Below are positions 1-63,277 of a stretch of DNA of 63,277 bases, piece after piece. A program made the position numbers and the translations under genes. The notes beneath the pieces were generated by a model that was given only the letters and a program-made list of their open reading frames with translations, was not told the origin of the DNA and did no database searches. Position 1 is the stretch's first letter; each line of letters starts with the position of its first letter. The stretch comes from Sulfobacillus benefaciens (GTDB lineage: Bacteria; Bacillota; Sulfobacillia; Sulfobacillales; Sulfobacillaceae), in NCBI GenBank assembly GCA_003023695.1, contig PXYW01000030.1, forward strand, positions 1 to 63,277, written 5' to 3'.

Positions 1-23
1 AGCCAGGATCAAACTCTCCATGA
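1..23 (-). rRNA. 16S rRNA, extreme 5' end (partial)
   Basis: The complement of the first 23 bases reads as the universal start of bacterial 16S rRNA (GAGTTTGATCCTGGCT). Only the 5' tip lies in the window; the gene runs off the left edge. It is transcribed leftwards from the tandem promoters at 103-131 and 187-215. Confidence 0.93.
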
Positions 24-102
24 CTCGTAGCTGGTAATGCTGTCTGACTGTATTTTTGCGTGACTGACGATATAGTTTTCAAGGACCGGGTCGCAAGATC
101 TA

Positions 103-131
103 ATGATATCACGTAAGCACCGAAATTTCAA
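103..131 (-). promoter_or_regulatory. rRNA promoter P2
   Basis: On the minus strand, -35 TTGAAA (131-126), a 17 nt spacer and -10 TATCAT (108-103). It sits about 80 nt upstream of the 16S start. The bases around the -10 (GTGATATCAT) are identical to those of P1. Confidence 0.7.
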
Positions 132-186
132 GGCTCATTGTTATCTTTTAGTCTTGCAGGTAATACTGCTTCAACGCAGCGTGCAG

Positions 187-215
187 ATGATATCACGGAC
201 GAATTCTTCATGCAA
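187..215 (-). promoter_or_regulatory. rRNA promoter P1
   Basis: On the minus strand, -35 TTGCAT (215-210), a 17 nt spacer and -10 TATCAT (192-187). Together with P2 this is the tandem promoter pair typical of Firmicute rRNA operons. Confidence 0.7.
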
Positions 216-313
216 GCCCTTTTTACGTATTCAGTACTGGTAGTGTCTCCCGATGCCTTATGTTATAGTCTACAACATAGTGGATATTGATCTTTAGTAA
301 AGGAGTCCTTCTA

Positions 314-340
314 ATGATGGTTCGTTGTCAGCCACGCTGA
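314..340 (+). CDS. Eight-residue leader peptide upstream of the ABC-F gene
   Basis: A short ORF reading MMVRCQPR and ending in TGA. It has its own ribosome site AAAGGAG (299-305), 8 nt before the ATG. It lies 55 nt upstream of the ABC-F start. Short translated leaders before ABC-F and erm genes are known to sense stalled ribosomes, and the overlapping stem at 317-377 fits such a role. That it is translated is inferred from the ribosome site alone. Confidence 0.55.
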   Translation: MMVRCQPR

Positions 341-377
341 AGTTGAGGGAGTATTTCACCCGACTTTGATGAACCAT
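317..377 (+). promoter_or_regulatory. Candidate attenuator stem over the leader ORF
   Basis: ATGGTTC (317-323), inside the leader ORF, is complementary to GAACCAT (371-377), which ends just before the ABC-F ribosome site AAGGAGG (381-387). A second hairpin pairs 340-345 with 361-366. A ribosome held in the leader would break the long stem and free the downstream ribosome site. This is a structural inference. Confidence 0.45.
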
Positions 378-395
378 ACCAAGGAGGACTTATTT

Positions 396-1961
396 ATGTC
401 TTGGATATCCGCACAAGATGTCGCTATTTCTGTTGGTGGCCGCATATTAGTATCCGGAGCCACGTTTACCATAAACCCCGGAGATCGCGTGGGCATCGTG
501 GGGCCAAATGGTGTTGGTAAGACTTCCCTGTTACGTCTCTTGTCTCGAGAATTAGATCCGCACCAAGGACGCCTAGAGTCGTTTGGTGACCACCAAATCA
601 CACGGTTAGAGCAATGGCAAAATACTCCCCATACTTCTCTTTGGGATGCTGCCTACAACGCCAATCGGCGCCTCATCCAACTATCCAAACGTATTTCACA
701 GCTGGAATCACAAATGAGCCAACCAGATGCTGATCCTGAGGCGTTAGCCCAGTGGGTCAATGAATGGGGCGACCTCGCAGAAAGTTATACAAACCTGGGC
801 GGTTACGAATGGGATACCATTGTGAAAAGTAGTTTGCGAGGCATTGGTTTTGACCCTGATCGTTGGGATGATTCCCCGAGTGCTCTATCCGGCGGAGAAG
901 CCCACCGCTTGGCGCTGTTGCAAGTTATCCTGTCCGGGTCGGATATCTGGCTACTCGACGAGCCTACCAACCATTTAGACATCGTCACCATTGAGTGGGT
1001 AGAAGAGAAACTGAGGCAATTTTCCGGTGCTGCAATAATCGTGTCCCATGACCGTGCTTTTATAGATCATGTTTGTACCCGGATTATGACTTGGGAAGAT
1101 GGGTTTTTTTGGATCGTTTCTGGTTCCTACGCGCAATACCTGAATCTTCGGCGGGAACGATTATCTCAAGAAGCTCTAAAGTACCAGAGGTATCTCGAAG
1201 AACAATCTCGCCTTCAAGACTATATCAACAAATGGCGAGCGGGAACCCGAGCACGCCAAGCCCAAAGTCGAGCCAAGGCGTTGACCAAACTTAATCAATC
1301 TATGCCTACCCAAATCGTATCGCATCGGCCCCCCAACCTCACACTATCTCAAGAAACCAAGGTACGTGGTGGATCTTTGCCTGCCCTAACCTTGGACCAA
1401 CTAACGTTGAGCCAAGGAAATCGCACTTGGTCACCATTGTCGTTAAAAATACCCTATGGCGCTAGGGTGGCTTTGGTGGGTCCTAATGGCGCTGGAAAAA
1501 CAACCCTGCTGCAAGCACTAATGTCTTCGCCAGGAAATCCCCATGTCAAATGGCGCGAGGACATCACTGTAGGCTACCTTCCCCAATCGGCAGTGGCTAC
1601 ACTTCCCGATGACATGACCGGAATAGAGTATGCTTACCAAATGGGAATGGATCGCGAAGAAATTTATTATGTTGGGGCACGATTTGGTTTGCCCCACGCT
1701 CTATGGGAAACTCTTCTCCAAGGGTGGTCAGGAGGAGAGCGAAGCCGACTCAAGCTTATTGAAACACTCATGGCTCCATCACAGTGCTTGCTGTTGGACG
1801 AGCCCACAAACCACCTCGATATTCCCATGCGTGAGGCTTTGGAGCACCTTTTAATTGAATATCCCGGCACCCTCATCATCGCATCGCATGACCGGGCGTT
1901 GTTGGCCAACGTATCCACCCATACCTGGTGGGCCACCGGGAGTCGTTATATTTTTGAGTAG
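396..1961 (+). CDS. ABC-F family ATPase (ribosome protection or translation factor)
   Basis: A 521-residue soluble protein with two ATP-binding cassettes and no membrane segments, as expected for ABC-F proteins that act in the ribosomal E site. Cassette 1 has Walker A GPNGVGKTS (residues 36-44), signature LSGGE and LLDEPTNHLD. Cassette 2 has GPNGAGKTT, WSGGERSRL and LLDEPTNHLD. A basic linker rich in Arg, Lys and Gln joins them. The start at 396 was chosen because AAGGAGG at 381-387 lies inside the longer frame beginning at 366. It is transcribed away from the rRNA operon and preceded by a leader peptide. Antibiotic resistance and housekeeping roles cannot be told apart here. Confidence 0.88.
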   Translation: MSWISAQDVAISVGGRILVSGATFTINPGDRVGIVGPNGVGKTSLLRLLSRELDPHQGRLESFGDHQITRLEQWQNTPHTSLWDAAYNANRRLIQLSKRISQLESQMSQPDADPEALAQWVNEWGDLAESYTNLGGYEWDTIVKSSLRGIGFDPDRWDDSPSALSGGEAHRLALLQVILSGSDIWLLDEPTNHLDIVTIEWVEEKLRQFSGAAIIVSHDRAFIDHVCTRIMTWEDGFFWIVSGSYAQYLNLRRERLSQEALKYQRYLEEQSRLQDYINKWRAGTRARQAQSRAKALTKLNQSMPTQIVSHRPPNLTLSQETKVRGGSLPALTLDQLTLSQGNRTWSPLSLKIPYGARVALVGPNGAGKTTLLQALMSSPGNPHVKWREDITVGYLPQSAVATLPDDMTGIEYAYQMGMDREEIYYVGARFGLPHALWETLLQGWSGGERSRLKLIETLMAPSQCLLLDEPTNHLDIPMREALEHLLIEYPGTLIIASHDRALLANVSTHTWWATGSRYIFE

Positions 1962-2017
1962 CTCCCATTTCGTGAAGGACGCACTCAGATGCTGAAAAAA
2001 TCTCTGGAATAACAACC

Positions 2018-2045
2018 AGCGTGCCCCCCTGGTGGAGGGCACGCT
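2018..2045. terminator. Hairpin between converging ABC-F and rocA genes
   Basis: A 9 bp stem AGCGTGCCC / GGGCACGCT (2018-2026 with 2037-2045) between convergent genes. A T-rich stretch follows on the plus strand, overlapping the rocA stop. It probably terminates in both directions. Confidence 0.6.
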
Positions 2046-2054
2046 CGCCTGGCT

Positions 2055-3605
2055 TTAATATTTTTCTGCAACGGCCTTCATTTGCATAAACAACAGCAGA
2101 TAGTCAGGGCTGCCGGTTTTGGAATCGGTGCCGGACATATTAAATCCGCCAAAGGGATGCGCGCCCACCACCGCTCCGGTGCACTTGCGGTTAATATACA
2201 GATTGCCTACCTCGAATTCCTCCATCGCTTGCTCAATCCGGTCGCGCCGCCGCGAATATACGGCCCCCGTCAAGCCATATTCGGTGTCGTTCACGATGTC
2301 CAATGCCTGATCAAAGTCTCGGGCACGAATGAAGGACAAAACCGGGCCAAAAATTTCTTCCTGCTCAATTTTACTGCCCGGGGCCACCTCAGAAAAAATG
2401 GTCGGTTGGATGAAGTACCCGGGAGCTTGGCCAAATTCCCCGCCTATTTCCAACTTGGCATGGGTTTTCCCCCACTCGATATATCCCCAGATTTTCTGTT
2501 GAGCCTTGTCATCAATCACCGGCCCGATCTGCGTGGCCATATCGGCCGGATCTCCCATCACCAGCGCTTTGGTCCGGGTGACGACCCGTTCTAACACCGC
2601 ATCGTAGACCGCATCGACCACCACCGCGCGCGAACAGGCCGAGCATTTTTGTCCCTGGAACCCAAAAGCCGACGTCACAATGCCTTCCGCAGCCGCGTCA
2701 AGATCGGCCGTTTCATCGACCAAGATGGCATCTTTGCCGCCCATTTCCGCCACCACACGCTTCACCCATCGCTGTTGGGGACCGGCCTCGGCTGCAAATT
2801 TATTAATGCGCAGCCCGACGGCGCGGGATCCCGTAAAGCTCACGAAACGGGTGAGGGGGTGCGTCACCATATGGTCGCCAATGACCCCCCCGTCGCCCGG
2901 GACAAAGTTCAGCACCCCGGGGGGTAATCCGGCCTCTTCCATAATCGCCGCAAATTGGGCGCCAATGACGGCCGTGGGGGACGCCGGCTTGACGATTACC
3001 GCATTCCCGGCCACAATTGCCGCCGAGGTCATACCGGTCAGAATCGCCAACGGAAAGTTCCATGGCGGAATAATCGCGCCTACGCCCAACGGCACATAAA
3101 ACGCCGTATCTTCCTCTCCCGGCAAGGGTGTTAACTCCACCCCGTGGGACAATCGTTCCATTTGCCGCCCATAGTACTCCAAGAAATCAATCGCTTCCGC
3201 GACATCGGCGTCTGCCTCGCCCCAGGACTTGCCCGCCTCATAGACTTCCCAGGCGGATAACACAAATTTCTTGCGGCGCATGAGGGCCGCCGCCTTATAG
3301 AGATATCGCGCACGCTGGGGGCCGGGCACCTTCTTCCATTCAGCCCAGGCCTGCCACCCCGCCGCCAATGCCTGGTCGATCAATGCCGCATCGGCTACGG
3401 CGACCTGGCCGACTACCGCGTCCGGATGGGCGGGATTGGTGGAAATAATCTTGTCCTCAGTGAGGATCCGTTTTCCGCCAATAATGAGAGGATAGGACCG
3501 TCCCCACTCCGACTGGACCTGGGCCAACGCCCTACGCATCGCTTGTTGATTCTCCGGTCGAGAAAAGTCTGTCAATGGTTCGCTATGATATGTGTCGATC
3601 GCCAT
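2055..3605 (-). CDS. rocA: L-glutamate gamma-semialdehyde (1-pyrroline-5-carboxylate) dehydrogenase
   Basis: A 516-residue NAD-dependent aldehyde dehydrogenase oxidising glutamate semialdehyde to glutamate, the last step of proline and arginine breakdown. The long N-terminus (YHSEPLTDFS), the catalytic Cys in GFQGQKCSACSR (around residue 320) and the general base Glu in VVAEMGGKDA are seen. Length matches RocA/PruA rather than the shorter succinate-semialdehyde enzymes. The gene stands alone; no proline dehydrogenase is adjacent. Ribosome site GGGAGG lies 12 nt before the ATG. Codon use is richer in GC than in neighbouring genes. Confidence 0.9.
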   Translation of the reverse strand: MAIDTYHSEPLTDFSRPENQQAMRRALAQVQSEWGRSYPLIIGGKRILTEDKIISTNPAHPDAVVGQVAVADAALIDQALAAGWQAWAEWKKVPGPQRARYLYKAAALMRRKKFVLSAWEVYEAGKSWGEADADVAEAIDFLEYYGRQMERLSHGVELTPLPGEEDTAFYVPLGVGAIIPPWNFPLAILTGMTSAAIVAGNAVIVKPASPTAVIGAQFAAIMEEAGLPPGVLNFVPGDGGVIGDHMVTHPLTRFVSFTGSRAVGLRINKFAAEAGPQQRWVKRVVAEMGGKDAILVDETADLDAAAEGIVTSAFGFQGQKCSACSRAVVVDAVYDAVLERVVTRTKALVMGDPADMATQIGPVIDDKAQQKIWGYIEWGKTHAKLEIGGEFGQAPGYFIQPTIFSEVAPGSKIEQEEIFGPVLSFIRARDFDQALDIVNDTEYGLTGAVYSRRRDRIEQAMEEFEVGNLYINRKCTGAVVGAHPFGGFNMSGTDSKTGSPDYLLLFMQMKAVAEKY

Positions 3606-3662
3606 CGCTATGTAATGCCTCCCTCGCAGTCCCTCATTTAGAATGGCCCGGGTCCCCGGGTT

Positions 3663-4088
3663 TCATCCGGCATCTTTCATAGAAGCCTCACGGAAACGTT
3701 TCAGGATTTCAGGCGCATAGCGGTCTAACCGTTTGGCCCGTCCATCCACGACAAAAGCATGTGCTGTGGATCCTACAATAGCGTATTTGTCCGGATTCTG
3801 AGGGACGGCAATATGATAACGAAAAGTACATCGTGTCGCCGATATTTCCGTAAGGCGCGCAACAACCCGGATTTCATCGCCTAATTGCAATGCATAAGCA
3901 AACTCGGCTTCGGCCTTTTTTACCAAAAGTTCCAAGTTTACACCACGCAGCACGGTGTAATAGTCTAATTGATGCTGACGAAGCCAGGCAATGCGCGTTT
4001 CACTAAACCAATCGAAAACATGCGCATGGTAAATGATGCCGGCTGCATCCACTTCAGACCAACGTACCACTGAGTTCCAGGTAGCCAA
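3663..4088 (-). CDS. Acyl-CoA thioesterase, 4-hydroxybenzoyl-CoA thioesterase (hotdog) family
   Basis: A hotdog-fold protein of about 141 residues. The family motif around the catalytic Asp is present in EVDAAGIIYHAHVFDWF, like E-x-D-x-x-G-I-V-Y-H in YbgC/FadM proteins that hydrolyse acyl-CoA thioesters. The reading frame opens at 4115, but GAGGAGGG lies inside that extension, so I place the start at the TTG at 4088. Substrate is not predictable. It lies between rocA and the tRNA pair and shows no operon partner. Confidence 0.75.
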   Translation of the reverse strand: MATWNSVVRWSEVDAAGIIYHAHVFDWFSETRIAWLRQHQLDYYTVLRGVNLELLVKKAEAEFAYALQLGDEIRVVARLTEISATRCTFRYHIAVPQNPDKYAIVGSTAHAFVVDGRAKRLDRYAPEILKRFREASMKDAG

Positions 4089-4142
4089 TATCGTGATCCC
4101 TCCTCGTTGCCACAATCATCATACTCGTCTTTGAAAATCTTA

Positions 4143-4169
4143 ACAAAAAAACCGTCGCATGCGACGGTT
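4143..4169 (-). terminator. Rho-independent terminator after tRNA-Glu
   Basis: A perfect 10 bp palindromic stem AACCGTCGCA / TGCGACGGTT (4150-4169), followed on the minus strand by seven T residues. It ends the tRNA-Gln/tRNA-Glu transcript. Confidence 0.85.
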
Positions 4170-4173
4170 AAAA

Positions 4174-4249
4174 TGGTAGCCCCAAGCGGATTCGAACCGC
4201 TGTTTCCGGAATGAGGGTCCGGCGTCCTAGGCCTCTAGACTATGGGGCC
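4174..4249 (-). tRNA. tRNA-Glu (CTC)
   Basis: A 76 nt cloverleaf with encoded CCA. The acceptor pairs GGCCCCA with TGGGGCT, and the T-arm is AGCGG-TTCGAAT-CCGCT. The anticodon stem CCGGA/TCCGG carries loop CCCTCAT, giving anticodon CTC. Position 33 is C instead of the near-universal U. It is 10 nt downstream of tRNA-Gln in the same transcript. Confidence 0.9.
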
Positions 4250-4259
4250 AAATTATATT

Positions 4260-4333
4260 TGGCTGGGGGACCAGGATTCGAACCTGGGCGAGATGATCCA
4301 GAGTCATCTATGCTACCGCTACATCATCCCCCA
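4260..4333 (-). tRNA. tRNA-Gln (CTG)
   Basis: A 74 nt cloverleaf with encoded CCA. The acceptor pairs TGGGGGA with TCCCCCA, with G at the discriminator position. Anticodon stem GATGA/TCATC carries loop CTCTGGA, anticodon CTG. Confidence 0.93.
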
Positions 4334-4345
4334 ACAGCATTGCTT

Positions 4346-4374
4346 ATTATAACGGCGAGAGTCATGATATGCAA
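4346..4374 (-). promoter_or_regulatory. Promoter of the tRNA-Gln/tRNA-Glu operon
   Basis: On the minus strand, TTGCAT (4374-4369), 17 nt spacer, TATAAT (4351-4346), ending 12 nt before the tRNA-Gln 5' end. A near-consensus sigma-A promoter. Confidence 0.8.
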
Positions 4375-4432
4375 TATTTGTCCCCCGACGATATTTTCCA
4401 GATAACGTGGTAAGCTGTTGTTTAAGAAAAAC

Positions 4433-4461
4433 TTGAGCAGGCTATGCCAACGACATAGACT
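4433..4461 (+). promoter_or_regulatory. Promoter of htpX-pspAB
   Basis: TTGAGC (4433-4438), 17 nt spacer, TAGACT (4456-4461), 27 nt upstream of the htpX start codon. Confidence 0.55.
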
Positions 4462-4488
4462 ATTATAAGAGAGAAAGGAGTTCCTGTC

Positions 4489-5406
4489 ATGACAAAAAAA
4501 ACACGCTCCTGGTATGGCCATGATTACGGCCTGTCATTTCGAATGTTTTTCACGATGCTGCTATTAGCTGCGCTTTATTTAGGGTTTATCGCGGTATTGG
4601 TAGCATTACACGTGGGAATTCCATTGCTGATTGTGATTATTGGAGCTCTCGCTCTAAGCCAATACTTTTTCTCCGATCAACTTGTACTGCTCAGTACCGG
4701 AGCTCGTAGGGTCACTGCGCAACAAGCTCCCGAACTGCATAAGACTATCGAACGATTAGCGCAAATGGCGGACTTGCCCAAACCTGGCATTGCTATTATG
4801 CCTACACGAATGCCCAATGCGTTTACCACCGGACGAAACCCGAAAACTGCCGTGATTACGGTCACTCAAGGCTTACTGGATCGCCTCGACGGACCTGAAT
4901 TGGAAGCGGTGTTAGCTCACGAACTAACCCACATCAAAAATCGCGATGTTGCGGTGATTACCATCGCTAGTTTCTTTGCGATGATTGCCTCATTTATTGT
5001 GCAACAATTTTTCTTTTTCGGTTTCGCTATGGAAGAGGACCGTGGCCGAGGACGCGGCAACAGCGGTCAGGCGATAATGCTTATTTGGTTGGCCTCGATT
5101 GTTGTCTGGGCCGTGAGCTATGTCCTCATCCGCACTCTGTCACGTTATCGGGAATATGCGGCTGATCGCGGATCCGCAATTCTCACCGGCCATCCAGGTT
5201 ATTTGGCCAGTGCCTTGCAAAAAATCCATGCCAGTATGGCACGTTCTACTCAACGCGATTTGCGCAAGGCTGAATCCTTCAATGCGTTTTTCATCTTTCC
5301 TGCAGTACGCAAAAACAGCTTTATGGAAATGTTTTCGACCCATCCTAGTCTGGAACACAGGATCCGTTATCTAGAAAAACTGCAGAGCGAAATTGACAAT
5401 AAGTAA
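4489..5406 (+). CDS. htpX: HtpX-like membrane zinc metalloprotease (peptidase M48)
   Basis: A 305-residue integral membrane protease of the envelope quality-control type. Two hydrophobic segments near residues 18-60 are followed by the zinc site AHELTH in VLAHELTHIKNRD, then two further hydrophobic segments and the third-ligand region YREYAADRGSA. The active site is expected on the cytoplasmic face. GAAAGGAG lies 8-9 nt before the ATG. It is followed 15 nt later by pspAB. Co-location of HtpX with PspA partners is known in actinobacteria and supports a joint membrane-stress role. Confidence 0.88.
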   Translation: MTKKTRSWYGHDYGLSFRMFFTMLLLAALYLGFIAVLVALHVGIPLLIVIIGALALSQYFFSDQLVLLSTGARRVTAQQAPELHKTIERLAQMADLPKPGIAIMPTRMPNAFTTGRNPKTAVITVTQGLLDRLDGPELEAVLAHELTHIKNRDVAVITIASFFAMIASFIVQQFFFFGFAMEEDRGRGRGNSGQAIMLIWLASIVVWAVSYVLIRTLSRYREYAADRGSAILTGHPGYLASALQKIHASMARSTQRDLRKAESFNAFFIFPAVRKNSFMEMFSTHPSLEHRIRYLEKLQSEIDNK

Positions 5407-5421
5407 CAGGGAGGGAAATTC

Positions 5422-5976
5422 ATGGGGTTTTTCGATTCATTATTTGGCCGAACCAAAATTCCGTCGGGAAAAATGGATCAATTGTTTGCGCTGTCCACCG
5501 CGTTATTGGACATTGAAACCCGTCTTTCCACTCCCTTTGGAAAAAAGGCTGGCATTGTGCTTCGTACCGTCGATAACAGTGGTTACGAATCTATTGAAAA
5601 AGATGTCAATGACGCCCTGCATTTAGGTGGTAAAGACATTCCGGTGACAGCCCATCACGTGGACGACTCCGAGGGATTTCGATGGATTTTGTTCGAAGGT
5701 GGGGACGCAGATGATGTGATTAACGCATTGCATCTCACTGCTGACTTAGTATCGCAAGCCGGCTACGGTGATAGTTTATTGGCCGCCATGTTTGATTTCA
5801 ACGGCTGGTACCTCATTTACAGTTATCGGCGGGGAACTTTTTATCCTTTCGTGCCCAAACCAGGCCACAATCGGGATGATGCACGGGAATTTCGGATTGC
5901 AGAAACTTTAAAGCCATTTATGCCCATAGAAAAGGACCCAGAGCGCCGATATGCGCTGTGGGATCCTCCGCTGTAG
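5422..5976 (+). CDS. pspAB: PspA-associated protein PspAB
   Basis: A 184-residue soluble protein beginning MGFFDSLFGRTK, matching the PspAB family found next to phage-shock proteins in actinobacteria and some Firmicutes. No catalytic motif or membrane segment is visible; biochemical function is unknown. Ribosome site AGGGAGG precedes the ATG. It follows htpX in one transcript and converges on pspAA-pspA, whose stop lies only 8 bp away, so the four genes form one envelope-stress module. Confidence 0.75.
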   Translation: MGFFDSLFGRTKIPSGKMDQLFALSTALLDIETRLSTPFGKKAGIVLRTVDNSGYESIEKDVNDALHLGGKDIPVTAHHVDDSEGFRWILFEGGDADDVINALHLTADLVSQAGYGDSLLAAMFDFNGWYLIYSYRRGTFYPFVPKPGHNRDDAREFRIAETLKPFMPIEKDPERRYALWDPPL

Positions 5977-5984
5977 GAATGAAT

Positions 5985-6254
5985 TCACTCAAGAGGATGC
6001 TCACTAAAGAGTTTTTTCGCCTCACTTAATGTCGTATCGGATGCAGGTAAAATTAAATCGGATTCGGACAGTTGGTGATGCTCGAGTTCGGTACCCGAGC
6101 GCACCAACCGCACCACTTCGTGGAAAGTTTGGTTAAATCGCGCCTCATCGTCCTCTTCAATTGCTTGCATCAATTCTTCGTCCAGAATATTAATACGCTC
6201 TAAAGTTTCACCATCCACTTCAAATTGCCCTTCGGATAAGATCCGGATTATCAT
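5985..6254 (-). CDS. pspAA: PspA-associated protein PspAA
   Basis: An 89-residue acidic protein (MIIRILSEGQFEV...) matching the PspAA family, which partners PspA/IM30 ESCRT-III-like proteins in bacteria lacking the proteobacterial PspBC system. Its start overlaps the pspA stop by 4 bp (ATGA), indicating translational coupling. No catalytic residues are evident. Confidence 0.75.
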   Translation of the reverse strand: MIIRILSEGQFEVDGETLERINILDEELMQAIEEDDEARFNQTFHEVVRLVRSGTELEHHQLSESDLILPASDTTLSEAKKLFSEHPLE

Positions 6255-6967
6255 GAGGACGAATCCTCCTTTGCCACATCGGCTTTAAGCCGAGCCAACT
6301 CATCCGATACCCCCGTCTGGGCCTTAATTCGATTGAGCTCATCGCGTACCGCATCACCAGTCGACAAGGGTCCCGATTCCAGAGCCATCGTTCCCGAGAG
6401 TTCATCGATAGCTTGGGCACGTGCTTGAAGAGATTGTGTCTTATCTTGCGCCCGCTGAATAGCCATATTCACATCTGCCATATCTTCTCCTAATCCAGAA
6501 AATGCTTCGCCAATTTTAACTTGGGCCTGTGCCGCGGAATATTGCGCCTTAATGACTTCTTTTTGGGTGCGGAAGGCTTCAACTTTAGTGGTCAATTTTT
6601 GCTGCAAATCGATGAGGCGTTGCTCTTCCTTAGCCAGATCGGCAATTTGTGTCTTCAGGCCATCCATTTGAGCAACCACCGACTGCTTGCTGTTCAATGC
6701 CTGCTGTGCAAGATCATCGCGTCCGGCTTTTACCGCGTCGCGAGCATCCTGGTCATATTGCTGTGCCGATTGTTCTAGTCTATTTAACTGCAATTCGATT
6801 CGCTTCTTGGAGGTAACTACTTCAGCCACGCCACGACGCACATTCTGAAGCTGTTCCACTTGCTTCTGGTAAGAATACTCCAGGGTCTCCCGTGGATCTT
6901 CCGCTTTGTCGAGAACGTTATTGACTTTAGCCTTGAAAATCGTGGATACTCTCGAGATCAAGCCCAT
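6251..6967 (-). CDS. pspA: PspA/IM30 (Vipp1) family membrane-stress protein
   Basis: A 238-residue, almost wholly helical protein with long coiled coils and the N-terminal amphipathic helix MGLISRVSTIFKAKVN that binds stressed membranes. The hallmark segment DPRETLEYSYQKQ follows near residues 25-40. The longer frame opens at 6985, but GGAGGAGG lies within it, so the start is the ATG at 6967. First gene of a two-gene operon with pspAA, driven by the promoter at 6994-7022. Confidence 0.9.
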   Translation of the reverse strand: MGLISRVSTIFKAKVNNVLDKAEDPRETLEYSYQKQVEQLQNVRRGVAEVVTSKKRIELQLNRLEQSAQQYDQDARDAVKAGRDDLAQQALNSKQSVVAQMDGLKTQIADLAKEEQRLIDLQQKLTTKVEAFRTQKEVIKAQYSAAQAQVKIGEAFSGLGEDMADVNMAIQRAQDKTQSLQARAQAIDELSGTMALESGPLSTGDAVRDELNRIKAQTGVSDELARLKADVAKEDSSS

Positions 6968-6993
6968 GGTAAATCCTCCTCCCATTTGAACTC

Positions 6994-7022
6994 AGTATAT
7001 TCCCCGACGCATGGAGTCGCAA
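6994..7022 (-). promoter_or_regulatory. Promoter of pspA-pspAA
   Basis: On the minus strand, TTGCGA (7022-7017), 17 nt spacer, TATACT (6999-6994), 26 nt before the pspA start. A sigma-A-like promoter; no sigma-54 site is seen. Confidence 0.65.
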
Positions 7023-7052
7023 GCACGCACGATGCCTTCGAAATAAAGCTGC

Positions 7053-7074
7053 CTATTTAGGGAATCCTAAATAG
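7053..7074 (+). promoter_or_regulatory. Inverted repeat before the DUF1540 gene
   Basis: CTATTTAGG (7053-7061) and CCTAAATAG (7066-7074) form a perfect 9 bp inverted repeat with a four-base centre. It ends 5 nt before the ribosome site AAGGAGG. It may be an operator or a 5' UTR hairpin; no promoter was clear beside it. Confidence 0.45.
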
Positions 7075-7093
7075 TATTCAAGGAGGTGTCGTT

Positions 7094-8993
<1,900 letters not shown>

Positions 8994-9039
8994 CTACACA
9001 ATTACAAAGCCGTTAAAAATGATGAGGAGTCCGTAGGCT

Positions 9040-9324
9040 CTAGCCCTCGTCCTCCTCAAGTTCTTCTGTCTCCTCCTCATCCCGATCCCGACTGGCAGCA
9101 GCCATTCTGCCAGGCGACTTGGGAAGCCATTCCTTCAAACCCCATTGGGAATTTCCCCGATACTGAAACCGCACGTCAAGATTCAGGTCCGTGTAAATTT
9201 TAGCAGCACGCCGGGGTTCTCGGTCCAATCCTAAAATCGCCAATGTCTCATCCAATAAATCATGGATGTCCATTGCCTCTCCATGTTTTTTCAATACTTC
9301 ATAAGCAGCATCATTAGACTGCAT
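9040..9324 (-). CDS. rpoE: RNA polymerase delta subunit
   Basis: A 94-residue protein with an N-terminal HARE-HTH domain (AAYEVLKKHGEAMDIHDLL...) and an acidic C-terminal tail made mostly of Glu and Asp. This is the build of the Firmicute delta subunit, which binds RNA polymerase core and promotes recycling and sensitivity to initiating nucleotides. It is shorter than the Bacillus protein (about 173 residues), mainly because the acidic tail is short. The position directly upstream of pyrG is conserved in Firmicutes. Confidence 0.85.
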   Translation of the reverse strand: MQSNDAAYEVLKKHGEAMDIHDLLDETLAILGLDREPRRAAKIYTDLNLDVRFQYRGNSQWGLKEWLPKSPGRMAAASRDRDEEETEELEEDEG

Positions 9325-9409
9325 GGATCTCCCTCCATCCGCAATATATGGCTCATGCCGTTATTATTTCAGAAGTGAACAAGAATTAGCCGAAGTCTAG
9401 CTCCCGAGT

Positions 9410-9418
9410 ATTATATCA
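9410..9418 (-). promoter_or_regulatory. Extended -10 promoter of rpoE-pyrG
   Basis: On the minus strand, TGATATAAT, an extended -10 (TGnTATAAT). The -35 is poor. A leader of about 80 nt follows before rpoE. Confidence 0.55.
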
Positions 9419-9551
9419 CCTCTGTCTGAAAAACTTCCTATTCTAGAATCGATTCTTAAATTTTTCCCTTGCCAGGATTCGTCATGCGTTCTCTACTCTC
9501 TCGCCTATTGTGTGCAAAATGGGAATTTCGCCACAAAACCCTATTATTTCC

Positions 9552-9580
9552 TTGACGATGCCTTGTTATACTTCTAGACT
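9552..9580 (+). promoter_or_regulatory. Promoter of the riboswitch-controlled hydrolase
   Basis: TTGACG (9552-9557), 17 nt spacer, TAGACT (9575-9580). Transcription would begin near 9587, just before the riboswitch. Confidence 0.65.
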
Positions 9581-9595
9581 GAAAATGTTAGCATA

Positions 9596-9738
9596 GACGC
9601 CGAATCCTTAGCAGTGCTGAGGTACGGGGGATCCTGGAACAAAATCCCAGGCAGGTGAATCTGGCATTTTCTGTCAGTAGGGGGCTCCTTCTCCCCCGAA
9701 CCGCGGGCACTGTCCCGACACTAACCTCGAAGGCAGTC
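9596..9738 (+). promoter_or_regulatory. c-di-AMP (ydaO/yuaA) riboswitch
   Basis: The conserved blocks of the ydaO/yuaA aptamer occur in order: GCCGAATCCTTAGC, GGGGGATCC, CCAGGCAGGTGAATC, GGGGCTCCTTCTCCCCCGAA, and ACTAACCTCG near the 3' end. A closing stem pairs GACGCC (9596-9601) with GGCAGTC (9732-9738, one bulge). It ends 4 nt before the ribosome site GAAGGAAGG. c-di-AMP riboswitches are known to control cell-wall hydrolases of this kind. No U-tract terminator is seen after it, so control may be at translation. Confidence 0.9.
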
Positions 9739-9750
9739 CAAGAAGGAAGG

Positions 9751-11019
9751 ATGTATTGTCGGTTGAAACCATCATTTCATCGAAAGTGGGCGCCATATGC
9801 GGCAACCGCGGCGGTTATAGCCGTGCCTCTCTTGTCGCAATCGGTTCAAGCCCAAACTGCCGTGAATTCGACGATTTCGTACGGTTCTCGGGGAGTCGAT
9901 GTTTATAAAGCCGAGACCTACCTTGCCAACTTAGGATATTATCACGGTCGAATTGACGGGATATTTGGTCCCTTAGTATTGCAGGCAGTAAAAGAATTCC
10001 AATCAGCACACCAGTTGGTTCCCGATGGCATCGTTGGGCCCTTGACCTGGGCTAAGCTAAATGCGCTAATATTTGCTTCCCACACAGTAAAATCTGCGTC
10101 TACTGCCTCCTCTCCCGCATTTGAGGCGTCCTCTCCAATGCTTCAACTGGGAAGTAGGGGTGCCATGGTCGTGCAATTGCAAACCTTACTAGACCAACAC
10201 GGATATCATTTGGCAACTGATGGAGATTTCGGTCCGCTGACTTATGCTGCAGTACGTAGTTTTCAAGCAGCCCACGGGTTAGCAGTCGACGGCATAGCAG
10301 GACCATTAACCTTTGCTGCGTTACACCAAACACTAGGCCAGGGTGAAGCCTCTGCAAGCCCGGTAGCGACCGCGCCTGCCTCCTTTCCAGCAGGATACTT
10401 GCATGAAGGTGACACCGGCAACGCCGTCGCAACATTGCAATCCGATCTTACAAAACTGGGTTACAATACCTACGGCGTTGACGGCATATTTGGTCCTAAT
10501 ACCCTAAATGCCGTCGTGTCGTTTCAAAGAGCAAACCACTTGCCCTCGTATGGTTTAGTAGGCTCCCTAACCTGGGGAGCCCTCAATACCGATCTTGGAT
10601 CGGAGGCCAGTCAAACTCAAGTCAATCGGGGCAATTCGTCACCTACCGGTGCCGCCATAGCTGGGTTGGCATTAAAATACCAAGGGTATCGTTACGTTTT
10701 TGGCGGAGCATCCCCGGCTACAGGATTTGATTGTTCGGGGTTTACTCAGTGGATCTACAGTCAGTTTGGATTGAACTTGCCACGCACGTCCTATGCTCAA
10801 TGGGATGCGGGAACACACATAGCGTATAGTGAGCTAACGCCCGGGGATTTGGTTTTTTTTACCATTGACGGAGTCTTTGCCGCTCATGTCGGTATTTATT
10901 TGGGCAACGGAGAGTTTATTTCTTCCGCCACGCCATCTCAAGGGGTAATAGTGCAAAATCTGTCCGAGGCTTATTGGGCGCAATGCTACGATGGCGCTGT
11001 CCAAGCATTTGCTCCATAA
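9751..11019 (+). CDS. Secreted NlpC/P60 endopeptidase with three peptidoglycan-binding repeats
   Basis: About 422 residues. A signal peptide (basic start, then a hydrophobic run near residues 14-30 ending VQAQ) is followed by three PG_binding_1 repeats, each with the pattern LGYYHGRIDGIFGPLVLQAV or similar. A C-terminal NlpC/P60 domain has catalytic Cys in GFDCSGFTQWIYS and His in AAHVGIYLGNGEFI. It cleaves cross-link peptides of peptidoglycan outside the cell. The frame is open from 9655 but that stretch is riboswitch, so the start is the ATG at 9751 (TTG at 9763 is an alternative). Expression is expected to respond to c-di-AMP. Confidence 0.9.
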   Translation: MYCRLKPSFHRKWAPYAATAAVIAVPLLSQSVQAQTAVNSTISYGSRGVDVYKAETYLANLGYYHGRIDGIFGPLVLQAVKEFQSAHQLVPDGIVGPLTWAKLNALIFASHTVKSASTASSPAFEASSPMLQLGSRGAMVVQLQTLLDQHGYHLATDGDFGPLTYAAVRSFQAAHGLAVDGIAGPLTFAALHQTLGQGEASASPVATAPASFPAGYLHEGDTGNAVATLQSDLTKLGYNTYGVDGIFGPNTLNAVVSFQRANHLPSYGLVGSLTWGALNTDLGSEASQTQVNRGNSSPTGAAIAGLALKYQGYRYVFGGASPATGFDCSGFTQWIYSQFGLNLPRTSYAQWDAGTHIAYSELTPGDLVFFTIDGVFAAHVGIYLGNGEFISSATPSQGVIVQNLSEAYWAQCYDGAVQAFAP

Positions 11020-11091
11020 CCGGAAAAGTACCGGATGAAGAGGTCTTGATCCGGTAATCCTATAGGCTACCTTAAAGATGGGGGCAACACC

Positions 11092-12627
11092 GTGACACCT
11101 AGGGATATCGGGCAATTATTAACTGTGGGGTTTGATGGCTTCGAAGCTCCTTCGTCTCTGCTAGGCGCCATACGCCAAGGCCGAGTCGGGGGAGTTATCC
11201 TTTTTTCCCGAAATATCCATGACGCCTCACAACTCCGTCATCTCACTTCGTCATTGCAAGAAGCTGCCCAACTAGGTAGTCATCCACCACTTTTCATCTC
11301 TATTGATCAAGAAGGAGGGCCGGTACGCCGCCTTCGTGAGACGTTCGTTCCGTTGCCGAGCGCGATGGCGATGGCGGCCAGTGGCAACCAGGAAGCGGCT
11401 GCCCGATTGATTTATTTATCCGCCATAGAAATGATGGGACTTGGCATTAATCAAAACTACGCACCCGATCTCGACGTGAACAACAATCCCTTGAACCCGG
11501 TGATCGGGGTCCGCTCTTTTGGCGAAGATCCTGAATTCGTAGCACGATGGGGCCGTCTCTATCTCGAAGCCACACAATCTGCCGGAATGATTGCCACTGG
11601 CAAGCACTTTCCTGGACACGGCGACACCGACCAGGATTCCCATACTGCCCTCCCCTTGGTGCCGCATGAGCGGCCACGTCTTGAAGCCGTGGAACTGCTG
11701 CCGTTCCGGATTGCAATCGCTTCCGGACTGAGGGCTATCATGACCGCGCACGTGGTATTTCCCGCGTTCGACCCGGTGCCTTATCGGCCGGCTACGATTT
11801 CGCCTGCTATTTTAAGGGATTTAATGCGGCATGAACTTGGGTTTTCCGGGCTAGTCGTGACTGACTGCATGGAAATGGATGCTATCAAAAACAATGTGGG
11901 CACGGCTCAAGGCACTTTTTTGGCCATCGATGCAGGAGCTGACCAAGTCCTGATCTCTCACACTGCGCAATTACAAGAGGCGTCCTATGATCGACTGAGC
12001 CGCGGAGCCATTAACGGAGAACTCTCGGCCACCCGCTTAAAAGAAGCCTTGCGCAGTGTCAGCGACACCAAGTCTCAAATCCGTGCGACCCCGTTTATGG
12101 CGGATCGGGCGGAAGCGCAGCACTTGGCCCAAACCATCTGGGAGGGAGCCGTCGCGGGAGTCGGTGCCCTGGATCGACTCCCTCTCATGGGTGAGCTCAC
12201 CCTGGTCACCTTCTCGGGCACCCGACAAACCCCAGCCATGGATCAGTCTACGGGGGTTGTGCCACCCTTGGTGCAATTATTGCACCCCCGAGTTCAGAAA
12301 CATTTTGCCTTAGATCAGGATCCTAATGAGGACGCTATTGCAATGGTTCACCGAGCTGCCCGCGGCATGCCGCTCGTTGTTGCCCTAGACCAGGCTATCC
12401 GACACCCCCGCCAATTGCGTCTTTTGGCCCGCCCGTGGACCGATGGCTTGATCGTGGCCTTGGCATTAAGCTCTCCTTATGATTTGCGTCGCATCCCGGT
12501 CGGGAGTATTGGCCTCACGGCGTTTGATCCCAGCGGCGAGGCCCAAGCAGCACTAGTTAAAGCATTGCAAGGCAAGATTTTCCCCTCGGCCCAATGGCCC
12601 ATCACTTTGGAGGTAAGAAACCGATGA
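11092..12627 (+). CDS. nagZ: Beta-N-acetylhexosaminidase, glycoside hydrolase family 3
   Basis: A 511-residue GH3 enzyme. FISIDQEGGPVRRL and the His/Asp loop KHFPGHGDTDQDSH are diagnostic of NagZ-type glucosaminidases, which release GlcNAc from cell-wall fragments; the nucleophile Asp lies in VTDCMEMDAI. A C-terminal extension of about 150 residues follows the catalytic barrel, as in Bacillus NagZ. No signal peptide is obvious. The GTG start has a weak ribosome site (GGGGGC). It follows the cell-wall hydrolase and overlaps the next gene by 4 bp, suggesting a wall-turnover operon. Confidence 0.88.
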   Translation: MTPRDIGQLLTVGFDGFEAPSSLLGAIRQGRVGGVILFSRNIHDASQLRHLTSSLQEAAQLGSHPPLFISIDQEGGPVRRLRETFVPLPSAMAMAASGNQEAAARLIYLSAIEMMGLGINQNYAPDLDVNNNPLNPVIGVRSFGEDPEFVARWGRLYLEATQSAGMIATGKHFPGHGDTDQDSHTALPLVPHERPRLEAVELLPFRIAIASGLRAIMTAHVVFPAFDPVPYRPATISPAILRDLMRHELGFSGLVVTDCMEMDAIKNNVGTAQGTFLAIDAGADQVLISHTAQLQEASYDRLSRGAINGELSATRLKEALRSVSDTKSQIRATPFMADRAEAQHLAQTIWEGAVAGVGALDRLPLMGELTLVTFSGTRQTPAMDQSTGVVPPLVQLLHPRVQKHFALDQDPNEDAIAMVHRAARGMPLVVALDQAIRHPRQLRLLARPWTDGLIVALALSSPYDLRRIPVGSIGLTAFDPSGEAQAALVKALQGKIFPSAQWPITLEVRNR

Positions 12628-13091
12628 CATCAATGCAAATTCGTGTTAAGAAACCCCGTCGAAATAACAAAAGAGCGACCCGCCGGATAAATCCCGTGGG
12701 GATGGGCCGCCTTTTGATGATTGCTTTGGTCTTTGGCTTGTTAACTTTTTCCCAAGGTCTTTATTGGTGGCTCGGCTTCGGTTTCCTCGGCGTTATTTTG
12801 GTCACCTTATCCATGCGTTCGAACCGTCGGATAGTGCCTTGGGTGGCTTCTATCGCCGAATTGCTGTTAGCGTTTACCCATACCGGGGTCATGCCCTTTG
12901 GGTGGGGCATGGCCAGTTTAGCGACCGCATTCACGGTGTATTTGGCGATGTTGTTATCCCCTCACCGCGAGACTGGTCGCGCAGTACCCGACGCAAGATC
13001 TTACCGACCGCCGACTTGGGTAGGGTATCCACCACTTCATAAAAGCGCGGAACTTTATAACCCGCCAAACGCTGCCGGCAAAAAGCGTTAA
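12624..13091 (+). CDS. Small membrane protein of unknown function
   Basis: About 155 residues. A strongly basic N-terminus (RVKKPRRNNKRATRR) is followed by about four hydrophobic segments between residues 30 and 115, then a hydrophilic tail. I do not recognise the family. GGAGG at 12609-12613 and the ATGA overlap with nagZ decide the start at 12624. The last 161 bp are antisense to the 3' end of the acyl-CoA ligase gene, so either the tail is real and both strands are coding here, or the original stop was lost. Confidence 0.6.
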   Translation: MTSMQIRVKKPRRNNKRATRRINPVGMGRLLMIALVFGLLTFSQGLYWWLGFGFLGVILVTLSMRSNRRIVPWVASIAELLLAFTHTGVMPFGWGMASLATAFTVYLAMLLSPHRETGRAVPDARSYRPPTWVGYPPLHKSAELYNPPNAAGKKR

Positions 13092-14559
13092 GGTCGTCCA
13101 AGTCTAACAAGGATCCATTCCGACTCACGATATACGCCTTGATGGTTTCTCCGCGATACGCGTCGGGAATTCCGACTACGGATGCCTCTTGGACTGCCGG
13201 ATATTGGTACAGTACTTCTTCGACTTCGCGTGGATACACATTAAAACCGGAGCAAATGATTACATCTTTTTTACGGTCTACAATACGAAAATACCCATCG
13301 GAATCCATTACCGCTACGTCTCCGGTACGGAGCCATCTTTCTGGAGAGAGGGTGTCTTTGGTTTCCTCTGGGCGGCGCCAATATCCTTTCATCACTTGCG
13401 GCCCCTTAATCCATAGCTCTCCTGCCGCACCTATAGTAACATCCTTGCCTTCGTCATCGACGATGCGCACTTCGGTACCAGGATAGGGCAACCCAATGCC
13501 CGTTTTCCGGGGAGCATCCCATAAAGGTTGACAATGTGTGACCGGAGACGCCTCGGAAAGCCCATAGCCTTCCACCAATTTTCCCCCTGTCAACCGTTCA
13601 AATTCTTCTTGCACCTGCTGTGGCAAAGGCGCAGAGCCACTAATACAGCCCCTTATGGAGGACAAGTCCAATTGCGCATGGCGCGCGTACTCAGCTAAGG
13701 CCACATACATCGTCGGGGCCCCAGGAAATATTGTAGGATGATGTAACGCAACCATTTCTGCTGCAGCTTGGGGAGTAAACCGCGGCAACAGGAGCAAGCG
13801 CGCACCAATCAAAAGCCCCAAATTCATTCCCACCGTCATGCCATAGACATGAAACAACGGCAATCCTAAAAGGACGGTATCTTGGCCGTCAGCCAACAAA
13901 TGGTGCATCCACCAGCGAGACTGAATGGCGTTGGCAAATAAATTCCAGTGGGTAAGCATTGCACCCTTGGGAGTTCCCGTGGTCCCTCCGGTGTATTGCA
14001 GCACGGCCACATCTTGTGTTGGGTCAATTTCGATGGCCTCTGGCTCTTGGTCTATTGCCAACCAGTCAGAAAGGCATAGCGAACCCGGGTAGCCCGCACT
14101 AGCCTCGTGTTCTTTTTCCCTATCGTTGGCGATGTCGGCAAAGATCACAGGGAACGGCAGTCCAGGCGGAAGTTGGGATACTGCCTGGGTGGGTACTATT
14201 AAGGCCTTAGGTGCCGCGTCCAACAACAAAACGGCCAATTCCGCCGGGGTATACAGCGGGTTTAAGGCAACCACAATAGCGCCGCGGCGTAAGATTCCAT
14301 AGTAGCTTTCCACAAAGGCAAAACAATTGGGCAGCAGTAGCGCCACACGATCCCCTTTGTTAATACCCATGTTGGCTAGTGCCCGAGCGATCCTACCCGT
14401 GTTTTCCCAAAGTTCTCCATAAGTTCGGGTTTGCTGTTCAAAAATTAAGGCCACTTGCTGTGCTGGTTTCCCTTGTAGAATCTGGTATAGGGGCTGCGGC
14501 GTTTCCACAAGGTCATGCGGCACACCGTCGTAAAATTGCAACCAAGGTTTGGTATTCAT
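12931..14559 (-). CDS. Long-chain fatty acid-CoA ligase (AMP-forming)
   Basis: A 542-residue ANL-superfamily ligase. The P-loop-like motif YTGGTTGTPKGAMLTH, the adenine motif GYGLSEASPVTH, WLRTGDVAVMDSDGYF, and the C-terminal catalytic Lys in LPKSAVGKILRR are all present. It activates fatty acids to acyl-CoA in the cytoplasm. It is the last gene of a four-gene beta-oxidation operon, 2 nt after the hydratase. FadD-type is the best call; a medium-chain preference cannot be excluded. Confidence 0.88.
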   Translation of the reverse strand: MNTKPWLQFYDGVPHDLVETPQPLYQILQGKPAQQVALIFEQQTRTYGELWENTGRIARALANMGINKGDRVALLLPNCFAFVESYYGILRRGAIVVALNPLYTPAELAVLLLDAAPKALIVPTQAVSQLPPGLPFPVIFADIANDREKEHEASAGYPGSLCLSDWLAIDQEPEAIEIDPTQDVAVLQYTGGTTGTPKGAMLTHWNLFANAIQSRWWMHHLLADGQDTVLLGLPLFHVYGMTVGMNLGLLIGARLLLLPRFTPQAAAEMVALHHPTIFPGAPTMYVALAEYARHAQLDLSSIRGCISGSAPLPQQVQEEFERLTGGKLVEGYGLSEASPVTHCQPLWDAPRKTGIGLPYPGTEVRIVDDEGKDVTIGAAGELWIKGPQVMKGYWRRPEETKDTLSPERWLRTGDVAVMDSDGYFRIVDRKKDVIICSGFNVYPREVEEVLYQYPAVQEASVVGIPDAYRGETIKAYIVSRNGSLLDLDDLNAFCRQRLAGYKVPRFYEVVDTLPKSAVGKILRRVLRDQSRGEGITTSPNTP

Positions 14560-14561
14560 GG

Positions 14562-15320
14562 CTATTTTCCTCGGAATCGCGGCCGACGTTTTTGCATAAA
14601 TGCCATCACACCTTCCATGGCGTCCTGCGTGGTCATTAAGTTCAAAATCTCCATCGTCTCCCGCTCCTGAGCTCCTTCTAGATTATCATTCGAAAGCAGG
14701 CGCTTAATAGCACCAAGAGCGAGAGGCGGCAAACTCGCGAGCCGATCAGCCTGATTTACCGCGTAGTCCAACAGCAGTTCGGGTTCCACGACCTGGGTCA
14801 CCAGTCCTAAGCGGTAGGCCTCGGGTGCATCAATGGGATCGCCCGTCAATAACAAGCGGGCGGCAGAGGAACGTCCGATGAGCCGCGGCATTCTCACCGT
14901 GCCACCCCAACCGGGAATGATGCCCAAATTTACTTCGGGCTGGCCAAATCGTGCTTTGGTGGAAGCAATGCGAATGTCTGTGGCCATCGCCAGCTCGTTA
15001 CCACCGCCAAAGGCAATCCCATTGACTGCCGCCACCACAGGCTTGGGCAACTGTTCCAGTTGGCCAAAAATTTGAGCGCCCTTGCGTAGAAATTCCGGCA
15101 ATTGGCCTCCAAGCTTCATAAAGCCAGCAAGATCCGCCCCCGCAGCAAACGTGTAGCCGGCTCCAGTAATGACCACCGCATTGATGCCATCATTGTTAGA
15201 AACCTGATTCAACAGTTGTTCCAATTCAGTTAAAACGTCCATACTGATGGCGTTGACCGGTGGATGGTTCAGTGTCCAAATCTCCACCCGATCTCGCTGT
15301 TCCACATCAATAACTGCCAT
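14562..15320 (-). CDS. Enoyl-CoA hydratase/isomerase family protein
   Basis: A 252-residue crotonase-fold enzyme. The oxyanion-hole loops are seen in AAGADLAGFM and NGIAFGGGNELAMATDIRIAS; the first acidic residue expected in classical hydratases (Glu in GGGxE-x) is present, and a second Glu occurs in GQPEVNLGIIPGWGGT. It hydrates trans-2-enoyl-CoA in beta-oxidation. It sits between the dehydrogenase pieces and the acyl-CoA ligase. Confidence 0.88.
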   Translation of the reverse strand: MAVIDVEQRDRVEIWTLNHPPVNAISMDVLTELEQLLNQVSNNDGINAVVITGAGYTFAAGADLAGFMKLGGQLPEFLRKGAQIFGQLEQLPKPVVAAVNGIAFGGGNELAMATDIRIASTKARFGQPEVNLGIIPGWGGTVRMPRLIGRSSAARLLLTGDPIDAPEAYRLGLVTQVVEPELLLDYAVNQADRLASLPPLALGAIKRLLSNDNLEGAQERETMEILNLMTTQDAMEGVMAFMQKRRPRFRGK

Positions 15321-15337
15321 GCGAGATTCCTCCCCAT

Positions 15338-15646
15338 TTAGTGACGTAAGTAGCCTCTTTTGGATTTATTGCCCAGTTGTCCACGTGCCACTTTATCCGT
15401 GAGAGATTCGGGTGGAGCAAAATTGGGATTGCCTGCCCGAGTGAGTTGCTGCAGTTGTTCCAAAATGACATCCAATCCGGTCTCATCAGCCCAGGCGAAA
15501 GGCCCCATGGGAAGTCCAGCGCCTGCGCGCATGGCAATATCAATATCCTCCGCATTCGCAATTCCTTCGTCGTACAACCGCACCGCTTCTAAAAATGTCG
15601 CCAACTGAAATCGGGTCAGCAATTCGCCTTCCCACTCTTGTGCCAC
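15338..15646 (-). CDS. Stand-alone 3-hydroxyacyl-CoA dehydrogenase C-terminal domain
   Basis: A 102-residue protein equal to a single 3HCDH C-terminal dimerisation domain (DIDIAMRAGAGLPMGPFAWADETGLDVILE) with no NAD-binding domain. The adjacent full-length dehydrogenase (15667-16515) already has its own copy. In larger homologues a dehydrogenase carries two tandem C-terminal domains; here the second appears as a separate gene, 20 bp downstream. It probably completes the dehydrogenase dimer rather than acting alone. Confidence 0.75.
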   Translation of the reverse strand: MAQEWEGELLTRFQLATFLEAVRLYDEGIANAEDIDIAMRAGAGLPMGPFAWADETGLDVILEQLQQLTRAGNPNFAPPESLTDKVARGQLGNKSKRGYLRH

Positions 15647-15666
15647 TGTTCATTCCTCCCATCTTG

Positions 15667-16515
15667 TTAGCGGTATGAATAAAATCCTTGGCCAGTCTTC
15701 ATTCCGAGATGTCCTTCGGCCACTAGTTGTTCCAATTCACGACTCGGTTTGAATCGATCACCCAGTGCCTGATTGAGGGTATTCGCCACTTCCAACGCAA
15801 CATCCAGGCCCAATGCATCAGCTAGCATAAATGGTCCCATTGGGGCTATTTTGTTTTGGGTGATGGCTTGATCAATGCTAGCCGCGTCCAGTTGATGTTC
15901 TTCTTTAAATCGCAAAACTTCGGCCATCGAGGCCATCAATATGCGGTTCACCACAAAGCCAGGACACTCTTTGACATTGACCGGAATCTTGCGGATTTCT
16001 TCTGCTAATCTTGTAACTGTCTCTATGGTTTCTGCGCTGGTTTGGTCTCCGGCTATCACCTCAACCAACTTCATCATGTGGGCTGGATAAAAAAAGTGCA
16101 TCCCAGCTACACGTGTTGGCCTTGATGTGACCGTGGCCAAGTGACTTATACTTAACGCCGACGTGTTGGATACTATCATGGATAAAGGGGACAAAACCTG
16201 GTCTAATTCGCGAAAGACGGCCTCTTTGATGGACATTTTCTCGGTAACCGCTTCAATTGCCAAAGTGACGCCGTCCAGATCCTGAAGGTCTCCACTAAAA
16301 GTAATAAAACTCATCCGGTCTTCTGCATCCGCCGGACTCATTCTATTCCGTGCCACCCGCCCTTGAAACAACTCTCCAATATGCTGTCGGGCATTATCTA
16401 ACTGGTCACGGCTGACATCTCTTAAGACCACCGGGATACCCGCCATGGCGATGGTGTAGCAAATATCAGCCCCCATCGTGCCCGCTCCTACTACCGCAAC
16501 TTTTTTGATATACAT
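15667..16515 (-). CDS. 3-hydroxyacyl-CoA (3-hydroxybutyryl-CoA) dehydrogenase
   Basis: A 282-residue NAD-dependent dehydrogenase. The N-terminal Rossmann motif is VAVVGAGTMGADIC, the catalytic His lies in AGMHFFYPAHMMKLVEVI, and the C-terminal domain contains GFVVNRILMASMAEV. Length and motifs match PaaH/Hbd. First gene of the beta-oxidation operon. The mRNA leader carries a terminator-like hairpin, and the divergent marR gene is the likely regulator. Confidence 0.9.
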   Translation of the reverse strand: MYIKKVAVVGAGTMGADICYTIAMAGIPVVLRDVSRDQLDNARQHIGELFQGRVARNRMSPADAEDRMSFITFSGDLQDLDGVTLAIEAVTEKMSIKEAVFRELDQVLSPLSMIVSNTSALSISHLATVTSRPTRVAGMHFFYPAHMMKLVEVIAGDQTSAETIETVTRLAEEIRKIPVNVKECPGFVVNRILMASMAEVLRFKEEHQLDAASIDQAITQNKIAPMGPFMLADALGLDVALEVANTLNQALGDRFKPSRELEQLVAEGHLGMKTGQGFYSYR

Positions 16516-16545
16516 CGTGGGCTCCTTTCACATAGCCGCCAGGAT

Positions 16546-16577
16546 AAAAAGGCGCTCCGGTTCTAGAACCAAAGCGC
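16546..16577 (-). promoter_or_regulatory. Terminator-like hairpin in the leader of the beta-oxidation operon
   Basis: On the minus strand GCGCT (16577-16573) pairs with AGCGC (16556-16552) around a palindromic GGTTCTAGAACC, and is followed by five T residues (16550-16546). It lies between the promoter and the first gene, so it could attenuate the operon. Confidence 0.5.
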
Positions 16578-16643
16578 AACGGCAAAATATCGGGTATGGA
16601 CTTTCTCCATCATTGGTGGCGATGCCCCCTTTACTGCAGCGCC

Positions 16644-16673
16644 AGTATACTCTCACATCGAAATATTTGTCAA
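16644..16673 (-). promoter_or_regulatory. Promoter of the beta-oxidation operon
   Basis: On the minus strand, consensus TTGACA (16673-16668), 18 nt spacer, TATACT (16649-16644). It leaves a leader of about 120 nt. Confidence 0.75.
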
Positions 16674-16717
16674 CAGCAAGCTTTTGGCTGTGATGATGCG
16701 CTGACTTTTGATATGAT
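16673..16717 (+). promoter_or_regulatory. marR promoter and candidate operator
   Basis: An extended -10 TGATATGAT (16709-16717) serves marR. Upstream, ACAGC (16673-16677) and GCTGT (16687-16691) form an inverted repeat abutting the -35 of the divergent operon, a plausible MarR binding site. Confidence 0.45.
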
Positions 16718-16749
16718 AAAGATAAAGAGTCGCGAGGGGCGGATCTATC

Positions 16750-17229
16750 GTGCCGGAAGAGGATATTCAATCGTTTGTCAATGAGATTCAACGTTTATTT
16801 CCCCGCATTATGCGGTATTTAGACGCCGAAGCCACCCGAGAACTCATCGGACTTGAGGTGACTCCCTCCCAAATGAATGCGTTGGTCTCGCTCTATGGCA
16901 CCGACGATCTGCCAATGGGGGAACTGGCGGAATTGCTCGGACTGACCGAATCGGCAGCCACCCGTTTAGTGGATCGACTGATTAATATGAACTTGGTTCG
17001 ACGAGGACGTGATGGCAGTGACCGACGCATAGTTCGTGTGCGCTTGTCGTCTTATGGCACGCAATTGGCAGAACTAGTGCTATCACGTCGTCAAGAACAG
17101 TTTACTCGGTTCGCCAAGCGTATGAAATCGCATGAACGGTTCAAACTAATCGAAGGGTTATCCGCATTGCTCGCCGCTTTCGCCGATTTGGAGCACGAAG
17201 CAAAAACGACGAAAAGTTCCAGTACCTGA
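16750..17229 (+). CDS. MarR family transcriptional regulator
   Basis: A 159-residue winged-helix regulator. The recognition region (GELAELLGLTESAATRLVDRL) and the wing (RRGRDGSDRRIVRVRLS) are typical of MarR. It starts at a GTG. It is divergent from the beta-oxidation operon across about 230 bp holding both promoters, so it probably represses that operon and responds to an acyl-CoA or similar ligand; that link is inference. Confidence 0.85.
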   Translation: MPEEDIQSFVNEIQRLFPRIMRYLDAEATRELIGLEVTPSQMNALVSLYGTDDLPMGELAELLGLTESAATRLVDRLINMNLVRRGRDGSDRRIVRVRLSSYGTQLAELVLSRRQEQFTRFAKRMKSHERFKLIEGLSALLAAFADLEHEAKTTKSSST

Positions 17230-17257
17230 TTGAACATTGTGCAATATGCGGTATAAT
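17230..17257 (+). promoter_or_regulatory. Promoter of the IscA-like gene
   Basis: TTGAAC (17230-17235), 16 nt spacer, TATAAT (17252-17257), about 50 nt before the start codon. It overlaps the marR stop. Confidence 0.65.
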
Positions 17258-17306
17258 AGCTTATAAGTTTTCTGGCTCATATGCGCCCAAGGAGGTGGTC
17301 CTAAGT

Positions 17307-17663
17307 TTGGTTACTCTTACCGATTCAGCCGCAGATAAAGTGAAGGAATTCATGGTGTCCAAGGACCGTGAGGATCTGGCCCTTAGAATTTATATCAGCA
17401 AGGGTGGATGCAGCGGTTTTAGCTACGGGATGGCCTTGGATGCACCGCAGGCCGATGACAACCAATACGATTTTGGCGGCATCAAGGTTGTCATTGATCC
17501 CCAAAGTGCGCCGTATCTCGAAGGCATCGAAGTAGATTACGTGAATTCTCTCATGGGGGGCGGGTTCTCCATCAACAACCCCAATGCGGTATCTTCGTGT
17601 GGTTGTGGTAATTCTTTCCGAACCAAGGACGAAGCCGGATCTGCGAACGCCTGCAGCCATTAA
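17307..17663 (+). CDS. IscA/HesB-type iron-sulfur cluster assembly protein
   Basis: About 118 residues of the A-type carrier family. The three conserved cysteines are present: one in SKGGCSGFSYGM and two in SSCGCGNSF. It carries Fe-S clusters to target proteins. AAGGAGG at 17289-17295 overlaps the upstream GTG, so the TTG at 17307 is the better start. The C-terminus is longer than usual and adds a fourth Cys (NACSH). Monocistronic, with a terminator at 17683. Confidence 0.88.
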   Translation: MVTLTDSAADKVKEFMVSKDREDLALRIYISKGGCSGFSYGMALDAPQADDNQYDFGGIKVVIDPQSAPYLEGIEVDYVNSLMGGGFSINNPNAVSSCGCGNSFRTKDEAGSANACSH

Positions 17664-17682
17664 CCTCTCGAAGGTAGCAATG

Positions 17683-17718
17683 GCCTCCATGGATTAATCC
17701 GTGGAGGCTGTTGTATTT
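17683..17718 (+). terminator. Terminator after the IscA-like gene
   Basis: A near-perfect 12 bp stem with arms 17683-17694 and 17697-17708 (outer part GCCTCCA / TGGAGGC), followed by TGTTGTATTTT. Confidence 0.7.
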
Positions 17719-17749
17719 TCACACGATCCAATTCATAGGAGGCATTTCG

Positions 17750-18211
17750 TTGCATTACGAAAGCGACAAACACAAAAATTCTCATCCTCTTCCTCCCAGT
17801 GAAGCCAATGGCTATCCCTTTTTCTCGTGGGCAGGTTTGCGCATCATTGAAGCTAAAGACGGCCATTCGACCATTGAGCTTGATGTCCAACATCATCATC
17901 GGGGCGGCGGCGGAACTGACGCGGTTAATGGAGGCATCGTCGCATACATGTTCGATGGACTTTTAGGCACAGCCGTCCGTTCCATTTGGACAGACGATAT
18001 CGTAGGTCAGGTCACCATCACCCTGAACATCCAGTATCAACGGATGATTGCTGCCAAACATCGCATTGTCGGTCATGGCCGAGTAGTCCGCGCAGGATCC
18101 AGCATGGTCTTTGTCGAAGGTGAAATTCTTGATGAATCTGGACAAGTAGCTGCTGAATGCACTGGAATCTACCGGATTTTCCGCAAAAAAGAAGACTCTA
18201 AATTGGAATGA
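17750..18211 (+). CDS. PaaI-like hotdog thioesterase
   Basis: About 153 residues of the hotdog superfamily, PaaI type (AVNGGIVAYMFDGLLGTAV; the family motif is N-G-G-x-x-x-x-x-x-D). It hydrolyses acyl-CoA thioesters. ATAGGAGG (17735-17742) sits 7 nt before a TTG at 17750, which I take as the start; the frame remains open to 17711. It may be functionally tied to the nearby beta-oxidation genes but has its own terminator. Confidence 0.75.
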   Translation: MHYESDKHKNSHPLPPSEANGYPFFSWAGLRIIEAKDGHSTIELDVQHHHRGGGGTDAVNGGIVAYMFDGLLGTAVRSIWTDDIVGQVTITLNIQYQRMIAAKHRIVGHGRVVRAGSSMVFVEGEILDESGQVAAECTGIYRIFRKKEDSKLE

Positions 18212-18274
18212 ACATGGATACTATGGAACATGTTGGCCTGACAACGTTCTAAAAGCCTGGAAAACCAGGATGAT

Positions 18275-18308
18275 GACACCGACCAACCGGTAGGTGTCTA
18301 ATTTTTTG
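18275..18308 (+). terminator. Rho-independent terminator after the PaaI-like gene
   Basis: Stem GACACCGACC / GGTAGGTGTC (18275-18284 with 18289-18298, one mismatch), followed by TAATTTTTT. It separates the thioesterase from the ppa pseudogene. Confidence 0.75.
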
Positions 18309-18374
18309 CGCTGTCATAGCGTCAACCATTCCCCCATCCGAATTAATTGTGCGTCGAATGGGGAGTGGTTTTAG

Positions 18375-18690
18375 ATGATTGTCCAGACTATTATCGAAAT
18401 TGCCCACGGGTCACAAAATAAATACGAATATGATGTGACCACCGAGAAAATTCGCTTAGATTGCGTATTGCATCCCGCGATGCATTATCCCGTAAATTAT
18501 GGCTTTATTCCCAAAACCTGGGCGGAACACAACGACCCGCTCGATGTGTTGGCGATGACGTCACACCGCTATTGCCCCAGGAATCCAAGTAGCCGTGCGT
18601 GTAATCGGAGCGTTGTGGATGGAAGACGAACAAGGACCGGATTTAAAAGTCATCGGTGTCGTCGATCGCGATTCGGACAGATTGTTAGGG
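18375..18690 (+). pseudogene. ppa: Inorganic pyrophosphatase, frameshifted and truncated
   Basis: The N-terminal half reads as family I soluble pyrophosphatase: KIRLDCVLHPAMHYPVNYGF and DPLDVLAMTSH, with the Asp residues that bind metal. Near 18570 the frame shifts; in the next frame the protein resumes as PGIQVAVRVIGALWMEDE and DLKVIGVVDRD, then homology stops about 18690. The C-terminal third, with the remaining active-site residues, is missing. From 18691 to 18922 only non-coding debris is seen. The cell needs this activity, so another pyrophosphatase must exist elsewhere. Confidence 0.85.
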
Positions 18691-18922
18691 AGGCATTTGC
18701 TGAGTCTCTCCTATTCTATAAATGGTGTTTTCCTATCATGACATATGCTTGACACGCATAGATAGGATTAAAAATTGAAGAAACAGTCTTGTCAATTAGC
18801 ATTTATGGTATCAATCCGTTTAGTAAAGTTTTGCGCAAGAAACGACATGGCCATATCGATGCGTTCCCCGAAAGGCCTTTATCTATCACCCCTCAAGAGG
18901 ACCCTCGACTATGCACCCGCAC

Positions 18923-20281
18923 TCACGCGTCCTGTCGGTGCTTTTGCCAGTGATCGGCGGCCATTTGCACCGCATCCCAAGGACTCCCCAATGGGGGAGT
19001 GTAGCTAAGATCAACCTCTAGAATATCGGCCACCGACATCTGATGGTAAAGCGCCATTGCAAAAATGTCGATCCGTTTCGCAACCGCGCCCTGCCAATGT
19101 CCCATCAGCTGCGCTCCTAACAGTTGCCCTGTGATTTTATCGCCAGTGACACGAAAGGTTAGCCGATGGGCACCAGGATAGTAGGCCTTATGGTCCCATG
19201 TCGAGAATTCAACGGTCACCGGATGATATCCCGCTGACTTAGCCTCGTGATCACGGAGACCAGTGCGAGCTACTGCCCAATCAAAAACTTTAACCACCTG
19301 GGTGCCTAGTGACCCGCCATAGCGTGCCTGACCCCCTGCCGCATTTTCGCCGGCAACCCGACCTTGCTTATGGGCGGTAGTTCCCAGCGGCATATAGGTG
19401 TCGGCGTGTAACAAGCAATGGTAGGTAACGACACAGTCTCCCGCCGCATAAATATCGTCAAAATTAGTGGCCATGGACCGATCCACAACGATGGCCCCTC
19501 GCTGTCCAGTCGCTATTCCCGCCCCTGTAGCCAATTCCGTGACCGGTTTAACCCCAACCACCACCAACACCATGTCGACACGTTGATCAAAACCACCGTC
19601 GCCCGTGATCCGCAGGACATCTCCCTCTCGCCGTATTTCCTGAATGCGTACCCCGGTTTTCACTTCAACCCCATGGCTCGCGATGTACGATCCTAATGCA
19701 TTGCCCAATTCGCGATCTACGGTAGGCAAAGCGGACGGCAACTGCTCCACCACCGTCACCGCAATTCGTTGATGATGCAGGGCATCGGCCATTTCCAGCC
19801 CAATGTATCCGGCACCAATTATCAGAGCACGCTCCGGCTTATGAGAGGCAATAAAGTCGGCTACGGCAAAGCTGTCTTCCATACTGTGCAGTAAAAATAC
19901 CCCGCGGTGGTCCAATCCCGGAATTGTCGGGCGAATTGGTTCAGCACCAGTCCCTATAACCAGTCGATCATACTGCAAAAGTTCCCGGCTGTTATCAGGC
20001 TTCTGTATTAAAACGGTGTGTTGTTGGGGATTAATTTGAAGGGCGCGAGTATTAAGCTCGACATTGATCCCGGTCTCTTGAATTTCTCCCAAAGTACGAT
20101 GAGCTAAGTGGTGCCAATCGATAACCTCGCCGCTCAGATAAAATGGCAGTCCACAAATACTGTAGTTAGGAAATGCGTCGGCCACCAACATGGTGACATT
20201 AGTGGTGTCGTCTATCTCCCGCGCTCTGAGCGCCGCACTAATCCCGGCGTCACTGCCCCCGATAATGAGAATATTCGCCAT
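18923..20281 (-). CDS. FAD-dependent pyridine nucleotide-disulfide oxidoreductase (CoA-disulfide reductase/NADH oxidase type)
   Basis: A 452-residue flavoprotein. FAD motif IIGGSDAGISAALRA at the N-terminus, single redox Cys in NYSICGLPFYLSGEV (around residue 43), NAD-binding ALIIGAGYIGLEMADAL near residues 150-165, the second FAD motif DDIYAAGDCV, and a C-terminal dimerisation domain. The single Cys rather than C-x4-C places it with CoA-disulfide reductases and NADH oxidases/peroxidases. It lies 29 bp downstream of arsB in the same direction, so a role in arsenic-linked redox is likely but unproven. Confidence 0.8.
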   Translation of the reverse strand: MANILIIGGSDAGISAALRAREIDDTTNVTMLVADAFPNYSICGLPFYLSGEVIDWHHLAHRTLGEIQETGINVELNTRALQINPQQHTVLIQKPDNSRELLQYDRLVIGTGAEPIRPTIPGLDHRGVFLLHSMEDSFAVADFIASHKPERALIIGAGYIGLEMADALHHQRIAVTVVEQLPSALPTVDRELGNALGSYIASHGVEVKTGVRIQEIRREGDVLRITGDGGFDQRVDMVLVVVGVKPVTELATGAGIATGQRGAIVVDRSMATNFDDIYAAGDCVVTYHCLLHADTYMPLGTTAHKQGRVAGENAAGGQARYGGSLGTQVVKVFDWAVARTGLRDHEAKSAGYHPVTVEFSTWDHKAYYPGAHRLTFRVTGDKITGQLLGAQLMGHWQGAVAKRIDIFAMALYHQMSVADILEVDLSYTPPLGSPWDAVQMAADHWQKHRQDA

Positions 20282-20310
20282 AAAATCCTCCCGTTGTTTC
20301 GATTATGGAT

Positions 20311-21606
20311 TTATCCAATCGCCAAAGACCAACCCCAGAGTGCCCCCAAGGTGAGCAGAAGCACTGGCACCGTCATCAGGATACCTACCCGGAAATAATA
20401 GCCCCAGGAAATGCGAATGCCTCGCCTTTCCAGCACGCTCAGCCATAATAAGGTCGCCAATGAACCAATCGGGGTAATTTTCGGACCCAAGTCGCAACCT
20501 ACCACATTAGCATAGGCCATTGCGGTATGAATCGCCGCCGAACTTACGACATCATGGATAGCCAATGCATTGATCATAACCGAGGGCATATTGTTCATAA
20601 TGGAGGAAAGTCCTGCGGCTACGACACCTGTCCCTATGATTCCCGCTAATGATCCATGGCGATCCAGGGAACTCAGCACTTCACTTAACAGATGCGTGAG
20701 CCCCACATTACGCAACCCAAATACCACGACATACATGCCAATAGAAAACACCACAATCTTCCATGGGGCCTCTTTAACCACCCGAGTAACATTGACTGCC
20801 GGACTGCTCCGGGCAATCAACAACAATGCAATAGCCGCGGTTCCGGCAAACACTGAGACCGGCCAATGTAATATTTGACTAGCAAAATATCCCACCAACA
20901 GCAACCCTAGCACCACCCAAGCAATTCGGAATACACGCAGATCTAAAATAGCTGACCGCGGATCTTCCAAAGCCGTAACGTCGATGGATCTGGGCAAACT
21001 GCGATGGTATACGGCAAACAACACCGCCAGACTGGCGGCTAATGACACCGCGTCGACTGGCACCATCCTCAGGGCAAATGATGCGAATCCTAAATGAAAG
21101 AAATCTGCCGACACAATGTTGACCAGGTTTGAGACGATAAGCGGCAACGAGGTCGTATCGGCTATAAAACCGCTGACCATAATAAGCGCCAGTGTAGCCT
21201 TATCATTGAGCTTGAGTGCCTTGGTCTGCTCATATACAATTGGCGTCAAAATAAGGGCCGCGCCATCGTTGGCAAAAAACATAGCCACCAGCGCGCCCAA
21301 TATTCCCAGGAATAAAAAGAGGCGAATGCCGTGGCCGCGGGAAAGGCGTGCCATGTGCAGCGCAGCCCACTTAAAAAATCCCACCGCATCCAATATCAAC
21401 GAAATCAGTATCACAGCCACAAACGTCAAGGTGGCATCCCACACAATATGAACTACATCCAGCACATTCGCCCAGGATACGATGCCAAGAACCAGGGCCA
21501 GAATCCCACCCACTAGTGCTGTCCAGCCAATGGAGAGCCCGCGCGGCTGGGTAATAATCAACACCAAGACCACTAGAAATAATCCTACAGCCAAAACCAG
21601 AGCCAC
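20311..21606 (-). CDS. arsB: ArsB-type arsenite efflux permease
   Basis: A 431-residue integral membrane protein with about 11-12 hydrophobic segments, of the ArsB/NhaD ion-transporter superfamily. Motifs include FFANDGAALILTPIVYE and SGFIADTTSLPLIVSNLVN, typical of ArsB. It exports arsenite and may be energised by ArsA. It starts at a GTG downstream of AAAGGGG. Its own transcription unit includes the flavoprotein gene; the arsA genes are in a separate operon 1.2 kb away. Confidence 0.85.
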   Translation of the reverse strand: MALVLAVGLFLVVLVLIITQPRGLSIGWTALVGGILALVLGIVSWANVLDVVHIVWDATLTFVAVILISLILDAVGFFKWAALHMARLSRGHGIRLFLFLGILGALVAMFFANDGAALILTPIVYEQTKALKLNDKATLALIMVSGFIADTTSLPLIVSNLVNIVSADFFHLGFASFALRMVPVDAVSLAASLAVLFAVYHRSLPRSIDVTALEDPRSAILDLRVFRIAWVVLGLLLVGYFASQILHWPVSVFAGTAAIALLLIARSSPAVNVTRVVKEAPWKIVVFSIGMYVVVFGLRNVGLTHLLSEVLSSLDRHGSLAGIIGTGVVAAGLSSIMNNMPSVMINALAIHDVVSSAAIHTAMAYANVVGCDLGPKITPIGSLATLLWLSVLERRGIRISWGYYFRVGILMTVPVLLLTLGALWGWSLAIG

Positions 21607-21695
21607 GTCATTGACATCCCCTTTATGACAAAAACTGGTGTTGAAGGTGGGGGGTTTTCATTTTTTGGGGTCTATTCATAGTTGCCGCCAGATGC

Positions 21696-21711
21696 CGAGA
21701 ACATTTTCTCG
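21696..21711. promoter_or_regulatory. Inverted repeat between arsB and the SOR-like gene
   Basis: CGAGAA (21696-21701) and TTCTCG (21706-21711) form an inverted repeat with a four-base centre in the divergent promoter region. Possible operator. Confidence 0.3.
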
Positions 21712-21765
21712 AGTGCCAACCCCTTTTATATATCAACTTATCGCACTATTCTTATATAAAATTTG

Positions 21766-21771
21766 TATAAT
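21766..21771 (+). promoter_or_regulatory. -10 element of the SOR-like gene
   Basis: A perfect TATAAT in very AT-rich DNA, 55 nt before the start codon. No good -35 element is seen at the usual distance. Confidence 0.45.
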
Positions 21772-21825
21772 ACCATGATAATTGGCCAGTATACCCCATA
21801 TCAATGCATTTTAGGAGGCGTTTTT

Positions 21826-22773
21826 ATGACCACAGCCGTAATCGATACCGGGTTTGCTCCCAACACTGACTGGTCTATAGACCCCTCGATAGACTATCCT
21901 ATCACGCTGGTCTATGAGTTTTCAGTATCAGGAGTCGAACGGCAAGCCTTACACGCAGCTTTTCACGACCAGAAGACCCATATTCTCGCCATACCAGGAT
22001 TCCACAATCTTGTGCTCGACCAACTGACCGGAACATCGACTATGGTGAAAAACTTTCCCATAACCTATAAAGGCGCTTTAGGCCACGCCTATGCCGGAGC
22101 CGCGGAAGAGGGAACGCAACCCTGGCATTATGCGCTGTTGGTCCGGGTTGACCCTCGATCATCAGCCGCTTCCCATTTTGACCACTGGTTCAAAGAGGCC
22201 ATCGTATCGCATCTGCACGCTTATATTCCCGACCCCCAGCGTCCCGGAGGCAAACACCGACTTGACCATCCCATGCCTTATTATGTAGGTGCCTTTGCCA
22301 CGATTAGCGCAGGAGACCGGGATAGGATCTTTACCACCCCGGATCCAGTGCGAGAATTTGTGCTTCGCCCCGTTGATCTTGCCTCTATGGTCACAGTTCT
22401 TAACCATGTGCTGATTGCCGACGCTTATACCGCTGCCTTTAACCAAGGAGTCACCGGTCTTCTGGAGACTGCTCAACAAACATTTCAGCCGTCTTCTGAC
22501 CCCCACCATATAGGGTATCCTGCCGATGCCTCCAACACCTATTATCGCAAGCCGGTGACGACGGAAATTCTCATGGGACTTGCTACAAATCAAGGGCTCC
22601 GTCCCTACTTGATGCATGGGATTTGGGAATCGCTGTGGGATCATGAAAATTCTCATCTTGACCCGCGATTCCGTCAAGCCGCTAGTGCCATAGCCCCCTA
22701 TGTGCTAGGTGGACCCGAGGAACCTTTTTATCACCTCGTATATACGTTGTCGCCCCATACTCAGACGGCGTAA
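21826..22773 (+). CDS. Sulfur oxygenase reductase-like protein, cysteine-free
   Basis: 315 residues, close to sulfur oxygenase reductase (SOR, about 310). The C-terminal part carries WDHENSH (His273 and His277) and GGPEEPFYHLVY (Glu299), matching the iron ligands of Acidianus SOR (His86, His90, Glu114 in DHEEMH and GPWEPIYEIIY) with similar spacing. In SOR these lie in the N-terminal half; here they lie in the C-terminal half, while the N-terminal half (IPGFHNLVL...) resembles the second half of SOR. The protein has no cysteine at all, so the persulfide-forming Cys of SOR is missing. TAGGAGG 8 nt before the ATG sets the start. Mononuclear iron binding is likely; sulfur chemistry is doubtful. 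It is divergent from arsB and converges on the ars operon. Confidence 0.6.
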   Translation: MTTAVIDTGFAPNTDWSIDPSIDYPITLVYEFSVSGVERQALHAAFHDQKTHILAIPGFHNLVLDQLTGTSTMVKNFPITYKGALGHAYAGAAEEGTQPWHYALLVRVDPRSSAASHFDHWFKEAIVSHLHAYIPDPQRPGGKHRLDHPMPYYVGAFATISAGDRDRIFTTPDPVREFVLRPVDLASMVTVLNHVLIADAYTAAFNQGVTGLLETAQQTFQPSSDPHHIGYPADASNTYYRKPVTTEILMGLATNQGLRPYLMHGIWESLWDHENSHLDPRFRQAASAIAPYVLGGPEEPFYHLVYTLSPHTQTA

Positions 22774-22795
22774 AGAGCTTATACCGCATATAACT

Positions 22796-22827
22796 TCAGA
22801 GCTCTCCCAGTCACGGAAGAGCTCTGA
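22796..22827. terminator. Bidirectional hairpin between the SOR-like gene and the ars operon
   Basis: A perfect 10 bp stem TCAGAGCTCT / AGAGCTCTGA (22796-22805 with 22818-22827) between two converging stop codons. No long T-run. Confidence 0.55.
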
Positions 22828-22831
22828 GACA

Positions 22832-23518
22832 TCAAGAATCATGGGTTCGAGGTACGTTCTTAAAAAGCACATCGGTCCGAAGACCTATATGATCATAAGA
22901 AACGTCTTGCCACACAAATTGAGGGATCTCTTGGACGGTGTAAAGCTCCTCCCATGGTGTCTTCAACAAAACACTTTGGACCCAATGCCATTGTGCGGTT
23001 TGCAGTCGATCCAGTTGTTCTGGGTTAGCCAATCGCGACGACACCAGTTGAGCCTCTTCGTCACTGAGCTCTTGCGGATAGACCCCTGCATTCTCCGCTA
23101 CCTGAATGGTGTTTCCCGTAGACATCTGCTGGATGATAAACCAGACCCCTGGTGTATTTTGCACATCCTGACTGTTGAAACGGACCCGACCTCCCGTCAA
23201 GTAGGCAGCCACATCACCTAAACAAGGACTGTTACGCGACAGGACCCGCAAATCGGTGCGGTCAATCACCCCATCGGGAAACAGGACCGGCATGGCCACA
23301 GCCATAGCGGAGGCGCCTCGAAAGAGTCCGTCGCAGGCATGGCCATGGAACTTCACCAGATCTTTGAAGGTGACGGACTTGGCACGTTGGGTATACCGCC
23401 CATGACTGGATTCTGTGTCCCGTACCTGAAATGGGGGGAGTGACGCACTTGCAGCCCACTCTGGCCAATACCAGGTTTCCCCATTATCCCCGATCTCTTC
23501 CATCTCTAGCGTTGTCAT
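22832..23518 (-). CDS. FmdE-domain protein at the end of the ars operon
   Basis: 228 residues. KFHGHACDGLFRGASAMAVA matches the N-terminal motif of FmdE-family proteins (F-H-G-H-x-C-x-G), a metal-binding fold first named from formylmethanofuran dehydrogenase operons. A second Cys lies in SRNSPCLGDVAAYLTGG. Nothing else here points to methanogenesis, so the name is only structural. The ATG comes 1 nt after the dsrE-like stop and the gene is last of seven in the ars operon, which suggests a role in handling thiol-bound arsenic or antimony. Confidence 0.65.
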   Translation of the reverse strand: MTTLEMEEIGDNGETWYWPEWAASASLPPFQVRDTESSHGRYTQRAKSVTFKDLVKFHGHACDGLFRGASAMAVAMPVLFPDGVIDRTDLRVLSRNSPCLGDVAAYLTGGRVRFNSQDVQNTPGVWFIIQQMSTGNTIQVAENAGVYPQELSDEEAQLVSSRLANPEQLDRLQTAQWHWVQSVLLKTPWEELYTVQEIPQFVWQDVSYDHIGLRTDVLFKNVPRTHDS

Positions 23519-23519
23519 G

Positions 23520-23870
23520 TTAAAACGTCATGACGGTATAGCCTTCACGCGCATACCGCGAAAAAGCGTCCCGAGCAAATTCTGCAAAAATCCCTGTTGA
23601 TTTGGCCTCGTCAGCCAATCCCCAACTGTTCAGTTGATTGCTGCATCCCCCCACTACAATTCCTGCATCAATCAATTCATGGACTAGACGCGCCATTTCT
23701 CCTCCGGTGTCCCCTATCACTCGCAGTCCTTCAGTGAACAAAAATACCTCTACATCTTCAATGCCATTCTCGTGGCGCGCATCATAAATCCTCTTGGCCA
23801 CATGCAAACCCGACAGTGCACGGGGTGGGTTGTCCTTCCCCGACATCACCACAATGGCTATTTTTCCCAT
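23520..23870 (-). CDS. DsrE/DsrF-like family protein
   Basis: A 116-residue Rossmann-like protein of the DsrE family (IAIVVMSGKDNPPRALSGL; acidic EDVEVFLFTEGLRVI). A Cys sits in VVGGCSNQ near the place where sulfur-carrying DsrE proteins have their reactive Cys. It lies 34 bp after arsA2 and 1 nt before the fmdE-like gene, within the ars operon. Sulfur or thiol transfer is plausible. A paralogue occurs at 60543-60890. Confidence 0.7.
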   Translation of the reverse strand: MGKIAIVVMSGKDNPPRALSGLHVAKRIYDARHENGIEDVEVFLFTEGLRVIGDTGGEMARLVHELIDAGIVVGGCSNQLNSWGLADEAKSTGIFAEFARDAFSRYAREGYTVMTF

Positions 23871-23904
23871 AACAATTTCCTCCTCCTCACTTTAAGAGCT
23901 CGCG

Positions 23905-24807
23905 TTATCGGCCTGAAAGTCCTAGCGATCGCACCTGGCCTATGGACTCCACCAGATCACCCACAGCCGTCAAACCAATGACATCTTCTGCTTGCAACGG
24001 TACCTTAACAAGAGTTGCTTTCGGAAATTGTTCTCCGAGACTGGCAATATACCGCTGTTGCATCTCATACCGCTTTCGAAACAATGGGTGTACACAAACT
24101 TCCTCCGGTAGCACCTGGTTCACAATCACCGCACCAGTTTCAATGCCAATGGTTCTGAGATCGTGAGCTCCGCGATGAGCTTCCTGGATTGGCGTGGACT
24201 CTGGGTATAGTACCCAAGCAAATGTTGTTGTTTGAAGATCTTGCAACATCGCCATAGCGCGATGCATTGTCGCCGCTTCTTCTTGGTCTACAGCATGGCT
24301 CTCTTCCGATCCTTGTGCCTTTACCGCGATTTGCTGGCTATAGCTCAAGGGCAATGCTAGCAGTCGAAGCGTATGTCCGGTGGGAGCGGTATCAAAGACC
24401 ACCGTATCATATTCATCAGTTAACAAAGCCCAAAGAAACCGCCGAAACACCGCCACTTCCTCGGTGCATGGAGAATTCAGTTCTTCTTTCATGCGCTTTA
24501 CAGTGTCCGCCGTATACCGTTCCCGTGCTTCGGCCAAAACGGCCTGTTGATAACGGGCGGTCTCTTCCCGAGGATCAATGCGGGCCGCATACAGCCCAGG
24601 AACTCCAACAATCGCTGTCGGATCTTCACCGACCTGGCTTTCCAACACCAACCCAATATGGGCGGCGGGATCCGTAGTCATTAACAGCGTTTTGGCTCCA
24701 TTTCCGGCATTTTGTACGGCAATGGCCACCGCCAGTGTCGTCTTTCCTACTCCCCCCTTACCTGCCAAAAAGAATCGAGTTGAGTGGTCACCGAACAGCG
24801 TAGACAT
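23905..24807 (-). CDS. arsA: ArsA-type arsenite ATPase, second half-size copy
   Basis: About 300 residues. P-loop FLAGKGGVGKTTLAVAIA, signature FDTAPTGHTLRLLALP, and one metalloid-site Cys in LNSPCTEEVAVF. Bacterial ArsA is often one long protein with two such halves; here the halves are separate genes. The frame opens at 24846, but ATG 24807 (MSTLFGDHSTR) leaves a short leader before the P-loop and only a 20 bp overlap with the upstream arsA. With its neighbour it should form the catalytic subunit that drives ArsB. Confidence 0.85.
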   Translation of the reverse strand: MSTLFGDHSTRFFLAGKGGVGKTTLAVAIAVQNAGNGAKTLLMTTDPAAHIGLVLESQVGEDPTAIVGVPGLYAARIDPREETARYQQAVLAEARERYTADTVKRMKEELNSPCTEEVAVFRRFLWALLTDEYDTVVFDTAPTGHTLRLLALPLSYSQQIAVKAQGSEESHAVDQEEAATMHRAMAMLQDLQTTTFAWVLYPESTPIQEAHRGAHDLRTIGIETGAVIVNQVLPEEVCVHPLFRKRYEMQQRYIASLGEQFPKATLVKVPLQAEDVIGLTAVGDLVESIGQVRSLGLSGR

Positions 24808-25666
24808 CGTCTGACACCCACTTTCCCAAGGCACGCAGGGCTTCAATACCTTTGACTTCGTTTTCCAACAACGGCACTTGAATGGGATTCACGTTAAACT
24901 CCTGAGCTAACCCATCTATGGCCCTCTGCTGCATTCGACGACGCGAGGCAAAGAAGGGATGATCGCTGGCCTCTTCGGGAATCACGCCGTTTACCACAAT
25001 TTGCGGTGTAACAATGGCCAGTTCTGCCAATTCTTTGGCAGCCCGCACCGTTTCCTCGACCGCCGCCCGTTCCGGTTGGGTAACCAAAATGAACGCGGTT
25101 TTGCTTGGATCTTGCAGTCGTTTCAACGCCGCTTCATACTCCGCCTTAGAAGTTTGCAATTGATCTACAGGGCCGATGCACGTCTGACCAGACCCTCGCT
25201 CACTTTCGGTAATATGGACAGACCAAGCAGAGGGCAGCGCCAAAAGCCGCAAGGTATGCCCGGTAGGCGCCGTGTCAAACACAATCACATCATAGTCGGC
25301 TAAGAACATGGCATGAACAAATTCATCAAACCCGGCAATTTCCACAGTGCACGGGCCGCTCATTTGCTCCGCCAACGTGCTAATCATGGAATCTGGAAGC
25401 ACCCCGCGAAGAGGTTCCAATGCCCGTTCACGATAGGCCGCGGCAGAAGCTTCCGCATCAATCTCCTGCGCTCTTAGTCCGGGAACTTGCGATATCGCTT
25501 TAGGTTCCGGACCGATTTCCTGTTCGAATACGTCGGATAGGTTAGACGCGGGATCTGTCGTCACCAACAACACCCGCTGTCCGGCATCCGCTAGGATAAC
25601 CGCTGTGGATGATGCCAAAGACGTCTTGCCGACGCCGCCTTTGCCCGAAAAGAACAAATATCGCAT
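24788..25666 (-). CDS. arsA: ArsA-type arsenite ATPase, first half-size copy
   Basis: 292 residues starting MRYLFFSGKGGVGKTSLASS. It has VFDTAPTGHTLRLLALP and a metalloid-site Cys in MSGPCTVEIAGFDEF. It is clearly homologous to the next gene but diverged, consistent with the two halves of classical ArsA having specialised. The start codon is 5 nt after arsD, and the 3' end overlaps the second arsA by 20 bp, so the pair is probably made in equal amounts. Confidence 0.87.
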   Translation of the reverse strand: MRYLFFSGKGGVGKTSLASSTAVILADAGQRVLLVTTDPASNLSDVFEQEIGPEPKAISQVPGLRAQEIDAEASAAAYRERALEPLRGVLPDSMISTLAEQMSGPCTVEIAGFDEFVHAMFLADYDVIVFDTAPTGHTLRLLALPSAWSVHITESERGSGQTCIGPVDQLQTSKAEYEAALKRLQDPSKTAFILVTQPERAAVEETVRAAKELAELAIVTPQIVVNGVIPEEASDHPFFASRRRMQQRAIDGLAQEFNVNPIQVPLLENEVKGIEALRALGKWVSDDVYAVR

Positions 25667-25671
25667 AGAGG

Positions 25672-25989
25672 TTAGCCTTTCTTCACTGTGTTATCCAGCA
25701 TCAGCATCTGCACTTCTTCATAGCTCGGGTACCGTCCGACAAAATGCACTACCCCATCAATGGCGGTTATTGGCAGGGCCGCAGTGCCGGATTCCAACAG
25801 TGTCCGATAGACAACAGGGTTCTCGGTAAAAGCCGTGGCCTGCCTGCTAAGTTGATAGCGCTTTACGATAGCGCCTTCGGATTGCAGACGGGTCAGGGTT
25901 TCTTCCGCACGGATTAGCGTAGGATCGGGCGCCGAGCCACACACCCCGGTGGAACAACATAGTTCCGGATCGTAAATCTCTATCTTCAT
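25672..25989 (-). CDS. arsD: ArsD arsenic metallochaperone
   Basis: 105 residues with the As(III)-binding cysteines Cys11, Cys12 and Cys17 in DPELCCSTGVCG, as in ArsD, which hands arsenite to ArsA. A thioredoxin-like fold is expected. The extra C-terminal cysteine pairs of some ArsD proteins are absent. It sits directly upstream of the arsA pair, the standard order. Confidence 0.9.
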   Translation of the reverse strand: MKIEIYDPELCCSTGVCGSAPDPTLIRAEETLTRLQSEGAIVKRYQLSRQATAFTENPVVYRTLLESGTAALPITAIDGVVHFVGRYPSYEEVQMLMLDNTVKKG

Positions 25990-26005
25990 GTTGCATCCTC
26001 CTCAA

Positions 26006-26266
26006 TTAACAATTGCAACCCGGACCACAACTTTCTCCGCCTGCGATAACCGCGATTGGCTCCCCTTGTGCCCACTTGCCGGCCAAATCATCAATCGTAG
26101 CAATTCCCTGCAACCGAACCGCGCGCGCAATGTTAACCACGGTTTGAATATCACGGGAATCCGCTCCTGCTTGCCGCGCCAAACGCATATGAGTCTCCAG
26201 GCAAGATGTGCATCCACTGGCCACGGAGGCTGCAACGGCCACCAATTCCTTCATCTTAGGATCCAT
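26006..26266 (-). CDS. Carboxymuconolactone decarboxylase (AhpD-like) family protein in the ars operon
   Basis: 86 residues. ASGCTSCLETHMRLAR is the C-x-x-C plus His motif of AhpD/CMD proteins, which act as thiol redox partners. The C-terminus ends SCGPGCNC, an unusual cluster of three cysteines that could bind a metalloid. It lies between arsR and arsD, with a good ribosome site (GGGGGG). Such small CMD proteins recur in bacterial ars operons, but their function is not settled. Confidence 0.75.
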   Translation of the reverse strand: MDPKMKELVAVAASVASGCTSCLETHMRLARQAGADSRDIQTVVNIARAVRLQGIATIDDLAGKWAQGEPIAVIAGGESCGPGCNC

Positions 26267-26322
26267 GGTTTTTCCCCCCTATCATGAATTTTTAGTTTGA
26301 AGAGAGGCCCCTTGACGCTCGT

Positions 26323-26691
26323 CTACCCGCCAGTAATAGTAAGGAGGGGGCTCGCGTCGGAATTTGGCAATGTTGGACAGACAATATCCACCCGATGGGC
26401 ATTAAGCCACTCTTCCTGATCAGCAACCCGCGGCAAATCACGAACCAGTTCTCTCACGGCAGGAGGCAAATCATCCCGCAACGCATAATACGTCCAATAT
26501 TTTTGACGCCGCTCCGATACCAAACCTACTTGCTTGAGTTTACGGAGGTGCTGAGAAACTGCAGGCTGACTTATCGGCAGCAGTTCGACCAGTTCACAAA
26601 CACACGCTTGCCTTACTCGGAGTAATGCTAGAATTCGAAGTCTGGTCGGATCGCCTAACGCTCGGAAAAGCTCAGCTTTGGTCTCATACAT
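26323..26691 (-). CDS. arsR: ArsR arsenite-responsive repressor
   Basis: A 122-residue winged-helix repressor of the ArsR/SmtB family. The As(III) motif is seen in RQACVCELVELL (C-V-C), just before the recognition helix ISQPAVSQHLRKLKQVGLV. A further Cys occurs in DIVCPT near the C-terminus. First gene of the ars operon; it should repress its own promoter at 26716-26744. Confidence 0.9.
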   Translation of the reverse strand: MYETKAELFRALGDPTRLRILALLRVRQACVCELVELLPISQPAVSQHLRKLKQVGLVSERRQKYWTYYALRDDLPPAVRELVRDLPRVADQEEWLNAHRVDIVCPTLPNSDASPLLTITGG

Positions 26692-26715
26692 TAAATATCA
26701 CCTCATTACGATATA

Positions 26716-26744
26716 CTTATATACGGATATACAGTAATTGTCAA
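26716..26744 (-). promoter_or_regulatory. Promoter and likely operator of the ars operon
   Basis: On the minus strand, TTGACA (26744-26739), 17 nt spacer, TATAAG (26721-26716). The spacer and -10 contain repeated ATAT blocks with partial dyad symmetry around a CGTATATA core, like ArsR operators that overlap the -10. Confidence 0.7.
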
Positions 26745-26792
26745 CCGTGGACATGGGCACAGCTTTCAAAGGCCTAACTGATAAGGCGGGTT

Positions 26793-27008
26793 TTACGGAC
26801 AGAGTATTTCATGTTCCGGTGCCAAGTGCGCCATATCGGCCCAATATTGAAATTGGCGGGCCAATCGGTCCATTTCGTCTGGGTTCAAACGATAATATAC
26901 CCAACGTTGGTCCTCGGGTTTACGACGGGACTCAATCAGACGTTGTTCTCGCAGTACCCGCAAATGATGCGACACGGAGTTTTGCGGCAGTCCTAACTGT
27001 TCCGTGAT
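26793..27008 (-). pseudogene. Truncated ArsR/SmtB-family regulator
   Basis: The C-terminal two thirds of a second ArsR-type regulator: ITEQLGLPQNSVSHHLRVLR (helix-turn-helix) and the wing RKPEDQRWVYYRLNPDEM. An in-frame TAA just upstream and the lack of an N-terminal third show a 5' truncation. No C-V-C motif remains. The 27009-27304 stretch beyond it shows no gene; a TTGACA at 27172-27177 has no convincing -10. Confidence 0.7.
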
Positions 27009-27304
27009 TTAGGAATCTAAGGCTTGCGATAGGGTTCGTGGAATCCTTACGTCGCATGCGGACGCATGGTGGTTCAAGGCGCCCCGTCGTCGTTCGTACC
27101 ACGGGGCACCAGCTATTCAGCAAAAATAACCGACGCGGGGAATATTGATTCGGTGTACTCTGAGGCGTTTTTGACAATTTATGCGAGGATCAGAAATAAA
27201 CGCAGGTCAGGTACTTCCGTGCACTAATATCTCGCTGCAGACTAAACCATTACAATAGATACGTAGATACAGAAATTTTCCTAAGATTCCCAAGGAGGTC
27301 TCCT

Positions 27305-27544
27305 ATGCTAACGGCATACGGCGCAACTGTCGTGACCCTGATGATGATATTTTACGCCTTAGAATCCCGTTCTCCATGGTTTACTTTTGCATTTGCCGTC
27401 GCTTGTTTAGGATCCGCAAGCTACGGATTTCTAGCGGGAACCTGGCCATTTGGCGTCGTGGAGAGCGTGTGGAGTGTGATTGCGTTGCGCAAGTGGTCAC
27501 ACTTGCGTCGATCAATGATCCAAACGCAGGTGACAAAACAATAG
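27305..27544 (+). CDS. Small membrane protein, unknown function
   Basis: 79 residues with two hydrophobic segments (about residues 3-18 and 26-50) and the conserved-looking end TWPFGVVESVWSVIALRKW. Proteins with a similar W-P-F-G-x-V-E tail are widespread small membrane proteins without assigned function; that is from memory. AAGGAGG precedes the ATG with 8-9 nt spacing, which makes translation likely. Confidence 0.6.
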   Translation: MLTAYGATVVTLMMIFYALESRSPWFTFAFAVACLGSASYGFLAGTWPFGVVESVWSVIALRKWSHLRRSMIQTQVTKQ

Positions 27545-27619
27545 ACGAAGACAATGCTTCGGGGATCGTTACGGCCATGAAAGAGAGCGTGTACTAGGAT
27601 GCGGACTTAATACAACTCT

Positions 27620-29047
27620 TCACTTAGCCGTGGCATGGCTTAAATCTCGCGGTTTTCTTACAGACGTAGCTGCCCGGTTTTCACCCGCGGTTTCTTCTAG
27701 CGAGCGCCCGCTCGTTTCGTATCCCAATAGCCATGTCACCAGCAGACCTAGGAATGAGGCGATGGCAACCATGGCTAATGTCGGGCCAATTCCCACATTT
27801 TTTACCATCACCGGGAGAAGAAATATCCCGACTGCCGCGCCAAACTTTCCTGATGCGGCAGCTAGTCCATGGCCAGAGGCACGAAGACTAGTAGGAAACA
27901 ATTCGGTGGGTAAAATCCATGTGGTGGCATTAGGTCCCATATTAACCATAATGTTGAAGAGGGCAAATCCCAAGAAAATTACTGCCATCGTCATTCCGCT
28001 AGAACCTTTTGGTACTCCGACAAACGCCAGCAATACCATAGCGGCAGTCATCCCCAAAAATCCCAGCCATTGAAGCCGAATACGGCCCCACTTTTCAATC
28101 AACAAGATACTAAGGGCAAATCCTACCACCAAAAACACATCCAAGAAAACCGCGCCCTGAGTAGATAAAATGTCCTTGTGGATAAAGCTGCCATGACCGG
28201 TAAAGGCCATCACTGCCAAGATGGTTGGGGTAAAGACCCCAATCCCATAAAGCCCGATATCCATCAAAAACCAAGGGACTGTGGCCAACACGGTGCGGCG
28301 AATATATTTTTTACTAAATAGTTCACGATAATTTAATTTGGCCTCGACGGTATTTGCCATCACAGTTTTGCCAGTGAGTTGGCGGGTAATTTCCTGAGCC
28401 TTTTCAGCATTGCCTTGAGCCATATGCCACCGGGGACTTTCGGGAACCGAAGTCCTAAGAATCATAACTACCACCGCAGGAATAACCCCAATGGCCAGCA
28501 TATAACGCCATGCATCTGGATTGGGGTGCACCATTAAAATGCCTAACCCCACCGCGGCTCCAAACAACGCTCCGACGGCTTGAAAACTAAATGCGCCCGA
28601 CAACATTCGCCCTCGGATTTTCTTAGGCATGAATTCTGACACATAAGTCGAGGAAATGGGGTAGTCGGCACCTATCCCGATTCCAAGGAGGAACCGAAAC
28701 GCTAGAAGCGATTCAATATTCCATGCTAGAGCCGACAATCCAGCAAAAATCACAAAGAACAACAAATCAAACAAATACATGGCCTTACGACCAAGCTTGT
28801 CGGTATAACGCCCCAAAGTGAACGCTCCGACCATGGCTCCTAGCGGTGCCGCAGCTCCCACTAGCCCAATCCAGCTTTTAGACACACCCATGCTATGGCC
28901 AATCAATGGCAACGCGACACCAATAATGAACAGGTCGAACCCGTCGAGAAATACTCCCATCGCAGACAAAAACCAGACTTTCCAGTGCGTCCGGCTCAGT
29001 TTTGCGTTATCGAGAGCGCCATTAATATTTTCGGTGTCGGTCAGCAT
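27620..29047 (-). CDS. MFS transporter, metabolite:H+ symporter type
   Basis: 475 residues with 12 predicted membrane helices. The loop 2-3 motif GRYTDKLGRKAMY and the loop 4-5 segment GIGIGADYPISSTYVSEF are typical of the sugar/phosphate/aromatic acid symporter families. The substrate is not clear from sequence; the ADYPIS motif resembles that of inorganic phosphate and organic acid symporters. Monocistronic. Confidence 0.82.
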   Translation of the reverse strand: MLTDTENINGALDNAKLSRTHWKVWFLSAMGVFLDGFDLFIIGVALPLIGHSMGVSKSWIGLVGAAAPLGAMVGAFTLGRYTDKLGRKAMYLFDLLFFVIFAGLSALAWNIESLLAFRFLLGIGIGADYPISSTYVSEFMPKKIRGRMLSGAFSFQAVGALFGAAVGLGILMVHPNPDAWRYMLAIGVIPAVVVMILRTSVPESPRWHMAQGNAEKAQEITRQLTGKTVMANTVEAKLNYRELFSKKYIRRTVLATVPWFLMDIGLYGIGVFTPTILAVMAFTGHGSFIHKDILSTQGAVFLDVFLVVGFALSILLIEKWGRIRLQWLGFLGMTAAMVLLAFVGVPKGSSGMTMAVIFLGFALFNIMVNMGPNATTWILPTELFPTSLRASGHGLAAASGKFGAAVGIFLLPVMVKNVGIGPTLAMVAIASFLGLLVTWLLGYETSGRSLEETAGENRAATSVRKPRDLSHATAK

Positions 29048-29164
29048 GATGTCCTCCTGAGTGCTGTTGAATGAGTGTTCCCGTTTCTCACCCCTATCAT
29101 GCGCCCCGATAATTATGGCGGTTTTAACATGAGATTAAGATTCCGTTAACAACAAACAGATTAT

Positions 29165-30349
29165 TTATTCTCCCACTTCAAGAATGAGGCACTTCAAATA
29201 GCGAGACTCCGGTAATGCCGGCAACATCGGGTGATCCGGACCTTGTCCCCGTATCTCCATAATTTTTACGTGGCGTTTGGCGTCTTTGGCAGCATCGCTA
29301 ATGACACCGATAAAATCCGTTTCCGAGACATGGTAGGAGCAACTCGAAGTCACCAAAATGCCTCCAGGACGGATTAATTTGATGGCACGCAAGTTAATCT
29401 CTTTGTATCCCTTTAGAGCACCTGCCACTGCATCCCTTGACTTAGTAAAGGCGGGCGGGTCCAAAATACCTAGGTCAAACTGCGGACCCCGTTCGCTGGA
29501 GGTACGAAGCCAATCAAAAGCATTCGCAGTGATGAATGTCATCCGCTCATCGAGACCGTTAATCATCGCATTGTGCTTTGCTTGCGCGATGGCTCCTTCA
29601 TCAATATCCACCGCCACTACTGATGTCGCGCCATGATAAGCGGCGGTAAGACCAAACCCTCCAGTATGACAAAATACGTCAAACGCCTCTTTCCCGCCAG
29701 CTAGTGATGCCACGCGGCCTCGGTTTTCATATTGGTCGAGAAAATGGCCCGTTTTTTGTCCGTCCGCCAAATCAATCGACAGAGTCACACCGTGTTCATG
29801 AATGAACACCGGGGATTCCATGCGGCCGAACACTAATTGATTCGTTCGAGGCAATCCCTCTCGGGCACGCACCGGCACATCCCCTCGCTCATAAATTCCG
29901 GTAGGATGCAGGAGATTGACTAAGGCGTCTAATATCTCCGGCATAAACGGAACCAACCCGCGGCTTAATACCTCTATCACCAGCATCGGGCCATATTTAT
30001 CGACAATAAGCCCAGCAATACCATCGGCCTCCGAGTTAACGACACGATACGCATCTCGGGGCCCCACCCAAGCGGCACGACTGTGTAACGCCGAACGTAT
30101 TTTTCGTGCAAACCACGGACCATCAATGGTTTCGTCATGACGCCGAGTCAACAGCCGAATCGCTATGACAGACTGCGGATTATAAAATCCGCGTCCGACA
30201 AAACGGTTATGACTATCAACCACAGTCACCACGGATCCCACACCTTCATTGTTTTTGGGCGGCAAAAACTGGCCGCGATAAATCCAGGGAGAGCCCTCAA
30301 ACACACGGGCGGTTTTTACATTAAGCCGGATCGTTGTCTGTGTTTCCAT
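29165..30349 (-). CDS. RlmI-family 23S rRNA m5C methyltransferase
   Basis: About 394 residues. An N-terminal PUA domain (RLNVKTARVFEGSPWIYRGQ...) precedes a SAM-dependent methyltransferase domain with DVFCHTGGFGLTAAYHGA, the catalytic-loop LDPPAFTKS and the Cys in LVTSSCSYHVS. This layout is that of RlmI (YccW), which methylates C1962 of 23S rRNA. The frame opens at 30367; GAGGG 11 nt before ATG 30349 favours that start. Confidence 0.85.
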   Translation of the reverse strand: METQTTIRLNVKTARVFEGSPWIYRGQFLPPKNNEGVGSVVTVVDSHNRFVGRGFYNPQSVIAIRLLTRRHDETIDGPWFARKIRSALHSRAAWVGPRDAYRVVNSEADGIAGLIVDKYGPMLVIEVLSRGLVPFMPEILDALVNLLHPTGIYERGDVPVRAREGLPRTNQLVFGRMESPVFIHEHGVTLSIDLADGQKTGHFLDQYENRGRVASLAGGKEAFDVFCHTGGFGLTAAYHGATSVVAVDIDEGAIAQAKHNAMINGLDERMTFITANAFDWLRTSSERGPQFDLGILDPPAFTKSRDAVAGALKGYKEINLRAIKLIRPGGILVTSSCSYHVSETDFIGVISDAAKDAKRHVKIMEIRGQGPDHPMLPALPESRYLKCLILEVGE

Positions 30350-30445
30350 CGTCCTTAGTACCCTCACATTTCACTGAGCTAACTTGCCTTAGTATAACCG
30401 ACCCGGGCAGGAAAATCTTGTCAGCGGAAACGCATGTTCCCTATT

Positions 30446-31636
30446 TCAACGCGCCCGCCATCGTCGCGAAAAGGGACGACGTGTTATGGTCGACCCCAGA
30501 ACATTGGTAAGAGACGTTTCCACGGGTTTGCCCGCGATCGCTTCGGCAATCAACTGGCCTAAAGCGGTAGACAAAACGACCCCATGGCCAGTGTACCCTG
30601 CGGCAAACCAATATCCACCGGGAGTTCTCCCGAAGTGGGGCAACCCATCCCAAGATATAGCGACACGCCCCTCCCATTCGAATGCCCTCGGAACTTGTGC
30701 CATTTGAGGAAACATCCGGGCAATCTTGGGTAGAATCGGCGGTCGTCCTCCAAACAAGAGACGGCCGTGTTCCACCAATCGAAAGTAGTGATATTCTTGG
30801 GAACTGTCCGATACCGTTGGCATCATTTCTGGAAGCAAGCCCTTTTGTGGGTCCGTCACTACAACCTGACTTGCCACCGACCACAATTGGGATCTCACCC
30901 AATGAGCAAATGATGGGACATAGCCGTTGGTGGCTAAGATGACCTCCTTAGCATGACTGACAAATTTCTGGCCCCGAACCCGATACCCTGTGGGTTCTCG
31001 ATCAATAGCCATCACGGGGGCGAAACAAAAGATCTTTGCTCCCTGACGTTCGGCCGCCTTTGCCAATCCTTGGACAAATTTTAAAGGATTCACTTGGTAA
31101 CAAGCATTATCATAAATCCCTCCCAAATACAGGGACGTTCCCACCCGGTCCCAAATCTCGCCTTTAGACCACCACTCGGTCTGTTTGCCCAATGCTGCCA
31201 ATACCCGTTGCTCTTCTTGCAAGCGTAAGACATCCGATTCGGTCCATGCGGCATCAAGGTGGCCGACCTGTTGCAGATCGCACACAATCTCCTCATCGGA
31301 GGCGATTTGAACAAACCGCGACAACGCCTCTTCCGAAAAACGCCAGAGTACTTGCGCGGTGTCATTTCCATACCGTTCGCGAATCTGTCTCATGTCTAAG
31401 GGCCAGCCATTGAGCGCCTGCCCTCCATTTCTCCCGCTGGCACCTGAACCCACATCAAAGGCTTCTAAAACCATCACCTGGCGCCCAGCACGTGAGAGAT
31501 GGTATGCTGCAGAAATGCCGGTCAATCCTCCCCCGACCACGATCACATCCATCCTTTGGGGAATGCCCTCAGAGCCAGTCGAGATAAAGGGATCTGTAGT
31601 TTTAGTCCAATACGATGATTGGCTATCGGCCACCAT
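30446..31636 (-). CDS. FAD-dependent amine/amino acid oxidoreductase (DAO family)
   Basis: 396 residues. N-terminal FAD motif VIVVGGGLTGISAAYHLSRAG, then SGASGRNGGQALNG, typical of the glycine oxidase / gamma-glutamylputrescine oxidase branch of the D-amino acid oxidase family, and near the C-terminus WFAAGYTGHGVVLSTALGQ. It oxidises a primary or secondary amine; the exact substrate is unknown. The last ~20 residues (TITRRPFSRRWRAR) are basic and unlike the family, but the frame is intact. Confidence 0.82.
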   Translation of the reverse strand: MVADSQSSYWTKTTDPFISTGSEGIPQRMDVIVVGGGLTGISAAYHLSRAGRQVMVLEAFDVGSGASGRNGGQALNGWPLDMRQIRERYGNDTAQVLWRFSEEALSRFVQIASDEEIVCDLQQVGHLDAAWTESDVLRLQEEQRVLAALGKQTEWWSKGEIWDRVGTSLYLGGIYDNACYQVNPLKFVQGLAKAAERQGAKIFCFAPVMAIDREPTGYRVRGQKFVSHAKEVILATNGYVPSFAHWVRSQLWSVASQVVVTDPQKGLLPEMMPTVSDSSQEYHYFRLVEHGRLLFGGRPPILPKIARMFPQMAQVPRAFEWEGRVAISWDGLPHFGRTPGGYWFAAGYTGHGVVLSTALGQLIAEAIAGKPVETSLTNVLGSTITRRPFSRRWRAR

Positions 31637-31972
31637 AAATTGTCTGTCTCCTTGACCTCACTATGACTTTTCGATTTTTTCACGCCGGTATGAGAATGTC
31701 CTCGACATCTCAGAATCATACTAGTGGCACCGCCACTTAGGCAGGTCATCAATCTTACCACTGTTCGCACAACATAAATAGATTCAGGGCGGCTTGGTGC
31801 GTTTCTGTTGCTGTAAGGCCATCAATCCTTAAGATGCACCCCCATGCAATCTTTGGATACTTGCTTGTCTATTTCTCACTATGGAGTATATATGAAAGAA
31901 AGCCTTTCACATTCGCGGACATATAATTGTTCGCATTACTGAATTTTTTCTATGGGAAAAGAAGGTGACACT
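31637..31972 (+). promoter_or_regulatory. Intergenic region upstream of selD with a dyad over a -10
   Basis: 336 bp without a credible gene. Near the right end GCGGACA (31915-31921) and TGTTCGC (31928-31934) form an imperfect inverted repeat flanking TATAAT (31922-31927), which may be the selD promoter under repressor control. No tRNA-Sec or riboswitch was recognised here. Confidence 0.4.
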
Positions 31973-33019
31973 ATGGCAAAGCGGTTGACGCAAATGACCA
32001 CTAAATCCGGGTGAGGGTGTAAGTTAGGTCCGGAGGACCTAACCCAAGCATTAAGTTTTTTGGTGTCGGCGCCCGTAGCGGATCCTCGGGTACTGGTGGG
32101 GAACGAAACCCATGACGACGCAGGCGTTTTTTTGTTGGATGCCACGCGTGCCTTGGTTCATACGGTCGACTTTCTGACACCGGTGGTAGATGATCCGTAT
32201 ATTTTTGGACAAGTGGCCGCCGCCAATTCCCTGTCGGATATTTACGCCATGGGCGCTACCCCCCTATCCGCACTCAATTTATTAGCGGTCCCGGATGAGA
32301 TCCTCAGCCCTCAAACGATTGGCCAAATGCTACGAGGAGGACAATCCATATTAGACAGGGCCGACACTGCCTTGCTAGGGGGCCATTCGATTGACGATCC
32401 CGAACCCAAAATGGGGTATGCCGTGACGGGCATTGTCCAACCCGACCGAATTTGGCGCAATAGCACCGCACACCCGGGTGATCGCCTATTTTTGACCAAA
32501 CCCATTGGAAGCGGGGTTATCATTAAAGCCATTAAAGATGGGGACGCCACCGATACCATGGCCGATGCCGTGATTGCCATGATGACAACTTTGAATCGCG
32601 GGGCGAAGGAGGCCTTAGAGGAAGCTTGCATACCAACAGCGGTAACCGACGTTACCGGTTTTGGGCTGCTGGGCCATGTTTGGGAAATGGCTATGGGGGC
32701 GGGAGTTGGTATTCATATTGATGCCGCAAAGGTTCCTCTTTTGCCGGGTGCTGCTGACTTAGCTCAATCGGATCGGTTCCCCGCCGGAAGTCGGCGCAAT
32801 CTCGATTATGTGAGGCCTCATCTTCAGGTAAAAAACCGCGTTGAGAACTGGCTGTTGACTTTATTGTCAGATGCGGTCACCTCAGGTGGACTGATTTTTA
32901 CTGTGAAAGCCGAGGATGAAGCGAAAGTTTGCCAGAGTTTTGCGGACAAAGGTCTTCCCCTTTACGCCATTGGCTACGTCGTTCAAACAGAAGTCCCGAT
33001 GTTAGTAGTGAATCGATAG
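31973..33019 (+). CDS. selD: Selenide, water dikinase (selenophosphate synthetase), selenocysteine-containing
   Basis: 348 residues if the in-frame TGA at 32012-32014 is read as selenocysteine (codon 14). The text around it is LTQMTTKSG-Sec-GCKLGPEDL, aligning with the catalytic Cys/Sec loop of SelD. Downstream are NETHDDAGVF, FLTPVVDDPYIFGQVAAANSLSD and VTDVTGFGLLGHVWEMA, all diagnostic. It makes selenophosphate from selenide and ATP, the selenium donor for Sec-tRNA. The start ATG follows AGAAGG. Calling a gene after the stop would begin at 32060 and lose the active site. A perfect hairpin at 32023-32043 follows the UGA. Confidence 0.93.
32023..32043 (+). promoter_or_regulatory. Bacterial SECIS-like hairpin in selD
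   Basis: GTTAGGTCC (32023-32031), loop GGA, GGACCTAAC (32035-32043): a perfect 9 bp stem beginning 8 nt after the UGA. Position and a G-rich apical loop fit recognition by SelB. Confidence 0.8.
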
Positions 33020-33367
33020 ACCCCATACTGCCCCCATGGGACTGGCGGACGGCAGGGTTTTCAGACACCAGGGACAGCGGATCCGTCGCAACGGGACCAT
33101 CCATCAACGGAGAAATCCCTTGCCGGAGAGTGAGCGCGGTCGGACCGCATCCCATACACCTCAGTCTAAAATTCTTTCACGGTAACCCTCAGGAGACGAC
33201 CCCCTAATTTATTGCACGAAGTCAAAATGAATGAGGGCCACCACCCCTACGAAGCTTCCGTATGCCGACGCCTCTAACGGTCTGCGGTCCACAGCCTCTG
33301 ACCCTATACAGCCGATTCCATGGGCTGTCAGGATAAAAAAGTCGCAGATATGTGTCGGTCTCAAGAA
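33020..33367. other. Gene-free stretch after selD
   Basis: About 350 bp with no convincing gene, repeat or terminator. Short open frames on both strands lack ribosome sites and family likeness. It opens a decayed zone reaching to 35.8 kb. Confidence 0.4.
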
Positions 33368-33885
33368 TCAGAGGGAAGGCGACGGTTTGTGTAGACACGG
33401 TACCGCGCATGGAGAGAATCCACGCCTGGTACCAGATCGACCAAAAGGCACGTTAGCCCTTTCGCGTTGTGCTCCACGCCGGATCGCCCGCGGGCTGGGC
33501 GGCCGATCCCGCCAAGCATAATACCCGCTCGGAGATACCTGTAAGATGTGGCACCTCTGCGTGATGCGGAAGGTGGAGCGGTGTGCATGAATGGACGCGT
33601 ATTTCACTTCCGATCGTTGGCGAAGACGCGCATCGCTTTTTTTAGCATGGCATTCTGTTCTTCCCAATTCCGTATCCGCCGCGGTAAGTCATGGACCTCC
33701 TGGTCCTCCGGCCGGCGTGTGCCGCTGCCGACAAACGGGCGGTCGGGATGCTGCCGCACATTTCTCAGCCATTGGTGGAACGTCGTGTCCGCAACGCCGC
33801 GGGCGACCTCCTCAATTGGTTTCGTCAGCGCCGTCACCAATTGCACCGCTTGCGCTTTAAACGCCGCATCATATTTTGTGGCCAT
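33368..33885 (-). mobile_element. IS3-family insertion sequence remnant (orfA plus start of orfB)
   Basis: On the minus strand, orfA starts at ATG 33885 (MATKYDAAFKAQAVQLVTAL), an HTH protein with the C-terminal leucine-zipper region RIRNWEEQNAMLKKAMRV. A slippery run of seven A followed by G (near 33636-33643) would shift the ribosome into orfB, which begins SEVKYASIHAHRSTFRITQR and VSPSGYYAWRDRPPSPRAI. Homology stops soon afterwards; the DDE catalytic core of orfB is missing. No terminal inverted repeats were found. The element is dead. Confidence 0.75.
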
Positions 33886-33959
33886 AGAGTGCACTTCAAT
33901 TAGAGTGAGGATATCATCCCCGAGTTCAAGGTCTCCATGGAATAGACTAACATTCAAAC

Positions 33960-34264
33960 CTTTCGCGCTTATTTAGCGCGGCTTCCATTCCCGGGGGATG
34001 GGTTCATGGTGCGCCCCGTCTTCGAACAAGAACTCTTACGCTGTACCTTTCTCGATCCCAGTCGGTTCAACCCCCAATAACGAGACAAACAGTGATCATG
34101 CGCGATCTGTCACACCGTGAGGCCATGATGGGGGAAATTACCAGTCCCCTGGATTGTTATATCTACACCCGGCGTGATGGCTCCGGGCGTCTGGATTGGC
34201 GGCCAGTTTGATCCAGCTCAGACATGCCAAGGTGAGTTAAGTCAAATTGCGATATACTGAGATT
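33960..34264. other. Gene-free stretch between the IS3 remnant and hicB
   Basis: About 300 bp without a recognisable gene. Several short broken frames look like old coding debris. No origin, array or structured RNA is seen. Confidence 0.35.
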
Positions 34265-34281
34265 AAGGAGGAATGCATGTT

Positions 34282-34503
34282 ATGGGCTATCCTGTGCGAT
34301 TTACGGCGGCCATTACGCACGAAGGGCCATGGTATGTAGCGCGCTGTTTAGAGGTCGAGATTGCCAGTCAAGGAGAATCTCTCGAAAAGGCCCTGGATAA
34401 TCTTCGCGAAGCGTTAGAATTATACTTTGAAGATACGCCTCTGACCGACTTGCCAACGACACCGATTTTAGCCCCGGCTACAATAGAGTTGCCCCAACCA
34501 TGA
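34282..34503 (+). CDS. hicB: HicB-type antitoxin
   Basis: About 73 residues of the HicB fold: FTAAITHEGPWYVARCLEVE followed by GESLEKALDNLREALELYFE, a degenerate RNase H-like domain that neutralises HicA. AAGGAGG at 34265-34271 favours the ATG at 34282 over that at 34273. It has no separate DNA-binding domain. Its stop overlaps the hicA start by 4 bp. The partner hicA is broken, so this antitoxin is an orphan. Confidence 0.8.
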   Translation: MGYPVRFTAAITHEGPWYVARCLEVEIASQGESLEKALDNLREALELYFEDTPLTDLPTTPILAPATIELPQP

Positions 34504-34711
34504 GTCCAGGTCTGCCGATGCTCTCAGGTCGCGAGGTGGTGACGGCCTTAAAACAGGCAGAATTTGTTCCTGTCAGCCAACGCGGAAACTTCGTCACCCT
34601 GATGGGCGCGCGGTGATTGTGCCCGTGCACCATGAACTAGCATTGGGTACCTTGTCTTCCATCTTGCGACAAAGCCAATTGACACTCGAAGAATTTCAGC
34701 GCTTGCTATAA
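34500..34711 (+). pseudogene. hicA: HicA-type mRNA interferase, frameshifted
   Basis: The first part reads PMLSGREVVTALKQAEFVPV, then SQRG. After about 34590 the correct frame is lost through a small deletion, and the rest continues in another frame as KLRHPDGRAVIVPVHHELAL and GTLSSILRQSQLTLEEFQRL. The region of the catalytic His (expected in a G-S-H motif) is what was deleted. The TGA at 34614 is therefore a frameshift stop, not a selenocysteine codon. Confidence 0.8.
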
Positions 34712-34765
34712 ATTTATTATCAGACTTAGATAGACTGACCTAGCAACGAAGAGAAAGCACTGAAG

Positions 34766-35512
34766 ATGAAAACTTATCAGATCAAAACACGTGATGGCCG
34801 TGCCCTTCACGTGGTGGAAGCGGGCGATCCGGCTGTGATCGTGCATATTGGCACACCTGGCGCGGGGATCTCGTATGCTCCGCATGAATGGTCTTGATCG
34901 TCCTATCCGACTTCTTAGTTATAGTCGCCCCGGTGATGCCGGTTCGACTCGTCATGCGGGGCGGAATGTGGCCGATACCGCACGCGATGTTGAAGATATT
35001 TTAAATGCCTAAAACATCGACCGCTGCGCAACGCGGGGGATATCCGGCGGAGGTGCTCATGCCCTGGTGTGTGCCGCCTTACTTCCCTCTCGGGTGGTGG
35101 CCGCTTGTGCCCTAGCGAGTGTTGCACCGTATGGGGCGGGGAGAAGACAATATCGAAGAATTTTCGGCGGCTCTTCAAGGGCCGGATGCCATTCGGGCCG
35201 ATTTGACTCAGCGAGCACAAGAGCTGACTCATTTGGATTTGCCGATACTTTTGGACAATATGTCGCCATTACTTAGTCCTGTGGACCAAAGGACATTGAC
35301 AGGCGATTTCGGGGCGTATTTACTGGAATCCTTTAGTACGGTAAAAACTCACGGGATTGAGGGGTGGCTCGACGATGACTTGGCGTTTGTGAAACCGTGG
35401 GGTTTTGACGTGTTGGCGATTTCGGATTCCGGTGCAGATATGGCAAGGAAAACAAAAGACCAGTTTGTTCCCTTTTCCCATGGTCAGTGGCTAGGCCAAC
35501 ATATTGTGATCG
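34766..35512 (+). pseudogene. Alpha/beta hydrolase, multiply frameshifted
   Basis: Pieces of one alpha/beta hydrolase lie in order but in different frames: KTRDGRALHVVEAGDPAV, then RPGDAGSTRHAGRNVADTAR, then SGGGAHALVCAALLPSRVVA (nucleophile elbow G-x-S-x-G damaged to ISGGGAHAL), then a longer intact stretch from about 35119, then IPVQIWQGKQ and DQFVPFSHGQWLGQHI. At least three frameshifts and internal stops. From 35513 to 35802 the frame stays open but no family is recognisable. Confidence 0.75.
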
Positions 35513-35779
35513 GGGAATGCGCGAATGGGAAGACGGCGAGTGCGGACCACCAAGGCGCTAAAGATTCCGTGGACTGGCCTCATCTCGGACAAGCCTTTCG
35601 CATCGACTGCCACACCACGGATTTGGATGGCGGCAACCCGCGCGATGAGGTGACGGTTGGCATCACCCCCCACCCCGGATCAGGCCGTGACGACCGGGGA
35701 CCCGAGGGAATTGTAGCATCAAGACCCGATCAGGTCTCGTTCTCCGCTGTAACCAACCAACTTGCCATCAATGCCACAA

Positions 35780-35815
35780 CCGCCGCTATCAAAAATGGAT
35801 AGTTGATAGCGGCGG
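35780..35815. terminator. Strong hairpin between the hydrolase remnant and the 161-residue membrane gene
   Basis: A perfect 12 bp stem CCGCCGCTATCA / TGATAGCGGCGG (35780-35791 with 35804-35815) at the 3' end of the minus-strand gene. The plus-strand loop contains AAAAA but no long T-run follows either arm. Confidence 0.55.
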
Positions 35816-35845
35816 CGTCTGACGAAATTCTTTCGCCCCACAACT

Positions 35846-36331
35846 TTAGGAGTCCTTCAACAGGTCATTGAGGCGAGAACCCCGGTCGATGCGCAACATA
35901 ATCAACCCGACAATTAAGAGGTAAAGCCATGCGGCCAACGAGAACCCGCGTCCAAAAGAATATTGCAGGAATTGAAGGTGGCCCGTCAACGGCACCTTAT
36001 TAATCCCAAAAGGAAGTGCAGTAAATCCGGACACAAAAAACATGGTCATGTTGTACGCGGTAAAAATGATCGGGGGTCCGTAATATGTCCGTAAGCCCAA
36101 CAGATAAATGACGGCGATAAGCCCATAGGATGCCGTTTCAATGTCAATCCAATAAGAGACAATGGGTGTCGATGCCGGTGAGGCAAAGATATGTGCTGCA
36201 ACATCAAGCAAAGCAAAGAAGACTAGCGATAACCGCAGCCACTGCACACGACGCAAATGGTGGGAATCGCCCTGAAATGATTCTAATTCAGAGGACGATG
36301 AAAGGGACGTAGGTTGATGCATCTTAAACAC
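35846..36331 (-). CDS. Four-helix membrane protein of unknown function
   Basis: 161 residues. A polar N-terminus of about 30 residues is followed by about four hydrophobic segments (near residues 32-50, 66-82, 89-108 and 132-148). I do not recognise a family. It has no polar active-site motif in its loops. A clean inverted repeat upstream at 36338-36351 suggests regulation by a small dimeric repressor. The intact frame amid decayed DNA supports a real gene. Confidence 0.6.
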   Translation of the reverse strand: MFKMHQPTSLSSSSELESFQGDSHHLRRVQWLRLSLVFFALLDVAAHIFASPASTPIVSYWIDIETASYGLIAVIYLLGLRTYYGPPIIFTAYNMTMFFVSGFTALPFGINKVPLTGHLQFLQYSFGRGFSLAAWLYLLIVGLIMLRIDRGSRLNDLLKDS

Positions 36332-36337
36332 CTTCTA

Positions 36338-36351
36338 ACAAATCAATTTGT
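36338..36351. promoter_or_regulatory. Inverted repeat upstream of the four-helix membrane gene
   Basis: ACAAAT-CA-ATTTGT, a perfect dyad 7 bp before the start codon region. It looks like a MarR- or TetR-type operator, and none of those regulators is adjacent. From 36352 to 36497 nothing else is seen. Confidence 0.4.
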
Positions 36352-36497
36352 GATTCTGTTCACAAGTTGATTGTACCTTTGGCGGTGCACGTTGTTAGCG
36401 GTCTAATGACCCGTTTGGGCAAGAACCAATGGCCCTGTATCTTCCCGAGCCAACAACCTGACATTGCCCTTAGGAACTTTCCATTCCCGGCGAGGTA

Positions 36498-37964
36498 TCA
36501 GAAAGTAGGAATGTCATGCCCTTCATTTTTCAGCATGGCAACAACATTCAAAAGGCGTGTGACAGTTTCCGGTTGACCAAGTACCGCAACCAGCTCAAAG
36601 AGTCCCGGACCTACAGTTTGACCAGTCAGTGCCAGCCTGCAAGGATGAATAAGCTCTGCCCGTTTAATGTCTAATTGGCTAGCGAGAGTGTCAAATGTGG
36701 CCGCCAAGGCATCATGTTCCCACTTGTCCCCAGGTAATCCGCCTAGTGTTGTCGCTAAGGCCTGCAATCGGGTTGCCACTTCGGGATGGGAAAAGTGCTT
36801 AGCCACACCCTTAGCATCATACTGCACTGGACGCTGCCACAAAAACCGCATCCCCTGCGCCAAATCCATTAGGGTATGCGCCCGCTCTCTAACCAATGCC
36901 ACCCCAGATTCTAGGCTGGGACCTTGCCCCCCACTAACTCCCATCTGTTCCACAAATGGCTTAACAGCGTCTGTGACAACAGCGAGCGGAAGCTGCTTAA
37001 GATACTGGGCGTTCATCCACTCTAATTTCTTTTGATCATAAACTGCAGCAGTGTGTTGTACCCGATCTAGAGTAAATAGCTCTTCCGCTTCTTTAACGGT
37101 CATAAACTCTCGGCCATCGGGAGCTGACCATCCCAGCAACATTAAATAATTCACTAAGGCTTGCGGCAATATGCCTTGTTCCAGGTACTCCTCGACCGCC
37201 GTGGCCCCATGCCTTTTAGAGAGTTTCGTGTGGTCCGGTGCCAAAACCATGGGAATGTGAGCAAACTTCGGCAGAGAAAATCCCAGCGCCTCATAAACCA
37301 ACATCTGTTTAGGGGTGTTGGATAGGTGTTCTTCGGCTCGGATGACGTGGGTAATCCGCATAGCCCAGTCATCGATCACGACCGCAAAATTATAGGTCGG
37401 GACGCCATTCGTCTTGACGATCACAAAGTCATCCAAAATTTTGTTCTCAAACGTTACTTGGCCACGAATAAGATCATCGACCACGGTCACACCAGACAGC
37501 GGAACCTTGAGTCGCAACACGTATGGTTTTCCGCTTCCGTGTATGGGATCGTCAGAACTGAGATTGCGGCAAGTTCCCATATATCTCGGAGGCAGCCCTT
37601 CCGCCTTCCGCGCCTTGCGGGTCGCTTCCAACTCGTCTGGGGTGCAATAGCAACGATAGGCTTTCCCTTCCTCCAACAATTGGGCAGCATACTGTTGATG
37701 CTGACTTAGGCGTTCGGATTGCCGATAGGGCCCAAATGGGCCTCCCACGTCGGGTCCCTCATCCCATAAGATACCCAACGCGGCCAAAGAACGCATCAAA
37801 GCTTCCTCGGATCCCGAGACCAATCGGGTCTGATCGGTATCTTCCACACGGAGTACAAATTGACCCCCATAATGTTTGGCAAACAAGTAACTGAAAAGAG
37901 CAGTACGAGCGCCTCCCACGTGGAGTGTTCCACTGGGACTGGGCGCATAACGTGTTCGAACCAA
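36498..37964 (-). CDS. gltX: Glutamyl-tRNA synthetase
   Basis: About 488 residues of class I synthetase. The HIGH-type motif is in YAPSPSGTLHVGGARTALFS, the zinc/tRNA-binding Cys pair in YRCYCTPDEL, and the KMSKS-type motif is KLSKRHG. It charges tRNA-Glu (and, in organisms with GatCAB, tRNA-Gln). The frame opens with an ATG at 37973, but AGGAGG abuts it directly, so the TTG at 37964 (9 nt spacing) is the start. It is single copy here and has its own promoter. Confidence 0.94.
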   Translation of the reverse strand: MVRTRYAPSPSGTLHVGGARTALFSYLFAKHYGGQFVLRVEDTDQTRLVSGSEEALMRSLAALGILWDEGPDVGGPFGPYRQSERLSQHQQYAAQLLEEGKAYRCYCTPDELEATRKARKAEGLPPRYMGTCRNLSSDDPIHGSGKPYVLRLKVPLSGVTVVDDLIRGQVTFENKILDDFVIVKTNGVPTYNFAVVIDDWAMRITHVIRAEEHLSNTPKQMLVYEALGFSLPKFAHIPMVLAPDHTKLSKRHGATAVEEYLEQGILPQALVNYLMLLGWSAPDGREFMTVKEAEELFTLDRVQHTAAVYDQKKLEWMNAQYLKQLPLAVVTDAVKPFVEQMGVSGGQGPSLESGVALVRERAHTLMDLAQGMRFLWQRPVQYDAKGVAKHFSHPEVATRLQALATTLGGLPGDKWEHDALAATFDTLASQLDIKRAELIHPCRLALTGQTVGPGLFELVAVLGQPETVTRLLNVVAMLKNEGHDIPTF

Positions 37965-38001
37965 GAAAAACATCCTCCTAAAAGCCTAATATGGTAGTCA
38001 T

Positions 38002-38030
38002 AGTGTATCTAAGGGGCAGATCCGGGTCAA
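38002..38030 (-). promoter_or_regulatory. gltX promoter
   Basis: On the minus strand, TTGACC (38030-38025), 17 nt spacer, TACACT (38007-38002). Confidence 0.65.
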
Positions 38031-38121
38031 GGAAGCTTCGTGGAGAGCATGACAACGACCACATTGAATGTTACGCAGACGACGTTCTAATCCTACACAC
38101 TCACCCGCATCGCGTCAGGGT

Positions 38122-38361
38122 TTAAGGCGTACCCCGATTTTCTTCCTGACACTGGTTCAGAAAGTCCTTCCAAAGAATCGTCGTGCCATAAAAGTGGGTA
38201 TTCTCTACCACACGTCTTACTGCCCGAGCGTAAGGTCCCTGAGGGTCCTTGCACACTTCACGCGCTAATTTGCGCCAATCGGCCAAAGTACCCCGTTCTA
38301 AAATATCGGCAACGACTGCCGTATTGGACGAGATTTCCGTCACCAAATGACGATGCTGCAA
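38122..38361 (-). CDS. Hypothetical partner of the AbiEii-type nucleotidyltransferase
   Basis: 79 residues (VVADILERGTLADWRKLARE and HFYGTTILWKDFLNQC). I recall similar small proteins paired with nucleotidyltransferase genes, but no function is assigned. The frame is open back to 38478, overlapping the upstream gene; GAGGAGG positioned 9 nt before a TTG at 38361 gives the start used here, 20 nt after the upstream stop. Probably the antitoxin or cofactor of the pair. Confidence 0.6.
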   Translation of the reverse strand: MQHRHLVTEISSNTAVVADILERGTLADWRKLAREVCKDPQGPYARAVRRVVENTHFYGTTILWKDFLNQCQEENRGTP

Positions 38362-38381
38362 GCAATTCTGCCTCCTCGGCT

Positions 38382-39047
38382 TTACTCCAACATGATATGC
38401 ATTATCCTTGCAGATAACTTGCGACAGTACCCTTTCACAAACGTCCAGTCCGTCCATGGCGGCTGCAGTTTCCTCCACACGGTAAGCGAGTCTTCCTCAG
38501 GGGAGAAATCGAACGGTAAGGGTTCTGCTAACATCTTGGCCAATTGTTGGCTAGTCGTGTCAGCATCTTCCGGTTGAGGGTAAAGACTGTCCATGGATCG
38601 CATTGCCCGCTCAAAGTCGTGTCCTAAACGATCACCCAGGGCACAAAAATCGAGGTAATCGCGCACGGCATTTCTCGTGACCACGAGCCACCCTTTAATG
38701 CGCAGCATTTCCTCCATGGTAGGAATGGTAATCCCCTCTACAATGGTGGTTTCTAACGGTGCACGCCGAATTAATTGCCGAATGCCGACATCGACTCCCT
38801 GGTAGTTACCTAAAATTAGGACAGGAGGGCGTAGCCGTCGTGTTCTCCACCCGGCCAAACTCTCAAGTGTTGCCAATACGTCCTGAAATCGGCTCCTCAG
38901 ATCCACGATTACCGAGTCGACGTCTAATGAGACCCGATGCTGTGCATGAAGTGCAGCGGCGGTTCCTCCAACTAATACAGCTTCAGGGAAATGAGTTTGA
39001 ATCATCCGCTCCGTTTCGAGAAGCTTATCCCAATCCGCGGCCGCCAT
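38382..39047 (-). CDS. AbiEii-like nucleotidyltransferase (toxin-type)
   Basis: About 221 residues. The nucleotidyltransferase core reads AVLVGGTAAALHAQHRVSLDVDSVI (G-G-x-A with a downstream D-x-D), as in AbiEii/DUF1814 enzymes, the toxic half of AbiE-type abortive infection systems. The frame opens at 39239, but GGGAGGAAGG positioned before ATG 39047 sets the start. The helical C-terminus (DYLDFCALGDRLGHDFERAM) is also typical. It precedes its small partner, the reverse of the usual order. Confidence 0.75.
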   Translation of the reverse strand: MAAADWDKLLETERMIQTHFPEAVLVGGTAAALHAQHRVSLDVDSVIVDLRSRFQDVLATLESLAGWRTRRLRPPVLILGNYQGVDVGIRQLIRRAPLETTIVEGITIPTMEEMLRIKGWLVVTRNAVRDYLDFCALGDRLGHDFERAMRSMDSLYPQPEDADTTSQQLAKMLAEPLPFDFSPEEDSLTVWRKLQPPWTDWTFVKGYCRKLSARIMHIMLE

Positions 39048-39284
39048 GATCCTTCCTCCCTGCCCCAACGTTGACTTACGCCTGTTGTCTGTATTATACA
39101 CAGGGCCGCACGAAAAAGAGAGGCTACCTTGTCTAGCCATAAGCACTGAGAACCGAATGAAGTCGGCATTTGAGTTAGGGGGGTGCCGAATTTTAGATAC
39201 CTCACATGTGCTACCCATGTCGGGGATGGCATAGAGCAAGGGATGCTATGAAAACTCCTTAAATCAGTGCCTGGATTAATCAAT

Positions 39285-39560
39285 CTACCATCCTAAGGTC
39301 AAAGCCCTGGCCGCCAACACCAGAAGAAAGCCTGGCACTCCTAGCAATCCGACAACTGAAGCTGTGATTGGATTGATGCCAATATGAAAGCCAGCCCCAA
39401 GTGTGCGATCCCATGCCCATAGTACCAGGACCGCCACCGCAATGTTTATCACGCTGCGTACCATCCAGCGCGCCCATCCGCTAAAAACACGGGTTAACAG
39501 ATACACCACTAAAATACCAAAGACCCCGGCCAGGATATCCTTCGGCTGCAGCATTGCCAT
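39285..39560 (-). CDS. bofA: BofA-family pro-sigma-K processing regulator
   Basis: About 91 residues, two to three membrane segments. The C-terminal GINPITASVVGLLGVPGFLL is the BofA signature. In Bacillus, BofA holds the SpoIVFB protease inactive until engulfment is complete. Met at 39560 or 39554 follows GGGGGG. It lies downstream of a DUF2508 gene as in Bacillus (yaaL-bofA), but is cut off from recR by about 8 kb of inserted DNA. Confidence 0.8.
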   Translation of the reverse strand: MAMLQPKDILAGVFGILVVYLLTRVFSGWARWMVRSVINIAVAVLVLWAWDRTLGAGFHIGINPITASVVGLLGVPGFLLVLAARALTLGW

Positions 39561-39595
39561 CCCCCCAGCAACAGCATATTCCCAAAGGACAACCT

Positions 39596-39826
39596 CTAGA
39601 ACCGTCCATGTTCCCGGTGCCGGTCCAGGCATTGTCGATAACGCAACTCGGCTTCACGCCAAAAATGGATCGCGTGATTAAATACGTCAGGATCTGGTGG
39701 CGTATCAAACTGTTGTTGCTGCACCCAGTTTTGATAAGCTTCACGGAATTCATCAGGAGCCCATCCGGGAGGATCGATCGGCTCACTGATGCGTCCGCGG
39801 TGTCGTTCCCTCTCTGGTGGTCCCAT
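39596..39826 (-). CDS. DUF2508 (YaaL-like) protein
   Basis: 76 residues. DPDVFNHAIHFWREAELRYR matches the DUF2508/YaaL pattern (D-P-x-x-x-x-x-A-I-x-x-x-x-A-A-E-x-R-Y). Function is unknown in any organism. Its position between recR and bofA is conserved in Bacillus; here recR is far upstream. It overlaps the preceding small gene by 44 bp. Confidence 0.65.
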   Translation of the reverse strand: MGPPERERHRGRISEPIDPPGWAPDEFREAYQNWVQQQQFDTPPDPDVFNHAIHFWREAELRYRQCLDRHREHGRF

Positions 39827-40154
39827 TAACCTCTTCTCCTTGTGCGGATGTCTCTTCTATAATATGGGGTAATTTGGCGCGTTGGCAGTTGAGTGCAAAG
39901 TTGCTCTCAATTGGAGAAAGGGGGTGGCCAATCTTCTCCAGTGTGTGGATAAGTTGCTCGGCGGAACGGCGTTGCCCTTGGGCAACTGCCGCATCGATAT
40001 ATCGTTCAATCCATTGTTGGCGATGGTGAGTCATCGTCCACCACAGGCTGTCGTGTAGCATGTGGCGATGCCGGTACAATTGCAACAACCACAAAAATCC
40101 TAGACCATCCAATCCGAGGTCTATCCATTGACCCAAGACTACAAAAAAATCCAT
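39783..40154 (-). CDS. Small protein with one membrane segment, holin-like build
   Basis: 123 residues. One N-terminal hydrophobic helix (FFVVLGQWIDLGLDGLGFLW) is followed by a charged helical region WIERYIDAAVAQGQRRSAEQ. The build recalls the LLH-type phage holin family, but likeness is weak and the function is unknown. AAGGA lies about 10 nt before the ATG. It is first of the cluster with DUF2508 and bofA, and marks the left edge of the DNA inserted after recR. Confidence 0.5.
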   Translation of the reverse strand: MDFFVVLGQWIDLGLDGLGFLWLLQLYRHRHMLHDSLWWTMTHHRQQWIERYIDAAVAQGQRRSAEQLIHTLEKIGHPLSPIESNFALNCQRAKLPHIIEETSAQGEEVNGTTREGTTPRTHQ

Positions 40155-40419
40155 AGTGCCACATCCTTCAACAAGCTACTGGCAGTATATTCCTTGGTAG
40201 GTAGAACGCCACTGGAATTTTTTCGATCTCGGGCAAACGCAGGGGAAAAGTCTTCCAATCCATTGTCTTTAATGGACGATCTAAAAATTTGCACCATCGC
40301 TTTGCAATCCAACACCACTAAAAGACTAAGAGACATTTTCTCGGAGATGACAGTGCTTGAAAGCTTTTGGGTGCGAAAATCAACGAGAGCGGATGGCTCC
40401 AACGACTCACAGTTTTAAC

Positions 40420-40770
40420 GGGATTCCTGACACCATCATCTTTCGGGTTGTGGCACTGAACACGGTGGTGGCGGCCATTGATATGGCCAAACATAATCCG
40501 AAGGCGCTCACCTGCGATTGCCAGGAAGCGCCGTTTGGCTTTGGCCCGAATCCACAGGGATGCAACGGGCGGAAGCCTAATGTGTCCAGATCGGGGCTAC
40601 CCAGGTCATCACGGGCATCGAACCCACCGGCCACTACCATGAATCGGTGGTCCGGCAATCGGCCGCGCACGGCTGGGCCATGCGGCTCTTGAGTTCGACA
40701 ATGACGGTCCAAGACGGAACCCATGGTCTCATGGCCCTCGCCCGCTGTGTGCTCAATGCCCGGAGTTCGG
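40420..40770 (+). mobile_element. IS110-family transposase remnant
   Basis: Two in-order pieces of an IS110 transposase N-terminus: VVAAIDMAKHNPKALTCDCQ and, in another frame, VITGIEPTGHYHESVVRQSA followed by HGWAMRLL. The DEDD catalytic start (I-D-x-A-K-H) and the G-I-E-x-T-G-H-Y motif are recognisable. A frameshift lies between them and the rest of the gene is absent. The flanks 40155-40419 and 40771-41100 contain only broken frames. Confidence 0.7.
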
Positions 40771-41100
40771 AGTTCGGAACAACCGGGCATTTCCGGGGGA
40801 GACCACCGAATTCCTAGGCTCCGAGCCTGACGCAAAGATGGAACCAATCCCCGGCCCTTCGCGGGACCCTCACTGAAGCTTGGATCAACATCTGGGGCGT
40901 TTGAGCCCGTGTACGTCAGGAAGCGTCGCTCAGGAAATGGGGCACCGCACCGATAAAAGTGGTAGTGGTTGGCAGGGATACGTTGGGGGTTTCCTGCAGG
41001 TGGGACTCCTGGCCAAGGGCTGATATGTATCCCCAAACTTAACAATGTTGACACATCCGATAACAACTTTGCATTTATTCTTTCGAATTGTTTTCTCGTT

Positions 41101-41470
41101 GGCATGCATTAATGACACGGATGGTCTAACGCCACTAAAACCTCAAGAGCATGACAAGACTACGTATGATGATTCTGAGTGCTTACAAAAAATTTTTGAA
41201 CCATTTGGCCAATGGCCTTGACAGACAAGTTCACAGGCGAGAGAATATTCTAAAATATTAACTCTGTTCATGCGTTGAACAAAATTTCACCACAGTTTTC
41301 GATTTGGAAAGGGACATCGCTATCATAACAACAGCCGCCCCCTAAACTGATTTTGCATTGGTGCATCACTGATGTGTTGTGACGAACACCACATAAGGCA
41401 ACAAATAGAATTTGTTTCATGCAGAATTAAACGGTTCAGCCGTTCTATCCGAGCATTTAGGAGTGATTAT
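41101..41470 (+). promoter_or_regulatory. Upstream region of the PLP gamma-lyase gene
   Basis: 370 bp without a gene. A good promoter TTGACA (41218-41223), 17 nt spacer, GAGAAT (41241-41246) is followed by TGTTCA (41265-41270) and TGAACA (41276-41281), a dyad placed like an operator just after the transcription start. The remaining leader of about 190 nt has several partial dyads; no known riboswitch, including SAM types, was recognised. The SorC-type regulator nearby could bind here. Confidence 0.5.
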
Positions 41471-42631
41471 GTGGACATTTTTACGAAAGTTGTTGAGCCG
41501 TCACGTTTGAGTATCCCAACAAATTCTGTCGCCGACCCAATTTTTCAGACATCCGTTTATTCGTTCGACGATATTGAGGAAGTAGACCAACTGCTTGGAG
41601 GCCAACGTCAAGGATATTCATATACTCGGGGAGGAAACCCCAATTACGATTCGTTGGCACAATTCATTTCAGGAGTCGAAGGAACCGAAAAGACCGTCAT
41701 AACCTCATCTGGGACGGCTAGCCTTCTCGCTGGGATCCTCGCGTTACGCCCTAAACCTTGCACTATCTATCTTGCCCGAGAAATCTATGGGGGTACCGTT
41801 GGGATTTGTCGCCGCATACTGGAACCAATGGGTTATGTGACAAAATGGGTTGACACTCATGACGAGAGGGTTTTCGCCCAGTTGATAACAAAACAGTCCT
41901 CTTTGCTAATCGTAGAAAGCATCTCCAACCCATTAGGTAGGATTAGCCCTCTAGACAAAATTATTGCCATTGCGCATGCACGCGGAGCACTAGTCTTAGT
42001 TGACAATACCTTCGCCACGCCCTTCCACGCATCACCTATTGAATGGGGAGCCGATCTGGTCGTTCACTCGGCCACCAAATTCATCGGCGGACACAGCGAT
42101 TTAATCTTGGGAATAGTCACAGGTTCAACTGAGCGGCTAAGCGCTGTACAAGAACTTGTCGACGTGGCGGGCTTTACTCCTGATCCTTTCGCAGCCTGGT
42201 TAGCATTACGTGGCGCCAGAACTTTAGCAATCCGGATGGAGCGCGCAAGCACCAACGCTTTGGAGTTAGCTAAGGCATTGGAATCTATGCCATGTATAGA
42301 CCGAGTGTACTATCCCGGATTACCCTCTCATCCTGACCATGAAGTTGCGAAAAACTTATTGAGACGAGGCTTCGGAGCTATTGTGTCCCTATCTCTTCGC
42401 GGAGGATATGACACCGTCCAATCAATGATACGACGACTGAAATTGGTGCGCTTTGTTCCTAGTTTAGGCGATGTCTCCACAACCTTGTCACATCCTGTGG
42501 TGGCCTCGCATCGCGAACTGACACCGGAAGAAAAGAATGCGGTGGGTATTGATCCCAGCGTTGTCCGCATTTCCGTTGGAATCGAGTCCGTTCGCGATAT
42601 TATTGAAGATTTTGCCCAAGCTCTTTCCTAA
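41471..42631 (+). CDS. PLP-dependent trans-sulfuration enzyme (methionine gamma-lyase / cystathionine gamma-lyase type)
   Basis: 386 residues of the Cys/Met metabolism PLP family. PLP-binding Lys is in HSATKFIGGHSDLILG; other family motifs are YSYTRGGNPNYDSLA, SSGTASLLAGILAL and VDNTFATPF. The frame opens at 41372, but AGGAGTG before GTG 41471 fixes the start. Substrate (methionine, cystathionine or homocysteine) cannot be settled by eye. Position with an amino acid permease and methylthioribose kinase makes breakdown of methionine to methanethiol, ammonia and oxobutyrate the best guess. Confidence 0.82.
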   Translation: MDIFTKVVEPSRLSIPTNSVADPIFQTSVYSFDDIEEVDQLLGGQRQGYSYTRGGNPNYDSLAQFISGVEGTEKTVITSSGTASLLAGILALRPKPCTIYLAREIYGGTVGICRRILEPMGYVTKWVDTHDERVFAQLITKQSSLLIVESISNPLGRISPLDKIIAIAHARGALVLVDNTFATPFHASPIEWGADLVVHSATKFIGGHSDLILGIVTGSTERLSAVQELVDVAGFTPDPFAAWLALRGARTLAIRMERASTNALELAKALESMPCIDRVYYPGLPSHPDHEVAKNLLRRGFGAIVSLSLRGGYDTVQSMIRRLKLVRFVPSLGDVSTTLSHPVVASHRELTPEEKNAVGIDPSVVRISVGIESVRDIIEDFAQALS

Positions 42632-42661
42632 TACCGCACTATACAAACTGGAGGGTTGAAC

Positions 42662-44287
42662 ATGCAGGGCAAGCTACGACACGAACTGAGTCGCTACGAT
42701 TTTATGATGATTAGCACGGGAGCCGTAATTGGGTCTGGGTGGCTATTCGGGGCGTTATATAGTGCACAATATGCTGGCCCTGGAGCAATTATCGCCTGGA
42801 TTATTGGAGGCATCTTAATGGTTGTCTTAGGGCTACCCTACGCTGAACTAGCCTCGGCATTCCCAGAATCCGGATCCATGGTGCGTTATCCCTCAATGAG
42901 CCATGGGTCTTTTTTGTCTGCATTACAGGCATGGTCCCTTCTCTTCGGTTATGGCCTATCCCCCGCAATTGAGGCCGAAGCCTCCGTGCAATATGCGGGA
43001 GGATATATTCATGGTCTGTATAGTGGAACGCAGTTGACGCCAGTGGGCCTGTTGGTCACGGCAGGGATGGTCGTTATATACTTTGTTCTGAACTATTTCG
43101 GAGTGCGACTATTCGCCAAAGCGAACACCGCCATTAGTACAATTAAGTACATCGTGCCTACCGTTACAATGGTGATCTTGATCGTTGTCGGACTAAGCCA
43201 TGGCGGCGCAGCAAACTTATCGTCGGCGTCTCCTGGAGGGTTCTTGCCCTTTGGGTTTCACGGCGTGCTCGTGGCAATTGCCATTGGGGGAATCTATTTT
43301 GCCTATACGGGATTTCGCCAGGCCATGGACCTTGCAGCCGAAGGCAAAAATCCCCAACGTGATGTTCCTGTGGTCATGCTCACCATTTTGATATTATCCA
43401 TAATTCTTTATGTGCTTTTGCAACTCGCCTTTTTGGTCAGTTTGGATCGTCCTGATTTGCTTCACGGATGGGCAAACATTAATTTTTCGTCTCCGTTCGC
43501 TCAACTAGCGGTCGCCTTTAATATTGGCTGGCTTGCGATCATATTATATGGCGACGCAGTGCTTTCTCCCTTTGGCAATGGACTAGTGTATTTCGGAGCC
43601 GCTACCCGGGTATTGTTTGCCATGCCCAAAAGCGGCTATGGCCCCAAATGGATGCGCAATCTCAGTAATCGGGGTGTCCCGGTCACCTCAATGATTGTTA
43701 TCCTAGTCTTGAGTTTTTTGGCACTGTTGCCGTTTCCTTCTTGGGGAGCAATGGTGGGAATTTTATCATCGGTCGGGGCCATAGGCTATGCCTTGGGCGG
43801 AGTTTCCGCTGCCGTATTGCGCCGAACGTCGCCTAATACACCCCGTCGGTTTACTCTAGGTCGCCATCTCAAATGGATTGGACCCGCCTCCTTTGCAATG
43901 GGTTCCTTGATTTTTTATTGGTCCGGGTGGCCTTTAGTCCTACAGGTTGATGGAATCAATGCGGTAGGAGTATTGATCTACCTGTGGTACAGAAAACGAA
44001 ATCGGTTGCCAGTGATTGACCTCAAAGCCGGGGCATGGTGGGCCATTTACCTCGTAGTCCTGGGCGCGATGAGCTATGTTGGGTCCTTTGGAAAGGGGCG
44101 CAATTGGATTCCTTTCCCGTACGATTCTCTAGTCGTCATATTGCTTTCGATTGTGTTTTACTATTGGGGCGTTGCTTCTGGCTATCGTACCCAAGATACC
44201 ATTGATTATGAAAATGGAGTAAACCGTGATTTCTCCGACGAAGACGATCTCGCAATGGGAATGAATCCCGTGGCTTCTACAGAATGA
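42662..44287 (+). CDS. APC-superfamily amino acid permease
   Basis: About 541 residues, 12 or more membrane helices. The first helix carries MMISTGAVIGSGWLFGA, the substrate-binding G-x-I-G-S-G unwound segment of APC transporters. Further signs are GLPYAELASAFPESGSMVRY and YTGFRQAMDLAAEGKNPQRD. It starts at ATG 42662, 7 nt after GGAGG, and 30 nt after the lyase stop, so the two are co-transcribed. Methionine or a related amino acid is the likely cargo, by context only. Confidence 0.85.
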   Translation: MQGKLRHELSRYDFMMISTGAVIGSGWLFGALYSAQYAGPGAIIAWIIGGILMVVLGLPYAELASAFPESGSMVRYPSMSHGSFLSALQAWSLLFGYGLSPAIEAEASVQYAGGYIHGLYSGTQLTPVGLLVTAGMVVIYFVLNYFGVRLFAKANTAISTIKYIVPTVTMVILIVVGLSHGGAANLSSASPGGFLPFGFHGVLVAIAIGGIYFAYTGFRQAMDLAAEGKNPQRDVPVVMLTILILSIILYVLLQLAFLVSLDRPDLLHGWANINFSSPFAQLAVAFNIGWLAIILYGDAVLSPFGNGLVYFGAATRVLFAMPKSGYGPKWMRNLSNRGVPVTSMIVILVLSFLALLPFPSWGAMVGILSSVGAIGYALGGVSAAVLRRTSPNTPRRFTLGRHLKWIGPASFAMGSLIFYWSGWPLVLQVDGINAVGVLIYLWYRKRNRLPVIDLKAGAWWAIYLVVLGAMSYVGSFGKGRNWIPFPYDSLVVILLSIVFYYWGVASGYRTQDTIDYENGVNRDFSDEDDLAMGMNPVASTE

Positions 44288-44316
44288 GATTGTGACAACA
44301 CCATTACCAGTGGTTT

Positions 44317-44365
44317 CTTCACCGCGTGATATGATTTATTAAAATAAACTTATCTCGCGGTGAAG
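44317..44365 (+). terminator. Long-loop hairpin after the permease gene
   Basis: A perfect 10 bp stem CTTCACCGCG / CGCGGTGAAG (44317-44326 with 44356-44365) around an AT-rich loop. No T-run follows. It may be a weak terminator or a regulator site for the downstream SorC-type gene. Confidence 0.4.
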
Positions 44366-44509
44366 CACATTGAATCTGGTGCCTTATTGCGTTTGACCCA
44401 ATCAATGGGTGTGTAAACCAAAAAGACCATTGAGATGCTATCGAAAGGTGGAATCAAAATCCCTTGCTATGCGTTCCAATACCAGATGCACGCCAAAACT
44501 TAATGCGGG

Positions 44510-45490
44510 GTGAAAATTGTGCACAGTATTAATTCGACTTCATACCCAGAAGAAGAGCTGATCGTGCGTGTAGCATGGGAATACTTCATGAATCAAACGA
44601 GTCAAGCTGTCATAGCGCAGCAACTTGGAGTGTCGCGCCCAACGATAAGCCGACTAATTCAAAAGGCTCGGACCATGGGCATAGTGCGGATTTCAATCGA
44701 TTCTCAATTCGGAGTATGCATTCGACTTGAAGACGAATTCAGGCGTCGACTGCAACTCGTTACGCAAATTGTACCACAAGGATTCGCCAATCGAGAAATA
44801 GGGAGTATCTTGGGGGAAGCCGCTGCCAGCTATATCAATCAGCATATCAGAACTGTGTCGCGGATTGCGGTCGGGTGGGGACGGACAATCTCTCATATTG
44901 CACAATCAGCATATCTCAATCCTCAGGACCGTACCGGTGGAGAAGTTGTGGAAATGGTAGGGGCGTTTAGCTCATCGGGAGATAAACTAGCAACGTTGCG
45001 AGTGGCAGGAAATCTGGCCCAAGCCTACGGAATGACGGCATATGCTCTCAATGCCCCGGCGATAGCCCCGGATGCCGAAACGTGCAATTTGCTCAAGAAT
45101 CATGAACAAATTCGGGAAGTGCTGGAAAAAGCTTGTACAGCCGACCTTGCTGTAGCAAGCTTGGGAACCGTTGATGAAACATCGACATTATATACCATGG
45201 GGCTAGTGACCTCCGAAGATTTATACCGCCTACGCATGCTAGGTGCAGTGGGCGAAATTTTAGGACGATTTTTCAACCGCGAAGGACGTCCCGTAAATTC
45301 TCAGTTAGATGATCGGCTAGTAGGCATCACGCTCGAACAATTGCGAAGGATTCCTGTTGTAATGATTGTCGCAGGTGGGTCAGAAAAAGTTTATGCCTTA
45401 TTAGGCGCCATTCGGGGCGGTTTGATGAATCACCTTGTAACGGACGAGAATACAGCTCGCCTAATACTTGAACGATACCAAAATGGTTAG
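44510..45490 (+). CDS. SorC-family (DeoR-like HTH) transcriptional regulator
   Basis: 326 residues. N-terminal HTH (QAVIAQQLGVSRPTISRLIQ) and a C-terminal sugar-phosphate-like effector domain with AVGWGRTISHIAQ, DLAVASLGTVDE and GRFFNREGRPV. SorC proteins bind sugar phosphates; near a methylthioribose kinase, methylthioribose phosphate is an attractive effector. The GTG start lacks a strong ribosome site. It probably controls the flanking sulfur amino acid genes. Confidence 0.82.
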   Translation: MKIVHSINSTSYPEEELIVRVAWEYFMNQTSQAVIAQQLGVSRPTISRLIQKARTMGIVRISIDSQFGVCIRLEDEFRRRLQLVTQIVPQGFANREIGSILGEAAASYINQHIRTVSRIAVGWGRTISHIAQSAYLNPQDRTGGEVVEMVGAFSSSGDKLATLRVAGNLAQAYGMTAYALNAPAIAPDAETCNLLKNHEQIREVLEKACTADLAVASLGTVDETSTLYTMGLVTSEDLYRLRMLGAVGEILGRFFNREGRPVNSQLDDRLVGITLEQLRRIPVVMIVAGGSEKVYALLGAIRGGLMNHLVTDENTARLILERYQNG

Positions 45491-45693
45491 AGCGATTTTT
45501 TCATGCTCTTATCCAACACCTAGTCGTGTCAGTAAACCCCTGGGCTGGTATAGGTTTGATGAAGCTCCCGTAGTAAAATGCCATGTCACCTGAGGTTTAT
45601 CATCACCAGGGAATGTGGTTTTGGCGGGCAATGCGTTATGAAACAGCAAGAGCGATCGCAAGTTACCATAATACTTCGACAAGAGGTGGGCAC

Positions 45694-46905
45694 ATGACAT
45701 ATCGACCGCTGGAGATTTCCACCGTAACGGATTATATCCGCGACACCGCGCTTATGGGATCAATTTTCTCCAAAGACGAGACGCTTGTCGCAGAAGACCT
45801 GGCCGATGGTAACGTGAACCTGGTATTTCGTGTATCGAATGGCACCACCTCAAAGACAGCTTCAGTGATTGTCAAACAGGCATTGCCGTATGCACGAGCT
45901 GTAGGTGAAAGTTTTCCAATGCCGCTTAAGAGAATCTCGGTGGAACATCATGCTCTGACGGTTCAAGCGCAGTATTGCCCACAGTGGGTACCACGGGTCT
46001 ACTATTATGATGAAGACATGGCGCTTATGGTCATGGAAGACTTGAACCAGCATGTGATCATGCGCAAAGGTATGATGCAACAGATCCAATATCCCCAGTT
46101 TGCCCGTCATTTGGGACTATTTCTAGCCCGTACGCTGTTTTATACCTCTGACCTGTATTGTGCATCCGAGGTAAAGAAACAGCAAGTTTCCTTGCGGATT
46201 AACCCCGAGCTCTGTCGTGTTACAGAAGACTTGGTGTTTACTCACCCATTCATTGACCATCCAGGCAATCACTGGAATCCTCGATTGACTGAAGAAATAG
46301 ACGAAATTCGAACAGATTCCCCTCTTCTCGCACAAATTATGGATCTCAAAGATCGGTTTATGACGCACGCCGAGGCCCTTATCCATGGCGATTTGCATAC
46401 GGGATCAATTATGTTGAATCAACACCATACGGCCGTTATCGACCCCGAATTCTCATTTTACGGTCCGATGGCGTTCGATGTAGGGTCGCTTTTAGGCAAC
46501 CTGGCCATCAGCTATGTGGCTCAAGGTGCATATGGTCTCAATACGAAAACTGTCGCCGAGTACCGTAGGTGGATTGCGGAGAGCATACAGACCATATGGA
46601 CTGTCTTTTCTCTAGAATTTCGTAGTCTTTGGCGCACCTATGCCCACTCGTGGAAAAATGAGGTATACATCGATCAGTATTTACACCGTTTATTACGGGA
46701 GAGTTTAGGATTTGGGGGGGTTGAAATCATTAGACGGATCGTGGGATTGGCCCACACCGTTGATTTGGAACACATTACCGACAACGAGATGAAAACCTAC
46801 GCCGAAATAACTGCCCTGAGAATGGGTCGTTTGTGGATTCAACGCAGTCATCAGCTCACTCATATTGACGAACTCGTCTCTCTTATGAGGGAAGTCGCTC
46901 TTTAG
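45694..46905 (+). CDS. mtnK: S-methyl-5-thioribose kinase
   Basis: About 403 residues of the APH/choline kinase-like fold. ATP-site GNVNLVFRV, catalytic loop ALIHGDLHTGSIM and metal-binding IDPEFSFYGPMAFDVGS are the MtnK signature. It phosphorylates methylthioribose from methylthioadenosine in methionine salvage. The frame opens at 45583, but AGAGGTG before ATG 45694 gives the family-like start. No mtnA isomerase or later salvage genes are present here. Confidence 0.88.
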   Translation: MTYRPLEISTVTDYIRDTALMGSIFSKDETLVAEDLADGNVNLVFRVSNGTTSKTASVIVKQALPYARAVGESFPMPLKRISVEHHALTVQAQYCPQWVPRVYYYDEDMALMVMEDLNQHVIMRKGMMQQIQYPQFARHLGLFLARTLFYTSDLYCASEVKKQQVSLRINPELCRVTEDLVFTHPFIDHPGNHWNPRLTEEIDEIRTDSPLLAQIMDLKDRFMTHAEALIHGDLHTGSIMLNQHHTAVIDPEFSFYGPMAFDVGSLLGNLAISYVAQGAYGLNTKTVAEYRRWIAESIQTIWTVFSLEFRSLWRTYAHSWKNEVYIDQYLHRLLRESLGFGGVEIIRRIVGLAHTVDLEHITDNEMKTYAEITALRMGRLWIQRSHQLTHIDELVSLMREVAL

Positions 46906-47203
46906 CACTGAAGCAAAAGAGAATGGAGTCGACAATTATGGAGATGGTCATGAAATTATCGGGGTACAGCAATCGATATGTAAGTTGGGCAATGAGGACC
47001 AGACAACAATCAAGCAATCAAGGCAACAGGAGGCCTATCGTGTAGCCGGGGTATCCGTTGCCGGGTCTTGTTCTTGTATGCGGCTTCGATTGACGTAGTA
47101 CGCATGGTACCCGGGGCACTCATGCAGTTCATCAAGACGACGTTTTAAACGACGGAAAATCGGTTTAATTCCTTTAATCGAGTCCCGATCTGAAAGGACA
47201 AGA
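46906..47203. other. Intergenic region with a possible 59-codon minus-strand frame
   Basis: About 300 bp between mtnK and the K+ channel gene, which converge. On the minus strand a frame from GTG 47214 to a stop at 47035 reads a basic peptide including FRRLKRRLDELHECPGYHAY. It overlaps the channel gene end and lacks a ribosome site, so translation is doubtful. No terminator is clear. Confidence 0.3.
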
Positions 47204-48163
47204 CTATGTACCACCAGTCAAAAAGAGCACCCGATCATTCGTTTCAATTACACGATCTTGGTGAACGCCTAAAAAGATCTGATTTTCATGCACCAATCCC
47301 AGGAGGACAAGACAGTTTTCCGCATTTTGAGAACGAATGGTGCTGAGTTCCTGCCCCACCCATGCGGGTGGAACTGCCATTTCTCGCAGCATGGTCTGAT
47401 CCGACGCCAAGATCGCAGTGAATAGGTCGGCAGCATGAGGTGTTTCTAGACTTTTTGCAAGAGTGTGTCCTAAAAGGTCCTGCGCCGCAACACTATGCAA
47501 AATTCCAAGGTCGTGAAGGGTGTTTGTTGCACGGCGAGACTGGGTAATGGCGAAGATCGGCACATCGGGAGCTAAATGCTGCGCTTCAACCGCCGTCATC
47601 AGCACTTCGCCGTCAGTTTCCCCTACCACGACAATCTGCTTAGCCTGAGACAGGTGGGCTTTAGAGAGAACGTGAGGATTGGTCGGATCTCCCGTTATGC
47701 AAGGAACTTCTGGAGGCAAATGCGTTGTATCCATCGAGGACACTAAAACCAGGTTTTGATGTTCCTGAAGCAAATCCGGCAGTAAATGAATGAGCAACGG
47801 ACTGTAGCCGAGAATGATGAGATGGTCCCGTGTTTTATCTAATGTCATACCCAGAGCCCTCCGAATGTGAAGTGATGCCATATTGGCAGCCCAACCGGCG
47901 AAGGCTGCGCCAGCCAGCGGGATTGTGGTCAGCATCGTAGCCATGGCAATAACGCGACCTATCGTATTATGCGGCGTAACATCCCCATAACCAACCGTAG
48001 TGATGGTTGTAATGGCCCAGTAGAATCCGATAAACGGGGAGGCATGTTGCGTAATAGCAAAGAGCAGGGCTCCGATGACGGTGGTAATGAGAGCGATGAT
48101 TGTCAGTGTGAGCGTTTGATGTTTGGTTATCCGCTTCCACATAAGAATCATAAAAACTGGCAT
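47204..48163 (-). CDS. Potassium channel with TrkA-N (RCK) regulatory domain
   Basis: 319 residues. Two membrane helices flank the pore loop TTITTVGYGDVTPHN with the K+ filter TVGYGD. A cytoplasmic RCK domain follows (HLIILGYSPLLIHLLPDLLQ), then a TrkA-C-like end. This is the MthK/two-helix type of channel. AGGAGG before ATG 48163 fixes the start; the frame is open to 48193. It lies within the DNA that separates recR from the DUF2508-bofA pair, directly downstream of recR. Confidence 0.87.
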   Translation of the reverse strand: MPVFMILMWKRITKHQTLTLTIIALITTVIGALLFAITQHASPFIGFYWAITTITTVGYGDVTPHNTIGRVIAMATMLTTIPLAGAAFAGWAANMASLHIRRALGMTLDKTRDHLIILGYSPLLIHLLPDLLQEHQNLVLVSSMDTTHLPPEVPCITGDPTNPHVLSKAHLSQAKQIVVVGETDGEVLMTAVEAQHLAPDVPIFAITQSRRATNTLHDLGILHSVAAQDLLGHTLAKSLETPHAADLFTAILASDQTMLREMAVPPAWVGQELSTIRSQNAENCLVLLGLVHENQIFLGVHQDRVIETNDRVLFLTGGT

Positions 48164-48269
48164 GAAGCGTACCTCCTGGTATAGGACGCGCAAACACCCT
48201 AATCTCAGGTCATTATAGATGGATGGTAACTAGGTGCAACGTGAAGGGCAAGCAAAGATCGCATTGTGG

Positions 48270-48866
48270 TTAAATTTCTTGACGTCCCTCGAGCGCCTTA
48301 GATAAGGTGACTTCGTCGGTATAATCCAAGTCCCCGCCCATTGGCAATCCCCGTGCAATCCGGGTCACCTTAATTCCCATGGGTTTTAACAGCCTCCCTA
48401 AATATAAGGCGGTAGCTTCGCCTTCCAAATTTGAGCTCGTTGCCAGCACCAATTCTAAAGGAGTCTCGCGCTCTATCCGAAGCAAGAGCTCCTTAACGCG
48501 CAGATCCTCCGGTCCAATCCCCTCCATAGGAGAAATAGCTCCATGCAATACATGGTATCGTCCTTTGTATTCACGTGTTTTTTCCATGGCCACAACATCT
48601 TTAGGCTGTTCTACAACCATAATTGTTTTGGCGTCGCGGCCTGGATGGCGACAGATGGCACAAGGGTCCTGATCGGTGAAATTAAAGCATACGGAACAGT
48701 ATCGTATCCGGGTCCTAGCCGTCACAATGGCGCTAGCCAACAACTCAGCTTCACCTTGAGGCATATTGAGCAAGAAAAACGCCAGACGCTGGGCCGTTTT
48801 AGGCCCAACACCAGGCAACTTGGCAAGTTCGTTAACCAACTCTTGAATGGGTGTCGGATAAAGCAT
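48270..48866 (-). CDS. recR: Recombination mediator RecR
   Basis: 198 residues. Helix-hairpin-helix [20 protein letters not shown], the zinc finger [20 protein letters not shown], and a Toprim domain with [20 protein letters not shown]. RecR loads RecA at gaps together with RecO/RecF. It begins directly after ebfC and belongs to the dnaX-ebfC-recR operon. Confidence 0.95.
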
Positions 48867-49196
48867 TTAGAAAAGTCCTGGCATTCCTGGAATATTCATG
48901 TTGCCAGTAACGGCGGCAAGGCGGCTTGACGCCAACTCCTGCGCCTTCTTTTGCCCTTCACGCACCGCAGTTAGTATGAGGTCCTGCAGCATTTCCACGT
49001 CTGACGGATCCACGGCTTGGGGATCAATAGTAATCGATTCGATGTCCCCATGACCATTGAACACGGCTTTCACTACGCCGCCAGACTCGACTTCCACCGT
49101 TTCAGTTCGCAACTCTTCTTGAACTCGAGCCATATCCGCCTGCATTTTTTGCACTTGCTTCATCATTTTCTGCATATTGTTGGGGTTAAATCCCAT
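48867..49196 (-). CDS. ebfC: YbaB/EbfC family nucleoid-associated protein
   Basis: 109 residues beginning MGFNPNNMQKMMKQVQKMQA, with VFNGHGDIESITIDPQAVDP, as in the YaaK/EbfC family of DNA-binding proteins. The frame opens at 49268; GAGGAGAG before ATG 49196 gives the start. Conserved position between dnaX and recR. Confidence 0.92.
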   Translation of the reverse strand: MGFNPNNMQKMMKQVQKMQADMARVQEELRTETVEVESGGVVKAVFNGHGDIESITIDPQAVDPSDVEMLQDLILTAVREGQKKAQELASSRLAAVTGNMNIPGMPGLF

Positions 49197-49304
49197 GCTA
49201 ATCTCTCCTCTGAGTTGTCTTTGGTAAATGGGGGGTTCCCGGCCCTGGGCTCTTTTACGAACACACATTTTAAAATGCCATCATGAATCTGTTTGCCGGA
49301 TGCT

Positions 49305-50870
49305 TTATTCGAACCCAATCAAGCGTATACCTTCACCAAACCACTCCCGGGCACTGATGGCCACATCACTTCGGTTGACCGCATCAACCACCGGCTCACG
49401 ATTAGTGACGTCAGCATTCTCAGTCGGACCGTCATTAGACTCCGTGGTCAAAGTATACGATATTTCATCTCCATAGATGTGCTTTAATGCTCGTTCTAGA
49501 AGATCATGATGCGTCCCCGACTTCATTAAATCCAAATGAGCTGGAAAGGTAAAGCACAGTTCCAACCGTTGGCCTTTGACGCGACACCGTGCTTCTTTAA
49601 CCAAGGCGTATGTCGAAGGCCTTTCCCGTCGAATGAAATCTAACGCTTGCTGAAATTTTTCACTGATGACAGGGGGCGGCTCGGGTGACATGGGCGAAGG
49701 TCCAGAACTTGGCGGCTGCACAACCTTAATCCCGGCTTCATCAGCCCGCGATACGCGATTGTTTGGACTGTCGGATTGCAGCAAATGCTGACGTGTCTTA
49801 AACAACGCCAGCTCCAGCACCAGTTGCGGAGGAAATCCGCCTTTGAGACGCCCTTCACCTTCGGTAAGAATATCTAGGGCTTCAAACCAAACCCCGGGCA
49901 AGATATTGTTGGGAACCATCCCATCTAACCGTGCCAGCCAATCGCGGCGGTAACTGGGAAACAGGTCTGGCCCTGCTTGGCGCCATACCACGAGATTGCG
50001 CAATTCACGCGCCACATCTCTCAACATTTGTCTAGGGTCGCGACCTTCTTGAAGTGCACGGTCAATGGCCCGTATCAGAATCGATAAATCGTCTGCCGTT
50101 AACGCAAAGACTATCTCTTCCAACAACCCGGGGCTTAGAGCACCAACCATGTCTTCAATATGATCGCGGGTAATTTCCACGCCCACCGAAGAAGAAACCT
50201 GGTCCAGCAAACTTAACGCATCTCGCAGTGCTCCATCACCAAATTCGGCTAAAAGCTCCAATGCCTCAGGGCTCATTTGAATTTTCTCTTGCATTGCCAC
50301 CTGACGCAATCGCTCCTGGATTTCCCCCACCCGAAAGCGCTGAAATTCGTATCGCTGGCAGCGGGATAACACGGTAATTGGCAACTTGTGCGACTCCGTA
50401 GTGGCCAATACAAAGATCACATGTTCAGGGGGTTCTTCCAAGGTTTTTAACAGGGCATTGAAAGCTGGTTCCGTTAACATGTGCACTTCGTCAATGATGT
50501 ATACCCGTTGTTTTCCCATGACCGGAGCCTGCCCCAAATGTTCGCGCAAGTCCCGAATCTCGTCGATTCCCCGATTAGAGGCGGCGTCGATTTCGATAAC
50601 ATCAAGATGGTTTCCGCGTTCCAAGGCCACACACGAAGCACATTGGAGACAGGGATCCCCAGAGGGGGAAAGATTTTCACAATTCACGGCCTTGGCCAAA
50701 ATACGCGCAATGCTTGTTTTTCCGGTCCCTCGAGGCCCAGAAAACAAATAGGCATGGGTTAAACGCCCCTGTCGCACAGCTTCTCGCAACGTCAATACGA
50801 CGCGGGATTGGCCGACCACTTCTGCAAAAGAACGAGGACGATATGCCCGATATAGCGCTTGCCGTGACAT
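49305..50870 (-). CDS. dnaX: DNA polymerase III gamma/tau subunit
   Basis: 521 residues. Clamp-loader AAA+ domain with Walker A FSGPRGTGKTSIARILAKAV, four-Cys zinc module CENLSPSGDPCLQCASC, and Walker B IIDEVHMLTEPAFNALLKTL. The C-terminal part after about residue 360 is short and Pro/Ser-rich. It loads the sliding clamp and couples polymerases. The frame is open to 50966, but that part overlaps the SRP RNA; GAAAGGGA before ATG 50870 fits. Confidence 0.94.
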   Translation of the reverse strand: MSRQALYRAYRPRSFAEVVGQSRVVLTLREAVRQGRLTHAYLFSGPRGTGKTSIARILAKAVNCENLSPSGDPCLQCASCVALERGNHLDVIEIDAASNRGIDEIRDLREHLGQAPVMGKQRVYIIDEVHMLTEPAFNALLKTLEEPPEHVIFVLATTESHKLPITVLSRCQRYEFQRFRVGEIQERLRQVAMQEKIQMSPEALELLAEFGDGALRDALSLLDQVSSSVGVEITRDHIEDMVGALSPGLLEEIVFALTADDLSILIRAIDRALQEGRDPRQMLRDVARELRNLVVWRQAGPDLFPSYRRDWLARLDGMVPNNILPGVWFEALDILTEGEGRLKGGFPPQLVLELALFKTRQHLLQSDSPNNRVSRADEAGIKVVQPPSSGPSPMSPEPPPVISEKFQQALDFIRRERPSTYALVKEARCRVKGQRLELCFTFPAHLDLMKSGTHHDLLERALKHIYGDEISYTLTTESNDGPTENADVTNREPVVDAVNRSDVAISAREWFGEGIRLIGFE

Positions 50871-50941
50871 GGAGTTCCCTTTCTTAAGTGCGTTTGCCTC
50901 TAATTGTACCACCCTAGGTTGAAAGGCCATAGGGCGGCACC

Positions 50942-51037
50942 GATTAGGTTGACCGCGGCACCACAACGTGCCCGCTTACCGCTGCTCCCTTCCGGGCCTG
51001 ACGGGGTTCACAGGTGTTGTCCGCGCGGGACCCAATC
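50942..51037 (-). ncRNA. ffs: Small bacterial signal recognition particle RNA (4.5S-type)
   Basis: On the minus strand the domain IV core GTCAGGCCCGGAAGGGAGCA is present, with the GGAA tetraloop region and asymmetric loop that bind Ffh. The ends pair: GATTGGGT (51037-51030) with ACCTAATC (50949-50942). About 96 nt, so it lacks the Alu domain of Bacillus 6S-type scRNA. The position just upstream of dnaX, next to tRNA-Ser, is as in other Firmicutes. Confidence 0.92.
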
Positions 51038-51063
51038 GATGCTGCTCCACGGCCTCATCGAAG

Positions 51064-51156
51064 TGGCGGAGGAGGAGGGATTCGAACCCTCGAGGCAGGT
51101 TCAGCCCACCAACACGCTTTCCAGGCGTGCGCCTTAAACCGCTCGGCCACCCCTCC
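51064..51156 (-). tRNA. tRNA-Ser (GGA)
   Basis: A 93 nt class II tRNA with long variable arm and encoded CCA. The acceptor pairs GGAGGGG with CTCCTCC. Anticodon stem CACGC/GCGTG with loop CTGGAAA gives GGA. Confidence 0.94.
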
Positions 51157-51171
51157 GCGTTTAACACTTTA

Positions 51172-51265
51172 TGGCGGAGAGGGTGGGATTCGAACCCACG
51201 AGACGGGGTTATACCGCCTACCCGATTTCGAGTCGGGCTCCTTCGACCAACTCAGACACCTCTCC
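51172..51265 (-). tRNA. tRNA-Ser (CGA)
   Basis: A 94 nt class II tRNA with encoded CCA. Anticodon stem CCCGA/TCGGG with loop CTCGAAA gives CGA. It lies 15 nt upstream of tRNA-Ser (GGA). Confidence 0.94.
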
Positions 51266-51285
51266 GTACCGCTATTCAATTATTT

Positions 51286-51735
51286 TTACCGCCGTTGGCG
51301 AAAAAAACTGGTCAACAACAGTTGACACGCTTGCTGCATAACGCCCTCGATGACATCAAATTGATGATTCAAACGAGGATCGCTCCCTACCTGGTACAAG
51401 CTTACTAATGCTCCGCCTTTGGGATCACGGGTGCCGAACACCACTTGTGCCACGCGACTTAACACCAATGCCCCGGCACACATAGTACACGGTTCTAGCG
51501 TAACGTACAAGATAGTGTCTTCCAATCTCCAGCCGCCTTGCCGCTCTGCCGCTTGACGCAATACCAAAATTTCTGCGTGTGCCGTCGGATCTTGCGCTGA
51601 CTCCCGTCGGTTATGGTCGCGAGCCATGACCGTACCATCTTTACGTATTAACACCGCTCCCACCGGAACCTCTCCGGAACGAGCGGCATTTTCTGCTTCC
51701 GCCACTGCAATGGCCATGTAATAATTATGGTCCAT
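51286..51735 (-). CDS. tadA: tRNA-specific adenosine deaminase
   Basis: About 149 residues. Zinc deaminase motifs HAEILVLRQAAERQGG and PCTMCAGALVLSRV. It converts A34 to inosine in tRNA-Arg (ACG). AAGGTGA about 10 nt before ATG 51735 supports that start over GTG 51741. It sits between tRNA-Arg and tRNA-Ser (CGA) on the same strand, a neighbourhood common in Firmicutes. Confidence 0.92.
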   Translation of the reverse strand: MDHNYYMAIAVAEAENAARSGEVPVGAVLIRKDGTVMARDHNRRESAQDPTAHAEILVLRQAAERQGGWRLEDTILYVTLEPCTMCAGALVLSRVAQVVFGTRDPKGGALVSLYQVGSDPRLNHQFDVIEGVMQQACQLLLTSFFRQRR

Positions 51736-51758
51736 ACCCACTCACTCACCTTGCGAAG

Positions 51759-51834
51759 TGGTGCGCCCGGGAGGACTCGAACCACCGACACAAGGTTTAG
51801 GAAACCTCTGCTCTATCCCCTGAGCTACGGGCGC
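51759..51834 (-). tRNA. tRNA-Arg (CCT)
   Basis: A 76 nt cloverleaf with encoded CCA. The acceptor is GCGCCCG/CGGGCGC. Anticodon stem GAGGT/ACCTT with loop TTCCTAA gives CCT. It is upstream of tadA by 17 nt. Confidence 0.93.
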
Positions 51835-51957
51835 ACAAATATATCTCAATCAGGGCACTTCAAACTAGAGCAAGTTAAATTGTGACCAGACTCAGCATAT
51901 CAAAATAACGGGCTTCACGCAACCATCCATGGCGGGTCTCTTATAGCAATCATTGGG

Positions 51958-51963
51958 TATAAT
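51958..51963 (+). promoter_or_regulatory. -10 element of the Sec-glutaredoxin gene
   Basis: A perfect TATAAT, 38 nt before the start codon. The -35 is weak. It is divergent from tRNA-Arg. Confidence 0.5.
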
Positions 51964-52001
51964 GGGGACTAAGCTCATCTCAAATTGAAGGAGTGTAGCG
52001 C

Positions 52002-52247
52002 ATGCCAAGAGTGGTGATTTATACCCAGACGGGGTGACACGCGTGTGAAGAAGAGAAAGCGTGGCTTTCTCATCGCGGTATCCCATTTGAGGAACGAAAT
52101 ATTCGTCACAACGTGTCGTGGATTGATGATGTCATCAATCTTGGCTCGCAATCAACACCTACCACCGTCATTACCCAAGACGATGGCTCTACTCAGGTCG
52201 TAATCGGATTTCAGAGACCTGCACTGGAAGAGGCGTTACAAAAATAG
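52002..52247 (+). CDS. Selenocysteine-containing glutaredoxin-like protein (U-x-x-C)
   Basis: 81 residues if TGA at 52035-52037 is selenocysteine (codon 12). The N-terminus is MPRVVIYTQTG-Sec-HAC, the first strand and redox loop of glutaredoxin/NrdH proteins with the first Cys replaced by Sec. The rest is intact: EEEKAWLSHRGIPFEERNIR, the cis-Pro loop QSTPTTVI, and the C-terminal VVIGFQRPALEEALQK. GAAGGAG lies 8 nt before the ATG. A perfect 8 bp hairpin follows the UGA by 15 nt. It should be a dithiol/selenol reductase with a lowered pKa. A gene finder would miss it completely. Confidence 0.88.
52053..52071 (+). promoter_or_regulatory. Bacterial SECIS-like hairpin in the glutaredoxin gene
   Basis: GAGAAAGC (52053-52060), loop GTG, GCTTTCTC (52064-52071), a perfect 8 bp stem starting 15 nt after the UGA. 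Same geometry as the hairpin at 58518-58536. Confidence 0.78.
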
Positions 52248-52272
52248 GGGGACGTCAATTGCAGACGTCCCC
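52248..52272. terminator. Bidirectional terminator after the Sec-glutaredoxin gene
   Basis: A perfect 9 bp stem GGGGACGTC / GACGTCCCC (52248-52256 with 52264-52272) directly after the stop codon. On the minus strand it is followed by CTATTTTTG, ending the dienelactone hydrolase transcript. Confidence 0.75.
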
Positions 52273-52279
52273 GATTAAA

Positions 52280-53080
52280 TTAAGATACATGAGAGGAAAA
52301 AAATTCTAGCGTTTCCGCCCAGGCATCACGTGCTGCATTGGGGTCATAAGAACTTCGAGAATCGTTAAAGAACGCATGGCCTGCTTCCGGATATATCTTG
52401 TAACGATAGGTCTTCCCAGCCCTTTCCATGGCAGCCGCCACTGCCGGAACCTGGTCGGTAATGCGATGATCAGTCCCGCCGTAAAATCCGAATACCGGGC
52501 ATTGGATGGCCGCCATGGCCTCAGTGCTGGGCGCTACTCCATAATTGCAGACGGCAGCACGCAATTGAGGAAACTGCGTCGCTAAAGCAAAGGACAAGGC
52601 ACCGCCCATGCAATAGCCAACGCTGCCTACTTCCCTGCCTTGTTCGCTTAAGTATTGTGCCCAACTTTTTAAGTCAGCCACCATTGCTTCGGTATCCCGC
52701 GGGCCAAACAACACCCCTAAAGTTTCTTGGATGCGTTGACTTTCATCCACTGGCAGTTTGTTAAGATATTGTACGCGAAGACTTTGATCCATCCATGCAG
52801 CTTGGGGCAAAGTATCAAAAAATCGTTTTACCGCTTCGATACGTGAAAAAGACAGTGCCTCTGGTCGACCCCCGCGCGAATACAAATCAGGGGCTAATGC
52901 CACATACCCCGCTTCGCCAAAACGCCTAGCCATATCCTGGATATGGTCGTCTGGACCCCATATTTCCTGAATAACCAAAATCGCAGGCGTGTTGTCAGCA
53001 GCCTTAGGAGGCGTCACCAAATATGCTTGCATTTCTTGGCCATCTCTTGAATGGGTGACCCACTTTGTTGTCAATTCCAC
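52280..53080 (-). CDS. Dienelactone hydrolase family protein
   Basis: 266 residues of the alpha/beta hydrolase DLH branch. The Cys nucleophile is in VGSVGYCMGGALSFALA, the Asp in FGFYGGTDHRITDQVP and the His in YPEAGHAFFNDS. The N-terminal strand pair (MQAYLVTPPKAADNTPAILVIQEIWG) is typical. It hydrolyses a lactone or ester; no aromatic-degradation genes are nearby, so the true substrate is unknown. Confidence 0.85.
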   Translation of the reverse strand: MELTTKWVTHSRDGQEMQAYLVTPPKAADNTPAILVIQEIWGPDDHIQDMARRFGEAGYVALAPDLYSRGGRPEALSFSRIEAVKRFFDTLPQAAWMDQSLRVQYLNKLPVDESQRIQETLGVLFGPRDTEAMVADLKSWAQYLSEQGREVGSVGYCMGGALSFALATQFPQLRAAVCNYGVAPSTEAMAAIQCPVFGFYGGTDHRITDQVPAVAAAMERAGKTYRYKIYPEAGHAFFNDSRSSYDPNAARDAWAETLEFFSSHVS

Positions 53081-53195
53081 TAATTTACCACCTCGTTTTT
53101 ATTTTACCATTTTTAGGACGGACGCATTCGAGCCTTTAGGGACAGTATGTGGGGTGGCGGAGTCTCCTGGCATCATCGGATTCATCTTCTGAAGG

Positions 53196-54449
53196 CTATG
53201 CAAACGCAGTATGAACAGAAGTCAAGGCCTCCCCATAACGTTGCCCTCCATGTCTCAAAAATAAGTCAAGAGGGGTAACCATGACCTGGTTGGCTAAGAC
53301 GGGGTCTCGGTCAGGATCCGTTCTATAGCCGACAAAAGCATGGATAGCCCAATGGCGGTCCTTATAATAGCCCAGATACAAAAGTACGTGTCCAGGCATG
53401 TAGAGTTCGTCTCCGAGCTTCGCTTGGCGAAGATCTCGATCCCAATCATCGGTGACCGTTGTCCGTAATGGCAAGGCATTTTTTTGAGATTTGCTATTAC
53501 GTGGCAACTGCACCCCTATGGTGCGATACACATCCATGATGAAACTGCTGCAATCATGCCGGTCAAAACTGTCGCCCCACCCGTAACGCTCACCCAACAG
53601 AGCAAAGGCACTCTCTAATAAGGAGCCACGATGGGGAGGCAAGAATCCTTTAACGGCTTTCGCTTGTTTTGAGATTAAGCCTTTCTCGACGAGCATGGCC
53701 CCATCAGGATCACGAGTAGGAAACAAAATAGGGTAGTGCCAGAAAGAGGTTTGTCTCCCATAAGCCGAATCCGTTGCAGCTGTCGAAAGGTCCAACGGAA
53801 GCCAGGCGCCGAATTCCACAGGAATCGGCAACGCATTTCTCTGGTAAGGATTTGGCTCGATCACGACCCCACGGCCGGTAACTACAAGCGGTTGAGATAG
53901 TTCAGCATATTTTAGGAAGGATGGCAAGTTGCACCAAGCTATGTAGCGTTTTTCCACCCAGCCTTGATATGTCCGTGATTGCACCAGGTACCACTCCTGA
54001 TCATAACTCTCGCCGAGAATTAGAACCGCTTCAAATGTATGCAACGCGGTTTGTTGCACTTGATCGAATTCCCGGTCGTCTTGACTGCGATAGATACGGG
54101 TATGCGTGGCAAAAGAGTTCATGGGAGCACGGCTGATACTAAAACCATATCTTTCGCTCACTGCCTTCGGCACACTATTGTTGCTGATTTGAACACGCAT
54201 TTCGTCTGTTAGTCGGTTTCCGTCAGCTAGATGCCCTTCGGGTACTGGAGCCACCGGTTGTATCCACCGTAGTGGATCGCCGAAGTTGTCCAGCATCTTG
54301 GATAAATTGACCACTTGACCCGAGGATACCAAGAGGGTATTAAAGGACGGGACATCTAGAGTCGATGCCGTCGTACAAAACATCTGCCAGAATTGGGATG
54401 TCAACATCTCTGGGGTCAACTGCAATTCCTTCAGGTAATCGTGTTCCAT
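53196..54449 (-). CDS. ykfC: Cytoplasmic NlpC/P60 peptidase, YkfC-like murein-peptide hydrolase
   Basis: 417 residues without a signal peptide. SH3-like domains (residues about 120-270) precede an NlpC/P60 domain with catalytic Cys in SFDRHDCSSFIMDVYRTIG and His in HWAIHAFVGY. This matches YkfC, which splits L-Ala-gamma-D-Glu from recycled murein peptides inside the cell. The frame opens inside the upstream gene; ATG 54449, 4 nt after the epimerase stop and preceded by GAGGAG, is the start. The pairing with the epimerase supports the call. Confidence 0.82.
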   Translation of the reverse strand: MEHDYLKELQLTPEMLTSQFWQMFCTTASTLDVPSFNTLLVSSGQVVNLSKMLDNFGDPLRWIQPVAPVPEGHLADGNRLTDEMRVQISNNSVPKAVSERYGFSISRAPMNSFATHTRIYRSQDDREFDQVQQTALHTFEAVLILGESYDQEWYLVQSRTYQGWVEKRYIAWCNLPSFLKYAELSQPLVVTGRGVVIEPNPYQRNALPIPVEFGAWLPLDLSTAATDSAYGRQTSFWHYPILFPTRDPDGAMLVEKGLISKQAKAVKGFLPPHRGSLLESAFALLGERYGWGDSFDRHDCSSFIMDVYRTIGVQLPRNSKSQKNALPLRTTVTDDWDRDLRQAKLGDELYMPGHVLLYLGYYKDRHWAIHAFVGYRTDPDRDPVLANQVMVTPLDLFLRHGGQRYGEALTSVHTAFA

Positions 54450-54453
54450 TCTA

Positions 54454-55533
54454 CTACTCCTCTTGCTGGGGGTCCGACCAGTCAATACCGATTCCAAGGC
54501 CTGTTGGAAGGGTAATAGCTCCTCCGGTATATTGAATTCCGCCAGTCGCTTGAGGGTCGGACAAAAAATATGCGGCGTCCAAATCCACATAGTCTGCCTG
54601 ATACGTGGTGGCAAACATCGCCGCAGCGGTAACCGAAGCCATACCCTCCATCATACTGCCGACCATCAGCTTGACTCCGGAAGATCGAACCAACTCGGCC
54701 ATGAGTCGTGCAGTGGACAATCCTCCGCATTTCATCAGCTTGATATTCACAATGTCGGCAGCCTTCGAATCTAATACCCGAAGCAACTGTTCCATTCCAA
54801 ACACGCTTTCATCAGCGGCAATCGGAATTGGACTCCGACGGGTCACTTCGCGTAACCCTTGAATATCATGAGACACCACCGGCTGTTCAATGAAGGCTAT
54901 GTCAAACTCAGCCAAGACTTCGGCTGCAGCGATGCTTTCCCGCACCGTCCAGGCTTGGTTAGGGTCAAGCCACATCTGCACCTTTTCAGGAACTGCCTGA
55001 CGAACGGCGATGACTCGTTCAACGTCATGACCATCATGGCCGCCTACTTTGATCTTGAGATGATGAAAGCCCTGTTCTACCAATCCCCGTGCCTGTTCCA
55101 CCATGGCACTAATGTCTCCTAAACTCACGGTGGCGTCCGTCCACAAAGGATGGGAGATCCCGCCCAAGTATGACAGCAAAGATTCGTTACGGTATTTGGC
55201 GTAAAGGTCGTGAAGCGCAATATCTGCAGCCGCCTTCGCCGAGAAGTTTCCCACGATAGATCGCGCCAGTACCATGAGTGTGTGGGGGACGTCTGTCAAG
55301 TCCTGCCCGATTAACGCGGGCAGGATATATTCTTCCAATGCTGCAACAATCGATGAAGCGGTTTCTCCTGTAATAGCCCCAGTGGGCGCTGCCGAACCTA
55401 TACCCAATAGGCCAACATCAGTGCTTAGTGCCACCCGAATTTCTTCGACGGCCGTGACCGTACGCAAAGCCGTATGAAAAGGTGATGTTAACGGCAACAT
55501 TGAACGCGTCACCCGATAATTTTTGAGTTTCAC
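54454..55533 (-). CDS. ykfB: L-Ala-D/L-Glu epimerase, enolase superfamily
   Basis: 359 residues. The muconate-lactonizing-enzyme-type active site is complete: Lys pair in HLKIKVGGHDG, metal ligands in WLDPNQAW, FIEQPV and IAADESVFG, and the second Lys in VNIKLMKCGG. Two Lys acting as acid/base with this motif set is the dipeptide epimerase arrangement. It interconverts L-Ala-D-Glu and L-Ala-L-Glu. With ykfC downstream it forms a murein-peptide recycling operon, as in Bacillus ykfABCD, though ykfA and ykfD are absent. Confidence 0.85.
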   Translation of the reverse strand: MKLKNYRVTRSMLPLTSPFHTALRTVTAVEEIRVALSTDVGLLGIGSAAPTGAITGETASSIVAALEEYILPALIGQDLTDVPHTLMVLARSIVGNFSAKAAADIALHDLYAKYRNESLLSYLGGISHPLWTDATVSLGDISAMVEQARGLVEQGFHHLKIKVGGHDGHDVERVIAVRQAVPEKVQMWLDPNQAWTVRESIAAAEVLAEFDIAFIEQPVVSHDIQGLREVTRRSPIPIAADESVFGMEQLLRVLDSKAADIVNIKLMKCGGLSTARLMAELVRSSGVKLMVGSMMEGMASVTAAAMFATTYQADYVDLDAAYFLSDPQATGGIQYTGGAITLPTGLGIGIDWSDPQQEE

Positions 55534-55613
55534 TAAGGTTCCACTTCCCTAATTGGTCTATACAACTTAACTTAGTTTATCATGGCCGCGGGAAGAGGAA
55601 CAAGAGACACCGT

Positions 55614-56621
55614 TTATGGATGTCTCGGTTCTCCTTTAGGTGCAATGTTGGATTGAGGCTCGGCCATCCAACGTTGAGCCTTAGGAACAGGATGTAAAGA
55701 TTGTACCGCGAGGTAGCTAATCAGAGTAAAGAGCAGCATAAGATTTCCCACGTGCAACAGATAGGGACCAGTTCCCAGATGGCTTAGCGCCAAGTTCGCT
55801 CCTGTGAGGATTTGCAAGAACACGATTATCACCAACCACCCCGCTCCACGGTACAAATCTGGTCGGGTGCTTTTCTGCTTACGCAATTGCCATAGAAGCT
55901 CTATCACCAAGATAGCCAATATGATGGCAGCTACCCGGTGGGCAAAATCTAATCCAATATTGCCATATAGGGGCGGGATGACTTGTCCGTTGCATAGCGG
56001 CCATCCGGTACACGCTTCGCCGGCACTCCGAAAAGCTACGTATGAACCCAGATAGATGGCTAAATATGTGTAGACCCACACAATCCAAATGCGCCATACC
56101 AAACCCTTGGGCAACACTAGGGACCGATATTGCAACCCCGCTTGTTGGCCGTCAGCTAGGCGGTCCATTTGCCAGAGAAAGGCGGCTAACAACGCCACAC
56201 CTACCATGGCCAAAAATCCAAATCCCAAGTGGAGCGCCAAAATTGCCGGCGGATTGACAAACAATACGGCTAGGGCTCCCAAAGCCGATTGCACAATAAT
56301 AAAGCCAATACCGATGATGGCAAAGACCTTAGCTTCCACCCAATCGCGATAGCGGATCCAAGCCCAAATCATAAAAATTGTGGCAATCAGGGCAAATCCT
56401 CCCACGATCATGCGATGCCCAAACTCAATTAGTACATGCTCGTTGTTGAGATTAGGAATGAGTTGTCCATTGCACAGTGGCCAATCTGGCCCACAACCTA
56501 AAGCCGAATTGGTCTGTGTGTCCAAAAATCCTACCAGGTTGACTAAAGCCATTCCTACAGCCGAGATTACCGCTAAAATCTTTAACAGCCGTGGGGGTTT
56601 TGTTACGCGAATGTGACACAC
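55614..56621 (-). CDS. ctaA: Haem A synthase (CtaA/Cox15)
   Basis: About 335 residues with eight membrane helices in two four-helix halves. Each half has the loop with paired Cys and PLCNG: GCGPDWPLCNGQLIPNLN and ACTGWPLCNGQVIPPLYG, followed by haem-ligand His residues in EFGHRMIVGG and DFAHRVAAII. It converts haem O to haem A for cytochrome oxidase. The GTG at 56621 overlaps the GGAGG ribosome site, so initiation is more likely at an in-frame ATT at 56612, 8 nt after GGAGG. No ctaB is adjacent. Confidence 0.9.
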   Translation of the reverse strand: MCHIRVTKPPRLLKILAVISAVGMALVNLVGFLDTQTNSALGCGPDWPLCNGQLIPNLNNEHVLIEFGHRMIVGGFALIATIFMIWAWIRYRDWVEAKVFAIIGIGFIIVQSALGALAVLFVNPPAILALHLGFGFLAMVGVALLAAFLWQMDRLADGQQAGLQYRSLVLPKGLVWRIWIVWVYTYLAIYLGSYVAFRSAGEACTGWPLCNGQVIPPLYGNIGLDFAHRVAAIILAILVIELLWQLRKQKSTRPDLYRGAGWLVIIVFLQILTGANLALSHLGTGPYLLHVGNLMLLFTLISYLAVQSLHPVPKAQRWMAEPQSNIAPKGEPRHP

Positions 56622-56645
56622 CTCCCTGGCATTTTACTGTCTGTG

Positions 56646-56673
56646 ATTGTACCGCTCAAGAATATTTTGTCAA
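56646..56673 (-). promoter_or_regulatory. ctaA promoter
   Basis: On the minus strand, TTGACA (56673-56668), 16 nt spacer, TACAAT (56651-56646). Confidence 0.7.
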
Positions 56674-56823
56674 AAACGCATTCTTAGGGTAGCTCTTTTA
56701 CTGGCATCCTATCAAGGTCCGAAATGACTACAGCGACCACAGCGCTTCCTCGAGCCCCAGTCGCGCTCATGATACAATAAGAAGAGTGATCCGCCTTTGG
56801 GGCACCTCCGAGGAGGAATATTC

Positions 56824-57702
56824 ATGGCCCATCACCATGCCCACGAAGATGCCTCACCGATTGGGCGCACATTTGCCATTACCGCCTTGTTGCTCATCAT
56901 CAAAGTCGCTGGGGCCATTTTATCTGGCAGTTTGGCCTTATGGGCCGATGCCGGGCACTCGGTAACGGACTTGGCGGCGGTAGGACTGTCGTGGTATGCA
57001 TGGCATCAGGCTAAAAAACCAGCAACCTCCACCCTTACCTTTGGCTATTTTCGCAGCGAAATTTTAGCCGCCTTAGTCAACAGCGTGATATTGTTGATTT
57101 TAACCCTTGGCTTGTTGCTCGAAGCGATCATGCGGTTTTTTCATCCTACCGCGGTCAACCCTTTCGCTATGCTGATTACTGCGGTTATAGCCCTAGGGGG
57201 CGATCTTTATCTCGCCCACGGATTGAAGGGCCATGCCAACGTCAATATTCGCAGCACCTGGCTCCATATCGTCAGTGACGCCGCTGGGTCCTTCGCCGTG
57301 GTTATAGGCGCAATAGTCATAGCCACCACTGGCTGGACGCCAGTGGACCCTATGCTCACGATCCTTATTGCTGCGTTGATTTCCTGGGGCGCCTGGCAAA
57401 TTATCACAGAAACGGTGGCGGTACTCATGGAAGCTACGCCTAAAAATCTTGACGTGCATCATTTAGTTGCCACCATGGGACAAATAGAGGGCATTATCCG
57501 GGTACATGACGTGCATGTGTGGAGTGTCACCACCGGAAAAAATGCTCTAGCTTGCCATGTCGTGCTTGCCCCAAACATTTCCATGAAAGATAGTCAGACA
57601 ATATTGCGCCAAGTCGACTTAGCGCTCCGTCTAGAAGGCATTGAACACATGACGATCCAGATGGAGACATCTGATGCAGATCATGATGAGCCCTCATGGT
57701 AA
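56824..57702 (+). CDS. Cation diffusion facilitator (Zn/Co/Cd efflux)
   Basis: About 292 residues, six membrane helices and a cytoplasmic ferredoxin-like domain. The zinc site of helix 2 is in LWADAGHSVTDLAAV and that of helix 5 in WLHIVSDAAGSFAVV (H-x3-D pairs). The N-terminus is His-rich (MAHHHAHEDA). CzcD/ZitB type, exporting divalent metal by proton antiport. GAGGAGG before ATG 56824 fixes the start. No metal riboswitch was seen in the 5' region. Confidence 0.9.
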   Translation: MAHHHAHEDASPIGRTFAITALLLIIKVAGAILSGSLALWADAGHSVTDLAAVGLSWYAWHQAKKPATSTLTFGYFRSEILAALVNSVILLILTLGLLLEAIMRFFHPTAVNPFAMLITAVIALGGDLYLAHGLKGHANVNIRSTWLHIVSDAAGSFAVVIGAIVIATTGWTPVDPMLTILIAALISWGAWQIITETVAVLMEATPKNLDVHHLVATMGQIEGIIRVHDVHVWSVTTGKNALACHVVLAPNISMKDSQTILRQVDLALRLEGIEHMTIQMETSDADHDEPSW

Positions 57703-57920
57703 GGCGATTGCACGTTGCTGAGAGGGATTAGGAGGGCACTGGCTTGCCAGAGGAAGATGCCGAGAAGAGGAAAGGCCACACTCCTCTCCCCTCCATCGAG
57801 GGAGACAAAGGTCAGACGCACAATGGATGTGTAGGCTGGTCCAGAGTTTTAGGCTGCTGCTGACACCACTACCCTCGTGGTATAATTTGGAGATGAAAGG
57901 GGTGTTGTATCACGGAAAAA
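57703..57920 (+). promoter_or_regulatory. Leader and promoter region of the Sec fusion gene
   Basis: 218 bp without a gene. TATAAT (57881-57886) with a CTGACA-like -35 (57860-57865, 15 nt spacer) precedes AAAGGGG (57896-57902). Upstream GC-rich dyads do not match a known RNA. No terminator for the metal exporter is clear. Confidence 0.45.
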
Positions 57921-58703
57921 GTGCCGTTGTTACCTGTAGACAATGAATTGGCTATCGATTTATGGTACGAAGGACCTACGTTCTTGATTGCAGATAAGCC
58001 TTTTGGCGTATCAGTTTATCCTATGGAAAGTCATTCACGGGGGACCTTGGTCAATGCCTTATTGCAATCCAATCGATGGCTCGCGGAAATGGAAACGAGT
58101 ATATCTCCGGGAGTAATTCACGTTTTGCGTCCGGAAGATCGCGGCCTGACCCTTGTGGCCAAGAGTGACGACATGGCATCCGAGCTACGTGAATTGTATC
58201 AAAAAAGCGCGATTACCTTCAGTTACCGGGTCCAGGTCCCATCTTCCATCAAACCTACAGCAACCGACGCGGTCCGAATTTTTGACACCCACGCGTATGG
58301 AGAATTAACAATCTATGATATTGACTCTCCGGTAGGAAATACCGAAGAAGTAGCACGAAAATGGCTGGGGCCAGAAGCAATGCATCTGGCGCGTTTTGTT
58401 TGTTATCGGATGATAGTGCCAACACCCACTAAGATGTTTCAGATTGGCCTTGGGGAACGCGTTTTGTTGCCCGATATCGACCTTTACACCGCCCCGACCT
58501 GAAGCGTGTGCAACGGCACGAAAGAGTTTCTTTCGTCTTACGGTTTTGGTTATGTAGACCATACACTTACTGATCGGGCCAATGTCGAGCGCATGAAAAT
58601 TTTAAGTCGGGGTGAACGGGGCATCCCCGTGATCGTGATGAATGGGGTCGTGAGCATTGCTTTAGACCGCCATCGGCTTAAGTCCCACCTGGGGTTGTAT
58701 TAA
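57921..58703 (+). CDS. Degenerate pseudouridine-synthase-like domain fused through selenocysteine to a U-x-x-C glutaredoxin domain
   Basis: 260 residues if TGA at 58500-58502 is Sec (codon 194). Residues 1 to about 150 resemble RluA pseudouridine synthases (IADKPFGVSVYP, RGTLVNALLQ, RGLTLVAKSDDM), but the R-L-D catalytic motif is HVLRPEDRGL, so the Asp is lost. The end of this part, LPDIDLYTAPT, is a glutaredoxin first strand; Sec then gives U-S-V-C, followed by NGTKEFLSSYGFGYVDHTLT, cis-Pro loop RGIPVIVMNG, and a final helix. The C-terminal part has no ribosome site of its own. AAAGGGG lies 18 nt before GTG 57921 but 6 nt before an in-frame ATC (57909), so the true start may be non-standard. 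A SECIS-like hairpin follows the UGA. Confidence 0.82.
58518..58536 (+). promoter_or_regulatory. Bacterial SECIS-like hairpin in the fusion gene
   Basis: ACGAAAGA (58518-58525), loop GTT, TCTTTCGT (58529-58536), a perfect 8 bp stem beginning 15 nt after the UGA. Spacing, stem length and loop size equal those at 52053-52071, though the stem sequence differs. Confidence 0.78.
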
Positions 58704-58720
58704 TAACACCGCGAATCCTT

Positions 58721-58743
58721 GGGAGCCCGTGTTACGGGTTCCC
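58721..58743 (+). terminator. Hairpin after the Sec fusion gene
   Basis: GGGAGCCCGT / ACGGGTTCCC (58721-58730 with 58734-58743), 10 bp with one G-T pair and a GTT loop. No T-run, so termination efficiency is uncertain; it also lies beyond the stop of the convergent DUF1003-like gene. Confidence 0.55.
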
Positions 58744-58772
58744 CTTGGGAAGTTGGGGTTTGTATGCCCCGC

Positions 58773-59147
58773 TCATGGTTGAGGTTTGGATGGAGAATTT
58801 TCTTCGGTCTCCTCCAGTGCAGATAGTTCTTGGTGTACCCGGTTTAAGTCGGTGTCTATATGTTCCAGCAGCAAATTGAGTTTTTTTACAATTTCAAACT
58901 CCCTTTGTTCTCGTGCCTGATTGGACCTGTTTAATACCATTTGGCCCACCGCCAGTACTGGAAGCATAAGCGCTTGAAAGAGATTAACCCAATATAGCAT
59001 CACTGGGTAATTAGGCGAATTATCCCAATGCATCAGAGGAGAGCCCCACATCCAAAGACCGATAAATACCACAAATCCATAGAGAAACCACATGGATGTC
59101 ACCAAGCGAGTAATACCACTAGCAATCCGGTCATTCCAGTTGGTCAT
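58773..59147 (-). CDS. DUF1003-like small membrane protein
   Basis: About 124 residues. WNDRIASGITRLVTSMWFLY and the two membrane helices that follow (to about residue 70) match the DUF1003 pattern; the C-terminal part is a charged coiled coil (EFEIVKKLNLLLEHIDTDLN). Shorter than most DUF1003 proteins. CAGGAG spaced 6 nt from ATG 59147 sets the start. Function unknown. Confidence 0.6.
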   Translation of the reverse strand: MTNWNDRIASGITRLVTSMWFLYGFVVFIGLWMWGSPLMHWDNSPNYPVMLYWVNLFQALMLPVLAVGQMVLNRSNQAREQREFEIVKKLNLLLEHIDTDLNRVHQELSALEETEENSPSKPQP

Positions 59148-59434
59148 TGTCATCTCCTGATCTTCGCAGATTAATATCATTAGTGTTCCACATCAGTCTC
59201 AACAATAGGCAAAAATAAAAATTCTGGGGATCTGTATTTCGTCACCAACCCCGGCCTAAGACCGCTCGCCGGAAGGCCTCTTCGTGCAAACGTTGGTCTT
59301 TTACGACAGGGGACTTGCTTTAGCACACATGGTCCTGATCATTGGGGCTTAGCGCCAGATGGCGCTGGATTTTTGGAGAGCCTCGAGGAGAAGAACGCAG
59401 AATTCGCTTATAGATTATTCGTCCCCAGAGTCAC

Positions 59435-59593
59435 TCACCAGAATTGGCTAATAATGAACCACACAGATCCCTGATCGGCGTTTATAGCGAACCCAGATTG
59501 TCGATGAAGCCGCCGGGCCCGCACGTTCAGGACAATCTCCATAATAATCCATACAGCCCACAAGGCCCAAAATAGCAAAGTATGGAGATTCAC
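59435..59593 (-). pseudogene. Truncated isoprenylcysteine methyltransferase-like membrane protein
   Basis: About 52 residues from a GTG preceded by AGGGAGG. One hydrophobic helix (LLFWALWAVWIIMEIVL) and then ARRLHRQSGFAINADQGSVW, which resembles the N-terminus of ICMT-like methyltransferases (D-x-G-S). It stops at TGA where the family continues for over 100 residues. Reading through the TGA gives no family likeness and a stop 8 codons later, so this is a fragment rather than a selenoprotein. Confidence 0.4.
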
Positions 59594-60078
59594 AAAATCC
59601 TCCCTTTTCATTGGCATTAAACCTGAGGAGATCGACCATTATGCTTCCTCTGACATTTTGTGGACCCCCTCCGGTAAAGTCCACTGGCAGGATAATGCTG
59701 TCACAAACCATTTCCTTACTACACTACGGGTGAACTTTCACGGTAAGGTTTCGGCCTGCAATACAAGGCGCTGCAGTCGGAGGCGCGCTTTTTTGGACAC
59801 AGAGTGAAGCTCTAGACAGTGCCCACGGGACATCGTCCAGCCCTCTGCTGTCATCCCTCCAGTTATGATTCGTAAGGTCTAAAGTTTCAGGGAGATGGCG
59901 TTTGGCTATCTCCCACCCATCCATCGCCGTTACTCGTCCGAACTAAAACATACACTCGCGGATTGTGTTAGCCAAAGTGTTTTTGCTTTACCAAATTTGC
60001 GTGCAAAGGCTAAACTAACCTTGTGACAAGGTTTTTATTGGCGCAAAAAACCACTTGCTGTTCATCCGAGGAGGTCTC
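59594..60078. other. Gene-poor stretch upstream of comEB
   Basis: 485 bp with no convincing gene. A minus-strand frame at 59724-59924 lacks a ribosome site and family likeness. No strong promoter pair, repeat or RNA structure was recognised. Confidence 0.35.
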
Positions 60079-60546
60079 ATGGTATCCGATCCCCGTCTCT
60101 CATGGTCAGAGTACTTTATCCTGATGAGTCAGTTGATAGCTACTCGGTCTACCTGTCCCAGGCGTGCGGTGGGCGCGGTATTGGTACGGGAACATCGGGT
60201 GATAGCCACTGGATACAACGGATCCCCGGCGGGTCAACCGCATTGCACCGAAGTTGGATGCCTATTGGAACATGGCCATTGTGTCCGCACAATCCATGCG
60301 GAACTTAATGCGTTGCTGCAATGCGCTAAATATGGCATTGCAGCTGGTGGCGTTGACTTGTATTGTACAGACCTCCCCTGCCGGAACTGTGCTCGCGCAC
60401 TGGTCCAATCAGGTATTCGGTCGATTTATTTTGTTCGGCATTACGACAGTCCGGAAACCGTGCAACTGGCCAAAGAATATGGTATACGTTTAATCCAGCT
60501 TTCGATGCCTAAATTGCCGCCAATGCCCTTCGCTGATCCTCATTAG
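60079..60546 (+). CDS. comEB: dCMP deaminase (ComEB-like)
   Basis: 155 residues. Zinc deaminase motifs TIHAELNALLQCAKYG and TDLPCRNCARALVQSG, with the extra metal-binding residues CTEVGCLLEHGHCVRTIHAE seen in ComE-type deoxycytidylate deaminases. It supplies dUMP for thymidylate synthesis. GAGGAGG before ATG 60079 gives the start. Its stop overlaps the convergent dsrE-like stop by 4 bp. Confidence 0.88.
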   Translation: MVSDPRLSWSEYFILMSQLIATRSTCPRRAVGAVLVREHRVIATGYNGSPAGQPHCTEVGCLLEHGHCVRTIHAELNALLQCAKYGIAAGGVDLYCTDLPCRNCARALVQSGIRSIYFVRHYDSPETVQLAKEYGIRLIQLSMPKLPPMPFADPH

Positions 60547-60890
60547 AATGTCAGGACAGCATATCCCTCCTCAAGCCGGGTGGCAACTTCGACTCCGCCG
60601 CGCACAATCCGGGCGTCAAACATTTGATCTCGGGTCAATCCGAGGTTTTCCAACGACATTTCACACACCGCCAAGTCAACCCCGGCTTGACGCAATTGTT
60701 CAAGCATCTGCCCAAATTGGGCCGAGTTTCTTTGATTAGACCGAAAGATTTCTACACCGGGACCCAGAGCCAAAAACTCTGTCGCCATGCCTCTGGTTTT
60801 TTGAACCATCAATGTCATTTGTAAGATGGCGTTTGCCCTCACAAATGCCTCTTTACCCGTGGTTAATACGACTAACGTGCCTTTTGACAT
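60543..60890 (-). CDS. DsrE family protein
   Basis: About 115 residues (TLVVLTTGKEAFVRANAILQ; GVDLAVCEMSLENLGLTRDQ). DsrE-like Rossmann fold; the single Cys in LAVCEMS is at the usual place of the reactive Cys. GGAGG 7 nt before ATG 60890 sets the start. It is a paralogue of the ars-operon DsrE protein. A role in sulfur trafficking is likely but unproven. Confidence 0.75.
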   Translation of the reverse strand: MSKGTLVVLTTGKEAFVRANAILQMTLMVQKTRGMATEFLALGPGVEIFRSNQRNSAQFGQMLEQLRQAGVDLAVCEMSLENLGLTRDQMFDARIVRGGVEVATRLEEGYAVLTF

Positions 60891-60953
60891 GCCCACACCT
60901 CCGTTTTCTTCCCTTCGACCACACAGTTTCGCTGGTTGTCTACACTGCTTGCC

Positions 60954-63002
60954 CTACTTATTGAGACCAATTTTGTCCAAAATGAACGCATATTCCTCGG
61001 CCAACTCAAGGATACGTTGATATCGGGCTGAAGAACCCCCGTGTCCCGCTCCCATATGAGTTTTTAACAGAAGACTATGATTATCTGTCTTCGTCACCCT
61101 GAGCCGCGCCACCCATTTTGCCGGCTCCCAGTATCCCACACGAGGATCGTTTAGGCCAGTAAACGCCAAAATATGGGGATACCTTTTAGCCTCCACATTG
61201 TCATAGGGGCTATAAGACTTCATGTAACCATAATACTCCGACTGCATCGGATTTCCCCATTCGTCCCATTCCAAGCTGGTCAGAGGAATAGTATCATCTA
61301 GCATCGTGTTAATCACATCGACAAAAGGAACCCCTGCGACCACCACTTGAAACAACTCTGGTGCCATGTTCAACACGGCACCCATAAGCAGTCCCCCTGC
61401 GCTGCGCCCCCGCGCAGCCAAGCGGCTGGGATTAGTATATCCTTGACGTATCAAGTCTTTAGCGACATCGATAAAGTCCGAAAATGTGTGCCGCTTTTGC
61501 AATAGTTTGCCATCGTGATACCACCCTTGGCCCATCTCGGCCCCTCCGCGTACATGGGCCATCACGAAAATCACGCCACGATCCAAAAGTGGCAGTCGCT
61601 TAGCATCAAAATTTGGGTCAATGCTCATCCCATAAGATCCGTATCCATACAAAATCAGCGGGGCAGGCCCATTATCCAACGCACCTTTACGGTAAACCAA
61701 GGAAACCGGAATTTGCACCCCATCTGCTGATGGGCTCCAAATCCTCCATTGCTGATATTGGTCTCTATGGTAGTCATCAGGAACAGGATCACTCCTCAAA
61801 ATCGACAATTCGCCCGTGGAAAGATCCAAACTCCACGTGGTCTTCGGAGTGATAAACGATTCGTAATGGATAAGCACTTCAGTGGTATCGTATTGTCGAT
61901 TAGTTCCTAGCCAGACATTGTAAAGGGATTCGGGCCAGGCGAGCATTTTGAGCGAGTCATCGCGGTACACCCAAATTTGCGTTAATCCTCCTTGACGGCC
62001 AAAGAGGATGAGGGCGTCCTGAAACGGGTGAATGGCTTCGATGTAACGGTCAGGGTTGTACTCGATAAGCTGCCGTAGTTCCCCATGGGGCTCGGTAACA
62101 TCGCACACCTTGACCGTAAAATTTTCCGCTCCCTCATTGGTCAACACGACAAAGTTTTGGCCCCAGTGTTCGAGGTCATATTTAATATCACGCCTTCGCG
62201 CTGCAAATCGCCGAAATTCCTCTGTCGCCACGTTTGCAGGCAAATACCACACCTCATCACTAGCCTTATTGTGACATTTAAAAAATAGATATTGACCACT
62301 ACGTGATTTATCAAGGGTCAAGGAAAAACTAGGGTCAGCTTCTTCATAGAGAAGTGTATCGGGTCCAAGATTGCCCAAGCGATGGCGCCATAGGCGATAG
62401 GGGCGTTGGGTGTCATCAACTGTCACGTAAAATATGTACTCTCCTGTTGCATCCCATTCAACACTGCCATATAAAAAGACATTGTCAATGCGATCAGGGT
62501 ACAGATGGCCAGTGGATAAATTTTTTATGTATAGCGTGTATCGATCGGTGCCATCGCGATTTTCCAGATAGGCTAACTTGGCATGATCAGGACTGACACG
62601 CTGAACCGTGACGCTTAAAAAATCGCTGCCAGTGGTCATTCGATTTAAATCCAGTATGAGCTCTTGGTGCCCCCCATCCAGTTCATTTCGGCTCCTGGCC
62701 CGGATGCGGAGGTAAACGGGATATTGCTGGTCCTTTTCAGTGCGGGAAAAGTAGTAAAACGGTCCGTCTTGATAAGGCACTTCTTCGTCCACCGGAGGGA
62801 TTCGACTCACCATGTCGTTGTAGAGCTGTTTGGTCAATGGTTCCAAAGGCTTCATCATGTGGTCATAATATTGATTTTCTTCTTCCAAATACCGTATCAC
62901 GTCTGGATCGTTGCGATCCCGCAGCCAATAGTAGTCGTCGGAACGAACGTCACCATGCAATAGATGGGGATGAGGAATACGTTTAGCAATAGGCGGATTC
63001 AT
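60954..63002 (-). CDS. ptrB: Oligopeptidase B (prolyl oligopeptidase family S9)
   Basis: 682 residues. An N-terminal beta-propeller follows AKRIPHPHLLHGDVRSDDYYWL; the C-terminal alpha/beta hydrolase has Ser in AARGRSAGGLLMGAVLN, Asp in TGLNDPRVGYWEPAKW and His in HMGAGHGGSSARY. The sequence GDVRSDDYYWLRD is typical of PtrB, a cytoplasmic peptidase cutting after Arg and Lys. AAGGAGG precedes ATG 63002. No signal peptide. Confidence 0.92.
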   Translation of the reverse strand: MNPPIAKRIPHPHLLHGDVRSDDYYWLRDRNDPDVIRYLEEENQYYDHMMKPLEPLTKQLYNDMVSRIPPVDEEVPYQDGPFYYFSRTEKDQQYPVYLRIRARSRNELDGGHQELILDLNRMTTGSDFLSVTVQRVSPDHAKLAYLENRDGTDRYTLYIKNLSTGHLYPDRIDNVFLYGSVEWDATGEYIFYVTVDDTQRPYRLWRHRLGNLGPDTLLYEEADPSFSLTLDKSRSGQYLFFKCHNKASDEVWYLPANVATEEFRRFAARRRDIKYDLEHWGQNFVVLTNEGAENFTVKVCDVTEPHGELRQLIEYNPDRYIEAIHPFQDALILFGRQGGLTQIWVYRDDSLKMLAWPESLYNVWLGTNRQYDTTEVLIHYESFITPKTTWSLDLSTGELSILRSDPVPDDYHRDQYQQWRIWSPSADGVQIPVSLVYRKGALDNGPAPLILYGYGSYGMSIDPNFDAKRLPLLDRGVIFVMAHVRGGAEMGQGWYHDGKLLQKRHTFSDFIDVAKDLIRQGYTNPSRLAARGRSAGGLLMGAVLNMAPELFQVVVAGVPFVDVINTMLDDTIPLTSLEWDEWGNPMQSEYYGYMKSYSPYDNVEAKRYPHILAFTGLNDPRVGYWEPAKWVARLRVTKTDNHSLLLKTHMGAGHGGSSARYQRILELAEEYAFILDKIGLNK

Positions 63003-63162
63003 CAAAAGCCTCCTTATCCTGAGACAAACTACGGTCCTTCTTTAGTAGTTCCCAAAACCAGCGTCCATATCTTCGCGAACTGAATCACGGAATCCTTCCA
63101 TCCACTGCCATGTTTTCACGCTATCCATGATTTTACCGCATATCTTCCGTCTGGAAAAAGGC

Positions 63163-63204
63163 GAAAAAGTAGCGTGCAGCCCCCTTTCACACGGACTGCA
63201 CGCT
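63163..63204 (-). terminator. Rho-independent terminator at the right edge
   Basis: A perfect 9 bp stem AGCGTGCAG / CTGCACGCT (63171-63179 with 63196-63204), followed on the minus strand by ACTTTTTCG. It ends a gene entering from the right edge. Confidence 0.75.
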
Positions 63205-63224
63205 AACATATACAAAAATAAACG

Positions 63225-63277
63225 CTAAGACACTCCGGATTTAAACAACATAATCCAGATGGACATGCCCACCATGC
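63225..63277 (-). CDS. Partial gene entering from the right edge, probable membrane protein C-terminus
   Basis: The last 16 codons of a minus-strand frame (MVGMSIWIMLFKSGVS), hydrophobic and ending in TAG 21 bp before a clear terminator. Frame choice rests on that geometry; the family cannot be told from so little. Confidence 0.4.
   Translation of the reverse strand, partial: MVGMSIWIMLFKSGVS

Follow-up and report, generated by a model that had tools for sequence, protein, structure and literature searches.

A predicted selenoprotein of Sulfobacillus benefaciens and its relatives joins an RluA-fold domain to a selenocysteine glutaredoxin

Glutaredoxins with selenocysteine (Sec) in the active site are represented by cGrx1 (PDB 7c10 and 7c12), which comes from Clostridium sp. 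OhILAs / Alkaliphilus oremlandii and stands alone with a length of 84 residues. Two curated families of Sec- or Cys-containing redoxins, UXX-star and GlrX_YruB (NF041212 and TIGR02196), are also close to the protein described below, and HUGP/GUXX-star (NF045501) is named as a selenoprotein in which a UXX-star part forms the C-terminus of a fusion. The motif of UXX-star family 1 is given as UxxT in PMC13188914, which also gives UGxP as the motif of the Sec-containing CoA-disulfide-reductase-like FAD oxidoreductases. Here we describe a gene in a stretch of 63,277 nt from Sulfobacillus benefaciens (GCA_003023695.1, contig PXYW01000030.1; hereafter the window) in which, in contrast to the free-standing cGrx1, the redoxin is fused to a domain with the fold of the RluA/RluD pseudouridine synthases of 23S rRNA and tRNA.

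The first-pass annotation, made from the sequence alone, had proposed that two open frames of the forward strand, 57921-58502 and 58503-58703, form one gene. We found them in register and split by a single TGA (58500-58502), and reading this TGA as Sec, residue 194, gives a protein of 260 residues that ends at a TAA stop (58701-58703) and contains U194-S-V-C197 as well as RGIPV at the cis-Pro position. The postulated U-x-x-C site and cis-Pro loop are borne out by this translation and by a Pfam Glutaredoxin match that runs across the TGA. Residues 1-184 (57921-58472, forward strand) constitute an RluA/RluD-fold domain, predicted to be a pseudoenzyme, and residues 185-260 (58473-58700, forward strand) a glutaredoxin / NrdH / YruB-type domain with U194-x-x-C197. 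The downstream frame had been thought to lack a start; a GTG (58506) does open it, but in no relative that we read is it kept as a separate gene. As far as the sequence can tell, the true start of the whole gene may be an ATC at 57909 instead of the GTG at 57921: this ATC lies 6 nt past a GGGG Shine-Dalgarno-like run, and the possible extension with its non-canonical start (57909-57920, forward strand) has the residues I-T-E-K near the M-D/E-K of relatives in an N-terminal alignment. One relative (L025) likewise has ATC at the candidate start; another (L026) has ATA there but ordinary in-frame starts further upstream. A scan of 57600-58800 for promoters and terminators yielded nothing above chance (one promoter-like site, shuffle mean 1.4). 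We consider it likely that the gene encodes a single 260-residue selenoprotein, an RluA-fold domain joined through UGA to a Sec glutaredoxin, which would work as a selenol-based disulfide reductase.

The Pfam Glutaredoxin match covers residues 188-243 at E 3.4e-7 and, with 30.8 bits, clears the cut-off of 22.9; the piece past the TGA alone reaches 20.7 bits, under the same cut-off. Its glutaredoxin fold, a score over the cut-off, the [CU]-x-x-[CS] motif and the cis-Pro place the domain in the PF00462 superfamily. The best curated matches of this part are UXX-star and GlrX_YruB, and Sec/Cys alternation is common to both; however, the scores lie under both cut-offs (NF041212: residues 187-249, E 5.7e-10, 39.3 against 66 bits; TIGR02196: 34.2 against 88.55 bits), the motif here is U-x-x-C, and the redoxin is fused. 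HUGP/GUXX-star, likewise a fusion, matches through the glutaredoxin part alone (residues 188-246, 21 against 325 bits), whereas its N-terminal partner differs, and NCBIfam 20.0 contains no model that spans the fusion described here. Given this likeness, we weighed a reading in which the protein is a ligand or detoxification redoxin for metals or metalloids (Hg, As) similar to UXX-star, with the RluA-like domain as carrier. All 28 members match NF041212 with an E-value of 1e-3 or better, metal binding has been suggested for UXX-star proteins (PMC13188914), and the window contains ArsA/GET3-family ATPase and ArsR/SmtB-family regulator genes; yet the score stays below the family cut-off, the resolving Cys is present in 29 of 29 rows, and no ars or mer gene was recognised among the recurrent neighbours, most of which were read by eye, so that we regard such a role as improbable. 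The window genes in question are two tandem ArsA/GET3-like ATPase genes and the regulator gene (23905-25666 and 26323-26691), approximately 5-8 kb from selD, and the one ATPase gene that was tested scores over the cut-off of TIGR00345.

The N-terminal domain had been described as RluA-like with HVLRPED in place of HRLDKDT, and this was confirmed by sequence. The assignment to the RluA/RluD fold is confident, and the PF00849 match (residues 21-111, E 4.5e-4) scores 20.9 bits, below the cut-off of 26.8. For analysis of the catalytic positions we used an alignment of 85 rows, the totals of which include the query and two read-through rows that are left out of the set of 82 database relatives. The column of the catalytic Asp (column 70) holds R 24, A 24, E 12, M 5, D 5, N 5, H 4, G 2, S 2, L 1 and Q 1, with R in the window protein, and the column of the motif-III Arg of GRTHQIR (column 140) holds D 62, N 19, E 2, Q 1 and one gap. 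Neither the catalytic Asp of HRLD nor the Arg of GRTHQIR nor a curated family score of an RluA-type synthase was found, the window protein reaching 34.6 bits with TIGR00005 against a cut-off of 192.7. Eleven residues are invariant in all 85 rows (N45, L47, R52, W53, L54, M57, E58, G64, D73, G75 and G139), which points to selection on the RluA-fold domain for something other than synthase activity. By its sequence, the domain is a predicted RluA/RluD-fold pseudoenzyme without the conserved catalytic residues of pseudouridine synthases.

The domain further differs from the RluA/RluD synthases in being acidic and in missing two segments of ordinary RluA domains, which presumably include their RNA-gripping loops. 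Over the first 193 residues of the 82 proteins the median pI is 5.13 (4.4-9.3) and the median net charge -8 (-17 to +3), compared to 9.42 (7.2-9.8) and +5 (0 to +11) for 20 ordinary RluA domains, which we picked out by their motif in 36 loci, including one glutaredoxin locus, and cut to about 216 residues. Acidity and missing segments argue against the function suggested by the first-pass annotation, a scaffold for binding RNA or tRNA whose redox selenol would act on thiolated or oxidised RNA, and we now disfavour this function as unlikely. A working pseudouridine synthase that simply carries a redoxin would agree with the RluA fold and with the motif-II Tyr, kept in 77 of 85 rows, but was rejected as highly implausible since the columns of the catalytic Asp (Asp in 5 of 85 rows) and of the motif-III Arg are not conserved and the TIGR00005 score is so low.

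A search for related loci gave 23 loci, and looking for the same fusion across genomes, as the annotation had advised, we found 25 full-length genes in 22 of the 34 genomes of the organism's own family. One broken extra copy occurs in this family (in G027), and the gene is absent from the other 12 genomes, some of which are incomplete. The distribution of the fusion is narrow and comprises the family of the window organism, one MAG labelled Actinomycetes (L021) and a few Bacillaceae. Among named members of the family, Sulfobacillus thermotolerans (L019) has Cys and S. harzensis (L014) TGA; among the Bacillaceae, Terrihalobacillus insolitus and Bacillus pinisoli have TGA and Alkalihalobacillus deserti (P0066) has Cys. 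Sampling 397 genomes from the order to which Terrihalobacillus belongs gave 2 with a match at E 1e-40, and our set already contained both. The B. pinisoli gene (L023, 5317-5973) lies closely behind thioredoxin-like and toprim-like genes and near a gcvH-like gene, all named by eye. A phylum-wide spread was rejected: 377 of 398 sampled genomes of the phylum match at E 1e-15, yet these fit ordinary RluA proteins, as among the matches listed it is almost always the RluA-type part alone that is matched, none with a TGA. Outside the own-family genomes G000, G007 and G021, the best E-value in this sample was 5.8e-24 or weaker. Plasmids gave no match to the profile at E 1e-15.

Reading 27 distinct full-length genes from DNA, the one of the window included, we observed TGA at the codon for residue 194 in 21 and TGC in 6; with the paralogue of the own genome (L100, TGA) the numbers are 22 and 6 of 28. 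Another stop codon at this place in relatives, which had been named as a possible refutation, occurs in none of the 28 genes, and because only TGA or TGC is found there, a chance in-frame TGA is excluded. The in-frame TGA aligned with Cys in homologues marks the gene as that of a predicted selenoprotein. Among the 82 relatives from the database, residue 193 is the last in 53 (the protein database does not show which stop codon terminates these entries), 26 have Cys194 and 3 are fragments without the site. On a tree of 38 rows, composed of the 28 genes read from DNA and 10 Cys proteins chosen from the 26, 7 changes of the Sec/Cys label are required, and well-supported branches force no fewer than 4 of them.

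Downstream of the TGA we recovered the hairpin that had been claimed, ACGAAAGA-GTT-TCTTTCGT (58518-58536, forward strand), with a perfect stem of 8 bp and a GTT loop and starting 15 nt past the TGA; pairing, covariation and synonymous constraint suggest it to be a bacterial SECIS element. Within the stem (58518-58525 / 58529-58536) of 21 TGA genes, 90.5% of the cells are paired and 4 pairs are altered on both sides, with two genes (L011 and L045) mostly scored as misses that have a similar stem displaced by one base, compared to 39-67% paired when the partner is slid by 1 to 3 columns. The 6 Cys genes show 64.6% (slides 23-56%), and one pair never forms. The codons of the hairpin (200-206 in the window gene) agree in 84% of cases where 22 TGA genes encode residues alike, versus 38% (sd 14) elsewhere, the highest synonymous agreement of 174 seven-codon windows, and the same codons agree in 40% versus 43% in the 6 Cys genes (rank 108 of 210). 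From these comparisons we infer that the downstream hairpin is under selection, with two side measures that fail to exceed their controls: the 21 TGA genes have 7 further pair types, where shuffling gives a mean of 7.9 and reaches this number in 492 of 500 runs, and the -2 slide gave 5 pairs altered on both sides against 4 for the real stem. Single-sequence folding of the region is not unusually stable (z -0.17 in the window, -2.33 to +1.55 over 13 sequences, with L023 preferring another fold), so the evidence for the hairpin is comparative. That the TGA is a true stop, which would end the protein at 193 aa and leave the glutaredoxin part behind it as a dead remnant, would suit the gene callers that end there (53 of 82 database proteins) and the own-genome tRNA-Sec without a match over the cut-off, but we rejected it as scarcely credible in view of the TGA/TGC alternation, the hairpin pairing with covariation and the synonymous constraint limited to TGA genes, and the undecayed downstream frame of these genes.

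Of the Sec machinery, SelB scores over the cut-off in 30 of the 34 own-family genomes, including all 22 with the fusion, and in both Bacillaceae genomes. SelA, SelB and SelD are all encoded in the own genome: selA (G000:C136) reaches 550.7 bits and selB (G000:C35) 357.7 bits, and selD, named by sequence without a family search, lies in the window (31973-33019, forward strand). Its in-frame TGA (32012-32014, SGUGCK) agrees with the earlier statement that selD is Sec-coded, and its product is predicted to be a selenoprotein itself. The tRNA-Sec scores over the cut-off in 24 of the 34 genomes. Of the 22 genomes that carry the fusion 19 are among these, the exceptions being the own genome (G000), G031 and G009. 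A DNA search with the tRNA-Sec of G030 gave a 91% match to part of it in G009 and nothing above chance in G000 and G031. In G030 the tRNA-Sec follows a cysteine-synthase-like gene (named by eye), and the closest own counterpart of this gene (80% identity, one TAG within the match) is cut at base 5853 of the 5854-base contig C4. As this contig ends inside the gene that precedes tRNA-Sec in G030, the missing own tRNA-Sec is likely explained by an assembly gap. The end of G000:C4 corresponds to L142 and L146, and the tRNA-Sec match of G022 also stands at a contig end. Proteomics of S. thermotolerans found a Sec-containing peroxiredoxin up-regulated (PMC7409299). The own genome also encodes a free-standing Sec glutaredoxin with the sequence YTTPTUPHC (L147, G000:C119:33527-33748).

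With regard to the surroundings of the gene, the own genome has a second gene for the fusion (L100 in G000:C106, 8396-9181), which is located downstream of a gene for a CoA-disulfide-reductase (CoADR)-like flavoenzyme (6914-8260) whose active-site residue is also TGA-coded. TIGR03385, the best of 45 families on 6914-8257, gives 427.1 bits against an equivalog cut-off of 578.8, and on sequence grounds we call this enzyme CoADR-like only. Like the Sec CoADR-like FAD oxidoreductases it has TGA at the active-site Cys position, but the motif of the adjacent flavoenzymes in this clade is SYSAU-S-[VI]-P, not UGxP, and they are paired with the fusion protein. The Sec/Cys state agrees between the fusion gene and the adjacent CoADR-like gene in 8 of 8 adjacent pairs, an agreement that rests on few independent switches and includes two pairs with broken frames. 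No CoADR gene lies next to the copy in the window, and an adjacent pair is lacking in 14 of the 22 genomes with the fusion. In one genome the CoADR-like gene next to a Cys form of the fusion has decayed (L008, 4528-5576), and in another both genes are broken (L116, about 325-2399), so the pair appears to be decaying in these two. The window itself encodes, at 18923-20281, a further CoADR-like flavoenzyme whose active site has the usual Cys (YSICGLPFY).

In another clade, an acidic protein of about 105 residues with a DWIIKHD motif is encoded directly downstream of the fusion in nine genes (L005 6874-7188, L012 6809-7126, L014 6786-7103 and six others). It has no sequence match in Pfam, NCBIfam or the PDB, and Foldseek retrieved nothing for it with an E-value of 0.001 or better; its structure model is confident (pLDDT 95.0) and shows a weak likeness to PUR repeats. 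Beside the window copy lie genes for heme A synthase (COX15-CtaA), cation efflux and DUF1003, and other recurrent neighbours were read by eye as cytochrome-oxidase-like and glyoxylate-cycle-like; these others are on the opposite strand or common to near relatives, and we draw no function from them. A c-di-AMP riboswitch (Rfam RF00379) is found in the window at 9588-9750; the gene that begins there is most like spore cortex-lytic and peptidoglycan hydrolase families, with scores below the cut-off.

If the fusion protein is a selenol-based disulfide reductase, its fold and motif suggest how it would work. The two domains are predicted as one rigid unit (whole-model pTM 0.91). The remodelled RluA-type pocket, or a site close to it, would present a disulfide or mixed disulfide to the attacking selenolate of Sec194, and the selenenyl-sulfide would then be resolved by Cys197. 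In one clade the adjacent NAD(P)H/FAD flavoenzyme of CoADR type could give the electrons, directly or through CoA; elsewhere they would come from another reductase. The fusion protein of that clade possibly acts on CoA-linked disulfides. BshC, an enzyme of bacillithiol, had no match in any of the 34 genomes in a search that finds it in B. subtilis, which makes CoA a candidate for the main thiol. Glutaredoxin-like CoAredoxins working with CoA-disulfide reductase are expected by the field, and the thioredoxin-type proteins YtpP and TrxA are reported to strip CoA from proteins in B. subtilis, according to PMC10950700 and PMC10136147, the latter also describing a deCoAlation assay. It is conceivable, at rather long odds, that the fusion is the anticipated dedicated CoAredoxin: the retired fold, which formerly held a uridine nucleotide, would hold the nucleotide part of CoA-linked disulfides, the Sec glutaredoxin would remove the CoA, and in one clade the Sec flavoenzyme of CoADR type would regenerate the couple. 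The result would be a relay with two selenium centres (NAD(P)H - FAD - Sec - Sec - CoA disulfide) in bacteria that lack bacillithiol. The fusion fits such a role, with CoA binding as a putative property.

The earlier statement that no protein with this fusion has been described holds for the literature found by full-text search, in which we met none, and does not extend to two papers outside its scope, PMC12013261 (Haft and Tolstoy 2025) and PMC9879109 (Haft and Gwadz 2023). The word pseudouridine is absent from the main text of the reviews PMC13188914 and PMC9312934 and of the deep-Sep paper PMC12013277. We rate the architecture as new and the kind of protein, a Sec glutaredoxin, as already known. 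Where product names are given in the database they read pseudouridine synthase, glutaredoxin or hypothetical protein, and with 53 of 82 entries ending at the TGA both halves are usually misread. The finding adds a predicted selenoprotein family with an architecture absent from the reviews searched, in which an RNA-modification fold would have been recruited as part of a redox protein. The pairing with a second predicted selenoprotein of matching Sec/Cys state offers a natural experiment on selenium relays, and if the CoA-linked reading is true, the question of a glutaredoxin-type partner of CoA-disulfide reductase, as raised in PMC10136147 and PMC10950700, would become directly testable.
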